IMG/VR virus record: IMGVR_UViG_3300046450_001696
Span: 1-32,441 of that record
Reading direction: 5' to 3' (one strand)
Source of the DNA: a virus
DNA length: 32,441 nt
In this document: positions 1-32,441 of the stretch, piece by piece
Numbering within the stretch: the first letter of the stretch is position 1
Layout: each line of letters opens with the position of its first letter
Program-made: the position numbers and the translations under genes
The notes under the pieces: generated by a model
Database searches by the model: none
The model's input: the letters and a program-made list of their open reading frames with translations, nothing else
Told to the model about the DNA's origin: nothing

Positions 1-1
1 T

Positions 2-475
2 CTTACTACAAATGAAACTCGCATAGAATATATTGTAGAATTATTAAAAGATATTGTTAAAGGAGGCAATACTTTAGTGCTTGTTAGTCGTATTAAAGCA
101 GGAAAGATGTTGCAGGAAAAACTCGGAGATGAAAGTGTTTTTATATCAGGTGCGGTCAAGTCAGCAGACCGACGAGAACAATACGACGAAGTACAAACTG
201 CTGACAACAAAGTAATTATTGCTACTTACGGTGTTGCATCTGTTGGCATCGATATGCCTAGGATTTTTAATTTAGTCCTTATCGAGCCAGGCAAAAGTTT
301 TGTCCGTGTCATACAGTCAATCGGAAGAGGCATTAGAAAAGCAAAAGATAAAGATTTTGTCCAAGTTTGGGATATAACATCTTCTGCTAAGTTTTCTAAA
401 AGGCATCTTACAGAACGTAAGAAATTTTATAATGAAGCTCGATACCCATACACAATAGAAAAGGTAAGATGGTAA
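2..475 (+). CDS. uvsW: UvsW-like superfamily 2 DNA helicase, C-terminal part (5' truncated)
   Basis: The reading frame is open from the window edge, so only the second RecA-like domain is present. Visible SF2 signatures are motif IV (NTLVLVSRIKAG), a motif V region (IIATYGVASVGIDMP) and motif VI (QSIGRGIRKAKDKD, arginine finger). In T4-like phages UvsW unwinds R-loops and recombination intermediates and helps switch replication from origin-driven to recombination-driven. This role is inferred from the family and from the replication genes downstream. The next gene starts one base after the stop codon, which suggests co-transcription. A different SF2 helicase of the same general type cannot be excluded without the N-terminal Walker motifs. 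Confidence 0.82.
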   Translation, partial: LTTNETRIEYIVELLKDIVKGGNTLVLVSRIKAGKMLQEKLGDESVFISGAVKSADRREQYDEVQTADNKVIIATYGVASVGIDMPRIFNLVLIEPGKSFVRVIQSIGRGIRKAKDKDFVQVWDITSSAKFSKRHLTERKKFYNEARYPYTIEKVRW

Positions 476-476
476 T

Positions 477-977
477 ATGTTAGTACACACACTCGAAGAT
501 GGTATATATGATATCGATCGTATACCTGAATTAATAGATGATGTTCGTTATGCAGTCTTAGATTATAGTGATGCAAATAATCCAGATTACATATATTGTC
601 CATTGGTATTTCTTGAAAGTTTTAGTACACCTTGTTTAGACGTTAATATTGGCGGATTTAAATTTTTAATGCCGTTGGATTGGTATATTATTATAGCTGA
701 CAAGTATACAGGTGAATGCGAATTGATATCATTAGTACATACACAAGGTAGACAATTTTCTGCATTTTGTCTTGATATGAGTGGTTCGATAATGCCTGAC
801 TTTGGTACATTGGATGTTGTAAATGTTTATAATGAAAAGAAATGGTATGTACCAAAACTTAAAATAGGACATTTACTTGCGGTTCCGTTATCGTCAGACT
901 CAAATATTTGTGCTTTTTTTGCAAAGGATATACAAAAAATACCAGAGATTTTGGATTTTGAAAAGCTATGGATGTAA
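477..977 (+). CDS. hypothetical protein, 166 aa
   Basis: I do not recognise the family. The protein is acidic and rich in aromatic and beta-branched residues, with no signal peptide and no membrane segment, and looks like a compact soluble beta-rich domain. The start ATG lies one base after the helicase stop, so it is probably translated with the helicase. Its stop codon lies inside the stem of the hairpin at 975-1000, so this is the last gene of the leading transcript. Its position between a recombination helicase and a virion-type gene gives no firm functional hint. Confidence 0.7.
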   Translation: MLVHTLEDGIYDIDRIPELIDDVRYAVLDYSDANNPDYIYCPLVFLESFSTPCLDVNIGGFKFLMPLDWYIIIADKYTGECELISLVHTQGRQFSAFCLDMSGSIMPDFGTLDVVNVYNEKKWYVPKLKIGHLLAVPLSSDSNICAFFAKDIQKIPEILDFEKLWM

Positions 978-1000
978 AGGGGAACTAATGCCCCCCTTTA
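975..1000. terminator. hairpin terminator between convergent genes
   Basis: An 8-bp perfect stem, TAAAGGGG paired with CCCCTTTA around a 10-nt loop, lies in the 29-bp gap between a + gene and a - gene. The stem ends in A/T runs on both sides, so it could stop transcription from either direction. The + strand gene's TAA stop is the first part of the stem. Confidence 0.7.
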
Positions 1001-1006
1001 TGGTTA

Positions 1007-1405
1007 TCAATCAGCTTCAAAATCGTCAGCGGCGGTAAAACTTTCGTCTGTACCAGCTTCTTCAATTTCCACTGCATCATCTGAGGCCGAGGTTGTAAAT
1101 GTCCATCGAGAGGAACTTCCTGAATCAAGAAGTACTCTATGACCAGTCATTTTAGTGACTTGGCGAATTGTTCCGCCATCGTCCTTTACTGTGACAGTCA
1201 TTTCACCGGCAACCAAAGCACCTTGTGCTTTGTCAACTAATTTGCAAGTTGCATAAGTTGAGCCATCATAACATTTATATCTACGTGAGCCTTTTTGCTT
1301 CACTATCCAGCCGTTTACTTCTGCGGCTCCGGTATGAAACCGACATTTTAATTCGTTACCAGCATCTGGTGAACCTAAATGTCGTTTATTAATTGGTCTT
1401 CCCAT
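1007..1405 (-). CDS. virion-type small protein, 'MGRPINKR' family, 132 aa
   Basis: The start is placed at 1405 rather than at the longer in-frame ATG (1465), because a strong AGGAG ribosome site sits about 8 nt upstream and the protein then begins MGRPINKRHLG, a beginning I associate with small proteins of marine T4-like phages. The rest is beta-rich: a central IVKQKGSRRYK segment, a VTKMTGHRVLLDSG segment and an acidic tail. Codon use is more GC-rich than the neighbours', as in highly expressed structural genes. A late-promoter match on this strand lies about 85 nt upstream (1490-1497). The function is unknown; a virion or packaged role is inferred from promoter type and expression signals. 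Confidence 0.72.
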   Translation of the reverse strand: MGRPINKRHLGSPDAGNELKCRFHTGAAEVNGWIVKQKGSRRYKCYDGSTYATCKLVDKAQGALVAGEMTVTVKDDGGTIRQVTKMTGHRVLLDSGSSSRWTFTTSASDDAVEIEEAGTDESFTAADDFEAD

Positions 1406-1455
1406 TTGTTTTCTCCTATTACGGGTTCTAACCGTTACGGGGTGGTGCCCCATAA

Positions 1456-1474
1456 AAGGTTGCAAAACAACCTT
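1456..1474. promoter_or_regulatory. inverted repeat overlapping a -35 box (possible operator or hairpin)
   Basis: A perfect 7-bp inverted repeat, AAGGTTG-caaaa-CAACCTT, covers the -35 hexamer (1460-1465) of the + strand promoter. It also lies in the 5' leader of the minus-strand gene starting at 1405. It could be a repressor site for the + promoter or an RNA hairpin for the minus transcript. Confidence 0.45.
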
Positions 1475-1488
1475 GTTTCGTGTATAAT
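1460..1488 (+). promoter_or_regulatory. sigma70-like promoter for the clamp-loader gene
   Basis: TTGCAA (1460-1465), a 17-bp spacer, then a perfect TATAAT (1483-1488). The expected start of transcription (about 1495) is only a few bases before the ATG at 1498, so the mRNA would be leaderless or nearly so. No Shine-Dalgarno site is visible for this gene, which agrees. Confidence 0.65.
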
Positions 1489-1489
1489 A

Positions 1490-1497
1490 TATTTATT
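1490..1497 (-). promoter_or_regulatory. late-promoter-like AATAAATA
   Basis: On the minus strand this reads AATAAATA, one base from the T4 late consensus TATAAATA. It points toward the virion-type gene at 1405-1007 with a leader of roughly 75 nt. It overlaps the + strand early-type promoter, so the two directions may be used at different infection stages. Confidence 0.5.
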
Positions 1498-1926
1498 ATG
1501 AAAAAGATTGATCTCAAGTCTATGCTAGGTGCAGTAGATAGGCGTAATAAAGAATTCTACAGCCAGCTATCTGATGAACAAAAGAAAGAGTTTAGTCCGT
1601 TCATGGTAATGCGTTGGACAAGTTCTATTAAGGGTAGTAAGCAATTGCAGGAGCATTATTTAGAGTTGACAAATGAATTTTTGAATAAAGATTTTTCTGT
1701 TTTATATAAACATAAAGAGTTATGTTGGATGTTAGCGTCGATAATTGGTATTGGAAAAAATCAGTATCATCCTTGGATAGGTGTTAGTAAAAAAACTAAA
1801 AAAGAAAAACTGATAGAGAGATTCAGTTTATTATATCCAAGTTTAAACCAAGATGAAATAGATATATTGTTAAGTGATAAAAAAGCAGTTCAAAATATGA
1901 TAGACCAAATAGATGGCAAAATTTAA
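1498..1926 (+). CDS. 62: clamp-loader small subunit (gp62-like), 142 aa
   Basis: The start is set at the ATG at 1498, a few bases after a strong promoter; an upstream in-frame GTG would lie before the expected transcript start. The segment from FSPFMVMRWTSSI through NEFLNKDF to a GKNQYHPWI end has the layout of the phage gp62 family: a PF-V-R stretch, then NE-N, then a basic K-WI ending. In T4, gp62 joins four gp44 ATPases to load the gp45 sliding clamp. At 142 residues it is shorter than T4 gp62 (187). No gp44 or gp45 lies in this window. The 3' end overlaps the next gene by 14 bases. The family call is by pattern and moderately sure. Confidence 0.6.
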   Translation: MKKIDLKSMLGAVDRRNKEFYSQLSDEQKKEFSPFMVMRWTSSIKGSKQLQEHYLELTNEFLNKDFSVLYKHKELCWMLASIIGIGKNQYHPWIGVSKKTKKEKLIERFSLLYPSLNQDEIDILLSDKKAVQNMIDQIDGKI

Positions 1927-2599
1927 ATGTATCTTTTGTAATAGATCGTTTGTTAAAGAAACAACATTAGCATCGCATTCTTGTCCAAAAAAATTATACC
2001 ATGGTGATAAGGATGAGAAGTATATGATTGTAGCCATATGGTGTTATAATAAGTTTCTTGCAAGGAATACATATAAGCAGGCTACTATTACAAAGTTTTT
2101 AGAATCGCGACATTATATGGAGTTTATTAAGTTCGCTAGGTATGTGTTGGAAGCACGTATTAAAGGTTATCAAGACTTTATGGAATGGTTATGTGACAAT
2201 AATGTAAAAGTTGATCATTGGCGAAAGGAAGCAACATATGGTAAATTTATTAAACAACACGGACTCAAAGAATCGTGTCAACGAGCATTAGAAAAATTTG
2301 TATTATGTATACAAGAATGGGCAGACGAACAAAATAAACCAATACAGGATTTTTATATTAAGGCTAATTCGCCAACAATATTAAAACTTATACGTGATGG
2401 TAAATTAAGTTTATGGATAGCAGTTGGCACTGATATTGGAAAGCAATTACTATCTAAGATGGAAGATAGTGAACTTAAACATTTAGATGAATGGCTTGGT
2501 GATGACTTGAACAAATGGAGTCGTTTAATTAGCAAACACCAAGAAGATATTAATTGGGCAAATAGTGTTCTAAAAGAAATGAAGTTTAATGGCGTTTAA
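1913..2599 (+). CDS. zinc-finger-bearing helical protein, 228 aa
   Basis: The N-terminus carries a putative zinc finger: C6-x2-C9, then H22 and C24 (CIFC ... LASHSC), followed by an about 200-residue helical, Trp- and Lys-rich region. Proteins of this shape recur in marine T4-like phages as conserved hypotheticals, as far as I recall. It sits inside the replication operon and overlaps both neighbours (gp62-like upstream, DnaE-like fragment downstream), so it is co-expressed with replication proteins. A DNA- or protein-binding role in replication or late transcription is plausible but unproven. Confidence 0.7.
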   Translation: MAKFKCIFCNRSFVKETTLASHSCPKKLYHGDKDEKYMIVAIWCYNKFLARNTYKQATITKFLESRHYMEFIKFARYVLEARIKGYQDFMEWLCDNNVKVDHWRKEATYGKFIKQHGLKESCQRALEKFVLCIQEWADEQNKPIQDFYIKANSPTILKLIRDGKLSLWIAVGTDIGKQLLSKMEDSELKHLDEWLGDDLNKWSRLISKHQEDINWANSVLKEMKFNGV

Positions 2600-3137
2600 T
2601 ACTGATGTTGATATAGATGTAGCAGACAGGGATAAAGTATTAGAGTTGTTTAAGCATGTTCCGGCAAAGCTAACAGATAATAAGAAACATAAAACTGGCG
2701 TTTATTTTCATAATGTACCAGCTGATTATTTAAATGGTACTTGTATTATTGATTATAAACAAGCCGATGATCTTGGATTTTTTAAACTAGATGTAATTAA
2801 TAATAGTGCATACAAAAATATAGATTCAAACAAGTTAGATGAATTAATATTCGAAGATCCTAATTGGGATTTATTGCTTGATCCAACAATAGTTAGTAAG
2901 TTATTTCATGTACATGATCATTTGGATATACTTCAAAAGTTACGACCAAGAAGTGTAGAACAATTAGCGGCAGTACTAGCAATAATTAGACCTGCAAAGC
3001 GACACTTGTCAAATCATAATTGGAACAAAATATTAGAAGTAGTGTGGGTTAAACCAACTGATGGTACATATTATTTTAAAAAATCTCATGCTATAAGTTA
3101 TGCAATACTAATTGTAATGCAATTAAATAGCTTATAA
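2589..3137 (+). CDS. short protein resembling the palm-end and fingers of DNA polymerase III alpha (DnaE)
   Basis: The 182 residues line up by eye with the later half of the bacterial DnaE core. LGFFKLDVINNSAY (about 62-75) matches the E. coli GLVKFDFLGLRTL strand that holds the third catalytic Asp. A Leu/Pro-rich stretch ending LAAVLAIIRPA matches the ALVALFRPG helix region. FKKSHAISYAILIVMQL near the end matches FNKSHSAAYALVSYQTL. The PDxDxDF strand with the first two catalytic aspartates and the PHP domain are absent, so it is unlikely to polymerise DNA by itself. It overlaps both flanking genes (ATG within the previous 3' end; TAATG junction downstream). Possible roles are a replisome-binding decoy or a structural partner of the phage polymerase. 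Confidence 0.6.
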   Translation: MAFNTDVDIDVADRDKVLELFKHVPAKLTDNKKHKTGVYFHNVPADYLNGTCIIDYKQADDLGFFKLDVINNSAYKNIDSNKLDELIFEDPNWDLLLDPTIVSKLFHVHDHLDILQKLRPRSVEQLAAVLAIIRPAKRHLSNHNWNKILEVVWVKPTDGTYYFKKSHAISYAILIVMQLNSL

Positions 3138-3841
3138 TGGAAAAAGCAATAAACGAAGTAAAAAAACAAGGATATACAGTTATACCTAATTTTGTAGATA
3201 GCACTACTATTACTAAATTAAAAGAATTATGTGATAGTTTACCACCTTGTAGAGGCGCAGTAAGTGCTGGCTGGACTCTTGCCGATCCGTGGAAGCTACC
3301 GTGGTTGTTTTATTATACTGCACAAATACATGATAGTGATATTCTTAATTTAATCAAAGAAAAATTATCACCAATTTGTACTGACTTATTAGGACCATTT
3401 ACTTTTCGTGCAACTGATTTTATTGTAAATTGTTCTCATTCCAACAGACAAAAAGAACTTATATATAGACCACATGTAGATACACCTTATAGATTTTGGG
3501 AATTCAAAGATAGAACAGATTTAATTGGAATGCAAATAGCTATCACTATTGATGAGCTTACAGAAAAAAATGGCGGCACAGCATTTGTACCAGGGTCACA
3601 TGTGATAACATATGATTTAAATGAGTTAGGAAAAAATACAGATCACGAAAAATATATGGACTTCTTTTTAGATAATAACAAACAACATATCGCACCACCA
3701 GGAACTTTAATTCTATGGGATGGTCGATTATTACATAGCACAATGCCAAATACTACAGATAATAACAGAAGACTTTTGTTAATAAATGCAGTAAGTAACT
3801 CAGTATGTGATCAACTAGATAAAATTGATCCAATTAACTAG
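3137..3841 (+). CDS. phytanoyl-CoA dioxygenase (PhyH)-type Fe(II)/2-oxoglutarate oxygenase
   Basis: A 234-residue double-stranded beta-helix enzyme. The facial triad is visible as H113-x-D115 (RPHVDTPYR) and distal H200 (GRLLHSTMPN), followed by R211/R212 to bind 2-oxoglutarate. The GGTAFVPGSH segment before the last strands is typical of PhyH proteins. Such enzymes hydroxylate small molecules or side chains; the substrate cannot be told from sequence. Its ATG overlaps the TAA of the DnaE-like gene, so it belongs to the replication transcript. It meets the next gene head-on with an 8-bp overlap. 2OG oxygenases are frequent in marine T4-like phages. Confidence 0.88.
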   Translation: MEKAINEVKKQGYTVIPNFVDSTTITKLKELCDSLPPCRGAVSAGWTLADPWKLPWLFYYTAQIHDSDILNLIKEKLSPICTDLLGPFTFRATDFIVNCSHSNRQKELIYRPHVDTPYRFWEFKDRTDLIGMQIAITIDELTEKNGGTAFVPGSHVITYDLNELGKNTDHEKYMDFFLDNNKQHIAPPGTLILWDGRLLHSTMPNTTDNNRRLLLINAVSNSVCDQLDKIDPIN

Positions 3842-4202
3842 ATTTTTGTACTAGTTCGATTGTTCTTCGCTTAGTTTTTTTTCCGGAAAAGTTGAACAAA
3901 TTTATTTCGTGTCCCTTTTCGATTATTACATTTTTTGCTGTTAAAACTGTTAAGTAAGGATAAAATTTTTTCATTTGTTTATGAAGAAACAATGTAATGG
4001 GAATACGTCTGTTTGATTCCCACCACCAAGTTTCACCTAATGAAATAAATTCTTCTTTTAACTTTTTATCTTTAATTAAACTGTAATCATAAAACATAAT
4101 AAATGCCGTATCGTTTTGTTGAATGATACCGACGTGTTCTTTATCATTAGATTTGATTATACTCAAAAAAGGAAAGCGTTTTAAAATTTGTTCATATTCC
4201 AT
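3834..4202 (-). CDS. conserved hypothetical protein, 122 aa
   Basis: Begins MEYEQILKRFPFL and contains an ETWWWESNRRIPI segment and a basic end (KKTKRRTIELVQ). I recall similar short proteins from marine T4-like phages without any known role. It is soluble, with no catalytic motif that I can see. It is convergent with the oxygenase gene (8-bp overlap) and divergent from the structural gene at 4231. Its start codon overlaps the late-promoter-like box of that gene, so the two directions may interfere. Confidence 0.75.
   Translation of the reverse strand: MEYEQILKRFPFLSIIKSNDKEHVGIIQQNDTAFIMFYDYSLIKDKKLKEEFISLGETWWWESNRRIPITLFLHKQMKKFYPYLTVLTAKNVIIEKGHEINLFNFSGKKTKRRTIELVQKSS
3836..3856. terminator. 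hairpin in the convergent gene overlap
   Basis: AACTAG, a 9-nt T-rich loop, then CTAGTT, centred on the overlapping 3' ends of two convergent genes. It is short (6 bp), and the T-rich tract lies in the loop rather than after the stem, so it is only a possible bidirectional terminator. Confidence 0.3.
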
Positions 4203-4207
4203 AAATA
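4200..4207 (+). promoter_or_regulatory. late-promoter-like CATAAATA
   Basis: One mismatch to the T4 late consensus TATAAATA, 23 nt before the GTG start of the structural-type gene at 4231. An ATGGGGT segment between them may serve as a weak ribosome site. Confidence 0.5.
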
Positions 4208-4230
4208 TTACATAATGGGGTTAAATCACT

Positions 4231-5007
4231 GTGAATATTTATACAATAGCAAACACGTTTTACTTAGAAGATTCCCCAGGAAAAGGTGCCTTGACAATGC
4301 AAGCAGGAAATGTTAAACTAATTAAATCAGTTGAAAATACGGTTAATTTTCAAGTTAAAAATAAAGATAGAAAACCGATTCAGATAGATAACGTATCTGT
4401 GTATGCTAATATTGTGAGTAATAGCGGAACACTAATAAAAAATGTTCAATGTACTAAACATATCAGTACTAAAGGTAGTTTTGATTTAGTTACTGCCGCT
4501 AGTGATTTTGAACATATCGATCCCGGTATGTATCGTTTAAGTTTTTATACTCAAGATACGGTCGGAACTAAAAAGCCATTGTTTACAAATTTAGCTGGTA
4601 CTGGTAATTTAAATGTTGAAATTGAGGATTCCATTATAGTATCTCCAGTAGATAGTATTTCAACTTCGACTTTTATTGAAACTGGAACTAGTACAGGTAT
4701 ATTTGATTCAGAACCAATACGAGTATACGATGCGGCTGATAAGCATGGGCTAATTACTTTTGTAACTTACCTAGATAATTATTTTGGACAAGTGTCAGTA
4801 TTTGGAACATTAGATGATACATATACTATGAGTAGTTCTTGGTTTGCAGTACCACTAGGTGCTGTTACTGATTATGTTGATTATACATCAGCAACAACTA
4901 AATTAGATCCATTTAATTTGACATTAGCCGTAAAATATATAAAATTTAGGCATGTACCTAATGTAAGTAATACAGGTTCAATAACTAAAATCTTAATACG
5001 AGCGTGA
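4231..5007 (+). CDS. probable virion structural protein, 258 aa
   Basis: GTG start, supported by the upstream late-promoter box and by no better in-frame start. The protein is low in Cys, rich in Thr, Ser, Val and Asn, and predicted beta-rich throughout. It contains stretches such as VNFQVKNKDRKPIQI and PGMYRLSFYTQD that look like immunoglobulin-like or fibre-type strands. I do not recognise the exact family; a neck, tail or head decoration role is inferred. Its TGA stop overlaps the GTG start of the primase gene (GTGA), so a late gene is translationally linked to a replication gene, which is an unusual arrangement. Confidence 0.6.
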   Translation: MNIYTIANTFYLEDSPGKGALTMQAGNVKLIKSVENTVNFQVKNKDRKPIQIDNVSVYANIVSNSGTLIKNVQCTKHISTKGSFDLVTAASDFEHIDPGMYRLSFYTQDTVGTKKPLFTNLAGTGNLNVEIEDSIIVSPVDSISTSTFIETGTSTGIFDSEPIRVYDAADKHGLITFVTYLDNYFGQVSVFGTLDDTYTMSSSWFAVPLGAVTDYVDYTSATTKLDPFNLTLAVKYIKFRHVPNVSNTGSITKILIRA

Positions 5008-5996
5008 TACTAGATTACGTTAAAACATTACTTCCGATAAACATAAAAGTTAGTCCTAGTGGATGGCATACCTTGAATTGTCCGGTGTGCATTCATAATG
5101 GACAATCACGGCCCGATACACGGAAACGTGGAGGATTCAATTTTCCAAATAGCGATTCAGTTGTTTATCATTGTTTTAATTGTGGTTTCAAAACATCATG
5201 GTTACCTGGTAGAAAAATTACATCTAAGTTTAGAATATTATTAACTAGCCTTGGTGCAACTGATAACGATATTAAAAAACTTGTACTTGCTTCAATGCAA
5301 ATACAGTCTACAAGCGAACGTGTTACATTTGATTCATTAGCAATACCAGGACAATGGAAGGAAGAAGCACTTCCGATTAATTCTAAACCATTACTTAAAT
5401 GTACAATAACTGATGCGTTTACTAAAGCATTAAAGTATCTTGAAAAACGTAGTTTAATGGATGCTGGAAATTGGTATTATACTGACACCAAAGCATTTAA
5501 TTTAGATGAACGTGTTATTTTACCATTTGAATATAATAATAAAATTGTTGGATATACTGCAAGATTAACTAAACGCCCTAAGTCAAATAGCATACCAAAA
5601 TATATTACAAAGTCACCACAAAGTTTTTTATTTAACTATGATAAACAAACTAATGTTAAATATACGATTGTATGCGAAGGACCGTTTGATGCATTAATGG
5701 TAAATGGTGTTGCAGTCTGTGGTAATCATTGCAATAGTAGACAGATAGATTTATTAAATCATTTACCAACAAAGAAAATAGTTGTGCCAGATAAAGACGG
5801 TAAAGACTCTAATTTAATGGATGTGGCTATAGAAAATAAATGGCACATTAGTTTACCTGAGTGGCCCAACGAAGTTAAAGATATATGCGATGCCGTAGCA
5901 TATTATGGACGACTTGAGGCTTTGCTTACAATTTTGTATGCAAAGGAATATAATAAGATTAAAATTAAAATAAAGCAGAAAAAATGGCTGAGGTAG
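5004..5996 (+). CDS. 61: DNA primase (gp61-like: zinc-binding plus Toprim domains)
   Basis: The 330-residue primase makes RNA primers for lagging-strand synthesis, working with the helicase encoded next. The zinc-binding domain is clear: C26-x2-C29 (NCPVCI) and C57-x2-C60 (HCFNCG). A Toprim fold follows: the catalytic Glu in VCEGPFDALM (E225) and a DxD in VVPDKDGKDS (D263, D265). Length matches T4 gp61 (about 340). The start is a GTG overlapping the preceding stop, and its 3' end overlaps the helicase start by 13 bases, which supports coupled production of the two primosome subunits. Confidence 0.88.
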   Translation: MILDYVKTLLPINIKVSPSGWHTLNCPVCIHNGQSRPDTRKRGGFNFPNSDSVVYHCFNCGFKTSWLPGRKITSKFRILLTSLGATDNDIKKLVLASMQIQSTSERVTFDSLAIPGQWKEEALPINSKPLLKCTITDAFTKALKYLEKRSLMDAGNWYYTDTKAFNLDERVILPFEYNNKIVGYTARLTKRPKSNSIPKYITKSPQSFLFNYDKQTNVKYTIVCEGPFDALMVNGVAVCGNHCNSRQIDLLNHLPTKKIVVPDKDGKDSNLMDVAIENKWHISLPEWPNEVKDICDAVAYYGRLEALLTILYAKEYNKIKIKIKQKKWLR

Positions 5997-7348
5997 ATTA
6001 CACATACGATTTACAGAAACTGTTTATAGAGTTTCTAATTACAGATCCAGAATTATATGCAAGATGTAGAAACATTTGCGATTCGGATTTTTTTGATGCA
6101 ACACTTAGAGAGAGTGTTGCATTCTTACAAGACTATGCAGATGAACATTCAGCAGTCCCGTCAGTTGATATATTAAACGCAAAATCAAATAAGAAATTTG
6201 AAAAAGTAACAATTACTAAGCATGAAATTGATTGGTTTTTAGGAGAGTTCGAACAATTCTGTAAACATAAAGCATTAGAAAAAGCAATTATTGAATCTGC
6301 TGATTTGCTCGAAACACAAGAGTATGGTGCAGTTGAAGGCATTATTAAAACAGCAGTTGAAATAGGATTAACAAAAAACTTAGGAACAGACTATTGGGAC
6401 GATCCAATGTCAAGATTAAAACTGTTAAGAGATCATAATGGTAGTGCAAGCACAGGATGGAAAACAATTGATGACAAATTATATGGTGGGTTTAACAGAG
6501 GAGAGCTTTCAATATTCGCAGGCGGAAGCGGAGCAGGAAAGAGTCTGTTTCTGCAAAACTTAGCACTTAATTGGGTCGAAGCTGGATTTAATGTTTTATA
6601 TGTTAGTTTAGAATTAAGTGAAGGACTTACATCAATGCGTCTTGATAGCATGATAACTGGATATTCAACTAGGGAAATATTTAAAAATTTAGACGATGTT
6701 GAGTTAAAAGTTAAAATGGCGGCAAAGAAAAAAGGACAATTACAAATTGTGCAACTACCAAATGGATGCACCGTAAATCATATTAAAGTATATATTAAAG
6801 AGTATATGACACAAACAGGCATAGAACCTCAATGTGTACTAATAGATTATTTGGATTTAATGATGCCGGCTCAACGTAAAGTACCACCAAGTGATTTGTT
6901 TATTAAAGATAAATTTGTCAGTGAAGAACTTAGAAACTTTGCAATTGAAGGTAACTATTTGTTTGCTACAGCATCGCAATTAAACAGAGGCGCAGTAGAT
7001 GAAATTGAATTTGATCATAGTCATATTGCAGGAGGTATTAGTAAAATACAAACAGCAGATAATGTTATAGCTATTTTTTCTAGTAGAATAATGCGAGAGC
7101 GTGGACGAACACAAGTACAGTTTATGAAAACAAGAAGTTCAGCAGGAGTAGGACAGAAAGTTGAGTTGGAATTTAATATAGACACATTAAGAATATCTGA
7201 TTTATCTGAAGATATGGACGAAACTCCGCAAGAAAACTTGTATGATAGATTAAAACTGTCATCTAGCATGAGAGACGATACACCAAAAGATCAGGTTCCA
7301 ATAGATCAAACTGATAGATTAAAAGCAATGATTAAAAAAATTAATTAG
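5984..7348 (+). CDS. 41: replicative DNA helicase (gp41/DnaB family)
   Basis: The 454-residue RecA-fold hexameric helicase translocates 5' to 3' on the lagging strand with the primase. It has a DnaB-like helical N-terminal domain (1-130), Walker A GGSGAGKS at 180-187, a Walker B strand VLIDYLDL at about 285-292, a sensor-type TASQLNRG segment, and an arginine-finger-like QFMKTRSS region. The C-terminal tail (about 405-454) is polar and acidic and probably disordered. The length is close to T4 gp41 (475). It overlaps the primase upstream and the convergent short gene downstream by 8 bp. Confidence 0.93.
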   Translation: MAEVDYTYDLQKLFIEFLITDPELYARCRNICDSDFFDATLRESVAFLQDYADEHSAVPSVDILNAKSNKKFEKVTITKHEIDWFLGEFEQFCKHKALEKAIIESADLLETQEYGAVEGIIKTAVEIGLTKNLGTDYWDDPMSRLKLLRDHNGSASTGWKTIDDKLYGGFNRGELSIFAGGSGAGKSLFLQNLALNWVEAGFNVLYVSLELSEGLTSMRLDSMITGYSTREIFKNLDDVELKVKMAAKKKGQLQIVQLPNGCTVNHIKVYIKEYMTQTGIEPQCVLIDYLDLMMPAQRKVPPSDLFIKDKFVSEELRNFAIEGNYLFATASQLNRGAVDEIEFDHSHIAGGISKIQTADNVIAIFSSRIMRERGRTQVQFMKTRSSAGVGQKVELEFNIDTLRISDLSEDMDETPQENLYDRLKLSSSMRDDTPKDQVPIDQTDRLKAMIKKIN

Positions 7349-7568
7349 TTGATAGTATAGTAAGATATTGTAACAATGCTTGACTTTGTTCGCGGGTCAT
7401 TTGCCGACCTCCACCGAGTGCATTAAATGCCTCTTTTAATTCATCAGCCGCTTGCGGATTTTGAAATACTTGACCGACAACTTCGTCAACTTTTATAACA
7501 AGGGACTGCATGTTAATTGGCGGTGGTTCTGGTGGTGTTGGTTGTTCGATAATATGTGTCAATTTCAT
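7341..7568 (-). CDS. short hypothetical protein, 75 aa
   Basis: The start is most likely the ATG at 7568 (MKLTHIIEQ); a longer frame begins at 7601. A Pro-rich linker (PTPPEPPP) is followed by a helical domain containing NPQAADELKEAFNALGGGRQMT. No known family is recognised. The start codon falls on the palindromic late-promoter element, and no good Shine-Dalgarno site is seen, so its expression mode is unclear. It is convergent with the helicase gene. Confidence 0.55.
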   Translation of the reverse strand: MKLTHIIEQPTPPEPPPINMQSLVIKVDEVVGQVFQNPQAADELKEAFNALGGGRQMTREQSQALLQYLTILSTN

Positions 7569-7581
7569 ATAAATATTTATA
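7568..7581. promoter_or_regulatory. palindromic (two-way) late promoter TATAAATATTTATA
   Basis: A perfect 14-bp palindrome in which each strand reads TATAAATA, the exact T4 late -10 consensus. The + direction fits the gene at 7596 (about 20 nt downstream). In the - direction transcription would begin just inside the start of the short minus gene. Confidence 0.7.
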
Positions 7582-7595
7582 ACAGGACGCACCAA

Positions 7596-7850
7596 ATGCA
7601 ACGTAAAACAAAAAGTCTATTACAAGAAATTAACGAAGTAATTCCAAAGCAGAACAAGCAAATTGTTATTGAATCTCGCGGCCAACACGTTATACATACA
7701 GTTATAAATCTAATAGGTTTATTGTATGAAACGTACGATCAAGAGATAGCACTAGACTTACATAGACGACTTTTAATTAGCATTAAAAACCAAGATCCAA
7801 AAAAATTCTTAACGGGAATGAAACGGGCTAAGAGTAATGAAAATATCTGA
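7596..7850 (+). CDS. hypothetical protein, 84 aa
   Basis: The start is set at the ATG at 7596, about 20 nt after the late promoter and about 9 nt after a CAGGA ribosome-site-like sequence; the longer open frame from 7452 would start upstream of the promoter. The product is a small basic helical protein (MQRKTKSLLQEIN...), with segments HVIHTVINLIGLLYETYD and LHRRLLISIKN. No family is recognised. Its end overlaps the next gene by 14 bases. The late promoter suggests a virion or assembly role. Confidence 0.6.
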   Translation: MQRKTKSLLQEINEVIPKQNKQIVIESRGQHVIHTVINLIGLLYETYDQEIALDLHRRLLISIKNQDPKKFLTGMKRAKSNENI

Positions 7851-8283
7851 GATTGAAATAACTGGAAACAAAAAAAGGAACATGCGAGGACCACGTCAAT
7901 TACGCCGAATCCAAAACGATTTCACACAAAAAGATGTTATTGATAAACTAACAGCAGATCCTCTAGACGAAGCTTCAGATGTTAAAGGTTCTGTATGGGA
8001 ACCAAAAAATATAAAATCATATGAAGATGCAATTGATCCCGAAGTACTTGTTCATGGAGTTTCTAGGATGTTATATAGCCAACTACAAGATAACTTAAAA
8101 CGAAAATCCGTTGACATAACAAGAATGATAGAAGAAAAAGAATTTGATCAACTAAATGCACGAATGGAAGTGTTTCAGCATTTTCTCCAGGCAGCCTCAG
8201 ATGTTACTAATCAAATGAACAGCCCTGCCTATAAAGCACGTATAACAAAATTAAAGAATAAAGAAGAATATGGAGTTATGTAA
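7837..8283 (+). CDS. hypothetical protein, 148 aa, late operon
   Basis: Charged, helical and without membrane segments. The N-terminus MKISEIEITGNKKRNMRG loosely resembles the targeting-type N-termini of other proteins here but lacks the E-G/A cleavage pair. The second half (KRKSVDITRMIEEKEFD to NQMNSPAY) looks like a helical bundle. It overlaps the 84-aa gene upstream and shares an ATGTAATG stop-start junction with the nucleotidyltransferase gene, so translation is probably coupled. The function is unknown; an internal-head or assembly role is an inference from context. Confidence 0.65.
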   Translation: MKISEIEITGNKKRNMRGPRQLRRIQNDFTQKDVIDKLTADPLDEASDVKGSVWEPKNIKSYEDAIDPEVLVHGVSRMLYSQLQDNLKRKSVDITRMIEEKEFDQLNARMEVFQHFLQAASDVTNQMNSPAYKARITKLKNKEEYGVM

Positions 8284-9248
8284 TGCTTGTCCGCGAAATT
8301 TTAATTGAAGGCGGGAATGTATTTGGAGATAATACTGGTCGTATTAATCGAGAACACATACAACCTACATTAGATAGATACTTTGCAGAACTACAGCAAG
8401 TATTCCCTCGAGCAGGCATCCAGCCTACTAATTTTCATCCTGTTGGTTCAGTCGGTAAAAAAAGTACTAGCGGTGATATTGATTTAGCAATTGATTCAAC
8501 TGCATTATTTCCTGCAGGTATAACTACTAAATCAATGCAACAATGGAATCTTAAGCCTGACGAATTTGTACTACGATTTGATCAATTTAAAAAACGAGCA
8601 AGATCATCAACAGACGAGCAAGTTGCTATGAAAACCGCATTGGTTTTAATTAGCGAATATGTTAATGAACATGCACCTACTATACACATGGAACCTAAAA
8701 AAGTTCAACCAGGAAATGCGTATGGTATGTTTTCGCAGTACGATGAACAAGGCAATAAGTTAAATGTAGGAGTTCAAATAGACTGGATGGTCGGGCATTT
8801 AGAATGGTTACAATTTAGTTATGCATCTGCTGACTATAGTGAAACGTCAAATGTTAAAGGGTTACACAGAACTCAATTAATATTAGCAATGTTTCAAGCA
8901 ACTGGGTATTCCTTTAATCATGTTAAAGGTGTAACAAATAAAGCAACAGGTGAAATAGAGGCAACCAACCCAGCTGAAGCATTAGCCTTACTTAATAAAC
9001 TGTTTAACATGAACCTAACTCCAGAACAAGTCGCGAATTATCATACACTACATGATGCTATTAGCGGACATCAATTATATGATCAAGTAATGAAAGTTTA
9101 TTTAAAGATACTTGACAGTACAAGAGCAGATATTCCAGATGATTTACAAGAATACTGGATAGCACATCAAAAAGAATTAGGACTCTCAGGAAAATTTATA
9201 CCTAACGAAAGCAACTTAGCACAATATAGGACACAGGTAGCCACATAG
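8283..9248 (+). CDS. nucleotidyltransferase-fold protein (pol-beta superfamily) with capsid-targeting-like N-terminus
   Basis: 321 residues. The nucleotidyltransferase signature is present: GS at 55-56 in FHPVGSVGKKS, then GDIDLAID giving D65 and D67, and a third acidic residue, D167, in VGVQIDWMV. These would bind two metal ions and an NTP. The substrate (RNA, protein or small molecule) is unknown. The first 11 residues (MLVREILIEGG) match the style of T4 internal-protein targeting peptides, with a gp21-type LIE|G cleavage site, so the enzyme may be packaged and injected. The product of 10781-12229 is a paralogue: both share an R-I-x-R ... T-x-DRY lead-in before the GS motif. Confidence 0.75.
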   Translation: MLVREILIEGGNVFGDNTGRINREHIQPTLDRYFAELQQVFPRAGIQPTNFHPVGSVGKKSTSGDIDLAIDSTALFPAGITTKSMQQWNLKPDEFVLRFDQFKKRARSSTDEQVAMKTALVLISEYVNEHAPTIHMEPKKVQPGNAYGMFSQYDEQGNKLNVGVQIDWMVGHLEWLQFSYASADYSETSNVKGLHRTQLILAMFQATGYSFNHVKGVTNKATGEIEATNPAEALALLNKLFNMNLTPEQVANYHTLHDAISGHQLYDQVMKVYLKILDSTRADIPDDLQEYWIAHQKELGLSGKFIPNESNLAQYRTQVAT

Positions 9249-9250
9249 TT

Positions 9251-10201
9251 ATGAGATTGGCACCAAAAAACGAAAATGTTTTTTTATGTGAAATTGAGCT
9301 AACCAATAAATGCAATTATAGATGTTCTTATTGCCCTCCCTTTTCTCACGCAGGTAAAGATGTATTAGATTATAATGATGTTTTATGGTATGTCGATAAA
9401 TTAATAGAAAATGATAATACTAAAACATACAGTATGCGATTATATGGAGGCGAGCCCATATATTACCGTTATATTGATATTTTATTAAAAGAATTATATA
9501 ATAGAGGGGTAACACAACATTTTGTAACAAATGCATCACGACCAATTGAATGGTGGGAAGAGTCACAGCAATTTCTCTCAGGTTGTATAATATCTATGCA
9601 TATGGAGTATGCTGATGTTGATCATATTGTAAATGTTTGTAAAACGTTTGATGCTGATAAACCAGTTTACGTTCAACAAATGATTGATCCAAAAATTTGG
9701 GATACTTGTATAGATAAATCTACGAAATTGTATAATGAATTACTAGATGTTAAGAATGCATTGTTAATACGCAAACCTATTAATCAAAGAAATAAGTACA
9801 GCCCTGCTTATACACCTGAACAAAACGATTTTATATCAAATTGGTATAAACATTTTCCTGATGATAAAGATTGGAACTATGACTGGGAGAAATTAGATAA
9901 TAATATAATATCAGGACCTCTTTATTGGAAAGAAGACGGCAAAGAAGAAGAAGAATATAATCGAATGGGTGCCAAGTTAACAGGCGGAGATAATTTTTTT
10001 GGATGGTTATGTAATGCTGGAACAGATGGAACTATTATAGATGCTCATGGAGAAGTACACAGATCTGCTTGTACAAGCAATATTAGTATTGGTAATATTA
10101 AAAATCGAAAAGTTGAACTACCAACTAAAGGAATCATATGCGATAAATATTCTTGTAGTTGTTTTACAGATTTACAATTTCGAAAGTTTAGGACAATATG
10201 A
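9251..10201 (+). CDS. radical SAM enzyme with SPASM-like auxiliary cluster domain, 316 aa
   Basis: The iron-sulphur/SAM motif is C21-x3-C25-x2-C28 (KCNYRCSYC), followed by LYGGEP (65-69), which contacts the SAM amino group. The C-terminus has a SPASM-like pattern: C254 in WLCNAGTDG, a DAHGEVHRSAC turn (C274), SIGNI, and three more cysteines (C297, C302, C304) that could hold a second cluster. SPASM enzymes commonly modify peptides or proteins; the target here is unknown. It lies between a nucleotidyltransferase and a short protein with two targeting-type repeats, and overlaps the latter by 4 bases (ATGA). The second radical SAM protein (18082-19266) shares several features. Confidence 0.85.
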   Translation: MRLAPKNENVFLCEIELTNKCNYRCSYCPPFSHAGKDVLDYNDVLWYVDKLIENDNTKTYSMRLYGGEPIYYRYIDILLKELYNRGVTQHFVTNASRPIEWWEESQQFLSGCIISMHMEYADVDHIVNVCKTFDADKPVYVQQMIDPKIWDTCIDKSTKLYNELLDVKNALLIRKPINQRNKYSPAYTPEQNDFISNWYKHFPDDKDWNYDWEKLDNNIISGPLYWKEDGKEEEEYNRMGAKLTGGDNFFGWLCNAGTDGTIIDAHGEVHRSACTSNISIGNIKNRKVELPTKGIICDKYSCSCFTDLQFRKFRTI

Positions 10202-10563
10202 AAATAAATGAAGTTATATTAGAAGGTGCGATTCTTGAAGGCGCCGGAATACAGAGATTTGTTAATGGAAATATACGACCAAACATGGCAGGTGGTGCAT
10301 ACTTTCATAGTAAAGCAGACCTTGACAACGCCCTTCTAGCACCAGAAGGTAGTTGGTTACATAAGGCCGGAATGAACTCGCCACAACGATTTGATTATAA
10401 ATGGAATACTAAAGCAAACAGAAGAAAAATAAAAACGGCTGTAAAAGGCGGAATTACAGGTGCTCAAAAATTTGCACAGAAATATAAAAATAAAGAACCC
10501 TTCGTTCCGAAAGTTAAACCTGATACTGATATATACAAGAACGTAAGGTATCCAACAAATTGA
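10198..10563 (+). CDS. small protein with doubled capsid-targeting-like N-terminus, 121 aa
   Basis: Begins MKINEVILEGAILEGAG, in which the ILE-G-A unit occurs twice; each matches the [LI]-x-E|[AG] site cut by T4 gp21 prohead protease. The rest is basic and rich in Lys, Asn and Gly (TKANRRKIKTAVKGG), like T4 internal proteins that coat DNA and are ejected with it. No catalytic motif is seen. It overlaps the radical SAM gene by 4 bases, so it could also be that enzyme's substrate; either idea is inference. Confidence 0.65.
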   Translation: MKINEVILEGAILEGAGIQRFVNGNIRPNMAGGAYFHSKADLDNALLAPEGSWLHKAGMNSPQRFDYKWNTKANRRKIKTAVKGGITGAQKFAQKYKNKEPFVPKVKPDTDIYKNVRYPTN

Positions 10564-10574
10564 GGACTAAAAAT

Positions 10575-10784
10575 ATGAATAAGCTATTATTACTTTTCGT
10601 AATGATGGCGACATGGATAGTTGTTGGATGCGGAACAAGTACATTAGGATGTTATGGACATTGGGTTAAAGGACCTCCTGAAAGAGGAACTAGAGCCCTT
10701 AATAAAGATGCCCATCTACCATATTATCAATGTGTAGATGAGAATAACAAAGGTAACAATTTAGAGAAACGGAGTCAATTTTGA
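10575..10784 (+). CDS. small predicted lipoprotein, 69 aa
   Basis: The start is chosen at the ATG at 10575, about 9 nt after a GAGGA ribosome site; an in-frame TTG at 10560 is less likely. MNKLLLLFVMMATWIVVGC is a lipoprotein signal peptide with lipobox V-V-G-C, so the mature protein would be a short lipid-anchored peptide with three more cysteines or so. Phage lipoproteins of this size act as outer spanins or as superinfection-exclusion factors that block receptors; I cannot tell which. Its stop overlaps the TTG start of the next gene. Confidence 0.65.
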   Translation: MNKLLLLFVMMATWIVVGCGTSTLGCYGHWVKGPPERGTRALNKDAHLPYYQCVDENNKGNNLEKRSQF

Positions 10785-12229
10785 GTGGTGTAGCAGGTGG
10801 ACATAGAATAGACAGAGCAAATGTTAAAGCAACAACTGATCGTTATGTAAGTGATGTTCTTAGTGGCTTTGCACCGTTTCGTAGTGCTGAAATAAGTGGT
10901 AGTTATAATACTACAGGTAAGAATGATTTCGGCGATATAGATTTAATTGTTCATTTAGACTCAGATGATAAAAAATTAATTAAAAAAGATTTGCAAAAAT
11001 ACTTAGAAAGCAAACCCCATACTGAAATACTTCCTTTTACTAGCGAAAAATATCCAGGCAAACGTAGTTATAATTCAGGTGAAATTATATCAATACTCTT
11101 TCCTCAAGTAGGACATGATAGGGCAGTACAAATAGACAACATAATAGCATTGGATAAAGATGAAAGTGTTTTCAAGAAGAATTTTTTAGACATGCCAGCT
11201 GAAACCCAAGGGCTTATTATGGGGCTTGTTAAAACTGCTATACAAGAAGCATCAATGAAAAGAATGTTGCCTGACTTGTTTGCACGAATTGGATTAGAAG
11301 TACCAGACACAGATAGAAAATTAGAGTTTACATTAAGTGGTGTTAATTTAAGTTTACGAGCGTATGAAGCAGATGATAATGGTAGAGAAGTAAAAGGTAC
11401 AAGAGAAATACTATGGAACTCCAATAAATGGAAAGATACTGTTAATTTGCTTGGGGATTATAACTTGCGTAAACCGTTTGAAGAGCTATTAGATGATGTT
11501 AAATCAACGTTAAAACACCCTACAAGCAAACAAAGAGTTAAAGGATTATTTAATTCCATGGTATCCATTAAATCAGGCGAAGTAGGTACTGCAAAAGCTG
11601 AACGCAAACAAGACACTATAGATATGGTTAATACTATGGAAAAGTATACATTTTTTCGTGATAATATATTAACTGAAGGCAAAGCATTCCATAATAGAAG
11701 TTGGAGTAAAAATTTATCAATGGCTGATGTTGTTAATTTAACAGCATGTAGTTTGGTGCTATTATATGTATTAGGCGAAGAAGACGATGCTGATGCTAAA
11801 AAATATACAAGAAAATTGTATAGTAGTTACCCTAATTTTACTCAAGTCTCAATTAGTATGTCGGATTTATATACACTTATATCGGCATTTTATGTCAAAT
11901 CGCATATGTTAAATGATGATACATACGATTTGCTTAAACCAAAGGCATTACCGGCATGGTTTATGCGGAAATACTTAACAAAAATTGCATTAGGCGATAT
12001 GTCAAACCAAGATGCAGTTACATTTTTTTATAAAATAAAATCTACCTTTGGCGTACAAAATGGTAATATAAAGCAAGCACTTAGTCTTGCACAAAGGTAT
12101 AATAAACTTGATGGTAACTCAAAACACAAGTTATACCAACTACTTTATGGTTATCTCAATGTACATGGTAGAATAATGGATATATTTTCCACCGTTAGAC
12201 AGAAATATTTCAATTCGTTTGATAAATAA
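10781..12229 (+). CDS. second nucleotidyltransferase-fold protein, 482 aa
   Basis: TTG start, overlapping the lipoprotein stop (TTGA), with GGAG about 7 nt upstream. The motif set is complete: GS at 40-41 (ISGSYNTTG), GDIDLIVHL with D52 and D54, and D119 in AVQIDNII. The lead-in RIDRANVKATTDRY resembles RINREHIQPTLDRY in the 321-aa protein, so the two are paralogues. About 350 C-terminal residues are helical and lack recognised motifs. Unlike its paralogue it has no obvious targeting peptide. It could transfer nucleotides to RNA or protein, or be a degenerate scaffold; the intact acidic triad favours activity. Confidence 0.72.
   Translation: MSGVAGGHRIDRANVKATTDRYVSDVLSGFAPFRSAEISGSYNTTGKNDFGDIDLIVHLDSDDKKLIKKDLQKYLESKPHTEILPFTSEKYPGKRSYNSGEIISILFPQVGHDRAVQIDNIIALDKDESVFKKNFLDMPAETQGLIMGLVKTAIQEASMKRMLPDLFARIGLEVPDTDRKLEFTLSGVNLSLRAYEADDNGREVKGTREILWNSNKWKDTVNLLGDYNLRKPFEELLDDVKSTLKHPTSKQRVKGLFNSMVSIKSGEVGTAKAERKQDTIDMVNTMEKYTFFRDNILTEGKAFHNRSWSKNLSMADVVNLTACSLVLLYVLGEEDDADAKKYTRKLYSSYPNFTQVSISMSDLYTLISAFYVKSHMLNDDTYDLLKPKALPAWFMRKYLTKIALGDMSNQDAVTFFYKIKSTFGVQNGNIKQALSLAQRYNKLDGNSKHKLYQLLYGYLNVHGRIMDIFSTVRQKYFNSFDK
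12221..12228 (+). promoter_or_regulatory. late-promoter-like GATAAATA
   Basis: One mismatch to TATAAATA, overlapping the stop codon of the upstream gene and about 34 nt before the ATG at 12262, which has its own strong AGGAG site. Confidence 0.5.
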
Positions 12230-12261
12230 AAATAACAATAAGCATTCATAGGAGATTAATC

Positions 12262-12663
12262 ATGGCTGCTGGAACAATAGAATTACGACAACATGGGGCC
12301 GTCGACACAGGTGGAACCCAAGCAACCAATACCGGCGCAGGCGCTGGTGAATTTATTGGTGCAAATTTAAATTACGTCACAATTGATTGTGGCGCGGATG
12401 TTAGTGCTAAACTGGGAATTACTTCCGGTGCATTAAGTGCAGTACCACGTATAGTAGAAACAATCAGTGCTCACGCAACTGTTGTTGTTGCTAACGTACC
12501 TTCCGATGACACTCAATGGGTCCATATGATCGTTGAAGGTCCGGTTAACCAAACCGCCGCAGAATGGCAAGTATCAGTACGGGCATTAGGAACAGTTGAT
12601 TCGATCAACTTGTCAGCCGCAACTGTCGCTGTAAGAGCGGACTTTAGAGGTTACCACGCATAA
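12262..12663 (+). CDS. probable abundant virion protein, 133 aa
   Basis: A small beta-rich protein, high in Ala, Thr, Val and Gly, with no membrane segment. Codon use is markedly more GC-rich than in the flanking genes, it has an AGGAG ribosome site and its own late promoter, and a strong terminator follows. It is therefore a single-gene, highly expressed late unit. That pattern fits a capsid decoration, tail or other abundant structural protein. I do not recognise the family, and the exact location in the particle is unknown. Confidence 0.65.
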   Translation: MAAGTIELRQHGAVDTGGTQATNTGAGAGEFIGANLNYVTIDCGADVSAKLGITSGALSAVPRIVETISAHATVVVANVPSDDTQWVHMIVEGPVNQTAAEWQVSVRALGTVDSINLSAATVAVRADFRGYHA

Positions 12664-12697
12664 TCTAATAATTTAGATTTTACGTAGACACATTATC

Positions 12698-12731
12698 AAG
12701 GCGGAGCCAACAATATGACTCCGCCTTTTTT
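12698..12731 (+). terminator. Rho-independent terminator
   Basis: A 9-bp GC-rich perfect stem, AAGGCGGAG paired with CTCCGCCTT around a 12-nt loop, followed directly by a T run. It ends the 12262 virion gene transcript and is the clearest terminator in the window. Confidence 0.92.
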
Positions 12732-12824
12732 ACTATTACAGGCAAATAAGGCTAATAAAATTCACATTACATTAAAACCCTTTTACATAAAAGGTAAAAT
12801 TGTTAACACGGATATAGTTATAAG

Positions 12825-13112
12825 ATGCCAAGACAAAAGAAACAGCCTCTGTCAGAGAATACAAATCTTGAATTTCATGTAGATTTATGTAGTGAACGCT
12901 ATAAGCAAATGAATCAAAAATTAGATAATTTAAGAAAACAAGCCGAAGATCAAAAAGTATCAAATGACAAGAAATTTGAAAAGTTGTTTGAAAAAATCGA
13001 TACCATTTATATTCAAATAGCTGAATCAAAATCCTCGCAAAACAAAATGTTAATAGCTGTCTTAGTTGCAACTCTTACAGCAGTTATTGGCGCATTCATT
13101 TCTCAGATGTAA
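12825..13112 (+). CDS. small coiled-coil protein with C-terminal membrane anchor, 95 aa
   Basis: Residues 15-70 are charged and heptad-like (KQMNQKLDNLRKQAEDQ...), and residues 75-92 form a hydrophobic membrane span (MLIAVLVATLTAVIGAF). This layout matches XhlA-type phage and prophage membrane proteins that assist holins. A two-span membrane protein (13438) and a lysozyme-like protein (13656) lie just downstream, so a lysis role is reasonable but not proven. No clear ribosome site is seen; the region upstream holds the terminator of the previous gene. Confidence 0.65.
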   Translation: MPRQKKQPLSENTNLEFHVDLCSERYKQMNQKLDNLRKQAEDQKVSNDKKFEKLFEKIDTIYIQIAESKSSQNKMLIAVLVATLTAVIGAFISQM

Positions 13113-13118
13113 TAAATA
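13111..13118 (+). promoter_or_regulatory. late-promoter-like AATAAATA
   Basis: One mismatch to TATAAATA, overlapping the preceding stop codon and about 29 nt before the ATG at 13147. It probably starts the run of structural genes to 15815. Confidence 0.5.
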
Positions 13119-13146
13119 CTTAAAATAAATTGTTATAGGTTATCTA

Positions 13147-13437
13147 ATGTTTCTTGACGAATGTTTAAGTGATAAAATTCTTATTGAAACCAAAGTTGTT
13201 TGGGCTCGTAAAGGTAAAAATCAAGTTACAAAGAAGTATCGATGTACATACGGCCAACGTAAAGGTCGAGCAGTTGCTTCGCCTAGTCAATGCTCAGCAC
13301 CAATTGATTTAAAGAAACGAATGCAATTGCGAAAAACTAAAGCAAAATATGGTCCCCGTTTAATTAGAAAAGCCTTAAAAACTAAAAAATATAATGCCGC
13401 GAGTAGGCGTATTCAAGCAATGAATAAGGGAAGATAG
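13147..13437 (+). CDS. small highly basic protein, 96 aa
   Basis: About a third of the residues are Lys or Arg, with the pattern KKYRCTYGQRKGRAVASPSQC and a long basic helix after residue 55. I recall similar proteins in marine T4-like phages, always of unknown function. The charge suggests DNA or RNA binding, perhaps genome condensation or packaging in the head. Two cysteines (about 37 and 49) may form a metal site or disulphide. It directly abuts the next gene (stop TAG, then ATG). Confidence 0.7.
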   Translation: MFLDECLSDKILIETKVVWARKGKNQVTKKYRCTYGQRKGRAVASPSQCSAPIDLKKRMQLRKTKAKYGPRLIRKALKTKKYNAASRRIQAMNKGR

Positions 13438-13656
13438 ATGGATAGTCAAAGAATGAAAGATTGGACGGTATTGATATTAGCTTTGGGCCTAATGGGTTTG
13501 TTGCTGGTTATTACCATAGGAGATTTTTATGTGGCCCTTGAAGAAAAACGTCCAGTAGATGAGTCTGTAATAAATCTTTTGAGTATGGCAGTTACAGGTA
13601 TCGTTGGTATCGTTGCTGGTTACGTAACAGGTAAAAGTAATAGTGAAGGACAATAA
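13438..13656 (+). CDS. two-span small membrane protein (holin-like), 72 aa
   Basis: Two hydrophobic segments (about residues 9-30 and 46-66) are joined by a charged loop (VALEEKRPVDES), with a short polar C-terminus. Size and layout fit a class II-type holin, and the next gene encodes a lysozyme-like protein whose ATG overlaps this stop. A virion membrane-contact role is the alternative. There is no enzyme motif. Confidence 0.6.
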   Translation: MDSQRMKDWTVLILALGLMGLLLVITIGDFYVALEEKRPVDESVINLLSMAVTGIVGIVAGYVTGKSNSEGQ

Positions 13657-15029
13657 TGGCAAGTAATCACAAATATTTTACTAAACGGTTTAGAGATAGC
13701 CGAGAAGTATTTGATTGGTTAAATCAATTTACAGATCAATTTTCCAGGATGGGGCTAATCGGAGATAGAACATCTGAGAAATTATCTTTTAAAAAAGAAA
13801 TATTATCAATAATAAAAAACGAAGCAGGGCCTAATTGGAATGTAGATCAAACACATGATCTTGATAAAGGATTGGCTCGCCAAGGATATGGCATAATGGC
13901 ATGCAGACACACATGTAATGATGCGGTACAAGAATATTGGGATCAACAATCTCCTTCTATGGCAAACAGTTGGGGAATGGAGAATCTTAACGTTACAGAT
14001 TATGCAAACATACAAGATGGTACTGTAAATGATCCAAAAGAAGCAATGTATCGAGGTGCTATGTATTATGCAGTATTAAGACGCAAAGCCCGGGAACAAT
14101 TAGGAACAGGTGCTAAGAGTGCTGATGTAATTAAAAGTGCATTTAAAACATATAATGGTAGTGGATCCAGGGCTGAGGACTATTCCAACAAAGCAATTGC
14201 CACTTATAGTGATATGAAAAAAGAGAACGGCGAATGGTGGGATGAAGGCAACTTTGCTAAAGGTGCGACTGGAGTTATTCCTGCGGTAGCATCTGATATA
14301 GCAAGCACGTGGCGCTCTCAAGCATCACCAATGGTTGATCGTAACGTAGGTGTCGCCTCAAATAGTGCATTGGCTCGAGGTGTTAGTGATCTTGTCAAAG
14401 GAAACGTACCTGGTGGACGATGGGACTTTATTAAAAAATCATTTACTGATCCAATTAAACAAGGGATGCAATCTGTATTACCTACATACAACAAAGGTAA
14501 AGACGTTGCAAACAAACTACTGAAAAAAGAAGCATTAGAAGAAAGTACTGAACAAGAAATTTTAGCTAAATTTGCTAAGGAAGTATTAGGACTAGATGTT
14601 TCAGATGAACAAATGCAACAGGTTATACAACAATTAGATATAACTGATGTTGTAGGTATTAAAAGAGCAATTGATTCAGGAGACTTTGAAGGTTTACGTT
14701 TAGGCGAAAGTAGATTAAAAGAATATCATAGTAGTCCAGGAGCGGCCGCTAACGCTAAACTAAAAAGGCAAGGGCAAGCACCGAATGTACAAGCGTCAGG
14801 ACCACCATTAGCACCTCGAGAACCAAAAAAGATAGCAGGTAATAATGCAAATCCAGAAAGACCACCAACTGGCGCATCTAACTCAACTCGTCGGTCTGTG
14901 CCGTCGATGCCTAAAAGTCAAGTAGCAAGAAATCTTATAGTTATGGATCCTGACACAGGAGAACAAGTAGAAGTAACAAATGATATAGGGGCTACACAGA
15001 TGCTCCGTAGAGCAAAAAGGATAGGATAA
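13656..15029 (+). CDS. lysozyme/transglycosylase-like virion protein, 457 aa
   Basis: The N-terminal 190 residues resemble a lysozyme-superfamily lytic domain: a likely catalytic Glu in SIIKNEAGPN (E56), a middle AMYRGAMYYAVLRRKA helix, and an AFKTYNGSGSRAEDY segment (162-176) like the A-YNxG ... Y signature of soluble lytic transglycosylases. The rest is helical and then low-complexity (Pro, Ser, Asn, Arg), ending in a short conserved-looking stretch. The length and long tail suggest a particle-borne peptidoglycan hydrolase rather than a free endolysin. A separate secreted hydrolase is encoded at 29919. The domain call is by pattern only. Confidence 0.55.
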   Translation: MASNHKYFTKRFRDSREVFDWLNQFTDQFSRMGLIGDRTSEKLSFKKEILSIIKNEAGPNWNVDQTHDLDKGLARQGYGIMACRHTCNDAVQEYWDQQSPSMANSWGMENLNVTDYANIQDGTVNDPKEAMYRGAMYYAVLRRKAREQLGTGAKSADVIKSAFKTYNGSGSRAEDYSNKAIATYSDMKKENGEWWDEGNFAKGATGVIPAVASDIASTWRSQASPMVDRNVGVASNSALARGVSDLVKGNVPGGRWDFIKKSFTDPIKQGMQSVLPTYNKGKDVANKLLKKEALEESTEQEILAKFAKEVLGLDVSDEQMQQVIQQLDITDVVGIKRAIDSGDFEGLRLGESRLKEYHSSPGAAANAKLKRQGQAPNVQASGPPLAPREPKKIAGNNANPERPPTGASNSTRRSVPSMPKSQVARNLIVMDPDTGEQVEVTNDIGATQMLRRAKRIG

Positions 15030-15220
15030 TGAAACTTATAGAATTAGACAATGCTATTTCAGTTCCGCTAAGTAATGAAGAGCATGAAGTATTTGAGAAG
15101 TATGTTAATACAAATATAAAAGAAAATAAAGATATTGACGAACGTGAAAAAGTATTATTGCAACAACTGCGAACACGTGGAATTATCGATTATGTAACTG
15201 GACAAATTATAAAGGTATAA
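15029..15220 (+). CDS. short hypothetical protein, 63 aa
   Basis: The ATG overlaps the previous stop (TAATG). The protein is acidic and helical (EEHEVFEKYVN ... EREKVLLQQL). It begins MKLIELDNA, weakly like the other short targeting-type N-termini but without a cleavage pair. It ends two bases before the next gene starts, so it sits within a tightly packed structural operon. No known family. Confidence 0.6.
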   Translation: MKLIELDNAISVPLSNEEHEVFEKYVNTNIKENKDIDEREKVLLQQLRTRGIIDYVTGQIIKV

Positions 15221-15221
15221 A

Positions 15222-15815
15222 ATGCAAGCAATTACTCCTGAAGAACGAAAAGGTATGTTGGATGTACTAAGTAAATTTAACTCAGCACAATCAGGCGCAC
15301 CTGACGTAACCGCAGGCCAAACAAAACCATTAACTGAATCAGCAACAACTACTAATACTACTAAAGAAGCTGAGATGCGTAAAATACTTGAAAATTTTAA
15401 TAATGCAACTAATCTTGCAGTTGATACTCATGTTAATAATGACGAAATAACACCTGTACCTATATCTAACAATCGTATACAAATGTCAGATTATACAGTT
15501 GAAACAAGCCAAGGTAGAGTAGGATCAACTAAAAAGAAATATTATAATATAATAGATAATAATGGTGATATATTACACGAAAACCTTTGCTTATGGGCCT
15601 CAGCTTCTGCTATTATTAGACATCTTATGGATGGAAGTAGAGATAAAGCAAGACACGTTGCCCGTTTAGATGCCGATTATGGCAGTAAGTTATTTGAGGG
15701 TGCAAACTTAAAAGGTTTGTTAAAAACACAAAATAATAATGTGTATGAAAGTAAGCTATCTGAAGTAAAAACGAAGGCTACAGATATCAAGTTAAAAATA
15801 CTAAACAACATATAA
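15222..15815 (+). CDS. probable structural protein, 197 aa
   Basis: The N-terminal half is low-complexity and Thr/Asn-rich, with two similar helices: MLDVLSKFNSAQSG and MRKILENFNNATN, an imperfect internal repeat. The C-terminal half (about 88-197) is a compact domain with YYNIIDNNGDILHENLCLW and basic helices. No family is recognised. The repeat plus linker layout, and its position upstream of a core-like protein, suggest a head-assembly or internal component. The stop lies just before tandem late-promoter-like boxes. Confidence 0.6.
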   Translation: MQAITPEERKGMLDVLSKFNSAQSGAPDVTAGQTKPLTESATTTNTTKEAEMRKILENFNNATNLAVDTHVNNDEITPVPISNNRIQMSDYTVETSQGRVGSTKKKYYNIIDNNGDILHENLCLWASASAIIRHLMDGSRDKARHVARLDADYGSKLFEGANLKGLLKTQNNNVYESKLSEVKTKATDIKLKILNNI

Positions 15816-15817
15816 AT

Positions 15818-15825
15818 GATAAATA
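15818..15825 (+). promoter_or_regulatory. late-promoter-like GATAAATA (overlapping a TATAAATG)
   Basis: TATAAATG at 15811-15818 and GATAAATA at 15818-15825 lie back to back, each one base from TATAAATA, 34-41 nt before the ATG at 15859. Confidence 0.5.
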
Positions 15826-15858
15826 ATTAAAAGATCGTATAGACACAGGATTTAACCT

Positions 15859-16701
15859 ATGGAGTTATTAGATATTGTAGCCGCCGAAGCAACAGCAATT
15901 AATTCAGCGTTGGCTTCAATAACGGGCAAAAAAATTAGAGACTTCTCAAATGCAGAAGCCAAATTAAAAAAAGTGCATGAGAGTATTCAAGACAGACGAA
16001 GTGATCCAGGTTCGGAATCCACACCGGAATACGCAAGTGACGTATTACAAGCAAGTTTATACGAGGAAGTATTAAGAGAAGTGAGCCCTACCATGCGTAA
16101 AACAAAAAAGAAAAAAGAAGTAAAAGAAAGTACTGTAACTAAGTCTAAGAAATTAGCTATACTTATGGAACAAGATTTAGACCAAGCCGAAGTTGTTCTA
16201 GCCGCCAAAGCAATGATTGATAAGTTGCAAGGAATGGCAGAAGATCTCGCTGAAATGTCAGTAGAAGAATTGATGCCTATTGTTGATGCTATGAAAGCAA
16301 GTTTTGGTATTGATATGGCAAACCAATTTAGTGCTAATGCTGAAAGTATATTAGCTCCTGCTTTAGATGTAGTAAAACAAGCAAGAGACGGAATGGACAA
16401 TGCAGTATTAGGATTAACTGGCGAAGGTCCGTCGCCTGATATGGCAATGGCACCCGGTCCTGAAATGGGCATGGAACCAGTTGGTGAACCAGGAATGGAC
16501 ATTATGCCAGGCGAAGATGAGTTTGCTGGTGCAGATGTTGCCGCAGGAGCAATGGATGAACCAACAGGACGTATTCCTAAAGAGTCATTAGAAAAAGTCG
16601 GACGTTATATGTTTGAACATAAAATGGAAAATGGTAAAGTTCCTGTTGAAGCAATTAAAAAAGCGGCTGTATATCTTGCAAAACAATCCGGCAGGAAGTA
16701 A
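15859..16701 (+). CDS. head core/scaffold-like protein, 280 aa
   Basis: Very rich in Ala, Glu, Met and Lys and mostly helical. The central part (QAEVVLAAKAMIDKLQGMAEDLAEM ... VDAMKASFG) resembles proteins found in the head gene clusters of marine T4-like phages. It is followed by a Pro/Met/Gly-rich acidic linker (about 195-235) and a helical C-terminal domain (RIPKESLEKVGRYMFEHKM). A basic KKKKEVKE patch at about 85-92 may bind DNA. The N-terminus (MELLDIVAAEAT) has an E|A pair but a poor fit to the gp21 site. A packaged or scaffold role is inferred. Confidence 0.6.
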   Translation: MELLDIVAAEATAINSALASITGKKIRDFSNAEAKLKKVHESIQDRRSDPGSESTPEYASDVLQASLYEEVLREVSPTMRKTKKKKEVKESTVTKSKKLAILMEQDLDQAEVVLAAKAMIDKLQGMAEDLAEMSVEELMPIVDAMKASFGIDMANQFSANAESILAPALDVVKQARDGMDNAVLGLTGEGPSPDMAMAPGPEMGMEPVGEPGMDIMPGEDEFAGADVAAGAMDEPTGRIPKESLEKVGRYMFEHKMENGKVPVEAIKKAAVYLAKQSGRK

Positions 16702-16704
16702 TGA

Positions 16705-17019
16705 ATGAAACTAGCAAATTTATTAGAAGGTTATACTGACCAGTTAACCGATACCATCATCAATTTGTTAGGAATGGCTAAACTAAATGGCATAACTGTT
16801 GTTTCGTTGGCAGCACTTCAAAATAATTTAAAAAAAGAAAACTTCGATATAGATAATGAGAGCCTAATAGAATTATTGGGTTCTATCCCCTTAGTGCAAG
16901 AAGCAAACATCAAGGAAATAACATTGAAGCCTAGTCTAGCAATGAAAACTGCAAAAAAGAGTAAAGATAAGATGAAGGCATCAGCCCAAAAGCAATTACA
17001 AAAGGCGATTAAAAAATGA
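16705..17019 (+). CDS. small basic protein with capsid-targeting-like N-terminus, 104 aa
   Basis: Begins MKLANLLEGYTDQL, where LLE|G matches the gp21-type [LI]-x-E|[AG] cleavage rule a few residues from the start, as in T4 internal proteins. The middle is helical, and the C-terminus is strongly basic (KTAKKSKDKMKASAQKQ), suited to DNA contact. It starts just after the core-like protein and overlaps the next gene by 4 bases. An internal head protein is the best guess; no enzyme motif is seen. Confidence 0.6.
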   Translation: MKLANLLEGYTDQLTDTIINLLGMAKLNGITVVSLAALQNNLKKENFDIDNESLIELLGSIPLVQEANIKEITLKPSLAMKTAKKSKDKMKASAQKQLQKAIKK

Positions 17020-17345
17020 GTGTTTATATGAACGCCGCAGAGGCAAGAAAAAAGACAACAATTGATACAATTATTCATGGTGAAATCAAAGCCCTTGAAA
17101 CTCAAACTATTACTGATGTTGCCGCTGGAAATTTAGAATCAACTATTTCTACTGGTACATCAATGACTAATGATGATGCTACTGGACAATCTTATTATAG
17201 TGTATGGCAAGGTAACACAGAAGATCGATCTAAATCCTACCAAATGGAAAGAGTAATTAGTTACTTTCAAGACGGCGGTTATACAGTTGAACGCCAAACA
17301 AATACATCCACACTTGACACATTAATTTGGAAAATTTACTGGTAA
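17016..17345 (+). CDS. hypothetical structural-type protein, 109 aa
   Basis: ATG overlaps the previous stop (ATGA). The N-terminal helix MNAAEARKKTTIDTIIHGEIKALE leads into a polar beta-rich region containing GQSYYSVWQG and a final STLDTLIWKIYW. It contains no Cys and is soluble. The family is not recognised. It is the last gene of the late operon before a strong sigma70-type promoter. Confidence 0.6.
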   Translation: MSVYMNAAEARKKTTIDTIIHGEIKALETQTITDVAAGNLESTISTGTSMTNDDATGQSYYSVWQGNTEDRSKSYQMERVISYFQDGGYTVERQTNTSTLDTLIWKIYW

Positions 17346-17361
17346 AACTGTACGTTTTATC

Positions 17362-17390
17362 TTGTATTTTAAACACAAATAGTGTATAAT
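17362..17390 (+). promoter_or_regulatory. sigma70-like (early) promoter
   Basis: TTGTAT (17362-17367), a 17-bp spacer and a perfect TATAAT (17385-17390). It stands in the only gap between the head operon and the nuclease gene, with a leader of about 28 nt to the ATG at 17426. Confidence 0.72.
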
Positions 17391-17425
17391 TAATGCGTTA
17401 ACTATAAAAATCATTTAAAATCAAC

Positions 17426-18085
17426 ATGACACAAAAATATAACTATCCAGAGTCGCGACGTGCTATGGTAAACGGCGGAAGAGTATATACTGTCGGTGAT
17501 GAAAAGCTACCTAGCGTAACAACAATATTAGATAAAACAACTGATAAGTCTTTTCTTATTGCATGGCGAAAACGTGTTGGAGATGCCGAAGCAAACCGAG
17601 TGTCAAAAGAATCATCTGGGTTAGGTACAGCAACTCACAAACTTGTTGAAAATTATTTGCTAAAAAAAGAATCAAAACCTAAAGGTAATTTAGTATGGCA
17701 AATGGCTAAAACAATTAGCAAACCAATTATCGACAATCTGAAAGAAAACTTAGATGAAGCATGGGGGGTAGAATGTACACTTTTTTATCCTGATTTATAT
17801 GCTGGCACTACTGATTTGGTTGGGATATACAAAGGTGAACCAGCAATAATAGATTTTAAAACATCAAAGAAAATAAAAAAACGTGAATGGATTGATAATT
17901 ATTTTTTGCAATGTACCGCATATGCATTAGCTCATAATAAAATGTTTGACACAAAGATAAAAAACTGTTATATTTTAATGTGTGATCGTGCAGGTAATTA
18001 TAAAGAATTTTCTATGGACAATAATGAATTTCAATTATATTCTGATAAGTGGACAGAAACGCTTGATAGGTATTATGCATTATGA
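17426..18085 (+). CDS. PD-(D/E)XK exonuclease (RecB/Cas4-like), 219 aa
   Basis: Signature parts occur in order: GLGTATHKLVE (His of the N-terminal RecB-type motif), a Glu in WGVECTLFY, D in LYAGTTDLVG, then AIIDFKTSKK giving D-x-K, and FLQCTAYALA (the Q-x3-Y motif). These bind the metal ions that cut DNA. Such phage nucleases degrade host DNA or process recombination ends. It follows its own early-type promoter and overlaps the second radical SAM gene by 4 bases (ATGA). Confidence 0.85.
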   Translation: MTQKYNYPESRRAMVNGGRVYTVGDEKLPSVTTILDKTTDKSFLIAWRKRVGDAEANRVSKESSGLGTATHKLVENYLLKKESKPKGNLVWQMAKTISKPIIDNLKENLDEAWGVECTLFYPDLYAGTTDLVGIYKGEPAIIDFKTSKKIKKREWIDNYFLQCTAYALAHNKMFDTKIKNCYILMCDRAGNYKEFSMDNNEFQLYSDKWTETLDRYYAL

Positions 18086-19266
18086 CACCTATAGTAGCAA
18101 TAGACAGTGGTTCAGAACACTTTGAAATTACATGGGACTTAGGACGACGATGCAATTTTGATTGTACATATTGCGCCGACCACCGACATAATAATACATC
18201 TCAACATGCAAGTTTAGAAACATTAATAAAAACAAGTAAATTTGTTATTAAGTATAAAAACCTTCTTCAAACTTATATGTATTCTGATAGAGAATACATA
18301 ATTGGATTTACAGGAGGCGAGCCTACAAATAATCCTAATTTTCTTGCAATGTGCGAATATATACATTCGTTAAATGATCCTAGTATAATAATTGATGTCA
18401 CTACTAATGGAGCATTTAGCGAAACATATTGTAATAAACTTATGAAAGCAGTTAATAAAGCCACTATTAGTTATCATTGTGAAGTAGATCAAAGCATAAA
18501 AGATACCGTTATTGATAGAATTTATCAAATGAAGGAATCAAATTATGAGTGTCAAGTTAATTTAATGTTCCATGCTCAAGATGATTACTTTAATGAATGT
18601 GTTAACTTATTAGAACAATTTCAAAAGGATGATATACAATTTGTACCAAGAATAATAGGCGAAAGTTACGATAATGATAGATATAATCATCGATATACCG
18701 AGCAACAACATTCGTGGTTTAGAAATTATTGGAATCCAAAAGAAAAGTGGAGCCCTGCGTCGCCACGTAAAAAAGGACGAAAAGAATTAGGCCGACCATG
18801 TTGCGGCCGACGAGAGTTTTATACACTAGATGAAACAACCGCTAACGAAATGTTAGAAACAGAAATTAAATTTAAAACTAATGATTGGCGTAAATCTGTT
18901 TTTGCTTGTAGCACAGAATTTAAAGAATGGTCGTGTATGATTAATTGGAATTGGCTACACATTGAACAGGAATATGATCGTATATTACATCACCAAACAT
19001 GTAGAGCAAATTTTGGTGGTAAGCGAGGTGAAATTGGAACAATAACAGATTGCGATAAAATTATAGAACGATTAGAAAATCAATTTGCAACAGGAATTAT
19101 GCCTGTAATAGTATGTCCAAATAAACTTTGTGGCTGTGGGTTGTGTGTACAAAAATCAAAGCATCACAAAATAACTACAGCAATGTTTAATACAACGGTG
19201 AAAGGACTAACACCGTCGATAGGTACGGAATTAAAGAGACTAAATACTGAGAGTAAGGATATATAA
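18082..19266 (+). CDS. radical SAM enzyme with extra cysteine clusters, 394 aa
   Basis: C24-x3-C28-x2-C31 (RRCNFDCTYC) binds the radical SAM 4Fe-4S cluster, and GFTGGEP (75-81) is the SAM-contact motif. The C-terminal half holds many further cysteines: a C240-C241 pair (RPCCGRREF), C276, C285, C307, C324, and the tight set C345, C350, C352, C355 (CPNKLCGCGLC), consistent with one or two auxiliary clusters. A Trp-rich MINWNWLHIEQ segment is distinctive. The substrate is unknown. Expressed from an early-type promoter with a nuclease, it differs in timing from the first radical SAM gene. Confidence 0.85.
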   Translation: MTPIVAIDSGSEHFEITWDLGRRCNFDCTYCADHRHNNTSQHASLETLIKTSKFVIKYKNLLQTYMYSDREYIIGFTGGEPTNNPNFLAMCEYIHSLNDPSIIIDVTTNGAFSETYCNKLMKAVNKATISYHCEVDQSIKDTVIDRIYQMKESNYECQVNLMFHAQDDYFNECVNLLEQFQKDDIQFVPRIIGESYDNDRYNHRYTEQQHSWFRNYWNPKEKWSPASPRKKGRKELGRPCCGRREFYTLDETTANEMLETEIKFKTNDWRKSVFACSTEFKEWSCMINWNWLHIEQEYDRILHHQTCRANFGGKRGEIGTITDCDKIIERLENQFATGIMPVIVCPNKLCGCGLCVQKSKHHKITTAMFNTTVKGLTPSIGTELKRLNTESKDI

Positions 19267-19267
19267 C

Positions 19268-19930
19268 ATGGCAACTACTGTAGCAAAATTACAAGTACGA
19301 AGAGGTAATCAATCAGACTTACCAGTTTTAGATGAAGGTGAATTTGGCTATGCCTCTGATACCCAACGATTGTTTATAGGTAATGTATTTGAAACATTTA
19401 CAGGAACAGGTGCCGCAAGCCAAGTTCTTACACTAACCGCAAAAACTGCTAAACCTGATACATTAACTGTTCTAGCTGATGCCGGAGCAGGCTATACAAA
19501 ATTAGCACTAACAACTGATTATACATTATCAACCAATACTGTAACACTTGTGGTCGGAATCACAGGTACAATTAAAGTAGGTTATAATAGTGAAGTTTCG
19601 TTGACTGGTGGCGAACAAAAAATGCATCATGTTACTTTAGCAACTGGCACTAATGTTGCTACTGGATATAGTTTTAATTCTTCTACATACAACACTTTGT
19701 TTTTGGATTACTCATTAAAACAAGGCTCGTTATTACGGGTCGGTACATTACGTTTTATCACTGACGGAACCGTTGTAAGTTTAACAGATTCGTTTGATGA
19801 TTTAACAACTACACTTTATTTTACTTTTAATGCGGTAATCAGTTCGGGTATTATTGATCTACAATACTCACAAACTGTTGCATCAACTGAATTCTTTTTC
19901 CAAATACGCACCTGGAATACCTCGGTTTAA
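19268..19930 (+). CDS. tail-fibre or tail-associated structural protein, 220 aa
   Basis: The N-terminus (VAKLQVRRGNQSDLPVLDEGEFGYASDTQRLFIG, residues 5-38) is the R-RGT...L-GE-G-TD-R-YIG unit seen at the start of many phage fibres. The remainder is Thr/Val/Leu-rich and beta-strand-rich. It starts one base after the stop of the radical SAM gene, with AAGGAT upstream, so it shares a transcript with it. Its last bases overlap the late-promoter-like box at 19929. The role is host contact or baseplate decoration. Confidence 0.7.
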   Translation: MATTVAKLQVRRGNQSDLPVLDEGEFGYASDTQRLFIGNVFETFTGTGAASQVLTLTAKTAKPDTLTVLADAGAGYTKLALTTDYTLSTNTVTLVVGITGTIKVGYNSEVSLTGGEQKMHHVTLATGTNVATGYSFNSSTYNTLFLDYSLKQGSLLRVGTLRFITDGTVVSLTDSFDDLTTTLYFTFNAVISSGIIDLQYSQTVASTEFFFQIRTWNTSV

Positions 19931-19936
19931 TAAATA
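19929..19936 (+). promoter_or_regulatory. late-promoter-like AATAAATA before the reductase gene
   Basis: One mismatch to TATAAATA, overlapping the end of the fibre gene, 55 nt before the reductase ATG (19991). That start has an AGGAG site. A late box before a nucleotide-metabolism gene is unusual, so this may be a chance AT-rich match. Confidence 0.3.
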
Positions 19937-19990
19937 CGCTTTATGCGAGTCTACTAAATTACAATTTAATATTATAAAAAAGGAGTACCA

Positions 19991-21982
19991 ATGCCTGCAG
20001 AGTTACCCTCGGAGTATCAATCATTTATTCATTTGTCCCGCTATGCTAGATGGGATTACGAACAAGAAAGACGAGAGACGTGGAACGAAACCGTTTCTCG
20101 ATATTTTGATTTTTTTACGGAACATATACAAGAAACATGCAATTACAAATTAAAAAAGACCGAGCGTGACGAGTTAGAAGAAGCGGTTTTAAAATTAGAA
20201 GTTATGCCTAGTATGCGTTGTTTAATGACCGCTGGCGAAGCATTAAAACGAGAAAATGTAGCTGGTTATAATTGTTCATATGTTGCAGTTGATCATCCTA
20301 GATCATTTGATGAAATACTGTACATATTAATGAACGGAACAGGTGTAGGATTTAGTGTTGAAAGTAAATTCACTGAACAACTTCCATCAGTTGCTAGTGA
20401 ATTTTGGCCAACAGATACAACAATAGTTGTTGCTGACAGTAAATTAGGTTGGGCAAAAGCATTTAAAGAATTAATTGGTTTATTATATACAGGACAGGTT
20501 CCTAAATGGGATTTAACTAAGGTTCGTCCTGCAGGTGCTCCTTTAAAAGTATTTGGAGGAAGAGCATCAGGACCTGAACCATTAGATGATTTATTTAGAT
20601 TTGCTACTACTACATTTAAAGAAGCGGCAGGAAGAAAATTAAAACCAATTGAATGTCATGACATTGTTTGTAAAACAGCAGAAATTGTTGTTGTTGGTGG
20701 CGTAAGACGTAGTGCATTAATTAGCCTGTCAGATTTAAATGATAGAGAATTACGTTTTGCAAAGACAGGAGTTTGGTGGGAGCAACATGCCCACAGATCT
20801 CTTGCCAATAATTCAGTTAATTATCAAGGAAAACCTGATATAGGTACATTTATGCGAGAATGGTTATCTCTTTACGATTCGAAATCAGGAGAACGTGGCA
20901 TATACAATGGCTTGTCGGCGCAACGACAAGTTGAAAAAATAAATGAAAGAAACGGTGATGAACAACGACGAGACCCAGCGTACGACTTTGGAACGAATCC
21001 GTGTAGCGAAATCATTCTTCGATCACGAGAATTCTGCAACCTTAGCGAGTGCGTTATTAGAAGAGGGGACAATGTTGAATCTTTGGAAAAGAAAGTACGA
21101 ATTGCAACTATCCTTGGAACAATTCAATCAACCCTTACAACTTTCAAATATCTTACAAAAGACTGGAATCGAAACTGTGAAGAAGAGCGATTACTTGGAG
21201 TTTCTCTTACAGGAATAATGGATAATCCATTAACTAATGGAAAGAAAAAAGGACTCGAAACCTTATTGGAAGGATTAAGAAATGTCGCAATTGAAACAAA
21301 TAAAGAATGGGCAGACAAATTCGGAATCAACAGATCCGCCGCCATCACTTGTGTCAAGCCAAGTGGTACTGTATCTCAGCTTGTTGATAGTGCTTCTGGT
21401 ATTCATGCCCGCCATAATCCTTATTATTTACGGACTGTAAGAGCTGATAATAAAGATCCTCTTTGCAAGTTCATGAAAGAAGCAGGATTTCCGAATGAGC
21501 CAGATGTTATGAAGCCCAATCATACAACCGTGTTTAGTTTTCCGGTGTCAGCACCAAAAGATTCAGTATTTAGAACTGATTTAACTGCTGTAGAACAATT
21601 AAAATTATGGGTTAAGTATCAAACACATTGGTGTGAACATAAACCATCTATTACGGTTTCTGTTAAAGAACACGAATGGTTAGATGTTGGTGCATGGGTA
21701 TACGAACATTTTGATTCAGTAAGCGGAGTATCATTTTTACCATATACAGAACATGCATATAGACAAGCACCATATCAAGATTGTGATGAAAAAGAATTTA
21801 AAGCAAGTATGTTAAAAATGCCTAAAAATGTAGATTGGTCTAACTTATCACAATTTGAATTGGGCGATTCTACGGTCGGTTCACAAGAATTAGCGTGTGG
21901 TGCTGATGGAGGATGTGAATCAGTTGATTTAGGAGAATTAATGGATACTACTACAACAACACAAGAGGGATATGCTAGTTAA
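19991..21982 (+). CDS. nrdJ: adenosylcobalamin-dependent (class II, monomeric) ribonucleotide reductase
   Basis: 663 residues, the RTPR type. The active site NPCSEIILRSREFCNLSE has thiyl Cys338, Glu340 and Cys349, with the same 11-residue spacing as C408/C419 of the Lactobacillus enzyme. C95 (AGYNCSYV) matches its C119. A C-terminal pair (CGADGGC, about 636-642) would shuttle electrons from thioredoxin-type donors. It converts ribonucleotides to deoxyribonucleotides for phage DNA synthesis and needs B12, so the host must supply cobalamin. Somewhat shorter than RTPR (739). Codon use changes in the active-site region (about 20880-21370), which may be a recombined segment. Confidence 0.95.
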   Translation: MPAELPSEYQSFIHLSRYARWDYEQERRETWNETVSRYFDFFTEHIQETCNYKLKKTERDELEEAVLKLEVMPSMRCLMTAGEALKRENVAGYNCSYVAVDHPRSFDEILYILMNGTGVGFSVESKFTEQLPSVASEFWPTDTTIVVADSKLGWAKAFKELIGLLYTGQVPKWDLTKVRPAGAPLKVFGGRASGPEPLDDLFRFATTTFKEAAGRKLKPIECHDIVCKTAEIVVVGGVRRSALISLSDLNDRELRFAKTGVWWEQHAHRSLANNSVNYQGKPDIGTFMREWLSLYDSKSGERGIYNGLSAQRQVEKINERNGDEQRRDPAYDFGTNPCSEIILRSREFCNLSECVIRRGDNVESLEKKVRIATILGTIQSTLTTFKYLTKDWNRNCEEERLLGVSLTGIMDNPLTNGKKKGLETLLEGLRNVAIETNKEWADKFGINRSAAITCVKPSGTVSQLVDSASGIHARHNPYYLRTVRADNKDPLCKFMKEAGFPNEPDVMKPNHTTVFSFPVSAPKDSVFRTDLTAVEQLKLWVKYQTHWCEHKPSITVSVKEHEWLDVGAWVYEHFDSVSGVSFLPYTEHAYRQAPYQDCDEKEFKASMLKMPKNVDWSNLSQFELGDSTVGSQELACGADGGCESVDLGELMDTTTTTQEGYAS

Positions 21983-22247
21983 TAAAGATAACAATCAAGT
22001 AATGTCAATTACTTTCGCAGGTAACATTGAAATACTTGGTAAGTTAGTAATTGAAGGCGACGAACAGTATATTTTGAATTCCATGACTATTGCATCTACA
22101 AGCCAAGGATTTGCATTAGTCAATTGGCCAGCAACTGGCGACAATAAAAAGGTTTGGTTAAACAAATCTCAAATTGTCGCAACTGCTCCCGCTATGAAAG
22201 ACCTATCCGATAAATATATACAAGCCACTACTGGGATAATATTATAA
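21972..22247 (+). CDS. small beta-rich hypothetical protein, 91 aa or shorter
   Basis: The open frame begins at 21972, overlapping the reductase end, but GAGGG lies too close to that ATG. A second ATG at 22002 (MSITFAGNIEILGKLVIEGD) gives an 81-residue protein whose first strands look like the true domain start. No family is known. The stop and the ATG of the PAAR gene share bases (TAATG), so it is expressed with tail genes. It may be a small baseplate or fibre accessory. Confidence 0.55.
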   Translation: MLVNKDNNQVMSITFAGNIEILGKLVIEGDEQYILNSMTIASTSQGFALVNWPATGDNKKVWLNKSQIVATAPAMKDLSDKYIQATTGIIL

Positions 22248-22552
22248 TGCCTCAAGTACAACGAATGACAGATAAAAATAATGCAATGCCCCCAGGAATT
22301 CTTGATTTAATTCCCCAGGCTACTGTATTTGCAAATAACTTAGAAGTAGCAGTTGATGGAAGTCAAGGAACATTTCACGCTCCGTGGACCCCTCCACATT
22401 TTGGGTCAAAGACTAAACCGTATGTGTGGAAAACCACAGCTGGAAGTCCAACTGTTTTTGCAAGTAATATTGCTGTTACTCGTCAAGGAGATCCGGATTC
22501 TTGCGGACATACTCGTATTGATGGTAGCCCAGATGTATTTGCAAATGGGTAA
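22247..22552 (+). CDS. PAAR-repeat spike-tip protein, 101 aa
   Basis: The C-terminal half has the PAAR features: AGSPTVFASNIAVTRQGD, then CGH and DGSPDVFANG. These repeats form a metal-stabilised cone that sharpens the central spike of contractile tails, as T4 gp5.4 does. C and H residues (DSCGHT) are candidate metal ligands. Typical length. It is followed five bases later by the large tail/fibre protein, whose product may connect to the spike. This shows the phage has a contractile tail. Confidence 0.88.
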   Translation: MPQVQRMTDKNNAMPPGILDLIPQATVFANNLEVAVDGSQGTFHAPWTPPHFGSKTKPYVWKTTAGSPTVFASNIAVTRQGDPDSCGHTRIDGSPDVFANG

Positions 22553-22557
22553 CATGA

Positions 22558-24744
22558 ATGGCATATCAAGATTTCACTGATGGTTTAACATCATTTAATG
22601 ATTATATATCACCGACCGTAAACAATACTACAAGTCTTACTGGTGACTCGAGTCTTATTGGTGTACAAGCCGAATATAGTTACAATTTAAAAGATATGAT
22701 CTGTGCCTTGCTTGCAGGGCAAGGTCTACTCCTACCTAATTTTCAACTTTGCCTCACAGTTGCATTAGATGAATTATTAACAAATCCACTACAAGGTGCT
22801 TTAAAAGATGCATTACAAAGCCTTCGAGATGGTATGGATTCATTTAATGACCATACAGGTATTGATAATGTTCTTAAAAATCTTAATGGTATTATAAGTG
22901 AAGTAGGTGCTGTAGGAAGCATGATTAATTTTTGTGCAGATCCAGTAAATCCAAAAAGTATACCAAATATGATTGAAGGTATGTTTGGTTCGTTTCTTGG
23001 TAAAGGCATGAATATAATGGATGCTATTGGTGCTATAGGACCTGATAATATGTGTGGTTGTGTAGGCTTAGATGGTAAGTTTAATTTTTCAAGTTTAAAT
23101 AGCGGCGCATTAAAAGATATTAATGATAATCTCGCATCCATTTTAGATGGTAGTTACGCTCAAGGAAGTTTAGATAATTTAGTATCTACACTAGGCAGTA
23201 TTGGTGATGATCTTGAAGAAATAGTTAGTCTTGAAGGATTACTTAACGGCGCTTATAGTAATGGTGGTAGCAGTTTACATGGAGGCGAATGTAGCTCACA
23301 ATTAGGTTTACCTCGGTCTGTAGGAGTTGGTACTTCCTTTAGTGGAGGAGTAAAAGATGCAACTAGTACCGCAGGTAACTTATCTTATGCATTTGATAAG
23401 TTGGGCGGATATCCTGTTAAGGCAGAAGACGGAACAGAATATAATAATATTTTTGAAGTATTAGTTGAGCCAGAAATGCTTGCCTTACTTAAAAAAGGTA
23501 ATAATTATCAAGCAACCGTAACAGATACAACCCCTATATATGATTATTGTGGTAATATAACAGGTTACAGTACTGTAGCATTAACGGGCGGTACACAAGG
23601 AGCCTCTGGTCAAGCAGTAATAACACAAACAGCACCAGGTGCATCAGGAAGTGTTGCATCTGATACAGCCGCGGGCGGAGAACAGACTGGTGGATCGACC
23701 TCAACAGGAGGCGGCGGTGCCAGTGGTGGTGGTTCTTCCGGAGGAACTGCTACTAGTTCAACTGCAAATGTTATTGTTGTAGCAAGTGCTGAAGGATTGG
23801 CTAATCTAACAGTTCTCGAAGGTGCTCTTGCAATAAGAGAAGATGAAAAAGTATTATATGCGTACTTTAATAATCAATGGTATTCTGTTGGAACTATACC
23901 AACTACATGGCTGGATGCCTTAAAAGATTCAACTGGCACTGGTTTTATTGCTCGAGGAGGAGATACTCCACATTATAGAACAATAACTGGTACAGCAAAT
24001 AAGATTACAGTACTAAATGGTGACGGTACTATTGGTAATCCTACTATTAATATTCCAGATAATCCAATATTAACTGGAACAGCAGGGTTAGTATTACCAG
24101 GTGGTACAACAGCCCAAGCAACTGGTAGTATGGATGGTACTATTCGATGGAACTCTGAAACATCATCATTAGAATTTAAAAGTACAGATCAAAAGGTAAT
24201 AACACATTCATTTGGAACTGATACAACAGCAGGTGCTTTTAGTCTAATTAAATCAAGTGTAAGCGGCGGAATTACATTAAAAACTCTTAAACAAGGCTCC
24301 GGTGCAGATTTGCTTGATATGGGAGATTATATATCTGTTCCATCCGGTGCAGTATGGACATTAAGACCAGAACAAAATTCCGGAGGACAAGTTTACACCG
24401 CAACATTTACATCAACTGGAAATAGCGGCGAAGAAGTTCTTTTTAATAGTTTACAAATAGGACCTGGTACTGATAAAGCATGGTATTTTGATGTTCGGTT
24501 TATAGGACGCCAAGCAAGTGGTACATTACAAAATGCATTTAAAGTAGAAGGCGTAGCTGATAATACAGCCGGCACACTAAGCATTATTGGTACAAATGCC
24601 AAAACAACATATCAAAATTCAGCAACACATTGGGATGTTAATATTGTAAACGATGTTAGTTCAAACAAACTGAAAGTAATCGTGTATGGCGAAACAGGCC
24701 AAAATGTAAATTGGTCTGTATTTTTTAAACTAATGGAAGCATAA
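22558..24744 (+). CDS. large tail or fibre-type structural protein, 728 aa
   Basis: Residues 1-240 are helical and Leu/Asn/Asp-rich. There is a Gly/Ser-rich flexible linker at about 375-405, then a domain containing VLYAYFNNQWYSVG, and a C-terminal region with GSMDGTIRWNSETSSLEFKS, the common motif of fibre proteins before their distal domain. It lies directly after the PAAR gene, so a baseplate, tail-tip or adhesin role is probable. Its mixed composition suggests a modular protein; host range may map to the C-terminal part. Confidence 0.68.
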   Translation: MAYQDFTDGLTSFNDYISPTVNNTTSLTGDSSLIGVQAEYSYNLKDMICALLAGQGLLLPNFQLCLTVALDELLTNPLQGALKDALQSLRDGMDSFNDHTGIDNVLKNLNGIISEVGAVGSMINFCADPVNPKSIPNMIEGMFGSFLGKGMNIMDAIGAIGPDNMCGCVGLDGKFNFSSLNSGALKDINDNLASILDGSYAQGSLDNLVSTLGSIGDDLEEIVSLEGLLNGAYSNGGSSLHGGECSSQLGLPRSVGVGTSFSGGVKDATSTAGNLSYAFDKLGGYPVKAEDGTEYNNIFEVLVEPEMLALLKKGNNYQATVTDTTPIYDYCGNITGYSTVALTGGTQGASGQAVITQTAPGASGSVASDTAAGGEQTGGSTSTGGGGASGGGSSGGTATSSTANVIVVASAEGLANLTVLEGALAIREDEKVLYAYFNNQWYSVGTIPTTWLDALKDSTGTGFIARGGDTPHYRTITGTANKITVLNGDGTIGNPTINIPDNPILTGTAGLVLPGGTTAQATGSMDGTIRWNSETSSLEFKSTDQKVITHSFGTDTTAGAFSLIKSSVSGGITLKTLKQGSGADLLDMGDYISVPSGAVWTLRPEQNSGGQVYTATFTSTGNSGEEVLFNSLQIGPGTDKAWYFDVRFIGRQASGTLQNAFKVEGVADNTAGTLSIIGTNAKTTYQNSATHWDVNIVNDVSSNKLKVIVYGETGQNVNWSVFFKLMEA

Positions 24745-24753
24745 GGATTTTCA

Positions 24754-25077
24754 ATGTATAGACCCCTCCCAAATGGTATTACAATAGGCCAAAGTAAAAT
24801 AGAAGGTTTAGGTTTAATATCTACAAAAGAGTTTGCAAAAGATGTTGTATTAGGAATTGTTCATATCCGTAATAGAAATTTTCCACACGGGTACATAAGA
24901 ACAGCATTAGGAGCATTTTATAATCATAATGACAATCCAAATTGTAAAGTATTAAACGGCTACTGGCATCAAATACCTGTAAAATACTTGATGACAATTA
25001 AAGATATAAAATCTGGTGATGAACTAACAGCGAAATATACATTATATGAGGTCGAAGAGGACGAATGGACAGATTAA
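24754..25077 (+). CDS. minimal SET-domain protein lysine methyltransferase, 107 aa
   Basis: SET motifs occur in order: IGQSKIEGLGLIST (11-24, the G-x-G SAM-binding turn), AFYNHNDNPNCKV (54-66, the NHS-x-x-PN-C motif that builds the pseudoknot) and IKSGDELTAKYTLY (85-98, G-E-L-T-x-x-Y). The length is close to the Chlorella-virus vSET histone methyltransferase (119 residues), so the whole protein is a bare SET core without pre- or post-SET zinc sites. The target is unknown; it could methylate a phage structural or host protein. It follows the tail gene by nine bases. Confidence 0.82.
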   Translation: MYRPLPNGITIGQSKIEGLGLISTKEFAKDVVLGIVHIRNRNFPHGYIRTALGAFYNHNDNPNCKVLNGYWHQIPVKYLMTIKDIKSGDELTAKYTLYEVEEDEWTD

Positions 25078-25126
25078 TTATGGAAAAAAAGGAACAATAA
25101 TCCCGTTAAAAGTTTGAGTAAAATTT

Positions 25127-25134
25127 TATAAATA
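25127..25134 (+). promoter_or_regulatory. perfect TATAAATA in the convergent gap
   Basis: An exact match to the T4 late consensus, but on the + strand no gene follows: the tRNA and the whole 25.16-27.8 kb cassette lie on the other strand. If active it would make antisense RNA over the tRNA and zinc-finger gene. Confidence 0.4.
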
Positions 25135-25154
25135 AAAAGTTACTAAAACCAAAT

Positions 25155-25248
25155 TGGCTCTGGGGGTAGGATTCGAACCTACACGCCCCTCTGCAAAAGG
25201 GACAATACGTAAACAACGCACCACGTCTACCTGTTTCGTCACCCCAGA
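25155..25248 (-). tRNA. unusual tRNA, Asn-type identity (anticodon GUU) with long variable arm
   Basis: The full fold can be drawn: acceptor TCTGGGG/CCCCAGA (7 bp, U1-A72), discriminator G73, encoded CCA, T-arm GTAGG-TTCGAAT-CCTAC, 3-bp D-stem ACG/CGT with a GGTAG loop, anticodon stem GTGCG/CGTAT with loop TTGTTTA. The anticodon is GUU (Asn). G34, U35, U36 and G73 are the known AsnRS identity set in E. coli, and U1-A72 also matches E. coli tRNA-Asn. However, D-arm spacing and the variable arm (GTCCCT/AGGGGC, 7-nt loop) are those of class II tRNA-Leu, and position 37 is U where a purine is expected. Its 5' end overlaps the stop codon of the zinc-finger gene. Confidence 0.78.
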
Positions 25249-25463
25249 GTCTGTTCTTTTATAAGATGTTCCTCTTGATGTTCTGCAAGTTCATCAAGGT
25301 CGGTAAATGTTTCGTCGCATTCAAAGCAACTAGCAAATCCATATTTTTTATAAAAGTTTTTATCATAAGCAAGTTCTCTTGCTTGTCTTTGTAATTCTTT
25401 TATCAAGTCATGTATCCCAGCTCCGTTTTTATAAATCGGAATTGTTTTATTGCTTGTAATCAT
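25239..25463 (-). CDS. small C2H2 zinc-finger protein, 74 aa
   Basis: The C-terminal half contains a clean C2H2 motif, C-x2-C-x12-H-x3-H (CFECDETF ... LAEHQEEH). The N-terminal half is a basic helix (IKELQRQARELAYDKNFYKK). Such small fingers bind nucleic acid or protein; a link to the adjacent tRNA is possible but not shown. The start ATG overlaps the stop of the synthetase-like gene (25463), and its TGA lies inside the tRNA 5' end, so the tRNA is probably cut from the same transcript. Confidence 0.75.
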   Translation of the reverse strand: MITSNKTIPIYKNGAGIHDLIKELQRQARELAYDKNFYKKYGFASCFECDETFTDLDELAEHQEEHLIKEQTLG

Positions 25464-26335
25464 TACATAAGGCCTGCTTTTTTCATTCCTGCAATCAAGC
25501 GTGTTATTCCTATTCCGCCTCCATACCTAGGTATGAAGTCATGTTTTAAAAATTCTTGAAGTTCTGCTTCTACTCTTTCTTTACCAAAGAGATCATACAA
25601 TAACTCGGCATACCCACCGTCTGATATTGTATGGAATTGATGTCGCATTTGGTCAGGATCAGTACCGCGTTCAGCACTACCGATAGTTTCCATTCCGCCT
25701 ATAATGACATCGCATTTATTAGCAAGTTTTCCAGTTTTTTTCACATCATCTTTACCAAGTTTCATGTTCCAAAAAGGACTTGTTGATTCTGGAAAATATG
25801 TTAGGAAAAATACATCTCCATATTCTTTATACATTTCTTCTTCATGTCCTGCATCTAATTCTGCACCAGTATATTTTGCTAAAACACTTTGATACATTCC
25901 GCCAGGAAAATCTTCAGTATAAGGATTTCTTTCATTTTTTGCTTTGAAACCAAGAAATTTACAAAGATCATTTTCCATTTGAAGAAGATCTTCAAAATTG
26001 CCAGGAGCTTCAAATTCGAACATTGGAAAAATAAGTTCGTGTCTACCTGGAGTTGGATTTTGTTCTTGCCTGTAACTTGTACTAACACAATAACAACCTG
26101 GTAAATCAGGTTTTGTTAGTAATTCATATTCAAGCCACATTTGACCTGTTTGAGGTAGTGGCCATATTTCACCGCTATACGTGTAGGTTGCAACCGTAGT
26201 TGGATCCTCACAAGCGGCTAGTATGCTTAATCTGCTTTGGGTATGTACTTCTTGAAAGTTTAAATTATCGAAAAAGGAACGAAGACGCTTAACCACCGTA
26301 GTAAATTCAACAGGGTTAATAAGTTGTGTAGTCAA
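25463..26335 (-). CDS. AsnRS/AspRS catalytic-core paralogue; probable asparagine synthetase (AS-AR type)
   Basis: A 290-residue class II aminoacyl-tRNA synthetase fold without the N-terminal anticodon-binding domain. Motif 2 is STSYRQEQNPTPGRHE (R89, E91). VFFLTYFPESTSPFWNMK (175-192) and CDVIIGGMETIGSAER (208-223) match AsnRS active-site segments. Motif 3 is RYGGGIGITRL (270-280). Archaeal AS-AR, the AspRS-like ammonia-dependent asparagine synthetase, is about the same length (294). Likely reaction: Asp + ATP + NH3 to Asn. An aminoacylating role with the neighbouring Asn-type tRNA is the main alternative. RBS ACGGAGAA and a late-type box (26362-26369) lie upstream. Confidence 0.82.
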   Translation of the reverse strand: MTTQLINPVEFTTVVKRLRSFFDNLNFQEVHTQSRLSILAACEDPTTVATYTYSGEIWPLPQTGQMWLEYELLTKPDLPGCYCVSTSYRQEQNPTPGRHELIFPMFEFEAPGNFEDLLQMENDLCKFLGFKAKNERNPYTEDFPGGMYQSVLAKYTGAELDAGHEEEMYKEYGDVFFLTYFPESTSPFWNMKLGKDDVKKTGKLANKCDVIIGGMETIGSAERGTDPDQMRHQFHTISDGGYAELLYDLFGKERVEAELQEFLKHDFIPRYGGGIGITRLIAGMKKAGLM

Positions 26336-26360
26336 AAAAAATTCTCCGTCTAAATCAAAA

Positions 26361-26795
26361 CTATTTATGCCGTGGGTCTAATTTCAGCTCTGTTGTAATT
26401 TCTAAACGTAGTCCATTTGGATCAAAAAAGTAAATGCTATAAATCCAGTCATCGTGATTAGTTGGGCCGATAACATCTATATCGTCCGATTTTAAAAGTT
26501 TGCACCATTTATCAACATCGTCCTTCGTATCTACTTCAAATGCAAAATGCACAATCCAATCATCACAATCAGTAGTTGTACCTTTGCCATCGCCAGTATC
26601 AAAAAAAGCAATATTACTACCGTCATCCATTTCAAAAAAGATATGTTTGTACGGAGCATATTCTCCTGTACTTGGTACATAATCTTTTTCTATAGTATGA
26701 ACAAGAGGCAGATTTAAAATTCCACTATAAAAATCAATTGTTTCTTGCACATTGGCACATTTCCAAGCAAAATGATGCAACCCGTTAATGTGCAT
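26361..26795 (-). CDS. VOC-superfamily metalloenzyme (glyoxalase/dioxygenase type), 144 aa
   Basis: The start is placed at 26795 (MHINGLHHFAW), giving a normal single VOC domain and an 11-base overlap with the previous gene; a longer frame to 26852 would run inside that gene. Candidate metal ligands stand at the usual places: H7 or H8, E55 (HIFFEMDDG), H83 (WIVHFAFEV) and E132 (GLRLEITTE). Two beta-alpha-beta-beta-beta repeats are visible. Members act as glyoxalases, epimerases, resistance proteins or dioxygenases. Coupled expression with an oxidase and the synthetase-like protein suggests a shared small-molecule pathway. Confidence 0.85.
   Translation of the reverse strand: MHINGLHHFAWKCANVQETIDFYSGILNLPLVHTIEKDYVPSTGEYAPYKHIFFEMDDGSNIAFFDTGDGKGTTTDCDDWIVHFAFEVDTKDDVDKWCKLLKSDDIDVIGPTNHDDWIYSIYFFDPNGLRLEITTELKLDPRHK
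26362..26369 (-). promoter_or_regulatory. late-promoter-like CATAAATA before the synthetase-like gene
   Basis: On the minus strand, one mismatch to TATAAATA, 26 nt upstream of the ATG at 26335 and overlapping the end of the VOC gene. It may allow separate late expression of the synthetase-like gene, zinc finger and tRNA. Confidence 0.4.
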
Positions 26796-27546
26796 AGTGT
26801 TCTCGGCTGATACGTTCTTGGTCAAGCCCAACCCAAAACGCTTCGACTCCATTTAACATTTCATTACCTGCTTTAATAAACAAATCCTCATTAAGGTTAT
26901 GTTCATTGTACAATGTGATCATTTCTTCTCTTGTGTGTTCGGCATGTTGTTCTTCTAACTTGTCATGCCATGTAAAAAATCCTAAAGGCAAATTTAAAGA
27001 ATATTTTGTTTTAAATTTTTGTAATCCTGCTATCAAATCTTTCCAAAAGCCGGCCGCCGCCCAATTTTCTACTGCAAAACTTGCACCTGCAGATACATTA
27101 AAATCTTCATTACCATATATTCTAATTAATTCATCACAATAAAATAATGTTGCTGGCGATCCGTGTTTTCGTTTACCTATATCATCAAATGTTAATCCTA
27201 ATGGTTTAGCAAAACTAACTAGCCATTCGAAATGTGCAGATGCAAATCTATATGTTCCTTCATCTACAGAACCATCTTTAAAAGCAACCCCTATTTCATT
27301 TGCTAATACTTCTTTTCCTGCTCTTGCTTCCTCTAAATCTATTGCATTTATAACTTTGTTTAATTGAGCAATAATAAATTGATTTGAAAAAACAGAAAAT
27401 TGTTGGGTAAATTGACGTACATCTTCTAATATTAAATTTGGTGTATGCCTAAACCAACTACAATATTTGTTGTCTATTATAACTGAATGATTAAGTAATT
27501 CATTATCTATTCGTTCTAAAAAATTATCAAGAGGCATACTTGTCAT
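26785..27546 (-). CDS. haem-oxygenase-like di-iron oxidase (HDO) family protein, 253 aa
   Basis: Wholly helical, as for the haem-oxygenase-like fold. Candidate di-iron ligands: E84 (LANEIGVAF), H105/E107 (SAHFEWL), E160 (FAVENWAAAGFW) and H194-x3-E198-x2-H201 (TWHDKLEEQHAEH), the H-x3-D/E-x2-H motif of this family. Known members (UndA, BesC, SznF, CADD) perform oxidative cleavage or hydroxylation of amino acids and fatty acids. It overlaps the upstream membrane-protein gene by 20 bases and the VOC gene by 11, so all three are co-translated. The substrate is unknown; an amino acid or amide is suggested only by the neighbours. Confidence 0.75.
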   Translation of the reverse strand: MTSMPLDNFLERIDNELLNHSVIIDNKYCSWFRHTPNLILEDVRQFTQQFSVFSNQFIIAQLNKVINAIDLEEARAGKEVLANEIGVAFKDGSVDEGTYRFASAHFEWLVSFAKPLGLTFDDIGKRKHGSPATLFYCDELIRIYGNEDFNVSAGASFAVENWAAAGFWKDLIAGLQKFKTKYSLNLPLGFFTWHDKLEEQHAEHTREEMITLYNEHNLNEDLFIKAGNEMLNGVEAFWVGLDQERISREHYAH

Positions 27547-27808
27547 CGTCCCAATTATCTAATTCTTTCCAGCCTTCCCAATCAGGGATACTTTTACGAA
27601 TTACATTGGTTCGAGCAACTATCATTTCTGCAAGCCCAAATCCTTCATGAATAAAGGGAAAAATTGCATGTACGTGAGAGAAGAATGCTATATAATAATA
27701 AATTGATCCGCATTTAAGTGCAATCCATGCATGGTAAAAATAATAAGATAGATTACACGGTCTACCTGCGGCTTTGGCCGCATTTTGTAAATGTTCTGTA
27801 AGAAACAT
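27527..27808 (-). CDS. DUF6356-like small membrane protein, 93 aa
   Basis: FLTEHLQNAAKAAGRPCNLSYYFYHAWIALKCG, followed by hydrophobic IYYYIAFFSHVHAIFPFIHEGFG, fits a family of short, His-rich membrane proteins that I associate with DUF6356. Several His residues lie in or near the membrane segment, so metal or quinone contact is possible. It is the first gene of the minus cassette, under a late-type box at 27871-27878, and its end overlaps the oxidase start by 20 bases. It might place the oxidase at the membrane; this is inference. Confidence 0.6.
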   Translation of the reverse strand: MFLTEHLQNAAKAAGRPCNLSYYFYHAWIALKCGSIYYYIAFFSHVHAIFPFIHEGFGLAEMIVARTNVIRKSIPDWEGWKELDNWDDDKYAS

Positions 27809-27870
27809 ATGTTACCTCGCTATTTAAATTTAATTATTAACGTGGTTTCCTAATAATAGGTTTCCGCACG

Positions 27871-27878
27871 TATTTATT
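27871..27878 (-). promoter_or_regulatory. late-promoter-like AATAAATA for the minus-strand cassette
   Basis: Reads AATAAATA on the minus strand, about 62 nt upstream of the first cassette gene (start 27808). It lies in the 213-bp divergent gap shared with the glutamine synthetase gene. Confidence 0.5.
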
Positions 27879-27925
27879 TTTTATAGTGCTAGTTAATAGA
27901 AAACTAAATACACTTTGAATGTTAT

Positions 27926-28014
27926 AAAATTAGGCGTTTTTGGAAGAAATTCACTGGAAAATTTTACAGACATTGCTTATATTTTCAACATAAAATTAAA
28001 CGTTTTCGGAAGGA
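27926..28014 (+). repeat. two-copy direct repeat in the glutamine synthetase leader
   Basis: Copies at 27926-27948 and 27992-28014, 66 nt apart, share about 19 of 23 bases (AAAATTA-xx-CGTTTT-x-GGAAG core). Each is preceded by a -10-like TATA/CATA. The second copy supplies the GGAAGGA ribosome site of the glutamine synthetase gene. It may be a duplicated leader/promoter or a two-site operator. Apart from this repeat and the late-type box at 27871, I see nothing else in the 27809-28021 gap. Confidence 0.6.
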
Positions 28015-28021
28015 AAACAAC

Positions 28022-28981
28022 ATGAAGACAGTACTAGAATACGTATGGCTCGATGCGAACGAGCATTTACGTAGTAAAACAAAAGTCGCCGATGGCGATA
28101 TTAATAAGTTAGAACTAGTTCCAATTTGGGGTTATGATGGTTCATCAACTGATCAAGCTCCTGGCAACCATTCTGATGTTACATTAACCCCGGTTAAACT
28201 TTATCATAACCCATTCCAGCCATCAGGTTGGCTTGTTATGTGTTCAACTGAAAAGAGAGAAGCCATAACATTTGAAGACTCTGATGATTATTGGTTTGGA
28301 TTTGAACAAGAATACTTTATAACAAATGGTACTGGTAAACCACTAGGCTGGGCAAACGGAGAGCCCGGACCTCAAGGACCATATTACTGTGGTGTAGGTG
28401 CAAGTAAAGTTGCAGGAAGAAAAGTAGTTTCAGATCATATGGATGCATGTATTGATGCAGAGATTGATATCACTGGTACAAACGCTGAAGTTGCTCTTGG
28501 CCAATGGGAATATCAAGTGTTTAGTAAAGGTGCAAAGAATGCCGGTGATGATCTTTGGATGTCACGATATATTTTAGAGAGAGTTGCAGAAGAGCATGGC
28601 TGTGATATTAATATAGAACCTAAACCTATTAAAGGTGATTGGAATGGATCTGGGATGCATACAAACTTTAGCACAAACGAGATGAGAAACGATTCTCAGT
28701 TAGGTGTCTATCATGATATATTAGATAAAATGAAAGCCCGACATGCTGAACACATAGCAGTATATGGAAAAGATAATGATCAAAGATTGACTGGTGAACA
28801 CGAGACAGCATCTATTGATCAGTTTACTTATGGTGAAGGTGATAGAGGTGCAAGTGTGAGAATACCTCTTGAGACAGTTGAGTCTAATTATACAACTGGT
28901 TACTTAGAAGATAGACGACCAGCATCTAATGCCAATCCATATGATATCACAAAAGTTATTATAGATACTATTCAAGCATAA
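28022..28981 (+). CDS. glutamine synthetase, eukaryotic (GSII) type, 319 aa
   Basis: Nearly every GSII block is present: WGYDGSSTDQAPG (N-terminal beta-grasp), WFGFEQEYFI (metal-binding Glu), GPYYCGVGA, IDITGTNAEVALGQWEYQV, GDWNGSGMHTNFST (His/Asn ATP and glutamate site), RLTGEHETASIDQF, RGASVRIP (catalytic Arg) and GYLEDRRPASNANPYD. It joins Glu and ammonia using ATP to make Gln. About 30-40 residues shorter than usual GSII (350-370), lost at the termini, with all active-site blocks kept. AAGGA lies before the ATG. It is divergent from the cassette with the asparagine-synthetase-like gene and followed by its own terminator. GSII in a phage is highly unusual. Confidence 0.95.
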   Translation: MKTVLEYVWLDANEHLRSKTKVADGDINKLELVPIWGYDGSSTDQAPGNHSDVTLTPVKLYHNPFQPSGWLVMCSTEKREAITFEDSDDYWFGFEQEYFITNGTGKPLGWANGEPGPQGPYYCGVGASKVAGRKVVSDHMDACIDAEIDITGTNAEVALGQWEYQVFSKGAKNAGDDLWMSRYILERVAEEHGCDINIEPKPIKGDWNGSGMHTNFSTNEMRNDSQLGVYHDILDKMKARHAEHIAVYGKDNDQRLTGEHETASIDQFTYGEGDRGASVRIPLETVESNYTTGYLEDRRPASNANPYDITKVIIDTIQA

Positions 28982-28987
28982 TTAACT

Positions 28988-29029
28988 AATGTTCGATACT
29001 TTTAAATTCTAAAAGTATTGAACATTTTT
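28988..29029 (+). terminator. Rho-independent terminator after glutamine synthetase
   Basis: A long stem of about 16 bp (AATGTTCGATACTTTT against AAAAGTATTGAACATT, one G-T pair) with a 7-nt loop, ending in a run of T. It follows the glutamine synthetase stop by a few bases. Confidence 0.88.
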
Positions 29030-29037
29030 GCGACAGG

Positions 29038-29067
29038 TTGACAACATTAGCAATAATGTGCTATAAT
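29038..29067 (+). promoter_or_regulatory. consensus sigma70 promoter, leaderless
   Basis: A perfect TTGACA (29038-29043), an 18-bp spacer and a perfect TATAAT (29062-29067). The predicted start (about 29074) is next to the ATG at 29075, so the GIY-YIG gene mRNA has essentially no leader. Confidence 0.8.
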
Positions 29068-29074
29068 ATAACTT

Positions 29075-29488
29075 ATGCAGTACAAATTTCCTCTAAAAAC
29101 AATTCTCGATTTTATACCAAAAAATAACAATATTAGTGTCAGAACAAGGAAAGATTCACCAATAGAGATCCGTTGTTCTGGCATTTACATGCTAAGTTCG
29201 CCAAGTTTTGGCATTTTTTATGTCGGAATTAATGCAAGTAGTAACACTAGTTATAATGCCGGAACACCGCAAAGATTACGACAACATGCAAAAAAACTAT
29301 TAGGTATAACCAAAGGAACTAAGCAAACGAAAAAATGGGATGAATTTCGCCATGAATTTTTTAACAAAGATACACTAGATGATGTGGAGATTATATTCTC
29401 CCCGTACAATAATTATACTAAAAAGTCGTTAGAATTGCATGAATCTCGTCTAATTAATAGACACAAACCCCGGTGTAATCAAGGGTAG
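29075..29488 (+). CDS. GIY-YIG endonuclease, 137 aa
   Basis: The domain is clear: CSGIYML (GIY at 36-38) and IFYVGIN (Y-V-G at 49-51), then the catalytic Arg in PQRLRQH (67/69) and a Glu in LELHESRLINRHKPRCN (E120 or E123). Single-domain proteins of this size are phage homing or host-DNA-degrading nucleases. It has its own strong promoter and no ribosome site, as expected for a leaderless message. It stands alone between two terminators, a mobile-gene-like arrangement. A possible link to the mosaic segment in the reductase gene is speculative. Confidence 0.85.
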   Translation: MQYKFPLKTILDFIPKNNNISVRTRKDSPIEIRCSGIYMLSSPSFGIFYVGINASSNTSYNAGTPQRLRQHAKKLLGITKGTKQTKKWDEFRHEFFNKDTLDDVEIIFSPYNNYTKKSLELHESRLINRHKPRCNQG

Positions 29489-29538
29489 TTTACCTGGAAA
29501 GCAGGTAAATATTATGGTAGTCATTATAGACTATTTTT
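29489..29538 (+). terminator. two consecutive hairpins after the GIY-YIG gene
   Basis: Hairpin one: TTTACCTG/CAGGTAAA (8 bp, loop GAAAG), 29489-29509, directly after the stop codon. Hairpin two: TAGTC/GACTA with a 6-nt loop and five T (29518-29538). The second has terminator form; the first may be an RNA-stability or regulatory hairpin. Nothing else is seen up to 29585. Confidence 0.6.
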
Positions 29539-29585
29539 CAGTACAGGTGGCACTTGTCACTTTTAATTATTAGGAGATAGAGTAA

Positions 29586-29813
29586 ATGGATATAGTAAAA
29601 AATATATCTGAGTGGGTTCGGGGACTTACAGAAGTTGGTCTTTCGATTGTCATGCTCGGCGTTACGCTTCAAATCATTTTTGGTGCAAACGTAGTATTCC
29701 TTCCTTTTGACATCCTGGGAAATGTAATCTCATTCGTGAAAGCATTAGGTGGTGAAGGACTTGTAGGCTTAATTGCCCTGTGGATTTTATGGGGTATTTA
29801 CAGCAAGAAATAA
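29586..29813 (+). CDS. small two-span membrane protein, 75 aa
   Basis: Hydrophobic segments at about 14-36 (VGLSIVMLGVTLQIIFGANVV) and 56-72 (LVGLIALWILWGIY), with a short charged N-terminus. An AGGAG ribosome site lies upstream and a good terminator downstream, making it a one-gene unit. It could be a holin-like or particle membrane protein; it is near the secreted hydrolase gene (29919), which supports a lysis role. The family is not recognised. Confidence 0.6.
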   Translation: MDIVKNISEWVRGLTEVGLSIVMLGVTLQIIFGANVVFLPFDILGNVISFVKALGGEGLVGLIALWILWGIYSKK

Positions 29814-29830
29814 CAAGGATCTTTAGATAA

Positions 29831-29867
29831 AGCCCAGTTTTGTCATTGGAGACGCTAACTGGGTTTT
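29831..29867 (+). terminator. hairpin terminator
   Basis: CCCAGTT (29833-29839) pairs with AACTGGG (29857-29863), followed by TTTT; the loop is 17 nt. It ends the small membrane-protein unit. Confidence 0.75.
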
Positions 29868-29918
29868 CCTTATAAACTTGGATTGTAATTAAAAAATAAA
29901 AAATAAAAAGGATTTTAT

Positions 29919-30512
29919 ATGAGTTTATTTAAACTTTGTATAGTCGTCTTCTCTTATGTATTTCTTGGATCTATATCTGCGAATGCTATGACAGAGGCCG
30001 ACCTTGACAAAACAACTAAGAAGATCGAACGATATACGACACCAAAATATCGTAACACATTTATGTCGTTTTCTTCTGCCGAAATACAATGCCTAGCTTT
30101 GAACATATATCATGAGGCACGAAACGAAAGTTTATCAGGAAAGGTAGCAGTTATTTTAGTTACATTGAATAGAGTTGCTGATAAACGGTTTCCAAATACT
30201 ATTTGCGGAGTTGTTAGACAAGGTAAGCATTTTCTAAATCTTAAAGACAATAAATTTTATCCAAAGAAAAATAGATGTCAATTCAGTTGGTATTGTGATG
30301 GGTTGTCCGATAAACCAAGAAATAACAGAGCATGGGTCTATTCAATAGCACTTACAAGATATTTTTTAACAAGATCAATGATGATTATTGATTTTACAGA
30401 AGGTGCAACACATTACCATGCAGATTATGTTAACCCAAGGTGGGCGAGTCAAAAAGATTTTATAAAGACAGTTCAAATAGACACCCATAGATTTTATCGA
30501 TGGCAAGGTTAG
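29919..30512 (+). CDS. secreted cell-wall hydrolase (SleB/Hydrolase_2 family), 197 aa
   Basis: An N-terminal signal peptide (FKLCIVVFSYVFLGSISANA, cut after about 23) exports the protein. The SleB-type domain follows: CLALNIYHEARNE (catalytic Glu E66), GKVAVILVTLNRVADKRFPNTIC, RCQFSWYCDG, and GATHYHADYVNPRWAS near the end. These enzymes cut peptidoglycan glycan chains. Export by signal peptide suggests a Sec-released endolysin. AAGGA lies upstream. It follows the small membrane protein, so the pair could complete lysis; a second lysozyme-like protein is encoded at 13656. Confidence 0.88.
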   Translation: MSLFKLCIVVFSYVFLGSISANAMTEADLDKTTKKIERYTTPKYRNTFMSFSSAEIQCLALNIYHEARNESLSGKVAVILVTLNRVADKRFPNTICGVVRQGKHFLNLKDNKFYPKKNRCQFSWYCDGLSDKPRNNRAWVYSIALTRYFLTRSMMIIDFTEGATHYHADYVNPRWASQKDFIKTVQIDTHRFYRWQG

Positions 30513-30549
30513 CGATATTTGAATAAGTATATGTCAATGGAGATAGCGA

Positions 30550-30891
30550 GTGTATGAATATAAAGTGGTATATTATAAAATTATTAATGGTGACCAGTTA
30601 GATATGGTTCTGGACCTAGGATTTTATGTTCGTATTACTCAAAAAGTAAAATTATTTGGGGTTAGCATTATTCCAGATCAAAATACTGGCGCAAAAGAAT
30701 TTCTTTCTAATGCTTTAGAAGGAAAAGATGTAATGTGTAGAATAGTATTTTCTAAAAAAGGTAAGCAAGGTAGAAGTTTTGGTACATTGTTTGCTAAAGA
30801 AAAAGGGACTGAAAAGTATACTAATATTAATACAACAATAGTATCCCAATCATTTGCAACAACACATTTAGGTGCAGAATCAGATAAATAA
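30550..30891 (+). CDS. SNase (staphylococcal nuclease)-like protein, probably inactive, 113 aa
   Basis: GTG start. The strand order resembles the thermonuclease barrel: YKVVYYKIINGDQLDMVLDLGF stands where active members have DGDT, KVKLFGVSIIPD where they have RL-GIDTPE, and KGKQGRSFGTLFA where they have the G-R-x-L segment. The Asp, Glu and first Arg needed for calcium binding and catalysis are not at the expected places, so it is likely a binding rather than a cutting protein. Its 3' end overlaps a late-type box. Confidence 0.55.
   Translation: MYEYKVVYYKIINGDQLDMVLDLGFYVRITQKVKLFGVSIIPDQNTGAKEFLSNALEGKDVMCRIVFSKKGKQGRSFGTLFAKEKGTEKYTNINTTIVSQSFATTHLGAESDK
30883..30890 (+). promoter_or_regulatory. 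late-promoter-like GATAAATA
   Basis: One mismatch to TATAAATA, overlapping the end of the SNase-like gene, 34 nt before the GTG start at 30924; a GGGAGA ribosome site lies between. Confidence 0.5.
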
Positions 30892-30923
30892 TTTTAACTA
30901 AGATATAGTCGGGAGAATATAAC

Positions 30924-31493
30924 GTGTCTGACAGATACATAAAAAAACATTTATACGGTGAAACCTCAGTAGGTAAACGATTCACTGTAGCATTAACATC
31001 CGTTTCAGCACCAAGTGCTGGCGAAGGAACAATCTTTGGATTGAACTCAGATCAATTAGATACTGCTGGTACTGCAATGGATAGTGAAGCAAAACAACTT
31101 GCAGTAGAACGTGGAAATATGCGTTGGCAATTAGTACAAGAACATTTAGGCGAATTTGCAAATCCAACAGAACTTTGGATAGGTACACCAACACATACAA
31201 ATGGTGTTGCTACTGCCTTTGATTTTTTTGTAGAATACAAAGTTACTCCGCATTGGACTGACAATTCAACAACATTAACAGGCGCTGATGCAGTAAAACG
31301 TATGGTCGCAACAGCTCTTTCCGTAGCCAAGTCTGTAAATAGAATAACTTATGCAGATGGTACTGCTCGCACAAGCGGCGGCGGTCAAGGAAATAGAGTT
31401 AGAGCAGAGCCAATTACATCCGCTCTACTTGATACAGTTTCGAATATCGAAGCAAGCGGCGGAAACGCAAACATTGCAGTAACCGCATATTAA
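30924..31493 (+). CDS. probable virion structural protein, 189 aa
   Basis: GTG start with GGGAGA about 10 nt upstream. The protein is rich in Thr, Ala, Ser and Gly with no Cys, as in abundant structural proteins. It contains YIKKHLYGETSVGKRFTVALTS near the start, an ELWIGTPTHTNGVATAF middle and an RAEPITSALLDTVSNIEASGG end. A late promoter precedes it, and the next virion-type gene follows with the stop and ATG directly adjacent. The family is not recognised; the position in the particle is unknown. Confidence 0.65.
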   Translation: MSDRYIKKHLYGETSVGKRFTVALTSVSAPSAGEGTIFGLNSDQLDTAGTAMDSEAKQLAVERGNMRWQLVQEHLGEFANPTELWIGTPTHTNGVATAFDFFVEYKVTPHWTDNSTTLTGADAVKRMVATALSVAKSVNRITYADGTARTSGGGQGNRVRAEPITSALLDTVSNIEASGGNANIAVTAY

Positions 31494-32441
31494 TGATTTT
31501 TGCTCTTTTCGTATTATTCACAGCATTATGCATTTCAGCCACAGCGGCCTACTATTCAATAGTGGGCCTAATGGCTATCTTCAGTGGCGCAGTAGTATCC
31601 ATTGCAGTAATGGGTACAGTATTAGAAGTTGGTAAACTTGTTACAGCAAGTTGGCTTTACCAATTCTGGCCTAGAATTCCTAAATTAATAAGATCATATC
31701 TTACAATTTCTGTTGTTATATTAATGCTCATAACTTCTATGGGTATTTTTGGTTATCTCTCAAAAGCACATCTACAACAAAATGCAATGTCTGAAGAACA
31801 GGTTGCACAAATTGAAGTATATGCAGAAAAATTAGTAAGATCAAATGCAAAAATACAACGATGGAATGACGACATTGGTCGACTTAATAGAGGCGAAAAT
31901 GTTAGAGTAGATCTTCTTATTAAAAATGAACAAGAACAATTAAACATTATATATGATAGAATTAAAGATGAAAAACTTCAACTAAAATTAATAGCCGACG
32001 AACAAATTGCAGTACAAGATAGCAAATTAACCGAATATGCAGAACGTACTAAAACTGATTTGGCTTTATTACAACAACGGCCCGATGGTAAAGTTGATGA
32101 TGAAACAGGTAAAACAGAAAAAGAAATAGCAATAGATAAAGTACGTAAAAGAGATAGAGGTGTTTCGTGGGTTGCACGAGATAAAATGAGAAAGATAAGT
32201 GAGCAATTACGTAAAGACTTTAGCAAGACAGATAAAGAATATGCATCTCAAATTAAAACTATTAACACACGAATACAAGAATTGCGACAGCAAGCACAAT
32301 TAAAGACAGAAGATATTGATACAACAATTACAAAACTTGAAGGATTTATTGAAAAAGAACAAACTGTTGCCGATAATGCAAGGGTTACAAAATTACAACA
32401 TGAAAGCAAGTACAGAGAAATAGAAGTTGATGTTGGTCCTG
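31494..32441 (+). CDS. virion membrane/coiled-coil protein (3' truncated by the window)
   Basis: ATG directly after the previous stop; open to the window end (316 residues seen). Hydrophobic segments at about 1-20, 24-48 and 62-85 include SIVGLMAIFSGAVVSIAVMG and VVILMLITSMGIFGYLSKAH, a highly recurrent N-terminus in marine T4-like phages annotated as structural. From about 90 on it is a long charged coiled coil (EEQVAQIEVYAEKLVRS...). It may lie in the tail tube or act on host membranes during DNA entry. No enzyme motif is seen. Confidence 0.82.

Follow-up and report, generated by a model that had tools for sequence, protein, structure and literature searches.

A truncated asparaginyl-tRNA synthetase paralogue paired with a GUU tRNA in phages and its possible role in pyrimidine synthesis

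De novo pyrimidine synthesis comprises six steps that are regarded as universal. Non-proteinogenic tRNAs, such as the staphylococcal tRNA-Gly of the cell wall and tRNA-Other of Bacillus cereus, are aminoacylated yet escape translation. For the AS-AR proteins, which resemble asparaginyl-tRNA synthetase (AsnRS), we know of neither a dedicated tRNA nor any synteny with pyrimidine genes. The locus studied here brings an AsnRS-like protein and a tRNA together, and the initial annotation recognised no described phage system in its gene combination. This assessment has held up, as a literature search found no published description of the synthetase-tRNA pair. The “tRNA ligase” of P-SSM2 and P-SSM7 appears merely as T4-GC 194 in a listing (PMC3037559).

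The window, i.e. the whole stretch of DNA analysed, comprises the 32,441 nucleotides of IMG/VR virus record IMGVR_UViG_3300046450_001696. Gene calls, profile matches and a tRNA finder confirmed that six genes and a tRNA exist at 25155-28981. On the minus strand the order of transcription is ORF93 (27527-27808, 93 aa), an HDO-like gene (26785-27546), a VOC gene (26361-26852, with an alternative ATG start at 26795), the synthetase-like gene (25463-26335), a C2H2-like ORF (25239-25463) and the tRNA (25155-25248). The earlier description of five overlapping minus-strand genes is nearly correct, because four junctions overlap (ORF93/HDO-like by 20 nt; HDO-like/VOC by 68 nt, or 11 nt with the shorter VOC; synthetase/C2H2-like ORF by 1 nt; C2H2-like ORF/tRNA by 10 nt) and only the VOC/synthetase junction has a gap, of 25 nt. 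The synthetase gene starts with TTG, with GGAGAA just upstream. A GlnII-type glutamine synthetase gene (GSII; 28022-28981, plus strand) diverges from the minus-strand run at a distance of 213 nt, as first described; PF00120 is above its cut-off (63.8 bits) and the best family is GlnII (324.9 bits, curated cut-off 500).

The six genes and the tRNA are two units and not a single conserved module. The first unit, consisting of the HDO-like gene, VOC and ORF93 and divergent from GSII, recurs in two related contigs only (L009 and L014), where VOC again adjoins the HDO-like gene and ORF93 is kept with it; GSII is also present in both and in L012. The second unit, the synthetase-like gene and the GUU tRNA, recurs in hundreds of phages. 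Synteny across viral contigs, proposed as a check in the initial annotation, thus shows the synthetase-like protein to form a unit with the tRNA, while the full gene set is not kept together and the six-gene phage module had to be rejected. The HDO/VOC/ORF93 block stands apart from this pair and is lineage-specific. Its VOC protein is a member of the glyoxalase superfamily (PF00903, 55.7 bits, cut-off 20.6), as annotated. The HDO/CADD-like protein, initially named a di-iron oxidase, remains a putative iron oxidase with weak matches to Haem_oxygenas_2 (18.0 bits, cut-off 28.9) and CADD (20.8 bits, cut-off 200); it has only two relatives in viral contigs, and its AF2 model, built from three sequences only, reaches a pLDDT of 35. 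ORF93 matches DUF6356 below the cut-off. The zinc finger annotated in the 74-aa ORF between synthetase and tRNA stays below the threshold, its single C2H2-like motif scoring 20.4 bits with zf-C2H2 (Pfam cut-off 25.2); only part of the phages have this ORF in that position, and among the 85 phage loci inspected first about one in four has a relative of it.

The synthetase-like protein (290 aa) is a truncated class II AsnRS paralogue. Its sole domain match is PF00152 (tRNA-synt_2, 68.1 bits); it matches phrog_29758 with 346 bits, and over 595 relatives were found among viral contigs. This domain, the alignment to AsnRS and the fold of the AF2 model (pLDDT 88.9), which is closest to AsnRS (Z 26.5 to 2xti (VIA)), identify a catalytic core of class IIb that has motifs 2 and 3. 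The motif 2 and 3 arginines are invariant, as are E69 and R223, which align with the side-chain recognition Glu and Arg of AsnRS. An N-terminal OB-fold anticodon-binding domain is absent, with PF00152 alone found and the model aligning with nothing but the catalytic part of AsnRS; the NCBIfam AsnRS profile NF003037 gives 24.0 bits against a cut-off of 414. Of the initial label “AS-AR-like”, the stand-alone AsnRS/AspRS-type catalytic core stands, but the protein appears nearer to AsnRS than to AS-AR when ranked by profile (2e-12 vs 6.6e-4 for 3p8t) and by predicted fold (AS-AR structures, Z 23.2). An asparagine synthetase that makes free Asn from Asp, NH3 and ATP, with a regulatory or incidental tRNA, would share the truncated architecture and suit the Z of 23.2 and the 3p8t match. 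Given the ranking above, and since it leaves the tRNA, the pyrimidine synteny and the missing CPSase and PyrB (see below) unexplained, we regard it as hardly probable.

The tRNA of the window (94 nt) combines a GUU anticodon with a tRNA-Leu-like body, a long variable arm and an encoded CCA, and has U1-A72, G73, U33 and U37. It was found by ARAGORN and is not a chance match, because it scores 40.5 bits on the Rfam tRNA model (gathering 29) and in 16/20 stem pairs both partners vary among relatives, pairing being kept in 100% of cells. Its designation as Asn-type is right with regard to GUU, G73 and U1-A72, but not for the Leu-like body, the long variable arm and U37. A GUU tRNA was located within the range of the finder at 266/310 phage loci, in 216 of these 266 starting 0-15 nt past the synthetase stop; at three further loci the tRNA overlaps the synthetase stop codon and at two it is a GUC version. 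About 90% of the 297 informative phage loci bear a GUU tRNA, cyanophages P-SSM2 and P-SSM7 among them. A viral search with L085 as query returned no relatives.

All 180 distinct phage tRNA sequences have GUU (an anticodon that the finder preferred, though it met few other tRNAs); G73 is present in 180, U1-A72 in 179, U33 in 150 and U37 in 155. Instead of a class I body with a short variable loop, most have a Leu-like D arm and a long variable arm. In tRNA-Asn, U1-A72 is the recognition element of GatCAB (PMC4206432). With the remaining tRNAs of these viral loci as control, U33 is found in 100/124 paired tRNAs vs 113/115 (p 5e-6) and a purine at position 37 in 12/124 vs 114/115 (p 6e-53), leaving approximately 19% of the paired tRNAs without U33 and 90% without purine-37. 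A purine at position 37 is expected for ANN-codon tRNAs (t6A). Judged from its sequence, the tRNA appears to retain the marks of Asp/Asn charging and amidation (GUU, G73, U1-A72) but not those of decoding, and it is very probably not used for decoding. As an alternative, enzyme and tRNA could be a self-contained phage pair for translation. The truncated AsnRS would charge the tRNA via its long variable arm, AAC/AAU in phage mRNA would be read by this tRNA, and anticodon nucleases of the host might be evaded. Such a pair could explain the tight pairing, the fully kept GUU anticodon, AsnRS as the closest structures and the AsnRS-type substrate residues. The losses at positions 33 and 37, unlike in tRNAs of the same contigs, and the missing anticodon-binding domain make it very unlikely.

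The cellular homologues also argue against such a translation pair, being without the tRNA and within pyrimidine clusters, in genomes that have AsnRS or GatB. PyrE/PyrF-like genes lie near the synthetase homologue in 22/79 cellular loci and DHODH in 19/79; this pyrD/pyrE/pyrF synteny is seen in cells and in a minority of phages, and not in the window. AsnRS or GatB is above cut-off in all but one (G015) of the 21 carrier genomes, so the homologue is not needed for translation there. A dedicated tRNA was not found beside cellular homologues, and a pattern search of 30 genomes for a Leu-body GUU tRNA elsewhere gave no credible copy, the tRNA-like matches being ordinary tRNA-Leu. The tRNA is thus no absolute need of the enzyme family. 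Together with the lack of decoding features, these observations fit poorly with the initial proposal that the locus feeds amide nitrogen to phage protein synthesis.

Of the 21 carrier genomes, 2 have CPSase above cut-off, 1 has PyrB, 1 has PyrC (multi) and 0 have dimeric PyrC. These absences are to be read with caution, since many of the cellular genomes are MAGs of unstated completeness and four large genomes contain PyrC-like proteins below the cut-off. DHODH is kept in 17/21, and CPSase and PyrB are above cut-off in 14/14 control genomes. Aureispira is a cultured cellular carrier. In one family of 120 genomes the synthetase gene and PyrB exclude each other: PyrB is absent in 3/3 carriers and present in 106/117 non-carriers (p 0.0013), with 11/117 non-carriers also without PyrB above cut-off. 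Presence complementary to CarB/PyrB is therefore found both in the carrier genomes and within a single family. The link to pyrimidine synthesis is well supported, and the synthetase-like enzyme probably acts in this pathway.

In Haemophilus influenzae, too, the first three steps are lost and PyrD, PyrE and PyrF are kept, without the synthetase gene; with the 11 non-carriers that lack PyrB above cut-off, this means that salvage of orotate or dihydroorotate may take place. A regulator or salvage-associated protein, responding to asparagine or to charged tRNA and controlling the pyr genes of organisms that import orotate or dihydroorotate, would be in line with PyrD/E/F kept without upstream steps, and paralogues of aminoacyl-tRNA synthetases can serve as regulators (e.g. 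HisZ, GCN2). We consider it highly improbable. All residues that bind ATP and substrate are unchanged from phages to bacteria and archaea, which speaks for catalysis, and in the phage version no gene but the paralogue is constant. A dihydroorotase analogue that uses ATP to cyclise N-carbamoyl-aspartate, or a different pyrimidine step with another precursor, would share synteny and gene absence with our preferred reading; in AS-AR relatives it is the beta-carboxylate of Asp that is activated. With CPSase and PyrB missing as well from most carriers, however, carbamoyl-aspartate would be without an obvious source, and the Asn-type tRNA and residues would go unexplained; its probability is slight.

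In phage loci L426 and L427, DHODH, synthetase, tRNA and PRTase are consecutive, and OMPDC and PRTase lie past the tRNA in L018 and L020-L022. Several observations count against the pyrimidine reading: a pyr-type gene is nearby in only 37/310 phage loci; in 6/11 phage loci with DHODH a synthetase is not in range; neither the window nor its relative of 89.5 kb shows DHODH or OMPDC; and the cassette PRTase is short (~130 aa). A phage PyrF count of 32 was inflated because the iterated PyrF profile also matched PRTase ORFs, and we report instead how many loci have a pyr-type gene of any kind (37), together with examples checked by Pfam. L197-type matches are PRTase/UPRTase-like and not OMPDC.

Our favoured reading, which we put forward tentatively, is that the enzyme activates asparagine in a carbamoyl-phosphate-free route to dihydroorotate, with the phage tRNA as a non-decoding Asn donor. 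The enzyme would convert activated asparagine and bicarbonate to dihydroorotate and so replace carbamoyl-phosphate synthetase, aspartate carbamoyltransferase and dihydroorotase. That Asn is the substrate and dihydroorotate the product is somewhat doubtful, and the chemistry is conjectural. As an example, Asn~AMP (or the Asn-tRNA ester) and CO2 could yield Asn N-carboxyanhydride (NCA), and attack of the side-chain amide on its C2 would then close the six-membered ring. Aminoacyl adenylates are known to form NCAs with CO2 without an enzyme (PMC6462974). Phage- or host-encoded DHODH, OPRT and OMP decarboxylase would then lead to UMP. There is a nearly even chance that the phage tRNA is charged by host AsnRS, or by AspRS followed by GatCAB amidation, and hands Asn to the enzyme; as a speculation, the GSII of the window may be the source of GatCAB's glutamine. 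The initial suggestion that the tRNA is a partner in building a small molecule comes close to this reading; the predicted molecule would be dihydroorotate.

In its widest form the proposal is a second pyrimidine route shared by Bacteroidota, Patescibacteria, some Proteobacteria and many marine phages: with no need of carbamoyl phosphate, asparagine and bicarbonate would be turned into dihydroorotate by an AsnRS paralogue. The phage version would run on a dedicated, charged tRNA unsuited to decoding, and nucleotide synthesis in infection would thus be tRNA-dependent. We deem this broad version rather unlikely. If true, an aminoacyl-tRNA synthetase relative replacing the first three steps would fill metabolic gaps in Patescibacteria and other presumed auxotrophs, bring a further class of non-decoding tRNA to light, and show the pyrimidine source of abundant marine phages, including the cultured cyanophages P-SSM2 and P-SSM7.

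With the canonical CarAB-PyrB-PyrC-PyrD-PyrE-PyrF pathway the carriers share PyrD, PyrE-like and PyrF, whereas the first three steps are absent in most of them. The paralogue resembles AsnRS (class IIb) in catalytic fold, motifs 2 and 3 and the Glu and Arg at side-chain recognition positions; in contrast to AsnRS, it has no N-terminal anticodon-binding domain, a shorter C-terminus and a score far below that of the NCBIfam family (24 vs 414 bits), and in cells it coexists with a normal AsnRS or GatCAB. Like AS-AR (3p8t, 3reu), it consists of a catalytic domain of AsnRS/AspRS type that stands alone and measures about 290 aa, but AS-AR appears further away in sequence and fold. Like the non-proteinogenic tRNAs, the phage tRNA keeps aminoacylation marks without translation marks; it differs from them in joining a Leu-type body to an Asn anticodon, in being phage-borne and in its position beside an AsnRS paralogue.

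The minus-strand run of the initial annotation is borne out by our analysis. It comprises ORF93 (27808-27527), an HDO/CADD-like ORF (heme-oxygenase-like diiron oxidase, 27546-26785), a VOC protein (26852-26361), a truncated class II synthetase (26335-25463, starting at TTG behind GGAGAA), a 74-aa ORF that contains a C2H2-like motif (25463-25239) and a tRNA (25248-25155), with a GlnII-type glutamine synthetase (GSII, 28022-28981) divergent from it. The labelled genes exist, but the zinc finger and the oxidase score under curated cut-offs. The scenario of one amide-nitrogen or small-molecule module formed by the whole gene set is not supported by our data. Scanning viral contigs with the window synthetase recovered more than 595 relatives, versus two for the oxidase, both in contigs that also carry VOC, ORF93 and GSII. 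The oxidase block is therefore lineage-specific, and only synthetase plus tRNA form the conserved unit; the 74-aa ORF between them occurs only in part of the phages. A small SET-domain protein (24754-25077; PF00856, 35.9 bits) directly adjoins the tRNA end of the cassette. Further away, a radical SAM protein (18082-19266; far below cut-off for both MoaA, at 37 bits, and the viperin family, at 34 bits) is adjoined by a Cas4-like nuclease (17426-18085, 22 bits).

The phage set comprised 310 loci after three further scans with divergent queries. A scripted search placed the GUU tRNA in 266 of these, starting 0-15 nt past the synthetase stop in 216; in three more it overlaps the stop codon, and in two loci the tRNA is a GUC version. 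Of the remaining loci, about 13 end within 150 nt, and about 90% of informative phage loci carry the tRNA. The cultured cyanophages P-SSM2, P-SSM5 and P-SSM7 encode the synthetase, followed a few bases later by the tRNA; the cyanophage synthetase has been listed as 'tRNA ligase', T4-GC 194 (PMC3037559). Two huge phages (LR756501 and LR756508; loci L084, L085) have a homologue without tRNA on very long branches. By eye, a NodU/TobZ-like carbamoyltransferase gene lies no more than about 4 kb from the synthetase in phage locus L010 (10360-11808) and 16 others.

The tRNA fold is under selection: across 20 stem pairs in 27 sequences all cells are paired, with changes on both sides in 16 pairs. Compared with E. 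coli tRNA-Leu, its body is of the Leu type in the D arm and, usually, in having a long variable arm, yet the anticodon is GUU, and G73 and U1-A72 are present. U1-A72 occurs in 179 of 180 distinct sequences and G73 in all 180, while adjacent acceptor pairs vary freely. U1-A72 is recognised in tRNA-Asn by bacterial GatCAB (PMC4206432). The linked tRNA downstream of the synthetase in loci L072 and L270 has GUC (Asp) as its anticodon; U1-A72 and G73 are both retained, which is what charging by AspRS would predict. Of 124 linked copies detected by ARAGORN, 100 have U33 and 12 a purine at position 37; among 115 further tRNAs of these viral loci the counts are 113 and 114 (p 5e-6 and 6e-53; independence is overstated, the sequences being related, but the contrast is plain). 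From these sequences we infer that the tRNA is charged but little or not at all used on the ribosome.

Genes of pyrimidine synthesis recur around the synthetase. PyrE/PyrF-like genes are nearby in 22 of 79 cellular loci and DHODH in 19. According to Pfam, the order is synthetase - OMP decarboxylase (OMPDC) - phosphoribosyltransferase (PRTase) - DHODH in Midichloriaceae and a Rhodospirillaceae bacterium, and pyrD is divergent to synthetase - pyrF - PRTase in Pasteurella atlantica. In phages, OMPDC and PRTase follow the tRNA (L018, L020-L022), DHODH immediately precedes the synthetase (L415-L419), or the row reads DHODH - synthetase - tRNA - PRTase (L426, L427). One phage PRTase was without a match in 50,697 phage records; for the DHODH there was one good match. 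Conversely, of 11 viral loci with DHODH, 5 hold the synthetase, as do all 4 PRTase loci. Huge phage LR756511 (L409) has a DHODH-like gene and no synthetase within 20 kb. The nearest relative of the window, an 89.5 kb contig binned in a Methylophilaceae MAG (95-98% identity; binning is no proof of host), showed neither DHODH nor OMPDC. This contig (C2 of genome G149, L410-L414) holds, by eye, a MetRS-like fragment and suf-like, amidinotransferase-like and ferredoxin reductase-like ORFs besides phage structural genes, and a weakly scoring PRTase-like ORF (10135-10626); it is possibly chimeric.

Over cut-off, the 21 cellular carrier genomes include two with the large subunit of carbamoyl-phosphate synthetase (CPSase; G024, G025), one with aspartate carbamoyltransferase (PyrB; G025), one with multi-type and none with dimeric dihydroorotase (PyrC), and 17 with DHODH; PyrC-like proteins under cut-off occur in four larger genomes. 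All 14 control genomes exceed the cut-off for CPSase and PyrB. In the Aureispira family (120 genomes) the three carriers are without any PyrB match, versus PyrB over cut-off in 106 of 117 non-carriers (Fisher p 0.0013). AsnRS exceeds cut-off in 11 of the 21 carrier genomes and GatB in 13, and only the draft assembly G015 has neither; translation therefore has another source of Asn-tRNA.

Cellular carriers are Bacteroidota (Aureispira), many Patescibacteria, Midichloriaceae, P. atlantica, Dependentiae, Myxococcota and DPANN archaea. The GUU tRNA was not found at cellular loci, bar three contigs whose proteins group with phages. In the tree, a loose group (94/60) contains the phage proteins together with Midichlor­ia, Rhodospirillaceae and P. 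atlantica proteins, with Bacteroidota and Patescibacteria branching outside, which makes gene transfer between phages and bacteria likely. At nine Patescibacteria loci (L095, L096, L099, L107, L111, L112, L123, L144, L163) a tRNA-Gln(UUG) lies downstream of the gene, and dus- and dnaX-like genes recur as neighbours; the order is conserved.

Our data show the synthetase-tRNA pair, its odd tRNA, and a synteny with pyrimidine genes that goes with loss of the first canonical steps; the enzyme probably has a role in pyrimidine synthesis. Dihydroorotate corresponds to asparagine in which one added carbonyl connects the alpha-amine to the amide of the side chain. We tentatively propose that the enzyme might convert Asn to dihydroorotate. 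With CO2 present, it would activate the Asn alpha-carboxylate, as Asn~AMP or as an ester with tRNA, and could give rise to an N-carboxyanhydride, which aminoacyl adenylates are known to form with CO2 (PMC6462974). The amide nitrogen would then attack C2, which would complete the six-membered ring and release the carboxylate. A single AsnRS-type enzyme would then substitute for CarAB, PyrB and PyrC. That the tRNA is the putative Asn donor seems to us almost an even call. Some bacteria make Asn on tRNA only (PMC4206432). A phage infecting one of them would have to draw its Asn from a tRNA; this would account for the existence of a dedicated tRNA bearing AspRS/GatCAB marks and for its absence from cells. 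The GSII of the window could supply glutamine to GatCAB.

The AF2 model of the synthetase is confident (pLDDT 88.9), and its nearest solved folds are AsnRS catalytic domains (1x54 by Foldseek; 2xti_A, VIA Z 26.5, rmsd 2.5, 251 aligned), with archaeal asparagine synthetase A (AS-AR) ranking a little lower (3reu_B, Z 23.2, rmsd 2.4, 239 aligned). Profile comparison likewise ranks AsnRS first (2e-12) and AS-AR far behind (6.6e-4). The residues of motifs 2 and 3 do not vary among phages, bacteria and archaea, nor do the Glu and Arg aligned with the positions by which AsnRS recognises its substrate. Unlike AsnRS, the phage enzyme is without an anticodon-binding domain, so a host synthetase that charges the tRNA would more readily account for the kept GUU anticodon.

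Follow-up and report, generated by a model that had tools for sequence, protein, structure and literature searches.

What does a viral tRNA do when it combines the identity elements of tRNA-Asn with the body of a tRNA-Leu and lies next to a gene resembling asparaginyl-tRNA synthetase (AsnRS)? The question arose from a 32,441-nt stretch of viral DNA (IMG/VR record IMGVR_UViG_3300046450_001696), referred to as the window below. The locus comprises one run of genes:

25155–25248, minus strand: tRNA with a class II, Leu-type body and Asn identity elements (ARAGORN, RF00005, comparison of 102 sequences, covariation)
25239–25463, minus strand: 74-aa ORF with a CxxC...HxxxH (C2H2-like) motif, between the AsnRS-like gene and the tRNA
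25463–26335, minus strand: paralogue of the AsnRS catalytic domain, 290 aa, putative pyrimidine enzyme (PF00152, phrog_29758, AlphaFold)
26361–26852, minus strand: VOC/glyoxalase-family ORF, upstream in the same gene run (PF00903, 8e-15)
26785–27546, minus strand: CADD-like (heme-oxygenase-like) ORF, upstream in the same gene run (TIGR04305, weak)

Structure and Identity of the tRNA

Direct reading bore out the elements named in the first-pass annotation of the window. The tRNA is 94 nt long with an encoded CCA and carries the anticodon GUU, U1–A72, G73, and U37 on a body with a Leu-type D-arm and a 6-bp variable arm. The 7-bp acceptor stem (UCUGGGG/CCCCAGA) includes U1–A72, the D-arm reads ACG-AAACAGGUAGA-CGU, the anticodon stem GUGCG/CGUAU closes the loop UUGUUUA (U33, GUU, U37), the 22-nt variable region forms its 6-bp stem around the loop UUUGCAG, and the T-arm is GUAGG-UUCGAAU-CCUAC. 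ARAGORN called positions 25155–25248 on the minus strand as tRNA-Asn (GUU), and the covariance-model check proposed by the annotation, run with the Rfam tRNA model RF00005, gave 40.5 bits (E 4.8e-9).

In comparison with a canonical elongator tRNA-Asn, GUU, G73, and U1–A72 are all present, whereas U37 stands in place of A37 and the 22-nt region with its 6-bp stem in place of the short class I variable loop. In comparison with the class II tRNA-Leu, the D-arm and the long variable arm agree, but A73 and a Leu anticodon are both missing. The acceptor of 7 bp and T stem of 5 bp do not match the allo-tRNA or Sec-type arrangements (8/4, 9/3, or 8/5 bp). Within the anticodon loop U33 is retained, and the sole oddity is U37.

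The single-sequence minimum-energy fold of the tRNA alone did not reproduce the canonical D and anticodon arms. Among 18 representatives of the family described below, pairing holds in 100% of the helix cells, and of 20 pairs, 15 have changed on both sides. As this covariation is complete in all four stems, the RNA appears to be under selection as a tRNA, and a chance tRNA-like fold is ruled out. The variable-arm loop UUUGCAG, previously likened to an Ala anticodon loop, is present as described; it is not conserved in the relatives, and we rejected it as a feature of the family.

A Conserved tRNA and AsnRS-Like Gene in Phages

Searches with the AsnRS-like protein found hundreds of relatives in marine phages. 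Of 148 phage loci that could be assessed, about 144 have a chimeric-type tRNA just 3′ of this gene (custom scan and ARAGORN). The custom scan looked for a 7-bp acceptor, a T-arm, and an anticodon stem, with a scoring bonus for GUU and G73 and no score for U1–A72; among the assessable loci of two viral searches, it was positive at 66 of 74 and at all 74, and the tRNA nearly always followed the gene on its strand at a distance of 10–230 nt. Of the eight loci missed, four (L008, L015, L029, and L030) have short-armed tRNAs called by ARAGORN. ARAGORN alone, which is independent of the custom scoring, placed a tRNA within 300 nt in 118 of 139 loci (108 of them GUU), and all 73 distinct GUU calls have U1; many of the loci without a call have long variable arms. 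The chimeric tRNA was missing from four phage loci and from huge phages in the scan of loci. In phage records lacking an adjacent copy, the tRNA-model matches read elsewhere in the record were ordinary tRNAs; among them is a plain tRNA-Asn in the L071 record.

The cultured Prochlorococcus phages P-SSM2, P-SSM5, and P-SSM7 carry the AsnRS-like gene, annotated as "tRNA ligase." In P-SSM5 and P-SSM7 a "tRNA-Asn" is annotated directly after it, and in P-SSM2 the custom scan found the tRNA 18 nt downstream. The P-SSM2 record (AY939844.2) puts its tRNA-Asn PSSM2_199 some 2 kb away from the actual tRNA sequence; both the locus-tag number and the sequence point to the position directly after the AsnRS-like gene. 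An AsnRS-like gene identical to that of the window, also followed by the tRNA, is found on an 89.5-kb contig of a Methylophilaceae metagenome-assembled genome, which hints at Methylophilaceae as host of the window virus. The AsnRS-like neighbor noted by the first-pass annotation has thus held up and, the pair being conserved, proved decisive. On these sequence comparisons we consider it well supported that the tRNA and the AsnRS-like gene form a conserved pair. The pair appears to be previously undescribed: searches of open-access full texts found no description of phage AsnRS/tRNA-Asn or of AsnRS-like genes in pyrimidine synthesis.

The other genes of the run are less constant. The end of the 74-aa ORF overlaps the 5′ end of the tRNA by 10 nt, and a similar ORF occurs in 26 related loci (tblastn); it is absent where the gap between the AsnRS-like gene and the tRNA is 10–40 nt. 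The VOC and CADD-like ORFs are found near the AsnRS-like gene only in the relatives L009 and L014, and we rejected a conserved operon including them, as it is common to only these two close relatives. The CADD-like ORF scores 20.8 bits with TIGR04305, far under the cut-off of 200. CADD is linked to folate metabolism, and given this link, the ORF is possibly another nucleotide-synthesis gene.

Elsewhere in the window, a GlnII-type glutamine synthetase-like ORF (28022–28981, plus strand; NCBIfam 325 bits, cut-off 500) lies near the AsnRS-like operon and is also found in L009, L012, and L014, and a small SET-domain protein (24754–25077, plus strand) is convergent with the tRNA gene. An Rfam freshwater-2 RNA (1403–1473, minus strand; 60.2 bits, cut-off 49.9) has its end precisely within the ATG of an ORF with the putative coding part 1007–1405 (minus strand) and is probably its structured 5′ leader. 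Two radical SAM proteins (9251–10201 and 18082–19266, plus strand) score under all specific family cut-offs, and two ORFs (8283–9248 and 10781–12229, plus strand) have a GS...GDIDL motif and look nucleotidyltransferase-like by eye.

Conserved and Relaxed Positions of the tRNA Family

Among 102 distinct family tRNAs, U1–A72 and G73 are kept in every one and GUU in 101, in agreement with the GUU calls of ARAGORN. The single exception (L072, 3868–3966) has the Asp anticodon GUC and still adjoins an AsnRS-like gene. The anticodon loop is relaxed elsewhere: nucleotide 37 is U in 90, G in 6, and A in 6 tRNAs (purine in 12 of 102), and nucleotide 33 is U in 92, C in 8, and G in 2, with at least nine changes on a quick protein tree of weak support. 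The ordinary tRNAs of the same loci, misread chimeras set aside, all have U33 and a purine at 37; the difference is pronounced for purine 37 (p=1e-23) and only p=0.06 for U33. The modification t6A needs A37, and since most family members lack it, they cannot carry t6A; U37, which the first-pass annotation expected to block t6A in the window tRNA, is the rule in the family. CCA is encoded except in the cyanophage copies, which suggests that the mature 3′ end matters.

The kept positions have known roles. Bacterial Asn identity consists of the anticodon and G73 and can be transplanted to tRNA-Lys; U1–A72 is a determinant for the amidation of Asp-tRNA-Asn, with G1–C72 and U20a as antideterminants; and G73 of tRNA-Ser is an antideterminant against LeuRS (PMC9976931, PMC4206432). 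As the conserved bases match these published determinants, they are the ones required for Asn loading along both routes, and G73 is expected to keep LeuRS off the family tRNAs. Bacterial tRNA-Asn, charged by AspRS/GatCAB or by AsnRS, shares GUU, G73, and U1–A72 with the phage tRNA; unlike it, the phage tRNA has a Leu-type class II body, a variable region of 5–39 nt (5–7 nt in a minority), U37, and sometimes no U33. This well-supported conservation pattern suggests, from sequence, a family tRNA that would be charged and yet is probably a poor decoder or a non-decoder.

The same pattern bears on the possibility that the RNA is a working translational tRNA-Asn whose anticodon loop has been altered to escape host anticodon nucleases. 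Loop changes in phage tRNAs are a published route of escape (PMC10264068), and the retention of GUU (101/102) and U33 (92/102) would suit a decoding tRNA. Like the tRNAs described there, the tRNA here is phage-encoded with an altered anticodon loop; it differs in being tied to one enzyme gene and altered at position 37 almost family-wide. A translational role would also leave the U37 of 90 tRNAs at odds with the A required for t6A, the repeated turn of U33 to C or G (at least nine changes on the tree) and the constant pairing with an AsnRS-like pyrimidine gene without reason, and changes of this kind are not seen in the remaining tRNAs of these phages. We consider it improbable.

The AsnRS-Like Protein

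The AsnRS-like ORF of the window matches PF00152 (8.8e-19) and phrog_29758, a family of unknown function. Its AlphaFold model, computed from an input alignment with three database-sequence rows left out, has pLDDT 89.9 and pTM 0.90 and consists of an AsnRS-type catalytic domain only. The best structural match is an AsnRS with Asn-AMP (8h53; Z 26.3, rmsd 2.4 over 249 residues), followed lower down by the archaeal asparagine synthetase A (3p8t; Z 23.2). In the alignment the class II core is present, with the motif 2 and 3 arginines invariant (R89, E91, and R279 are invariant) and Thr in place of Glu in motif 3. The N-terminal OB-fold anticodon-binding domain is absent, as in every alignment row the ORF starts with the catalytic core. 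Of the earlier AsnRS-like label, the adjacency and the fold stand; the anticodon-binding domain is missing and the gene context, as shown below, is that of pyrimidine synthesis.

Because the protein has no anticodon-binding domain, the invariance of GUU appears better explained by reading by a host enzyme. This weighs on a second possibility, that the phage protein and the chimeric tRNA form a private synthetase–tRNA pair in which the protein does the charging, whether for translation or for some other process that uses Asn-tRNA. The adjacency of the genes, the AsnRS fold with best matches to Asn-AMP-bound structures, and the conserved class II motif regions would all fit; however, GUU is the most conserved element and the domain to read it is lacking, the protein is acidic, and relatives of 50–60% identity work without the tRNA, in pyr operons. 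We regard such a pair as quite unlikely. The phage enzymes are in fact strongly acidic (net −7 per 100 aa), the opposite of the more basic character considered as a sign of tRNA binding.

Cellular Relatives and the First Steps of Pyrimidine Synthesis

A genome scan found proteins of 50–60% identity in candidate-phyla bacteria, Bacteroidota, Rickettsiales, and archaeal bins and in the complete genome of Pasteurella atlantica. These cellular loci have no adjacent chimeric tRNA. A partner elsewhere in the cellular genomes was rejected, as the matches read (the weaker ones only in part) are ordinary tRNA-Leu or tRNA-Tyr, and the tRNA model built from the family hits ordinary tRNA-Leu best. The cellular neighbors are instead pyrE, pyrF, pyrD, and PRPP synthetase in pyr operons: at least 28 of 80 genome-collection loci have a pyr neighbor within 3 kb, a few of the 28 being phage-like contigs. 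In a Patescibacteria locus (L192, 643–3846), pyrE, an amidohydrolase-like gene, an argininosuccinate-lyase-like gene, and the AsnRS-like gene stand in a row, and an ArgH-like gene adjoins the AsnRS-like gene also in L237 and L247.

The genomes with an AsnRS-like gene mostly lack the first steps of the pathway. Counted on assemblies that may be incomplete, PyrB is missing in 36 of 37 cellular genomes (over the cut-off in one, with three further matches in the range of ornithine carbamoyltransferase), CarB in 35 of 37 (over the cut-off in only two), and PyrC is over the cut-off in none of the 37; judged by motif, the six best PyrC-like matches read are of NEPGR (allantoinase) or hydantoinase type. 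PyrB and CarB were found in all 14 control genomes. As PyrE is found in 35 of 37 genomes and PyrF in 24 of 35, these genomes retain the later part of the pathway. Among 149 genomes of the order of Aureispira, 7 have the AsnRS-like gene and 123 have PyrB with no overlap (Fisher p=2.3e-6, kinship ignored). In Pasteurellaceae, where three genomes carry the AsnRS-like gene, mutual exclusion is uninformative as PyrB is absent family-wide; the pattern is consistent with the acquisition of a replacement. The loss of PyrB could also reflect lifestyle, many of the cellular hosts being parasites, symbionts, or predators. Replacement of the first steps in the cellular relatives is well supported by sequence, and the AsnRS-like family likely supplies dihydroorotate in place of CarAB–PyrB–PyrC.

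The structural similarity to 3p8t raises the further possibility that the protein is a plain asparagine synthetase, like the archaeal AsnA and unrelated to dihydroorotate. The two share the truncated architecture, an AsnRS-type catalytic domain without the anticodon-binding domain, but belong to different sequence families: asparagine synthetase A models score 19 bits on the cellular relative L171, against cut-offs of 322–389, and no such model is among the family-model matches of the window protein. We know of neither a pyr operon association nor a tRNA partner for the archaeal enzyme, and a synthetase would leave the mutual exclusion with PyrB and the pyr operons unexplained. This we find highly unlikely.

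Phage loci show the same linkage in places. Pyrimidine genes lie near the AsnRS-like gene in 12 of 80 phage loci with 5-kb flanks; where the flanks are mostly shorter, they do so in 4 of 87. Pfam confirms OMP decarboxylase and dihydroorotate dehydrogenase in L013, L027, L067, and L185. The small phage PyrE is assigned less firmly: it stays under the Pfam cut-off or has no match and is backed by similarity to L202. The order on one strand of L067 is pyrD, AsnRS-like, tRNA, and pyrE-like, so that the tRNA there sits within a pyrimidine cassette. The window itself contains no pyr gene: linkage to pyrD, pyrE, or pyrF and replacement of missing upstream steps were found for cellular and some phage relatives and not for the window. 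From these gene contexts, the pair is fairly probably linked to pyrimidine synthesis.

A Possible Role for the Pair

We tentatively propose, at somewhat short of an even chance, that a dedicated, non-decoding Asn-tRNA serves pyrimidine synthesis in the phage together with the AsnRS-like enzyme encoded beside it. We infer its charging, the use of Asn as substrate, the chemistry, and the place of the tRNA in it as follows. The tRNA would be transcribed together with the AsnRS-like gene and matured, CCA being encoded or, in cyanophages, added. The host would load it with Asn by AsnRS or by AspRS plus GatCAB, as the tRNA keeps the bases that those enzymes read. Its Asn would be reserved from translation, as a tRNA without A37/t6A, and in some lineages without U33, is expected to be a poor ribosomal decoder; since most copies, that of the window included, keep U33, weak decoding may occur. 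The AsnRS-like protein, an AsnRS catalytic domain turned biosynthetic enzyme, would convert Asn, bicarbonate, and ATP to dihydroorotate, using Asn either free after release or still attached to the tRNA. PyrD, PyrE, and PyrF of phage or host would then complete UMP.

Dihydroorotate equals Asn plus CO2 minus water, and all its ring atoms but C2 can come from Asn. TsaC forms a carbamoyl-adenylate with threonine and could serve as a model: N-carboxylated Asn may be activated as a carbamoyl-adenylate, with the side-chain amide closing the ring. The proposed product is the same as that of the CarAB–PyrB–PyrC route and would feed the same PyrD–PyrE–PyrF steps, but three unrelated enzymes would be matched by a single AsnRS-like protein. 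The tRNA might provide Asn where the host possibly forms this amino acid on tRNA alone, or it might be the actual carrier. That the dedicated tRNA specifically supplies the Asn is somewhat less likely than not. That Asn on the tRNA is the direct substrate, carboxylated and cyclized to dihydroorotate in one step by the AsnRS-derived enzyme, is rather doubtful, and equally doubtful is the resulting tRNA-dependent bypass of carbamoyl phosphate, aspartate carbamoyltransferase, and dihydroorotase. As the cellular homologues lack the chimeric tRNA, it is no general requirement of the enzyme; this and the acidity of the phage enzymes, the opposite of what tRNA binding favors, argue against the direct-carrier role. 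The acidity also counts against the proposal as a whole, as does the low share of phage loci flanked by pyr genes, with none in the window.

Some of this evidence would suit a decoy or sponge that captures host AsnRS, an anticodon nuclease, or some other factor that binds tRNA and has only an indirect link to the AsnRS-like gene; in one variant, the tRNA eases the drain of Asn caused by the enzyme. Recognition elements are kept and decoding elements lost, and the cellular enzymes have no such tRNA. A decoy would, however, have no need to stay beside one gene across cyanophages and other marine phages, and no defense gene is seen consistently nearby; we consider a decoy, in either form, unlikely. 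Of the three roles suggested by the first-pass annotation, a dedicated non-translational tRNA fits best, given U37 in 90 and the loss of U33 in 10 of 102 tRNAs; a decoy and an adapted phage tRNA are not favored, as they leave the pairing with the AsnRS-like gene unexplained.

Known Systems and Significance

Non-translational carrier tRNAs are found in tetrapyrrole synthesis (tRNA-Glu) and in the staphylococcal cell wall (tRNA-Gly). Like these, the phage tRNA is linked to metabolism and has loop changes that disfavor the ribosome. To our knowledge, no carrier tRNA described so far has a link to pyrimidine synthesis or an AsnRS paralogue as its partner, and we can name no system in which a dedicated tRNA, an AsnRS paralogue, and pyrimidine synthesis come together.

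If the proposal holds for the enzyme, there would be a second pyrimidine route that starts with asparagine. It would operate in candidate-phyla bacteria, some Bacteroidota, intracellular Rickettsiales, and a fish-associated Pasteurella, and abundant marine phages would carry it; genomes currently counted as missing the first pyrimidine steps may then be prototrophs. If it holds for the tRNA, a tRNA would serve nucleotide synthesis, and the long-annotated "tRNA-Asn" of model cyanophages would have a function.

Follow-up and report, generated by a model that had tools for sequence, protein, structure and literature searches.

An AsnRS-like core without an anticodon domain, its partner tRNA in phages and its link to pyrimidine genes

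To our knowledge, de novo pyrimidine synthesis is held everywhere to start from carbamoyl phosphate and aspartate, and CarAB, PyrB and PyrC have folds unrelated to that of the protein described here. The gene that encodes it, which we call X, lies in a window of 32,441 nt (IMG/VR virus record IMGVR_UViG_3300046450_001696, positions 1 to 32,441). If X acts as we propose, it would give the same product as CarAB-PyrB-PyrC, dihydroorotate, but as one enzyme for three and with no carbamoyl phosphate. With AsnRS (class IIb) it shares the core fold, motifs 2 and 3, an amide site of the E69 type and R223; unlike AsnRS, it has no anticodon domain, carries R270 for His and T278 for Glu as well as C42 and C83, stays far under the AsnRS model cut-offs and is found, in cells, by pyrimidine genes. 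AS-AR (Pyrococcus, 3p8t) is also a lone AsxRS core of about 290 aa, yet X matches none of its four NCBIfam models and the genes around X point to pyrimidine synthesis. Asn synthesis by ND-AspRS plus GatCAB uses GUU, G73 and U1-A72 (excerpts of PMC9976931), all of them kept in the tRNA that accompanies X in phages, although this Asn-tRNA would feed nucleotide synthesis instead of translation. Finally, the annotated 'tRNA ligase' T4-GC 194 of P-SSM2 and P-SSM7 belongs to the same gene family as X, and P-SSM7 and P-SSM5 each have a tRNA-Asn annotated next to it; the excerpts of PMC3037559 give T4-GC 194 neither a function nor a tRNA link. In the open-licence full-text literature we found no report of the pairing of X with a tRNA, nor of an Asn-based pyrimidine route such as the one considered below.

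A lone class II core with an AsnRS-type pocket

X (25463..26335, minus strand) encodes 290 aa from a TTG start. The Pfam tRNA-synt_2 domain (PF00152; 8.8e-19) covers residues 12-284 of 290 and hence leaves no room for an N-terminal OB anticodon domain. Most relatives share the same starting point (MTxLIxP), so that the domain is truly absent and not lost to a mis-called start. X is a member of PHROG 29758 (1.8e-103), for which the function is unknown. AsnRS models detect it only far under their cut-off (NF003037, 24 bits vs 414), the family model of AsnA (E. coli type) gives no match, and a Pfam scan at E 0.01 returns PF00152 alone.

The structure of X, predicted from 62 sequences (mean pLDDT 89.7, pTM 0.90), has AsnRS 1x54 as its best Foldseek match (E 2.1e-18). 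Structural Z scores were 27.1 for AsnRS 2xti, 26.0 for AspRS 1b8a, 23.5 for AS-AR (3rex, 3p8t) and 23.3 for EpmA 3a5y. Sequence-profile searches ranked AsnRS first too (2xti, 8.3e-12), with AS-AR at 0.0011.

Active-site residues were compared in an alignment that combines 43 X rows and rows of AsnRS (5), bacterial AspRS (7), archaeal-type AspRS (1), LysRS (4) and EpmA (2), the non-X rows coming from the same genomes, with NCBIfam names checked for nine and the others assigned by length. R89, E91, E216 and R279 are common to all groups. R223 is kept in AsnRS and AspRS and replaced by Glu in 4/4 LysRS and 2/2 EpmA rows; an EpmA/LysRS identity was rejected on this difference in the pocket. Position 69 (codon 26129..26131, minus strand), the amide-site residue, is Glu in 43/43 X and 5/5 AsnRS rows and Gln in 7/7 bacterial AspRS rows. 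Position 68 is Lys in 7/7 bacterial AspRS rows and, among the aligned groups, in AspRS only. Because X has Glu at 69 and no AspRS Lys at 68, its pocket is, as judged from the alignment, of the Asn type. Other positions are peculiar to X: where it has R270, every AsnRS and AspRS row has His, and where it has T278 they have Glu or Asp; C42 is invariant and C83 nearly so.

The original prediction had described an AsnRS-like core without its anticodon-binding domain, with motifs 2 and 3 intact. Pfam, alignment and structure bear this out: X is a core of the AsxRS family, R89 and E91 (motif 2) and R279 (motif 3) are conserved, and the ATP-binding arginines are intact. It had also singled out an AsnRS-type IIGG segment. 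Here the region was read correctly but the literal string is a coincidence: the IIGG of X (DVIIGG) is not that of AsnRS, whose EIIGGSQR aligns with ETIGSAER of X.

A tree of 144 rows gathers the 129 X rows into a single clade, which has a very long stem branch and lies next to AsnRS and archaeal-type AspRS; bacterial AspRS falls outside. The tree was built with a quick method and has no AS-AR row (a search of archaeal genomes with the AS-AR models gave 0/60 over cut-off); it leaves out L003, L037, L087 and L146 (the last omitted from A3 as well, for its stop codons), proteins that contain stops or fall short of 245 aa, and near-duplicates, recognised by shared 4-mers. Phage and cellular proteins (49 tRNA-linked and 69 cellular rows) showed no fixed difference in the core or active site, and 78 positions are at least 97% identical in both sets.

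The partner tRNA in phages

Downstream of X the window encodes a 94-nt tRNA (25155..25248, minus strand), called by ARAGORN as tRNA-Asn(GTT), with U1-A72, G73, an encoded CCA, a long variable arm and the anticodon GUU at 25212..25214 (minus strand). Base 25211, tRNA position 37, is U where a purine would be normal. An ORF of 74 aa with a C2H2-like motif (25239..25463, minus strand) lies between X and the tRNA and overlaps the latter by 10 bases; related ORFs are present in 28/157 viral loci, and it is probably not essential to the pair. On the opposite strand the tRNA adjoins a small SET-domain protein of 107 aa (24754-25077).

Relatives of X were found in P-SSM7, P-SSM2, P-SSM5, two megaphages and at least 595 matching stretches of IMG/VR, 80 of which were kept. 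Of 76 viral contigs that could be judged, 71 have a same-strand tRNA within about 300 nt after X, as detected with ARAGORN and, for tRNAs with very long variable arms, with a covariance model (the remaining four of the 80, L032, L037, L047 and L074, have no downstream DNA to judge). The tRNA was not found downstream of X in L049, L069, L075, L077 and L083, L069 offering only 210 nt. Conversely, a search for the tRNA alone, with a pattern that required U37, had X directly upstream in 74/74 testable contigs among the matches listed (80 contigs, 6 of them too short upstream). The two sets share some contigs, so the searches are not fully independent; a second viral scan, which returned mostly the same contigs as the first, is left out of the counts. 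The named phages give five distinct loci, three with the linked tRNA and two, those of the megaphages, without it. We found no other constant neighbour of X in phages. Three long records where X has no linked tRNA (W01, G071 and W02) encode a tRNA-Asn elsewhere, and the 72-kb record G072 gave no match to the tRNA model. Given at least 595 IMG/VR stretches and linkage of 71/76 and, among the matches listed, 74/74, the association is more than chance, and the Asn-type tRNA first noticed beside X in one phage proves to be a regular companion.

In P-SSM2 the linked tRNA was the only model match, and excerpts of PMC3037559 give one tRNA as the genome total; the 89.5-kb contig that holds the window phage also has one. 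As regards P-SSM2 (AY939844.2; L002 3816-3903 and 5828-5913), the tRNA-Asn of GenBank lies about 2 kb from the position found by ARAGORN and the model, where it follows the tRNA ligase gene directly; this GenBank annotation looks displaced.

The cloverleaf is under strong selection: 98.7% of cells are paired, against 71.4% in shuffles, and 17 of 20 pairs show compensatory changes on both sides. Linked tRNAs range from 77 to 111 nt in length. Pair 1-72 is U-A in 36/36 aligned sequences, and among 58 unique linked tRNAs, U1 and G73 are present in all (two cyanophage rows have no encoded CCA) and the anticodon is GUU in 57, the exception being GUC in L076. The anticodon loop is laxer. At position 37, 43 of the 58 have U, nine have G and six have A, and position 33 is C or G in five (L017, L022, L057, L082 and L084), while the unlinked tRNAs from these loci keep both U33 (49/49) and a purine at 37 (49/49).

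According to excerpts of PMC9976931, bacterial Asn identity is set by the anticodon and G73, and in yeast t6A37 stops the aspartylation of tRNA-Asn; U1-A72 is the determinant for amidation by GatCAB (excerpts of PMC9976931 and PMC4206432). Since U1-A72, G73 and GUU are held while U33 and purine 37 fail, the comparison of sequences shows that the linked tRNA has kept its charging set and let its decoding set slacken. The GUC of L076 on the same acceptor is hard to square with decoding: with its U1-A72, this tRNA, if it were amidated and decoded, would put Asn at Asp codons. As for the body of the tRNA, matches to tRNA-Leu and the D-arm hint at a Leu origin, with identity to other tRNAs of about 60% and no clear best match.

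Pyrimidine genes near X and missing early steps

A scan of GTDB genomes returned 125 relatives of X, of which 80 were kept, mostly from Patescibacteria, Bacteroidota and Pseudomonadota; by record titles, the genomes span Bacteroidota, Pseudomonadota, Myxococcota, Dependentiae and many Patescibacteria. The linked tRNA is present in four of the 80 loci (L087, L088, L100 and L103), which are definite or likely phage contigs; L087, from a Methylophilaceae MAG, is the window phage (100% identity). The 76 loci that we count as cellular are those without these four, and still include L112, L126 and L135, which fall in phage clades. The special tRNA is absent near X in all 76. Elsewhere in ten X genomes, its best match reached 69 bits (72-93 in phages), and 14 such matches that we looked up were 13 tRNA-Leu and one tRNA-Ser.

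In part of the cellular loci, pyrimidine genes are found around X. By ORF clustering, with representatives checked by Pfam, ORFs of the OMP decarboxylase/orotate phosphoribosyltransferase type lie near X in 24/76 loci and DHODH-type ORFs in 15/76, so that a neighbour of the pyrD, pyrE or pyrF type is present in 26/76; for a random gene we reckon, roughly, about 1% of loci. In Pasteurella atlantica, for example, pyrF starts 5 nt after X, and an alphaproteobacterial locus (L141) has the order X, pyrF, pyrE-like, pyrD, PRPP synthetase. Aureispira (L096) has pyrD upstream of X and a pyrE-pyrF fusion beyond, and further clear cases are Rhodospirillaceae L153, Midichloriaceae L120 and Bandiella L137.

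The genomes with X tend to lack the first steps of the pathway. PyrB is over cut-off in 3/58 of them (0/9 and 3/49 in two sets) and CarB in 4/58, compared to 14/14 controls for each. PyrC (TIGR00857) is over cut-off in 0/9 X genomes and 11/14 controls, and matches at any score in 2/9 and 14/14, counts that rest on nine X genomes; the controls for all three enzymes are not X-free relatives of these genomes. The PyrC match of Aureispira falls just short of the cut-off (260.8 vs 279.05). Many X genomes are MAGs, but incomplete assembly alone does not account for the missing PyrB, because large genomes such as Aureispira, of several million bases, lack it too.

In ten genomes examined for asparagine metabolism (nine with cellular X plus the MAG with the window phage), Asn synthase (PF00733) gave a strong match in seven and a genuine AsnRS was over cut-off in four; given these counts, X is not simply the AsnRS of the cell. 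We consider it very probable that X acts in pyrimidine synthesis in cells. The MAG holding the window phage, which need not be its host, had no AsnRS over cut-off and no strong Asn synthase match, and may make Asn only on tRNA.

Around phage X, a pyrD, pyrE-like or pyrF-like ORF lies in the fetched DNA of only 12/85 loci. L071 carries pyrD, X, the tRNA and a pyrE-like ORF, all in one direction, and in L022, L024, L025 and L026 the X-tRNA pair is followed, right after the tRNA, by convergent pyrF and pyrE-like ORFs. PyrF of L022 passes the TIGR01740 cut-off (107.8 vs 92.3 bits), as does PyrD of L071 that of Pfam DHO_dh (64.3 vs 27). The pyrE-like ORF is short and under the Pfam cut-off, with a sequence motif that we take to be of the PRPP type, and occurs in both P-SSM2 (4.6e-21) and P-SSM7 (2.1e-20). 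The window has no pyr gene near X, and a search of the whole 89.5-kb contig gave just a weak phosphoribosyltransferase match. It is likely that phage X has the same pyrimidine role as cellular X.

Asparagine as a possible source of dihydroorotate

Of the six atoms in the dihydroorotate ring, asparagine already supplies five in their order (N1, C6, C5, C4 and N3) and misses only C2; dihydroorotate is Asn plus one carbonyl that bridges the alpha-amine and the side-chain amide. Our best explanation, to which we give a probability of roughly 0.42, is that X is a metabolic paralog of AsnRS that makes dihydroorotate from Asn, and that the phage tRNA is a dedicated, largely non-decoding Asn carrier. 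The pyrimidine link of X is strong; the chemistry, the use of bicarbonate, the charger of the tRNA and the transfer of Asn to X are inferred. The enzyme would bind Asn and ATP in the manner of AsnRS and join Asn and bicarbonate into dihydroorotate, replacing CarAB, PyrB and PyrC, after which PyrD, PyrE and PyrF would complete the pathway. For this exact reaction we see about even odds. It could follow either of two routes: the alpha carbamate of Asn might be adenylated and then closed by the amide, or an Asn adenylate or Asn-tRNA ester might yield, with bicarbonate, an N-carboxyanhydride that the side-chain amide would attack at C2, closing the ring. In the second route an activated Asn carboxyl would be put to use, and the retention of AsnRS chemistry would make sense.

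The phage tRNA would probably be charged by the host, through AsnRS or through non-discriminating AspRS plus GatCAB, and would give its asparagine to X and not to the ribosome. In cells with a pool of free Asn, X would need no tRNA, while a phage whose host has no way to Asn other than on tRNA would have to take it from there; a private tRNA, charged by the host and mostly ignored by the ribosome, could secure the supply. Judging from the genomes, this account would explain why X and the tRNA are paired and why the charging set holds while the decoding set slackens, as well as the GUC variant and the pyr genes. Some observations count against this explanation. Cellular X does without the special tRNA and so need not use one, three X genomes keep PyrB and four keep CarB, and conservation of GUU is also expected under decoding. 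We hold the role of the tRNA as Asn carrier for X as tentative, and the fuller scheme, in which Asn delivered on tRNA is carboxylated at the alpha-amine and cyclised by X in a tRNA-dependent pyrimidine synthesis, as rather doubtful.

The main rival is an orthogonal translation pair, in which X, as a minimal AsnRS, would charge its own tRNA through acceptor and body, and the tRNA would serve Asn codons while the phage infects, out of reach of host control or of tRNA-cutting defences. The two-way linkage (71/76, and 74/74 among the matches listed), the retention in X of every AsnRS catalytic residue and the strongly selected cloverleaf all fit, and GUU is held in 57/58 despite X having no anticodon domain to read it. 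Yet orthologs with the same active site sit by pyrimidine genes in cells that have no such tRNA and lack PyrB and CarB, which, together with a genuine AsnRS in 4/10 genomes, weakens aminoacylation of the tRNA by X; U37 in 43/58, a position 33 other than U in 5/58 and the GUC of L076 are also at odds with decoding. We regard this pair as unlikely. Another unlikely possibility is that X is a pyrimidine enzyme and the tRNA, though charged, serves an end unrelated to it, in regulation, as a decoy for tRNA-cutting defences or as the marker of a travelling cassette. That cellular X works without the tRNA agrees with this, as do the phages in which X has no linked tRNA (L049, L069, L075, L077, L083 and the two megaphages), but near-perfect linkage in both directions is hard to ascribe to co-travel, and so is an invariant Asn identity set beside an enzyme with an Asn-type pocket.

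The original prediction had compared X to AS-AR. An asparagine synthetase of this type would turn Asp into free Asn with ATP and ammonia, and the tRNA would be a separate helper, and AS-AR is indeed an AsxRS core of the same size with no anticodon domain and a structural Z of 23.5. However, neither X of the window (at E 0.01) nor its ortholog L159 (at 1e-4) matches any of the four AS-AR models, NF005052-NF005055, which true AsnRS rows do match, and the fold, by Z score, seems nearer to AsnRS (27.1). The pocket of X is of the AsnRS type, 7/10 genomes already have a strong Asn synthase match, and the missing PyrB and CarB would be left unexplained; we consider the likeness improbable as an identity. 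Finally, X might load Asp onto the tRNA for amidation by host GatCAB and use in translation. This agrees with the invariant GatCAB determinant U1-A72 (excerpts of PMC9976931 and PMC4206432), but is very improbable with the AspRS Lys absent and the AsnRS Glu present in 43/43 X rows.

Only if the best explanation holds is the system categorically new. If X makes dihydroorotate from Asn, it fills the gap in genomes without PyrB and CarB, gives a function to PHROG 29758, a gene very common in marine phages, and adds another tRNA synthetase turned metabolic enzyme. If, further, the tRNA delivers the Asn, the system would represent a second origin of pyrimidines, one without carbamoyl phosphate, and the supply of nucleotides would be a new metabolic use for a charged tRNA. 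If X and its tRNA were instead an orthogonal AsnRS:tRNA set, it would be a very small natural one, useful for genetic code engineering.

The window and its relatives hold some further features. A short GlnII-like glutamine synthetase (28022-28981, 319 aa, under the model cut-off) was considered as part of the module and dropped, with near-identical copies in 2/157 loci only. At 26361-27546 a VOC-family protein overlaps a CADD/haem-oxygenase-like ORF, a pair also seen in L013 and L018. In the 735-kb phage LR756501.1, near 690.6 kb (L497, 5586-5739), we observed two tandem tRNAs with a CTA anticodon, called tRNA-Pyl by ARAGORN, which are possible amber suppressors in this megaphage.

Follow-up and report, generated by a model that had tools for sequence, protein, structure and literature searches.

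A complete GSII-type glutamine synthetase in a T4-like marine phage, a probable auxiliary metabolic gene

Phage-borne glutamine synthetase (GS) is already known from metagenomes. According to the available portions of the reports concerned, GS genes are carried by nine moraphages (PMC12619734), by Ross Ice Shelf viruses of the Caudoviricetes (PMC10721903), and by jumbo phages (PMC13037316); they also occur in South Pacific viromes (as cited in PMC9083009) and in giant viruses (PMC9270025). The metagenomic phage genes (PMC12619734, PMC10721903, PMC13037316) resemble the gene described here in being borne by aquatic phages, and they were read as nitrogen-related auxiliary metabolic genes. Unlike the present analysis, the available portions of those reports do not give the enzyme type (GSI or GSII), a phylogeny, or an active-site analysis. 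The hosts that they state for the moraphages and the Ross Ice Shelf viruses (Bacteroidota, SAR86) also differ from those indicated here. What is added here is a GSII enzyme as a candidate phage auxiliary metabolic gene. Our main reading, to which we give a probability of roughly 0.7, is that the phage carries a catalytically complete auxiliary metabolic GSII that would supply deregulated glutamine.

The window, that is, the whole stretch of DNA analyzed, is a 32,441-base IMG/VR virus record and represents a 32-kb fragment. It contains an intact open reading frame (ORF) at positions 28022 to 28981 on the plus strand (319 amino acids [aa], ATG start, TAA stop included), with exactly the coordinates of the original prediction. 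In phmmer searches against the PDB, the product matched yeast, plant (maize), and animal GSII with E values of 1e-91 to 1e-75 (yeast and maize, ∼1e-90), whereas matches to GSI reached only ∼1e-9 or weaker. The NCBIfam GlnII profile gave 324.9 bits over profile positions 4 to 328 of 333, compared with 54.7 bits for the GlnA (GSI) profile. Both Gln-synt_N and Gln-synt_C of Pfam were matched; the N-domain score of 29.6 bits lies just below the 33.4-bit cutoff, and the same region aligns fully in phmmer. The domain organization, a beta-grasp N-domain followed by Gln-synt_C within a size class of ∼320 to 370 aa, is that of GSII, and the protein is nearer GSII than GSI or GSIII. It is unlike GSI-beta, which has ∼470 aa and a C-terminal region with the adenylylated tyrosine, in that it stops 19 residues after the EDRRP motif. 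The score misses the curated cutoff of NCBIfam NF041605 (500 bits), which delimits a subfamily narrower than GSII because almost all cellular GlnII proteins found here also fall short of it (mostly 370 to 470 bits, one above). On its sequence, we therefore place the protein in GSII and do not file it under the NF041605 equivalog.

Bacterial GlnII/GSII (NF041605) and the structurally characterized enzymes of Streptomyces coelicolor (4bax), maize (2d3a), and yeast (3fky) resemble the window GS in domain order, tested catalytic residues, and fold; bacterial GlnII/GSII and the window GS are also alike in having no GSI adenylylation region. The window GS differs from bacterial GlnII in being ∼46 to 56% identical, ∼12 residues shorter internally, and placed in a mainly virus-only clade.

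Every catalytic residue tested is present in the window GS (D39, E95, E97, E156, E163, N208, G209, H213, R255, E261, R275, R280, E296, R298, and R299), and the same 15 residues are invariant in 33 of 33 viral GSII proteins in an alignment of 84 GSII. They include metal ligands, the ammonium-site Asp, the flap Glu, and substrate Arg/Asn residues; we matched them to the metal, ammonium, flap, and substrate residues of the maize and human enzymes and take their roles to be those of established GSII structures. The alignment revealed no substitution at any tested position of the window GS, bearing out the earlier statement that all active-site blocks are intact. An AlphaFold model built from a 34-sequence alignment (pLDDT, 85; pTM, 0.89) adopts the GSII fold, with TM scores of ∼0.9 (TMq, 0.84 to 0.91) against plant, animal, yeast, and Streptomyces GSII structures. 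We conclude that the ORF encodes a GSII glutamine synthetase that is probably complete and active. Pairwise dN/dS values of 0.05 to 0.23 between the window GS and ten relatives indicate that the gene is under purifying selection and hence maintained.

The original prediction also described termini trimmed by ∼30 to 40 residues, which comparison with 46 bacterial GlnII proteins contradicts. Four residues precede the EYVW motif (bacterial range, 2 to 6) and 19 follow EDRRP (bacterial median, 21). A clearly longer N-terminus is found only in eukaryotic GSII, and the match of the window GS begins at maize residue 18. The shortfall relative to the bacterial median length (319 versus ∼337 aa) is mainly internal, with a linker between the domains of 53 rather than 62 residues, corresponding to a 9-residue deletion, and 33 rather than 36 residues near the N-terminus. 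Trimmed termini as a regulatory adaptation were ruled out, given ends like those of bacterial GlnII. The internal losses of 9 and 3 residues are common to the window clade, and the linker deletion might be thought to disturb ring assembly, so that GS activity would have been lost or changed and the protein would make another gamma-glutamyl amide or act as a decoy for host regulators. Other phage amidoligases of GS-like fold do exist (weak hits in the BFVD viral structure library, e.g., H9D1C9). However, the full-length fold match is to GSII and not to amidoligases, and all tested catalytic residues, including the ammonium-site Asp and the flap Glu, are invariant across the viral clade; we consider a lost or altered activity very improbable.

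The GS-bearing contig is a T4-like marine phage. Window genes include a phage-type ribonucleotide reductase, a DnaB-like helicase, and an endolysin. An 89.5-kb contig (G001:C2; L240 to L244) is collinear with nearly all of the window at 95 to 98% nucleotide identity and encodes a terminase large subunit, tail sheath, tail tube, head-tail adaptor Ad2, SSB, and UvsW-like helicase. In locus L030, the gene order is sheath, tube, portal, head protease, scaffold, major head protein, tube-like protein, GS, UvsY, and UvsW, and parts of this order (GS among head genes, uvsY/uvsW) recur in ∼20 loci. The window record is only a 32-kb fragment and G001:C2, with one close GS copy, was binned with a Methylophilaceae metagenome-assembled genome (MAG), which might suggest that the GS gene is a piece of host DNA on a contig that is chimeric or misbinned. 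Yet the contig in the MAG bin is phage DNA that runs collinear with the window, independent contigs repeat the placement of GS among head genes, and the binned host family has no GSII: in 150 Methylophilaceae genomes, we found none save the phage contig in one bin, other hits being weak GSI cross-matches. We regard a host origin of the contig as so improbable that it can be set aside. The claim that a phage encodes a complete GSII is thereby upheld by an intact 319-aa ORF, its GSII sequence, and a phage contig. As a cellular-type metabolic gene in a genuine phage genome, kept by selection, the gene has the features of an auxiliary metabolic gene.

Several other features of these contigs were observed. 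By eye, ORFs in positions 1 to 36000 of G001:C2 (L240 and L241) resemble partial methionyl-tRNA synthetase, SufS, SufC, and SufB (Fe-S assembly), and an amidinotransferase-like protein; for three of these, PHROG matches are confined to families of unknown function. The window also encodes two radical SAM proteins (9251 to 10201 and 18082 to 19266, plus strand) with weak MoaA-like and viperin-like scores. An Rfam freshwater-2 cis-regulatory RNA motif (1403 to 1473, minus strand; 60 bits, above the gathering score) lies at the start of a minus-strand ORF (1007 to 1465), and the motif is also found at positions 9983 to 10053 (plus strand) of L243.

The surroundings of GS vary. In the window, L003, L005, and L008, divergent genes (27527 to 27808 and 26785 to 27546 in the window) are common to all four, and a third context, apart from this one and the head-gene arrangement, is common to L021, L024, and L026. 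The GS context thus differs by subclade, and the gene therefore moves among phage positions while the protein clade remains unchanged. The cluster divergent from GS (26361 to 27808, minus strand), which is kept beside it in L003, L005, and L008, comprises a glyoxalase-family protein, a 253-aa protein, and a 93-aa ORF; the 253-aa protein has a weak CADD-family (TIGR04305) match and may be a heme-oxygenase-like diiron enzyme. A 107-aa SET-domain protein (Pfam PF00856; 24754 to 25077, plus strand) has 44 to 45% identical relatives upstream of GS in L021, L024, and L026.

Also near GS is an AsnRS/AspRS-like catalytic core of 290 aa without an anticodon-binding domain (25463 to 26335, minus strand; phrog_29758). 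Together with a tRNA, it forms a pair spanning 25155 to 26335 on the minus strand, which is also present in L082 to L160 and in L236 (cyanophage P-SSM7), where it is annotated as "tRNA ligase" followed by tRNA-Asn. The tRNA after the gene in the window is 94 nucleotides (nt) long, with a GTT (Asn) anticodon, a long variable arm, and a class II shape. Of the related loci, 75 extend far enough downstream for inspection, and 67 of these have a tRNA T-arm and a CCA end in the next 400 nt. The tRNAs have a body that by eye resembles tRNA-Leu, an Asn anticodon, and an encoded G73-CCA, with a class II shape in most and lengths of 77 to 101 nt. The predicted fold of the protein matches AsnRS (Z, 26.4) better than archaeal asparagine synthetase A (3reu; Z, 23.1), so that an AS-AR-type asparagine synthetase would be compatible with the fold and is less favored. 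A tRNA substrate is favored because the tRNA partner is constant, and the two genes are possibly a self-contained charging pair. In the literature searched, we found no report of an AsnRS and tRNA-Asn pair in phages.

The proximity of this gene to GS in the window group and in L044, together with genes near GS in L015 and L030 that on inspection look sugar modifying, would fit an active GSII with a narrower purpose. Such a purpose could be ammonium removal or a single glutamine-dependent phage step, for example, amidotransferase-driven nucleotide or surface-sugar synthesis or transamidation of Asp-tRNA-Asn. Against this, no one partner pathway is conserved across the subclade-specific contexts (head cassette, divergent cluster, and others), and the AsnRS-like gene, encoded in at least 595 IMG/VR stretches, is mostly found without GS nearby. 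We think a narrower purpose unlikely.

The original prediction gave GS its own leader and terminator. A 213-nt gap, conserved in part among close relatives, separates the gene from its divergent neighbor. An AGGA ribosome-binding site (28011 to 28014, plus strand) lies just 5′ of the ATG, and AGGAAAAC at this site is kept in relatives L001, L002, L003, L005, L008, and L020. An upstream block (27973 to 28019, plus strand) with the pattern TTGCTTATATTTTCA..AAAATTAA..GTTTT is common to near relatives (alignment A1) and is likely a 5′ untranslated region or putative promoter region. Immediately 3′ of the stop codon, an A+T-rich 17-bp hairpin with a T run (28988 to 29029, plus strand; −17.9 kcal/mol; z, −5.75; 0 of 200 shuffles as stable) is a probable intrinsic terminator; it was not among the hits of a simple terminator scan. 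The following gene has a perfect TTGACA-18-TATAAT promoter match of its own at 29038 to 29067. For GS, promoter-like matches in the region numbered 9, compared with 6.4 (standard deviation, 2.4) expected from shuffling, so a sigma-70-like promoter is not clearly above chance. The gap, AGGA site, conserved block, and strong hairpin with T run agree with the predicted leader and terminator. A glutamine riboswitch upstream of GS was likewise considered and rejected: Rfam searches of the window and related contigs identified neither this nor any other known RNA regulator by the GS genes.

A pattern scan of IMG/VR recovered 580 stretches encoding GS relatives, of which 80 were retained; 580 is a rough count because IMG/VR can include some cellular pieces. 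Phage GSII is not rare in this collection. Among the 50,697 phage records of INPHARED, full-length relatives occurred only in four uncultured huge-phage records (43 to 48% identity), two of which, LR756501 and LR756503, appear to be one genome; none was found in isolate phages. Matches in Listeria and Enterococcus phages were weak and partial (27%), came from unannotated records, and were set aside. BFVD yielded no full-length match, only two weak, fragment-like hits. The idea that few or no phage GSII genes have been described thus holds for INPHARED isolates and BFVD and fails for metagenomes, given the ∼580 IMG/VR stretches and the available portions of published metagenomic GS reports.

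A tree with a sample of cellular GSII, among them bacterial GlnII from several phyla, united 32 of the 33 viral sequences in one clade separate from bacterial GlnII (UFboot, 99; SH-aLRT, 93). This phylogeny rejects recent capture from a host for the main viral clade, and the main viral GSII lineage is apparently old and mostly virus only. The remaining sequence, L039, was unplaced; all viral copies including L039 formed a single clade in only 26% of bootstrap trees, and we do not claim such a clade. In a quick tree, the nearest cellular sequences were mostly from Bacteroidota. The huge phages LR756501, LR756502, and LR745206 (635 to 735 kb) also encode GSII, 43 to 48% identical to the window GS over the full length. 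Unlike the window GS, LR756502 and LR745206 are placed outside the main viral clade, and LR756501 is placed among bacterial sequences, suggesting that huge phages probably acquired GSII separately.

Binning weakly indicates OM43/Methylophilaceae or SAR11 as the host group: L162 falls in a Methylophilaceae bin and L161, which belongs to the same GS clade but is more distant, falls in a Pelagibacter bin. The GS copy of L162 is frameshifted in that assembly, likely through sequencing error because many other genes on its contig are broken too. Nine of the 10 Methylophilaceae genomes examined encode GlnE, host-type GSI has 472 aa, and its tyrosine motif KDLYHLTPEE is kept in four OM43-like genomes. 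The C-terminal region of GSI on which GlnE acts by adenylylation is generally missing from GSII enzymes. With no adenylylation site, the window GS would escape inactivation by GlnE. The proposal that a short GSII escapes host control by its shortness is not supported, since what would count is the enzyme type rather than any trimming. Host glnA, gltBD, and amt transcripts increase when pelagiphages infect (PMC12753301), making glutamine demand during infection plausible. According to the paper on the OM43 phage Melnitz, neither host nor phage encodes glnA (PMC9004378). The small Methylophilaceae genomes examined here carry GSI (loci L306 to L310), which sits uneasily with that paper's description of OM43 strain H5P1 as lacking glnA.

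Raising glutamine in infection is the most economical role for the phage GSII. The gene would be expressed during infection and its product would assemble as a GSII oligomer, converting glutamate, NH4+, and ATP to glutamine. This glutamine would feed viral nucleotide and protein synthesis, and the phage enzyme would keep working when a GlnE-bearing host switches off its own GSI. More tentatively, T4-like and related phages may have an old GSII lineage of their own, which occurs in many marine phages, frequently within a head-gene cassette, and which would uncouple glutamine production from control by host PII/GlnE.

Marine T4-like phages carry, on hundreds of contigs, a glutamine synthetase that is GSII rather than the GSI of their probable hosts, and earlier reports of unspecified phage glutamine synthetase gain a type to check against. 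The question now raised is whether phage GSII keeps glutamine flowing while host GSI is adenylylated and whether this benefits phage yield under nitrogen limitation. If the uncoupling is real, it would be a viral switch of nitrogen assimilation, based on an added enzyme type beyond the reach of host regulation.
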